Below, in pieces: positions 1 through 11,145 of a DNA stretch of 11,145 bases. The position numbers were made by a program, and so were the translations under genes. This DNA comes from Verrucomicrobiota bacterium. GTDB taxonomy: Bacteria > Verrucomicrobiota > Verrucomicrobiia > Chthoniobacterales > UBA10450. The number at the start of each line of letters is the position of its first letter. The stretch's first letter is position 1. The notes under the pieces are model-generated. The model made no database searches, was not told the origin of the DNA, and saw nothing but the letters and a program-made list of their open reading frames with translations. The DNA lies in the NCBI GenBank assembly GCA_003219995.1, contig QHRC01000072.1:1-11145 (forward strand), read 5' to 3'.

Positions 1-483
1 CACCGGCGTGTTGCCGTCCATGAGCGGACTGTCCTGGTTCGGCGTTGAAATCACTTCGAGCTTTCCGCTTTTGTTTTTGATCAACCACGCCCAGCCGCTG
101 CCAAAACGGCCGGCGCCTGCGGCCGCAAATTTTTCTTTGAAAGCATCGAAGCTTCCGAAAGTGGACTTGATGTCGTCGGCTAGTTTGCCTTTCGGTTCGC
201 CGCCGGCCTTCGGGCCCATGATCTTCCAAAAGAAGGAGTGATTGGCATGGCCGCCGCCGTTGTTGCGCACAACAGTGCGAATATCTTCCGGCACGGCGTT
301 GAGATTGCCGATCAAGTCTTCGACCGATTTCTTTTCCAGGTCGGCCTTGCCTTTGATCGCGTTGTTAAGGTTGGTGATGTAGGTCTGGTGATGTTTGGTG
401 TGATGGATCTCCATCGTCCGCGCGTCGATGTGCGGCTCGAGTGCGTTATATTCGTAGGGTAATTTCGGTAATTCGTAAGCCAT
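1..483 (-). CDS. sodA: Superoxide dismutase, Mn-type (partial, C-terminus beyond window)
   Basis: Metal-dependent superoxide dismutase, converting superoxide to O2 and H2O2. 161 codons are visible from the ATG at 483; a full enzyme is about 200 residues, so the C-terminal part with the last two metal ligands (the DVWEHAYY region) is cut off by the window edge. Visible ligands are H27 in the HHTKHH helix and H82 in [12 protein letters not shown]31 and Y35 are the usual second-shell residues. The Gly-rich GGG before HANH and a Gln in NQDSPLM (Q150) are the Mn-SOD pattern; Fe-SODs carry the Gln in the first half instead. No signal peptide is seen, so it is probably cytoplasmic. It lies 87 bp downstream of shc on the same strand, with no clear Shine-Dalgarno. 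Family identity is very secure; Mn rather than Fe or cambialistic is inferred from the second-shell residues. Confidence 0.95.
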
Positions 484-491
484 AATGAATT

Positions 492-519
492 ACGTTAGGC
501 CACCGGCAAATGCGGTCAA
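492..519 (-). promoter_or_regulatory. Possible weak sigma70-like promoter for the superoxide dismutase gene
   Basis: On the minus strand TTGACC (519-514) is followed after 16 nt by TAACGT (497-492), only 8 nt before the ATG at 483. The -35 box is good but the -10 box matches TATAAT poorly. It would let the dismutase gene be transcribed apart from shc, but a chance match is quite possible. Confidence 0.22.
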
Positions 520-570
520 TCCATTGTCGATCTTACGAACAATCACAGGCGAGGCGACGGTGTTACGAAA

Positions 571-2565
571 CTACGCGCAGCGATAAAAGCTCGGAGAATT
601 TCCGAGGCCGTTGCGATAATTCGCGTAGGTCGCAAGTGCGAGGAGCGGAAAATTTTGGCGATAGAAATCGTACTTTAAATAAAACACGCGCGGGAAACCG
701 GTGCCGGTGATATGCGGTTCGTCCCATGAACCGTCGGGCTTTTGCGAGCTGAGCAGAAATCGCAGACCGCGTTGAATACTCGGCCGGTCGAGATCGCCGC
801 ATGCGCAGATGCCCATGACCGCCCAGGCGGTTTGCGAAGCCGTGCTCTTCCCTCGCCCCTTGCACGTGGGATCGTCATACGTCACGCAGGTTTCGCCCCA
901 GCCGCCGTCATCATTCTGACAACTCTCCAGCCAATCGCGTCCGCGCAAAACCCAATCCTGCGTCATGTCCTCTCCGATCGCGCGCAAGCCGCGGAGAACC
1001 TGCCAAGTCCCATAAATATAATTGACGCCCCAACGTCCGTACCACGAACCGTCGTCATCCTGCGTGTCGATCAAATATTGGACGGCGTCGCGCACGCAAC
1101 GTTTGTTCCGGTCGAATCCGATGTAACCAAAAAGCTCGAGCGTGCGCGCGGTTAGGTCGCTGCAAGTGGGATCAAGAATCGCATTATGGTCGGCGAACGG
1201 CATGTCTTCGAGCCATGGCGTCGTCACGTTTTTATCGAACGCGGCCCAGCCGCCATCGCCGCACTGGAAACTAAGCAGCCAATCGATGGCCCGGTGGAAA
1301 AGGGCGTCGACGGACTGTCGATCTTGCGGCCGAACAAGACGAAGCCCCATTAGCACCATGGCGGTGTCGTCCACGTCTGGATAATAAACGTTGTTGTACT
1401 CAAAGGCCCAGCCGCTTGGCTCCGGATGCGGATTGTTCACGGCCCAGTCGCCGCGAATCCGCACTTCCTTCCTAATCAACCAATCGGCCGCCTTTTGCAG
1501 CGCCGGATGCTCCGGTGACAGACCTGACTCGGCCAGGGCGATCATGTTGATGGCAGTGTCCCAAACCGGCGAGAGGCAAGGTTGAATCCGGAAATCGCCC
1601 GGATCATCGACAAACAGACCGGCAAAATCCTTCGCCGCCTTCACGTAAACCGGGTGCGTTTTCGGATAACCGAGCGCACGCAAAGCGATGAGACAATTGA
1701 GCATGGCGGGATACACGGTGGCGAGTCCGTCACTCCCCTCGCCAATTCGTTGGATCATCCAACGCTCCGCTTCCTCGAGTGCGCGCTGGCGCACCGGACG
1801 AAACTTTAGCGGATGCATAAATTTGAAAACGTCATCGACGCGCAGGAAGAAATTGCGCCAGGTGAAGAAACGTTCGCTCCGCGGCAGACGAAGGTCCTGA
1901 TGCTCGGTGCCTAACGGATAAAGCTCGTGCAATTGTTTCTCGCCGGGCAGCACACGGGACGGCTTGAAATGATTGATGATGGCGAGCGGAATAAGCATCG
2001 CCCGACTCCAAGACGACATTTTATAAATGTGGAACGGCGCCCAACTCGGCAGTAGCACCATCTCGACTGGAATCGTCGGCAAATATTTCCACGGGAATTG
2101 TCCGAGGAGCGCGAGATAAAGTTTACTGAAAGTATTCATGGCCGGAATGCCACCCAGCCGCAAGATGTTGGCGCGCGCTTCCTGCATGAACGGCGCGTCC
2201 GCCGAAACGCCCGCAAGCTTCAGCGCGAAATAGGCCTTAACCGAGGCATTGATCTCGCTCGCGCCGCCAAAATAAATATTCCAACCGCCGTCCGGCAGTT
2301 GCCGTTTCAAGATGTGACGGACACAACGCTGCTGCATTTGGCCATCCACTTCGCCACACCAGTGCATGAACAGCACGAAGTCCGAGCAGAGTGTTGAATC
2401 GACCAGCAGCTCACCGCACCAATGGCCGTCCGCCTTTTGTTGCCGCAAGAGATTATCCTGGGCGCGTCCGATAGCATCGACAATCTGCGAATCGCTCGCC
2501 AAATAGGACTCAGCCAGATCCGGTCGCGCGCTTGGCAATGAAATCATGTCAGTTTTGCGGTTCAT
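571..2565 (-). CDS. shc: Squalene-hopene cyclase
   Basis: Membrane-associated class II triterpene cyclase (664 aa) that folds squalene into hopene or diplopterol, the committed step of hopanoid synthesis. The catalytic acid motif DVDD is at residues 397-400, followed by TA as in other SHCs. QW repeats of the Q-x3-G-[GSH]-W type are visible at about 43-49, 89-95, 434-440, 502-508, 550-556 and 608-614. The conserved QPCLSPVWDTA segment (328-338) lines the active site in the family. Length is normal (630-720 aa). I chose the ATG at 2565: the frame is open to an ATG at 2658, but that start would overlap the end of hpnH by 58 bp and add a basic tail without family character. An ATG at 2547 is a further alternative. 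It follows hpnH by 35 bp and is almost surely cotranscribed. The Shine-Dalgarno is weak. Possibly named hpnF in hopanoid nomenclature. Confidence 0.96.
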   Translation of the reverse strand: MNRKTDMISLPSARPDLAESYLASDSQIVDAIGRAQDNLLRQQKADGHWCGELLVDSTLCSDFVLFMHWCGEVDGQMQQRCVRHILKRQLPDGGWNIYFGGASEINASVKAYFALKLAGVSADAPFMQEARANILRLGGIPAMNTFSKLYLALLGQFPWKYLPTIPVEMVLLPSWAPFHIYKMSSWSRAMLIPLAIINHFKPSRVLPGEKQLHELYPLGTEHQDLRLPRSERFFTWRNFFLRVDDVFKFMHPLKFRPVRQRALEEAERWMIQRIGEGSDGLATVYPAMLNCLIALRALGYPKTHPVYVKAAKDFAGLFVDDPGDFRIQPCLSPVWDTAINMIALAESGLSPEHPALQKAADWLIRKEVRIRGDWAVNNPHPEPSGWAFEYNNVYYPDVDDTAMVLMGLRLVRPQDRQSVDALFHRAIDWLLSFQCGDGGWAAFDKNVTTPWLEDMPFADHNAILDPTCSDLTARTLELFGYIGFDRNKRCVRDAVQYLIDTQDDDGSWYGRWGVNYIYGTWQVLRGLRAIGEDMTQDWVLRGRDWLESCQNDDGGWGETCVTYDDPTCKGRGKSTASQTAWAVMGICACGDLDRPSIQRGLRFLLSSQKPDGSWDEPHITGTGFPRVFYLKYDFYRQNFPLLALATYANYRNGLGNSPSFYRCA

Positions 2566-2579
2566 GATCTTCGATCTTG

Positions 2580-2594
2580 TCCGCCTCAGGCGGA
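2580..2594. repeat. Perfect 15-bp palindrome between hpnH and shc
   Basis: TCCGCCTCAGGCGGA reads the same on both strands except for its central base, and can form a 6-bp GC-rich stem with a 3-nt loop. It sits in the 35-bp gap between the hpnH stop (2601) and the shc start (2565), so it would be in the mRNA just upstream of the shc start. There is no following U-run, so it is not a standard terminator. It could be an mRNA-stability or translation element, or a dispersed short palindrome. Confidence 0.6.
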
Positions 2595-2600
2595 TCGATC

Positions 2601-3890
2601 CTACGAAGCTTGCGCGGTAATCTCGGCCCTTTTCCCAGTGATGTGCCCGTTGCCGCAACTCACCCCGTTAAAAGCGACCGTCTCGCTGCCGCGGCCGGTC
2701 GGTTTCGGTTTCGCTCCGAAATTGAACTTGATGTTCTTCCAAGTGTCGCCGCGCTGCGCCTGCAAACCGAGCGTCGCGGTTGGTTCGTAACCGCAATGCA
2801 CCATGCAGTTTTCGCAGCGGCTGTCGCGCGCCACGCCGTTAACGACTCCGTATTTGTCCCACTCGACCTTCTCGAGCAACTCCGCATAGCTCGAGTAATG
2901 CGCATCGGTCATGAGGTAGCAGGGGCCTTTCCAGCCGCGAATGTTGCGCGTTGGGATCGCCCAGGCTGAGCAAGTCAGGTCGCGTTTGCCGGCAAGAAAT
3001 TCAAAATAGATCGGGGTGCCGAAAAACGAGTAGCGATTCATCCAATCTTCGATCTTCTGGAATTTCTCGATCGTCATGGCGCGGGTGAGAAAGAAATTCT
3101 CGGGGCGCAGATTGAGCCGCTTAATCATGTCCTTTTTGGCCGCGTCGTATTCGTAGCCGGGCGAGATGGTGTGGCCGTCCACGCCAAGATCGGAAAGATA
3201 ATCGAACATTTGCTCGACCTCCTCCATGTCGGTCTCCTTGTAGATGGTGGTGTTGGTTGCGACCTGGTAGCCGAGAATTTTCGCCATCTTGATCGCGAGA
3301 ATGCACTCTTTGAAAACGCCTTCGCGCTCGACAATTAGATCGTGAATACGCTCGAGACCATCAAGGTGAACGTTCCAATACAGCCATTTGCTCGGCCCAA
3401 TCGTGGGCTTGGCTGGATCTTTCGGGCCTTTGCGAACATCGGCTGCGTCTTTCTCACTGAGCAAACCGGCCGCAAGCAGTGCCGCGATTTTTTCTTCAAC
3501 GAATTCCGGTTGGATCGACAATCGCGAAGCGAGCCATTCGCGCATTTTCTTGCGCATGAACATCGCGTTGGTGCAGATGTATACAATCCGCTCTTGCTCG
3601 AGCAACCCTTTCACCAAAGCTTCGATATGCGGATAAATGAGCGGTTCGCCGCCGCAGATCGAGATCATGGGCGCGTTGCATTCTTCGGCCGCGCCCAGGC
3701 AATCCTCCAAGCTCATCATGTCCTTGAGCGAGGTGGAATACTCGCGAATCCGCCCGCAACCGGTGCAGGTAAGATTGCAAGTGTGCAGTGGCTCGAGTTG
3801 AAGCACCGTGGCAAACTTTTTCGTGCCACGAAGCTTTTGCCCGATCATGTAGCCCGCGATTTTTGTCGTTAGGGCAAGGGGAAATCTCAT
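2601..3890 (-). CDS. hpnH: Adenosylhopene synthase HpnH (radical SAM), with internal insertion
   Basis: Radical-SAM enzyme (429 aa) that attaches the 5'-deoxyadenosyl radical to diploptene to make adenosylhopane, the first step toward C35 hopanoids. The [4Fe-4S]-binding CX3CX2C motif is C38, C42 and C45; the SAM-contacting GGEP is at 80-83. The N-terminus with IGQKLRG and LEPLHTCNL, and the C-terminal block with C307, C324, C359, C362 and C366 (CENCMVHCGYEPTA), match the HpnH/DUF3463 layout. Compared with my memory of family members (about 330-390 aa) there is an extra segment at about 118-166, between TNAMFMRKKM and PSKWLYWNVHLDG, and a polar tail after about 394. The ATG at 3890 has no Shine-Dalgarno but agrees with the family N-terminus and with a promoter ending 10 nt upstream. 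It is first in an operon with shc. A related radical-SAM lipid enzyme is the only realistic alternative. Confidence 0.92.
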   Translation of the reverse strand: MRFPLALTTKIAGYMIGQKLRGTKKFATVLQLEPLHTCNLTCTGCGRIREYSTSLKDMMSLEDCLGAAEECNAPMISICGGEPLIYPHIEALVKGLLEQERIVYICTNAMFMRKKMREWLASRLSIQPEFVEEKIAALLAAGLLSEKDAADVRKGPKDPAKPTIGPSKWLYWNVHLDGLERIHDLIVEREGVFKECILAIKMAKILGYQVATNTTIYKETDMEEVEQMFDYLSDLGVDGHTISPGYEYDAAKKDMIKRLNLRPENFFLTRAMTIEKFQKIEDWMNRYSFFGTPIYFEFLAGKRDLTCSAWAIPTRNIRGWKGPCYLMTDAHYSSYAELLEKVEWDKYGVVNGVARDSRCENCMVHCGYEPTATLGLQAQRGDTWKNIKFNFGAKPKPTGRGSETVAFNGVSCGNGHITGKRAEITAQAS

Positions 3891-3900
3891 AAAGCCGAGG

Positions 3901-3928
3901 ATACTAACGAGGGTCTCCGATGTGTCAA
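3901..3928 (-). promoter_or_regulatory. sigma70-type promoter of hpnH-shc, very close to the start codon
   Basis: On the minus strand a consensus -35 box TTGACA (3928-3923) is followed after 16 nt by TAGTAT (3906-3901, 4 of 6 matches to TATAAT). Only 10 nt separate the -10 box from the hpnH ATG at 3890. A start of transcription at the usual distance would fall at about 3895-3894, giving a 5' leader of about 4-5 nt. This fits the absence of any Shine-Dalgarno in front of hpnH. Confidence 0.6.
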
Positions 3929-3973
3929 TAGACGCACGCCCAGTGTAAATAGAGCCAACTCGGCTTATAAAGC

Positions 3974-4011
3974 GAGCAAATCATGCCCGATCGATTGATC
4001 GCATTTAGCTC
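3974..4011. repeat. Interrupted inverted repeat overlapping the glycosyltransferase stop codon
   Basis: Outer arms GAGCAAAT (3974-3981) and ATTTAGCTC (4003-4011) pair with one bulged A. Inner arms CGATC (3988-3992) and GATCG (3997-4001) pair around a 4-nt loop. The structure includes the TAA of the membrane glycosyltransferase (4005-4007) and lies 46 bp upstream of the hpnH -35 box. It could be a transcription end or RNA 3'-stabilising hairpin separating the two units, but no U-run follows on either strand. Confidence 0.4.
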
Positions 4012-5330
4012 ATCAGCCGGCAAATGCGCAGTGCGTTGTATGCAATATCTGTCAGGGCGAGGGAGATGAGGCAGCCGGCGAACAATTCCATAAAAGAAAA
4101 TCGTCGCCCCGCGATGGTAAAAGCCCGACCCTTTCCCAGGCCCAGGATCAGCGTTGAGGCGACGACCACAAAGGGCAAAAAGAGTGACAGAATGAATCTG
4201 CTATCACTGACAATCGCGTCGTACCACGCGTACAGGAGCACGTAGGAAAAGAAGAAGAGAAAACAAAAAATCGCGGCGAACGGATTTTCCGCTATCAATC
4301 GACAGGCCAGTTGACGTTGTCGGGACGCGAGGACCGCAGCGGTGAGAATGAAGAGAAGCACGAATTTGTAATAGCCCGTCGCCTTCGCACTTCGCGTAGC
4401 TAATGTTTTCAATCCGTGGCCTAATCGATAGGCAACCTGAGCGGCCGAATGTTCTCGCCAGTATTTCCGCGGCGAAGGAACCTGATCCGGCGGAAAATCA
4501 CGCCCTCCTCTCCTGTTGTCATATGCCTTGGTGAAGGCCACCGCTTCCGGCCACGAATCGCACCACATGTAGAACGTCGAATTCACATTGTAGAAATAAT
4601 GTCCGAAAACGTGTTTGCTCGTGCGGATGTAGGGAAAAATAACGGTGCCGACAGTCCCGATGACCAACACTAACAGCCCGAATCGACGCAATGCTTCACG
4701 CAAGCGCGTGTCCGGCCGGGTGCGATATTCAAAAAAACTTTGCCCGAGAAATACGAGTGCCCAAAGTCCAAGCGCCGGCAGGACCGATGCCTTGGTCAAA
4801 TGGGCGAGGCCGGTCGCAGCGCCGGAGAGTATTGCCAGCCACCACCGCGGCGCGGTCAGCATTCGCACCAGAAGAAGAAATGAGCAAAAACTAAGGAAAT
4901 AAAAAAGCACTTCGGTTTGCACCAAGCCAGAGCGATACACAAACACGCCAAAGGCCGTTATAACGAGTAGCGCTACCGCATAGAAAGTTGCGAAAAATTT
5001 CCGGAAAATCAGAAACAACAGGAGAAGAATGAGAATTGATAAATTGATATTGAATGACTGGGCGCGGGTAAGGAACTGCGTCTCGCTCAGGCCGGGGCGA
5101 TAAATAAGCGACAGCAGAAATGGAAAAACCGGCATCCGGTTGCGTCGACCGACGACGGTGTAGCCGCTGTCATGCATCTGTTGCGCGTAGGCGAGGTACG
5201 CGGCCTGGTCGCTGTGGTTCGCGGACGTGACGATCACCTCCCGCCGCGCATGTGCCTCCAGGCCGTAGACGCCCAGAATCACCACCACAATGACGACAGT
5301 AAAACCGGGCCGGCGAAAAAAATGCGTCAC
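4005..5330 (-). CDS. GT-C/PMT-family membrane glycosyltransferase
   Basis: Polytopic inner-membrane protein (441 aa) resembling glycosyltransferase family 39 / ArnT-type enzymes, which move a sugar from a polyprenyl-phosphate donor onto a lipid or protein on the periplasmic side. After an N-terminal membrane helix (about 10-24) comes a periplasmic loop with an acidic residue at the start of a helix (D41 in NHSDQAAYLAYA), as expected for the GT-C catalytic Asp. RNRMPVFPFLLSL (64-76) is the usual R-x-P-x(3)-P pattern before the next helices. Further hydrophobic segments lie at about 96-130, 138-155, 162-197, 216-232, 322-336, 350-369, 376-398 and 412-431, with a long loop at 235-315. The start is GTG (5330), 11 bp after the marC stop; no ATG is available until inside the loop. 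Substrate unknown. The family is probable, the exact role is not inferable. Confidence 0.78.
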   Translation of the reverse strand: MTHFFRRPGFTVVIVVVILGVYGLEAHARREVIVTSANHSDQAAYLAYAQQMHDSGYTVVGRRNRMPVFPFLLSLIYRPGLSETQFLTRAQSFNINLSILILLLLFLIFRKFFATFYAVALLVITAFGVFVYRSGLVQTEVLFYFLSFCSFLLLVRMLTAPRWWLAILSGAATGLAHLTKASVLPALGLWALVFLGQSFFEYRTRPDTRLREALRRFGLLVLVIGTVGTVIFPYIRTSKHVFGHYFYNVNSTFYMWCDSWPEAVAFTKAYDNRRGGRDFPPDQVPSPRKYWREHSAAQVAYRLGHGLKTLATRSAKATGYYKFVLLFILTAAVLASRQRQLACRLIAENPFAAIFCFLFFFSYVLLYAWYDAIVSDSRFILSLFLPFVVVASTLILGLGKGRAFTIAGRRFSFMELFAGCLISLALTDIAYNALRICRLMS

Positions 5331-5341
5331 CGCTCGAGAAC

Positions 5342-5914
5342 TTACGGCGCCTGCCAGCCGCGCCGGATCAAGCTAATGGCGATGGCTGCGAGCAAGAGCG
5401 CAATTATTTTCGAAACGCCACGCAAACCTTGTTTGCCCATCCAGCGAGTAAACCGGCCGGCGTTGCACAAGGCGATCGCGACCAGAGCGAGATTTACCAG
5501 GAGAGAAAGGAGCGTGAAAAAAAGGCCGACTGAATCAACCAGAATGAGCAGGGCGGTGAGCAGTGCCGGGCCCGCGATCAATGGCATTCCGAGCGGGACG
5601 ACGCCGAAGTCATCGCTGCCACCGCGATCGGGCGGACCGAAGCCGACCAGTTCGCGCACGGCCAGGCAAAGCAGAATCAGTCCTCCGCCGACCTGAAAAT
5701 CGGCGACCGTGATTCCAAGCGCGGCGAAAATAATTTTACCGAGAAAGATAAAACCAACAGCGATCAAAAGGGCGGTGAGGATTCCGAGAAGCGCCTGTCG
5801 TTGTCGATGTTGATTCGAAGCATTGGTGCCGAGTCCCACGAAAATCGCTACCAAGCCGATTGGATCGATCGCGACAAAGAGTGGAATAAAGGCGAGGAGA
5901 AATTTTTCGATCAC
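5342..5914 (-). CDS. MarC-family integral membrane protein
   Basis: 190-residue inner-membrane protein of the MarC/YchE/YhgN family. The family was once linked to multiple antibiotic resistance, but its function is not settled. Family signatures are visible: FIPLFVAIDPIG at 9-20 in the first helix and VVPLGMPLIAGPALLTALL at 105-123. About six membrane segments lie near residues 4-28, 40-60, 72-92, 106-126, 128-152 and 166-186, the usual topology. The start is GTG at 5914, which gives the expected family N-terminus MIEKFLLAF. Its stop is 11 bp from the start of the glycosyltransferase, so the two are probably one transcript. The gene faces the peptidase gene across a 93-bp divergent region. 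Confidence 0.93.
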   Translation of the reverse strand: MIEKFLLAFIPLFVAIDPIGLVAIFVGLGTNASNQHRQRQALLGILTALLIAVGFIFLGKIIFAALGITVADFQVGGGLILLCLAVRELVGFGPPDRGGSDDFGVVPLGMPLIAGPALLTALLILVDSVGLFFTLLSLLVNLALVAIALCNAGRFTRWMGKQGLRGVSKIIALLLAAIAISLIRRGWQAP

Positions 5915-6007
5915 GGGTTGAGATGGCGCGGCATGTTTTCGCTTTACGCTTTACCGAGTATGCTTTCTACACAATCATCGCGCTCTCAATCAACCAAACC
6001 TTTGCGC
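5915..6007. promoter_or_regulatory. Divergent intergenic region (marC / M3 peptidase)
   Basis: 93 bp between the two outward-facing starts must contain promoters or leaders for both directions. I see only poor -35/-10 candidates (for example TTTACG-17 nt-TCTACA toward the peptidase gene) and no Shine-Dalgarno before the ATG at 6008 (ACCTTTGCGC precedes it). No operator-like palindrome stands out. Confidence 0.4.
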
Positions 6008-8140
6008 ATGAAACATTTCTACCTTTCGATTTTGCTCTCCTTTGTGGCTATCGATCTTTGCGTTGCCGAACTTAAAACCGTCGATGATTTCCGGGCGGCG
6101 GCGGCCAAAGCGAACGCCGTCCTGACTATCCCCGATTGGGAGCAAACCCCGGAAGCGGTCGATGCCGCGATGAAAGACGCAATCGCGAAAGCGAACAAGG
6201 CGCTCGATCAAATCGGCACTCAAGACCCGGGCAAAGTCAGCTTCAAGAGCACCGTCGTCGCGCTCGATGATCTTACCTACGCGGCCGGTCTCGAGGCGAA
6301 TAAGGCCACCGTCATCAAAGAAACAAACACGAATGCGACGATGCGCACTGCGGCGGAAAATGCCGTGAAAATTTTTCAGGATTGGGCGGTCGGCATCGAT
6401 TATCGCGAGGACGTTTACAAAGCACTGAAAGCCTTCGCCGATACTCATCCGAAACTTTCCGGCGAAAACGAGAAACTGTTGTTTGAAACTATGCGCGATT
6501 ATCGCCGAGCGGGCTTGGAACTCTTTCCGGACAAGCGAAAGGAAGTCGAGCAACTGCGCAAGGAATTGTCGAAGTTAGGCACCGATTTCGACACGAATAT
6601 TGTCAACGCCAAAGCGCCGGTCGTTTTCACAAAAGCGGAACTGGATGGCGTTCCAGAAAGCTTCTTCGCTTCACCCGGCGTCAAAACCGGCGAGGACGCC
6701 TACACCGTGATGGCGAATGTCACCTGGCAATTCATAGCGGTGGAGGAAAACGCTAGAAGTGAGGTCACCCGCAAAAAACTTTACGTGATTCACGACAGTT
6801 TGGCGAAAGACACAAACGTTCCCGTGCTCAATCAAATGGTCGCTTTGCGCAACAAGATCGCGCTGCGGCTCGGCTACAAATCGTGGGACGACTACCAAAC
6901 CGAAACGCGCATGGCTAAGACCGGCGCTGGCGCGAAGTCGTACATCGACAATCTCGTCGCCGGTATTCAACCGAAGTTCGACGCGGAAGTTTCCACGCTT
7001 CAAAAAATGAAAGCCGCGCACACCAACGATCCTAGCGCCAGGATCGGCGTCTGGGATTGGCGTTACTACACGAACCAACTCAACAAACAGACGTACGCCG
7101 TCGATAAGGAAGCGCTCCGTGCTTATTTCCCTTTTCAAAAAGCGCTCGAGGGAATGTTCAATATCTATCAGAGCATTTTCGGCCTGAAGTTTGAGAAAGT
7201 CGCCGCGCCCTACAAATGGATCGATGATCTCCAACTTTATCTCGTGACCGATTCGGCCACCGGCGAACCACTCGGCCTTTTTTATCTCGACATGTTCCCG
7301 CGAGAAGGAAAATTCAATCACTTCGCCGAGTTCGAAATCGTCGGTGGAAAAGTTTTGCCGGACGGAAAATATCAGCGGCCGACCGTCGCCTTGCTTTGCA
7401 ATTTCCCTCCGGCGAGTGCGGACAAGCCGTCACTGATTGCGCATAGCGACGTCGAAACGCTCTTCCACGAATTCGGTCACGCGCTCCATTCGATCACCAC
7501 ACGCGCCAAGTATGGCCGTTTTGCCGGGACCAATGTGCCGCGGGATTTTGTCGAGGCGCCCTCACAAATGTTGCAAAATTGGGTCTGGGACAAAAAGGTG
7601 CTCGACACTTTCGCGGCCGATTATCGCGATCCCTCAAAGAAAATTCCGGCCGAGATCGTCAAGAAGATGAACGATGCGAAGCTCGCCAATGCCGGCGTCA
7701 TCTACCGGCGGCAGTTTGCTTTTGCTTCGCTCGATCTCGCGTTGCACGAGCAGCATCCGGAAAATCAGCCCTATGATTGCGTCGCGATGTCCAATCCGAT
7801 TCTCGAAAAAGTTTTTCTGCCGATCGATTCGAGCACGACATTCGTTTCCTATTTCGGACACTTAAACGGGTATGACGGCGGCTACTATGGCTACGCCTGG
7901 GCCGATGCCATTGCCGCGGACATGGCCACCGTTTTTGAAAAATCGAAAGATGGTTATCTGGACAAGCAAGCCGGCTCACGCTTGCGTCATGAAATTTATG
8001 AGCAGGGCGATTCGCGCGACGTGACATTGTCGATCGAGAAATTCCTCGGCCGCAAACAATCGATTGAGCCGTTTTTGAAAAAGATCGGCATCGGCGGCGA
8101 AAGGAAAGACAAAGCTGGGCCTTCGCAGGAAAGCAGATAG
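6008..8140 (+). CDS. Secreted M3-family oligopeptidase (Dcp/OpdA-like)
   Basis: Zinc metallopeptidase (710 aa) of clan MA family M3, which cuts short peptides. The active site is HEFGH at 487-491 within TLFHEFGHALHS, with E516 (in RDFVEAPSQ) 25 residues further on as third zinc ligand. H617 in SYFGHL and the Tyr-rich GYDGGYYGYAWAD (621-633) match the transition-state-binding region of the family. The N-terminal part (25-400) is the helical substrate-channel half. I chose the ATG at 6008 because it gives a short signal peptide (about 20 residues, likely cut after CVA), whereas the open frame upstream to 5801 runs through marC in antisense. There is no lipobox (D and L precede C18), so a periplasmic or secreted soluble enzyme is inferred. 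Whether it acts as an oligoendopeptidase or a dipeptidyl carboxypeptidase cannot be told from sequence. Confidence 0.95.
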   Translation: MKHFYLSILLSFVAIDLCVAELKTVDDFRAAAAKANAVLTIPDWEQTPEAVDAAMKDAIAKANKALDQIGTQDPGKVSFKSTVVALDDLTYAAGLEANKATVIKETNTNATMRTAAENAVKIFQDWAVGIDYREDVYKALKAFADTHPKLSGENEKLLFETMRDYRRAGLELFPDKRKEVEQLRKELSKLGTDFDTNIVNAKAPVVFTKAELDGVPESFFASPGVKTGEDAYTVMANVTWQFIAVEENARSEVTRKKLYVIHDSLAKDTNVPVLNQMVALRNKIALRLGYKSWDDYQTETRMAKTGAGAKSYIDNLVAGIQPKFDAEVSTLQKMKAAHTNDPSARIGVWDWRYYTNQLNKQTYAVDKEALRAYFPFQKALEGMFNIYQSIFGLKFEKVAAPYKWIDDLQLYLVTDSATGEPLGLFYLDMFPREGKFNHFAEFEIVGGKVLPDGKYQRPTVALLCNFPPASADKPSLIAHSDVETLFHEFGHALHSITTRAKYGRFAGTNVPRDFVEAPSQMLQNWVWDKKVLDTFAADYRDPSKKIPAEIVKKMNDAKLANAGVIYRRQFAFASLDLALHEQHPENQPYDCVAMSNPILEKVFLPIDSSTTFVSYFGHLNGYDGGYYGYAWADAIAADMATVFEKSKDGYLDKQAGSRLRHEIYEQGDSRDVTLSIEKFLGRKQSIEPFLKKIGIGGERKDKAGPSQESR

Positions 8141-8176
8141 GTTGTGACCGATTGACTGCCGAAGCCAGCCGGAGCG

Positions 8177-8340
8177 GCGATCAAGCGGCGGCGGTATCGC
8201 GCATTTCAGAAGGCCAAAGCTATTCTTCTCGATTAAGCACCGATTCTTCCCGTTTATTTTTACACCCACACATTTCTGATTCGCCCGAATGTGAAAGGTT
8301 GGTATCCCACAATCCTCGATCATCTTCCTTACAAATGCAC
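8177..8340 (+). pseudogene. Decayed 3' end of an OppA-like peptide-binding protein gene
   Basis: In the frame beginning at 8177, translation gives KRRRYRAFQKAKAILLD, a TAA stop (8234-8236), then APILPVYFYTHTFLIRPN and VKGWYPTILDHLPYK (to 8335). This resembles the C-terminus of family-5 extracellular solute-binding proteins (OppA/DppA type), where the sequence typically runs like RY..FQKAEAILLDEAPILPVYFYT...VKGWYPT.LD..PYKY. The stop sits exactly where a Glu is usual, so one GAA/GAG to TAA change explains it. The rest of the roughly 500-codon gene is absent: the M3 peptidase ends at 8140, and no similarity is seen at 8141-8176. After PYK the usual YVYL ending is replaced by an unrelated tail. 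Identification rests on remembered family sequence, without a search. Confidence 0.72.
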
Positions 8341-8400
8341 CCCGCGGGTCTATGACCGCAGGAATTTGCGACATTCAGAGAGCGCCGCTACAGAAGAGAT

Positions 8401-10077
8401 ATGAAAGCGACCTGCTGTTTTCTCGCGATCATCTTCGCCACTACCATGCCGATCTTGGCCGGCAATCCAGAGGATCGGTTAAAGCCGGCGCTAGATGTAA
8501 TCACGCCCGACGGTTTGCTCGCGCACATCAAAGTGCTCAGCTCCGATGAGTTCGAGGGCCGCGCACCGGGCACAAAAGGCGAAGAGCTTTCCCTCAAATA
8601 TATCTCCGATCAGTTCAGGTCCATCGGCTTAAAACCGGGAAATCCGGACGGCAGTTTCACCCAGGAAGTGCCGCTCGCCGGAATCAAGAGCGATCCGCGG
8701 ATGATATTCGTCGTAAATGGCCAATCAACGGAACTGAAATATCCGGATGACTTCGTCGCGTCGTCGGCGCGATTGCAACCTGAGATCAAGATCAACAATT
8801 CCGACATCGTGTTCGTCGGTTACGGAATCGTCGCGCCGGAGTATGGCTGGGACGATTACAAAGACGTCGATGTCCGGGGCAAAACGATCCTGATATTGAT
8901 TAACGATCCACTTATTCCAGATCCGAAAGATCCGTCCAGGCTCGATGAGAAGATGTTCAAAGGAAAAGCGATGACTTATTACGGCCGCTGGACTTACAAG
9001 TACGAAATCGCCTCGCAAAAAGGCGCGGCTGCGGCCGTGATCATTCATGAAACCGAGCCGGCGGCGTATCCCTACTCAGTCGTAAAGACAAGTTGGGCGA
9101 AGGAGAATTACGAGCTCGATGCACCGGACAAGAACAAAAATGCAGTGCAAGTGCGTTCATGGATCGCGCTCGATGTCGCGAAAAAGCTGCTGACTGATTG
9201 TGGCCAGGACTTCGATTCGCTCAAGAAAGCTGCGATCACGAAAGAATTCCGACCGGTGCCGTTGAGCGCAAAAGTTAGCGTCGCGATCAAGCAACAACTT
9301 CGCTCAGTCAAATCACACAACGTCATCGGCAAATTCGAAGGGAGCGACCCGAAATTAAAAGCTGAGTATGTCATTTATACCGCGCACTGGGACCATCTCG
9401 GGCGTCATCCGGAGCTGCAGGGCGACCAGATTTTCAATGGCGCGGTCGACAATGCCTCGGGCGACGCAGCGGTGATTCAACTCGCGGCGGCCTTTTCAAA
9501 ATTGAATCCGCCACCGAAACGCTCGATTCTCTTCATGTGCACGACCGCGGAGGAAGCGAATCTGCTCGGTGCGCAGTTTTATGCGACGCATCCACTTTAC
9601 CCGCTCGAGAAAACGCTCGCAGACATCAACATCGACGGCGTGAATCCATGGGGCAAAGCCCGTGATATCGAGGATCTTACCGACGGTAACTCGACGCTCG
9701 ATGACTTGTTAGGCCAGGCCGCGACGCAGCAGGGCCGCGTCATGAAACCGAACAGTCAGCCGGAAAAGGGCGGCTTCTATCGCGTTGACAGTTTCGAATT
9801 TGCAAAAGCCGGCGTTCCTTGCCTTGGCACGGCTGGAGGCATCGACATCATTAGCAAGCCGTCGGAGTACGGAAAACAAAAACGCGATGAGTATATCGCA
9901 AAGCATTATCATCAACCATCTGATGAAGTTGACCCGACGTGGGACCTCTCCGGCGCGGTGCAAGATGTCGATCTTCTCTTCGAAGTCGGCTATCAAGTCG
10001 CCAACGCCGACAAATTCCCCGAATGGAAGCCAGGCGCCGAGTTCAAGCCGAAACGCGACGCGATGATAAAAAAATAA
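8401..10077 (+). CDS. Secreted M28-family zinc aminopeptidase with PA-like insert
   Basis: Di-zinc exopeptidase (558 aa) of family M28, removing N-terminal residues from peptides. A signal peptide ends near residue 20 (PILA-G). Metal and catalytic residues follow the family order: H329 (TAHWDHLG), D350 (GAVDNASG), E384 as general base and E385 as ligand (TAEEANLLG), D412 (NIDGVNPWG) and H504 (HYHQPSDE). Residues about 110-260, between the N-terminal part and the catalytic core, resemble a protease-associated (PA) domain (SDIVFVGYGIVAPEYGWDDY, then GKTILILINDP and the GAAAAVIIHE stretch). All key residues are present. AGAAGAG lies just before the ATG and is one of the few plausible Shine-Dalgarno sequences in the window. 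The gene ends in tandem stops TAA-TAG. It lies directly after the oppA-like fossil, whose frame reads 4 nt into it. Substrate preference cannot be told. Confidence 0.95.
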   Translation: MKATCCFLAIIFATTMPILAGNPEDRLKPALDVITPDGLLAHIKVLSSDEFEGRAPGTKGEELSLKYISDQFRSIGLKPGNPDGSFTQEVPLAGIKSDPRMIFVVNGQSTELKYPDDFVASSARLQPEIKINNSDIVFVGYGIVAPEYGWDDYKDVDVRGKTILILINDPLIPDPKDPSRLDEKMFKGKAMTYYGRWTYKYEIASQKGAAAAVIIHETEPAAYPYSVVKTSWAKENYELDAPDKNKNAVQVRSWIALDVAKKLLTDCGQDFDSLKKAAITKEFRPVPLSAKVSVAIKQQLRSVKSHNVIGKFEGSDPKLKAEYVIYTAHWDHLGRHPELQGDQIFNGAVDNASGDAAVIQLAAAFSKLNPPPKRSILFMCTTAEEANLLGAQFYATHPLYPLEKTLADINIDGVNPWGKARDIEDLTDGNSTLDDLLGQAATQQGRVMKPNSQPEKGGFYRVDSFEFAKAGVPCLGTAGGIDIISKPSEYGKQKRDEYIAKHYHQPSDEVDPTWDLSGAVQDVDLLFEVGYQVANADKFPEWKPGAEFKPKRDAMIKK

Positions 10078-10093
10078 TAGCCACCTGGATTCG

Positions 10094-10615
10094 ATGAATT
10101 TGTCCGTCCCAATTATCAGCGCTCTCATCGGTGCGGTGATCTTGTTGTTTGGGCGAAGATTGTTTTGGCTATGCGTGGCGGCGGTTGGATTTGCGGCGGG
10201 CGCTGAGATCGCGCCGCATCTTGTTCATGAGCCATCGACCTTGCTGGCGCTGACGATTGCGCTGGTGCTCGGATTTATCGGCGCGTTGCTCGCACTCTTT
10301 CTCCAGAAAATTGCAATAGCGGTTGCCGGGTTTCTCGCCGGCGGAAAACTGGCGGTGGCGATTGCGGCTGCCTTTTTTGCTCAGCACGCACACTACTTTG
10401 GCATTACATTTTTGATCGGCGGAATAATCGGGGCGCTCTTGCTGCTCGCTTTGTTCGATTGGGCGCTGATCGTTCTGTCGTCCGTAGTCGGCGCGCATTT
10501 GATCCAGAGCGCGCTGGCCCTGCCGCCCTCAGGATCGACAATCCTATTTGTCGGTCTCGCCGTGATTGGCATGATCGTGCAAGTGGCGGCAATGCGCGGG
10601 ACTCGAGTCGCATAA
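10094..10615 (+). CDS. DUF4203-like multi-pass membrane protein
   Basis: 173-residue, very hydrophobic protein of unknown function. About six or seven membrane segments alternate with short loops (roughly 5-20, 22-40, 50-70, 72-96, 102-120, 122-142 and 148-166), rich in Gly and Ala. The spacing and the motif FGRRLFWLCVAAVGFAAG near the start recall the DUF4203 (TMEM198/TM7SF3-like) group, known to me only as integral membrane proteins. The ATG at 10094 comes 16 bp after the M28 stop, so cotranscription with the peptidase is likely. No good Shine-Dalgarno is visible. Assignment to DUF4203 is tentative; the membrane nature is plain. Confidence 0.8.
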   Translation: MNLSVPIISALIGAVILLFGRRLFWLCVAAVGFAAGAEIAPHLVHEPSTLLALTIALVLGFIGALLALFLQKIAIAVAGFLAGGKLAVAIAAAFFAQHAHYFGITFLIGGIIGALLLLALFDWALIVLSSVVGAHLIQSALALPPSGSTILFVGLAVIGMIVQVAAMRGTRVA

Positions 10616-10623
10616 AGCTCAGT

Positions 10624-10679
10624 TGAAGCGGTAACGGCCCTTCGGCTTTGCTCAGGTCAGGCTCCGACCGCCACTACAG
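10624..10679. repeat. Possible REP-like dispersed element with imperfect inverted arms
   Basis: The gap after the DUF4203-like gene contains TGAAGCGG (10624-10631) and CCACTACA (10671-10678), which pair at 6 of 8 positions, enclosing a CCCTTCGGCTTTGCTCAGG core that itself has CCT/AGG ends. Such compact, GC-rich, partly palindromic intergenic strings are typical of dispersed bacterial repeats. A similar core (CCCTTCG...GCTCAGGG) recurs, as I remember it, in unrelated environmental genomes. It may also help end transcription. One copy in one window cannot prove repetition. Confidence 0.35.
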
Positions 10680-10724
10680 TGCATTTTTGCTGACAAATGA
10701 AAGATCGGCATGGAAAATGACGCT

Positions 10725-10925
10725 ATGAACTCACAAAGGACTGGATTACGCGTCGCTAGCATAATTTTCGCAATTTTTGCGCTTGGCCACGTGGTGCGGC
10801 TCTTCAAACACGCCAAAGTGCTCGTTGCAACTCACCAGATACCGATGGAAGTGAGCTGGGCTGCGCTCATCATCGCCGGAGCCCTGAGCATCTGGCTATG
10901 GCGACTCTCCTCCCGCGCCGCCTGA
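10725..10925 (+). CDS. Small two-TM membrane protein, hypothetical
   Basis: 66-residue protein with two predicted membrane helices, LRVASIIFAIFALGHVVRLF (8-27) and VSWAALIIAGALSIWLWRL (43-61), joined by a short loop (HAKVLVATHQIPME), with basic residues at both ends. The frame is also open from an ATG at 10710 (71 aa). I prefer 10725 because GGAAAA at 10712-10717 is placed as a weak ribosome-binding site and the extra MENDA adds nothing recognisable. No domain known to me; it has the look of a conserved small protein of Verrucomicrobiota. It sits about 110 bp after the DUF4203-like gene and could be transcribed on its own. Confidence 0.72.
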   Translation: MNSQRTGLRVASIIFAIFALGHVVRLFKHAKVLVATHQIPMEVSWAALIIAGALSIWLWRLSSRAA

Positions 10926-10975
10926 CGAACTTATAAAGCGGCAGCCTCCGATATCATCGCGATGGCGGGTTGGAA

Positions 10976-11145
10976 ATGAAACAGTCCCATCTCGCGCTCA
11001 TTTGCGGATGTGTGCTTTTCATTATTCTCGCGATTTCATGGTGTAAACCAGGGCCACAGCCGCCAGCCGCGAGTCCCAAACCTCCCGTTCAACTTTCGCC
11101 ACAACCTCCGCTCCAGGCTCCAGGCGCAACAACTAACCCTGTTTC
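10976..11145 (+). CDS. Proline-rich exported or membrane-anchored protein (partial, C-terminus beyond window)
   Basis: 56 codons run open to the window edge from the ATG at 10976. A short N-terminus (MKQSH) is followed by a hydrophobic stretch LALICGCVLFIILAISW (6-22), then a Pro-rich segment starting KPGPQPPAASPKPP: 12 of residues 24-56 are proline, with Gln, Ala and Ser between. This is the layout of a signal peptide or N-terminal membrane anchor followed by a flexible linker that spans the periplasm, as ahead of an unseen C-terminal domain. C23 is preceded by Trp, so it is a poor lipobox. The gene starts about 50 bp after the small membrane protein, with no strong Shine-Dalgarno. Function cannot be told from the visible part. 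Confidence 0.62.
   Translation, partial: MKQSHLALICGCVLFIILAISWCKPGPQPPAASPKPPVQLSPQPPLQAPGATTNPV

Follow-up and report, generated by a model that had tools for sequence, protein, structure and literature searches.

What fills the 260 bases that separate two peptidase genes in the genome of a Verrucomicrobiota bacterium? The window, by which we mean the whole 11,145-nucleotide stretch of DNA that was analysed (contig QHRC01000072.1 of assembly GCA_003219995.1; G000 among the genomes compared here), carries an M3-family and an M28-family peptidase gene, one behind the other, and a sequence-only reading had taken the gap between them for the C-terminal end of an OppA/DppA-type peptide-binding protein with an internal stop. 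With the evidence taken as a whole, the best explanation, of which we are all but certain, is that the gap contains what is left of an oppA pseudogene, oppA being the gene for the periplasmic oligopeptide-binding protein of the OppABCDF importer. The locus is laid out as follows:

6008 to 8140, + strand: M3-family peptidase gene, oligopeptidase A/Dcp-like, the upstream neighbour (Pfam Peptidase_M3, E = 1.6e-110)
8146 to 8336, + strand: oppA pseudogene remnant, matching codons ~524-587 of the 591-codon frame in G002, a genome of the same genus; roughly the last tenth of the gene
8364 to 8400, + strand: leader of the M28 gene, conserved with G001 (also of the same genus) and containing half of the interspersed repeat AGCGCCGCTACAG
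8401 to 10077, + strand: M28-family peptidase gene, the downstream neighbour (Pfam Peptidase_M28, E = 2.7e-39)

The M3 gene starts with the ATG at 6008; its top NCBIfam model is oligopeptidase A, with a score under the cut-off of that model, and the N-terminal leader of its product looks by eye like a putative signal peptide. The M28 protein has matches in 68 of the 83 genomes of the family.

The remnant's frame reads ...RYRAFQKAKAILLD, then an internal TAA, then APILPVYFYTHTFLIRPNVKGWYPTILDHLPYK. Compared with the last 75 residues of the OppA protein of G002, the six-frame translation of the gap scored 230, whereas the best of 300 mononucleotide shuffles reached 43, bearing out the proposed identity of the frame. 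Searching the genome with the G002 protein recovered the remnant at E = 9.7e-24 and 81% identity with one TAA within the match, and the DNA of the remnant is identical to G002 oppA at 162 of 191 bases (85%). The homology begins at 8146 and not, as first proposed, at 8177. A protein database search with the remnant, made with a tool restricted to proteins of similar (that is, short) length, returned eight proteins (E = 1.5e-21 to 9.1e-14), one of them labelled by its source as 'oligopeptide transport system substrate-binding protein'. The expected Pfam match did not appear: scanning the remnant gave no SBP_bac_5 (PF00496) match, and nothing at all up to E = 1, because the model covers residues 133-514 of the G002 protein and so ends upstream of the retained piece.

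The pseudogene case rests on the lesions described below and on the unbroken gene in the sister genome. G002 has an open 591-codon frame (L111:3518-5290, stop to stop) exactly between its M3 gene, which ends at L111:3514, and its M28 gene, which starts at about 5379. Its product, predicted to bind oligopeptides, is recognised both by Pfam as a member of the SBP_bac_5 family of oligopeptide ABC importers (E = 9e-89) and by NCBIfam, whose best model is OppA (E = 3.6e-119); at 399 of 947 bits it falls under the cut-off of the NF011684 OppA equivalog and is thus OppA-like rather than that equivalog. Of this gene the window copy has lost ~88%, and what it retains is interrupted by a frameshift and a stop. 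The comparison with sister genomes that the sequence-only reading had suggested thus gives a clear answer, as an unbroken oppA also lies between M3 and M28 in G005, G057 and G077; the TAA reported for the oppA match in G057 is the stop codon of the M3 gene ahead of it. A contig of G011 ends inside oppA. In G060 oppA adjoins M28 with no M3 gene in the 4.1 kb before oppA, so an M3 neighbour is not universal.

Measured against these relatives, the window copy is broken in four ways:

8145/8146, no strand: deletion junction, where the 5 bases past the M3 stop codon are fused to the interior of oppA
near 8190, + strand: 1-base insertion (frameshift), placed by alignment columns against the relatives aligned there
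8234 to 8236, + strand: in-frame TAA, GAA to TAA
8337 to 8363, + strand: diverged stretch in the alignment, in which the final oppA codons and stop are unrecognisable

The junction is exact: the alignment to G001 runs on through 8145 and the alignment to G002 oppA begins at 8146. By the measure of G002, where 1569 bases separate the M3 stop from the right break, the deletion is ~1.57 kb in size and took ~88% of oppA. The sequence-only reading was therefore right that most of the gene is gone and that it went by deletion and point decay; it had found the stop and overlooked the insertion. Its statement that the stop stands where a Glu is usual holds for five of the eight aligned relatives, but the other three have Asp. 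As the comparison shows, an illegitimate deletion starting just behind the M3 stop removed the bulk of oppA in the window's species, and the frameshift, the nonsense change and the loss of the terminus accompany it, in no implied order. The left side of the junction corresponds in G001 to the start of a palindrome, TTGTAGCGGCGC...GCGCCGCTACA. The palindromic repeat, with an 11-base core CGCCGCTACAG / CTGTAGCGGCG, is present at 8383-8393 of the window and in relatives, and 13 copies of the core were counted in 272,910 bases from 46 loci that overlap in part, where base composition predicts 0.23; the break position therefore falls at an interspersed repeat. The inverted repeats found in 8100-8460 come to a single weak 15-nt pair.

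If the gene is free of coding constraint, its changes should no longer favour third codon positions. Changes were counted at sites with agreement among at least four of five further relatives, of which G092 carries a broken copy. The fossil alone has changed at 4 first, 9 second and 2 third codon positions, and G002 alone at 1, 2 and 7, respectively. Pooling positions 1 and 2 against 3 gives 13:2 for the fossil and 3:7 for G002 (p = 0.009) with the diverged last codons included, and 7:1 versus 3:6 (p = 0.05) within 8146-8336, where they are excluded. Sites past the insertion alone give p = 0.23, and leaving out G092 gives p = 0.07 (three of four agreeing) or 0.52 (four of four). The signal is weakened because it leans on the diverged last codons; with few changes and an underpowered test, its direction is suggestive of, and would fit, relaxed constraint.

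The lesions also bear on two other accounts of the gap. A metagenome assembly artefact, with an intact oppA in the living population, would suit a fragmented bin of 285 contigs that is 77% complete; we regard it as very improbable, as several lesions (deletion, insertion, stop and lost terminus) are unlikely to come from one misassembly and as relatives carry different lesions at the same place. A small new gene in the retained C-terminal frame is more improbable still. Past the stop the frame is indeed open to 8400, but it is interrupted by the stop and the frameshift, it has no ATG and by our reading of the sequence one GTG, and the lesions vary between species, the frames upstream of the retained end differing in G095 and G083.

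Decay of oppA is not confined to the window's species. Across 83 family genomes, a genome search matched OppA in 10 and missed the remnant in G083. Six genomes keep oppA (G002, G005, G057, G060, G077 and G011, where it is cut by the contig end), and five carry different broken remnants (the window's genome, G001, G083, G092 and G095), a tally of 6 unbroken to 5 broken that depends on bins 53-100% complete, among which genomes with no match may lack contigs. The other remnants take distinct forms: in G001 residues 60-88 are fused to the last 16 (~20 codons in the DNA alignment), in G092 the gene is full length with frameshifts, in G095 the last ~46 codons alone persist, and G083 holds an internally deleted copy. 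There may be more oppA remnants in the family beyond these five. As G002, in the same genus, is unbroken, the earlier suggestion of a recent loss holds in the sense of a loss within the genus.

Loss in the window's lineage, rather than gain in its relatives, is the most likely direction. In G026, G036 and G037, members of other families of the order, M3 is the immediate neighbour of OppA (three of seven outgroup loci, with short flanks), and an OppA relative is present in 13 of the 14 genomes compared from within the order but outside the window's family; both observations argue that oppA was lost here and not gained elsewhere. In an OppA tree of 14 rows, G002 groups with G077 and G092, G005 groups with G057, and the family sequences fall together, a topology that agrees with vertical descent in a tree with open forks and one long row. 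The M28 protein tree has 45 rows, with 11 of 42 inner branches open, and the oppA label needs four changes on it among rows of known state. The window M28 stands apart from G001 and G002 in this tree, and we did not count losses from it because the C-terminal part of the window M28 has a different history. On this account an ancestral locus contained M3, oppA and, in the window's family, M28. The two peptidases would have cut peptides outside the inner membrane, next to the protein from which the importer receives oligopeptides.

Could the remnant have been kept as working DNA, with an M28 promoter or leader lying in the old 3' end of oppA and deletions stopping short of it? Four remnants (the window, G001, G083 and G095) retain the 3' end close to M28, as do two metagenome proteins, P0007 and P0008, that resemble internally deleted OppA copies, and conservation with G001 is good over the last ~37 bases ahead of M28 (86 of 97 bases are shared in the alignment of 8364-8460). 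Searching with the C-terminus as query, however, favours finding C-termini. Moreover, M3 and M28 are adjacent, 8-266 bases apart and with no oppA match between them, in 18 genomes of the 45-row tree set, and in 17 of these (all but G010) a comparison of the gap with the OppA C-terminus gives a score no higher than those of its shuffled versions, so that the old coding end is not required. A scan of 8050-8450 for sigma-70-like promoters and terminators, other promoter types lying outside its scope, found neither, and Rfam gave zero matches across the window. We therefore consider a retained function for this DNA unlikely, and read it as the end of a decayed oppA.

The sequence-only reading had described a peptide-degradation and uptake locus that lost its transporter subunit. 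This stands for oppA itself, but the rest of the transporter is found at another locus: only the binding-protein gene stood between M3 and M28. The arrangement is seen in G005, which carries oppB-oppC-oppD-msrB-oppF on a different contig from oppA; its binding-protein gene is thus apart from oppBCDF and beside peptidase genes. OppB at 75% identity or more is present in 9 of the 83 family genomes and OppC in the same 9, G001 having an OppB-like match of 28% only; oligo_HPY exceeds its cut-off in 12 family genomes, in two of which (G064 and G092) the matches are C-terminal pieces only. The window's genome has no OppB, OppC or oligo_HPY match, which in a genome 77% complete falls short of proving their absence. 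G002 keeps oppA and likewise has no OppB, OppC or oligo_HPY match in a genome 73% complete; either contigs are missing, or the binding protein may have a role by itself. Conversely, G058, G059, G023 and G061 have the permease and no oppA in the genome search.

This second locus has decayed as well. Among msrB neighbourhoods (40 loci around msrB-like genes, from 33 of the 83 genomes), isolated OppD/OppF pieces, with the remainder of the gene gone, occur near msrB in G003, G014, G064, G092 and G095; G083 likewise has such a piece beside a methionine sulfoxide reductase gene, and weak inverted pieces of 26 residues occur in G001 and G014. Pieces of oppD/oppF by a methionine sulfoxide reductase gene are thus found in six genomes, with a weak one in a seventh (G001). 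In G003, of the window's genus, the oppF remnant (L203 2369-2584, - strand) runs from a Walker-A piece directly to the C-terminus and adjoins two methionine sulfoxide reductase genes. The msrB contig of the window's genome ends 137 bases past the second msrB, so its OppD/OppF state there is not assessable. As the differing lesions in these sequences show, Opp has been lost more than once in the family, at both opp loci, while the neighbouring genes were retained.

One possible reason for the dispensability of Opp is replacement by POT carriers. POT/PTR2 carriers exceed the cut-off in 80 of 83 family genomes, the window's included; G095, which has Opp remnants in a bin 68% complete, has no PTR2 match. 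POT is also present in genomes with an unbroken Opp, and so it is a background or permissive condition and not a correlate of loss. Under such a scheme, peptidases outside the inner membrane would cut peptides small, the proton-coupled POT would import the products, and the ATP-driven Opp would become dispensable and free to decay during genome shrinkage. Opp is an entry route for toxic peptides and some antibiotics. It is conceivable, though quite unlikely, that the repeated loss was adaptive and not drift, and that giving up Opp while keeping external peptidases and POT would protect abundant soil Verrucomicrobiota against peptide toxins; were this true, parallel selection would have left the remnants at both loci as its scars.

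Taken as an object, the feature in the window is an ordinary pseudogene. Its wider setting is a clear case of repeated, multi-stage Opp loss across one family of soil Verrucomicrobiota at two loci; within that family the copies range from unbroken through frameshifted and half-deleted to vanished. The relatives of the window locus are recorded as Verrucomicrobia, Spartobacteria and Chthoniobacterales. Gene loss and pseudogenes are known from 'Ca. Udaeobacter', a small-genome, free-living soil member of the Chthoniobacterales; the present case differs in that it is ABC import of peptides that has gone, with peptidases and POT carriers retained. The main text of PMC7343977 does not contain the word 'oligopeptide'. 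Passages of PMC3640971 and PMC6117150 report second opp operons and hence offer no precedent for Opp loss, and among titles and abstract openings we found no literature report of Opp loss in this Verrucomicrobiota group. For soil bacteria that are known from metagenome bins, the remnants show where a nutrient-uptake system was lost, and they allow testing whether peptide uptake shifted from ABC import to POT during genome shrinkage. They also caution that peptidase-rich gene sets do not prove oligopeptide uptake.

Several side observations concern the flanking genes. Residues 1-400 of the window M28 are closest to its own genus (92% to G001), and residues 401-558 are closest to genus g5 (84% to G078; window 9601-9960); this mosaic is probably a recombination product. 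The M28 of G001 (L112) is some 31 residues shorter, and the window counterpart of the missing part includes ADINIDGVNPWG, which presumably holds a metal ligand of this peptidase family; the G001 enzyme may be decaying too. In L031, L032, L036, L040 and L065 the M3-M28 gap measures 1.8-2.4 kb and contains an open frame of 564-573 codons, split and with masked bases in L040. By the searches made this frame is not OppA, and its ending resembles that of a frame upstream of the MarC-like gene in L115.
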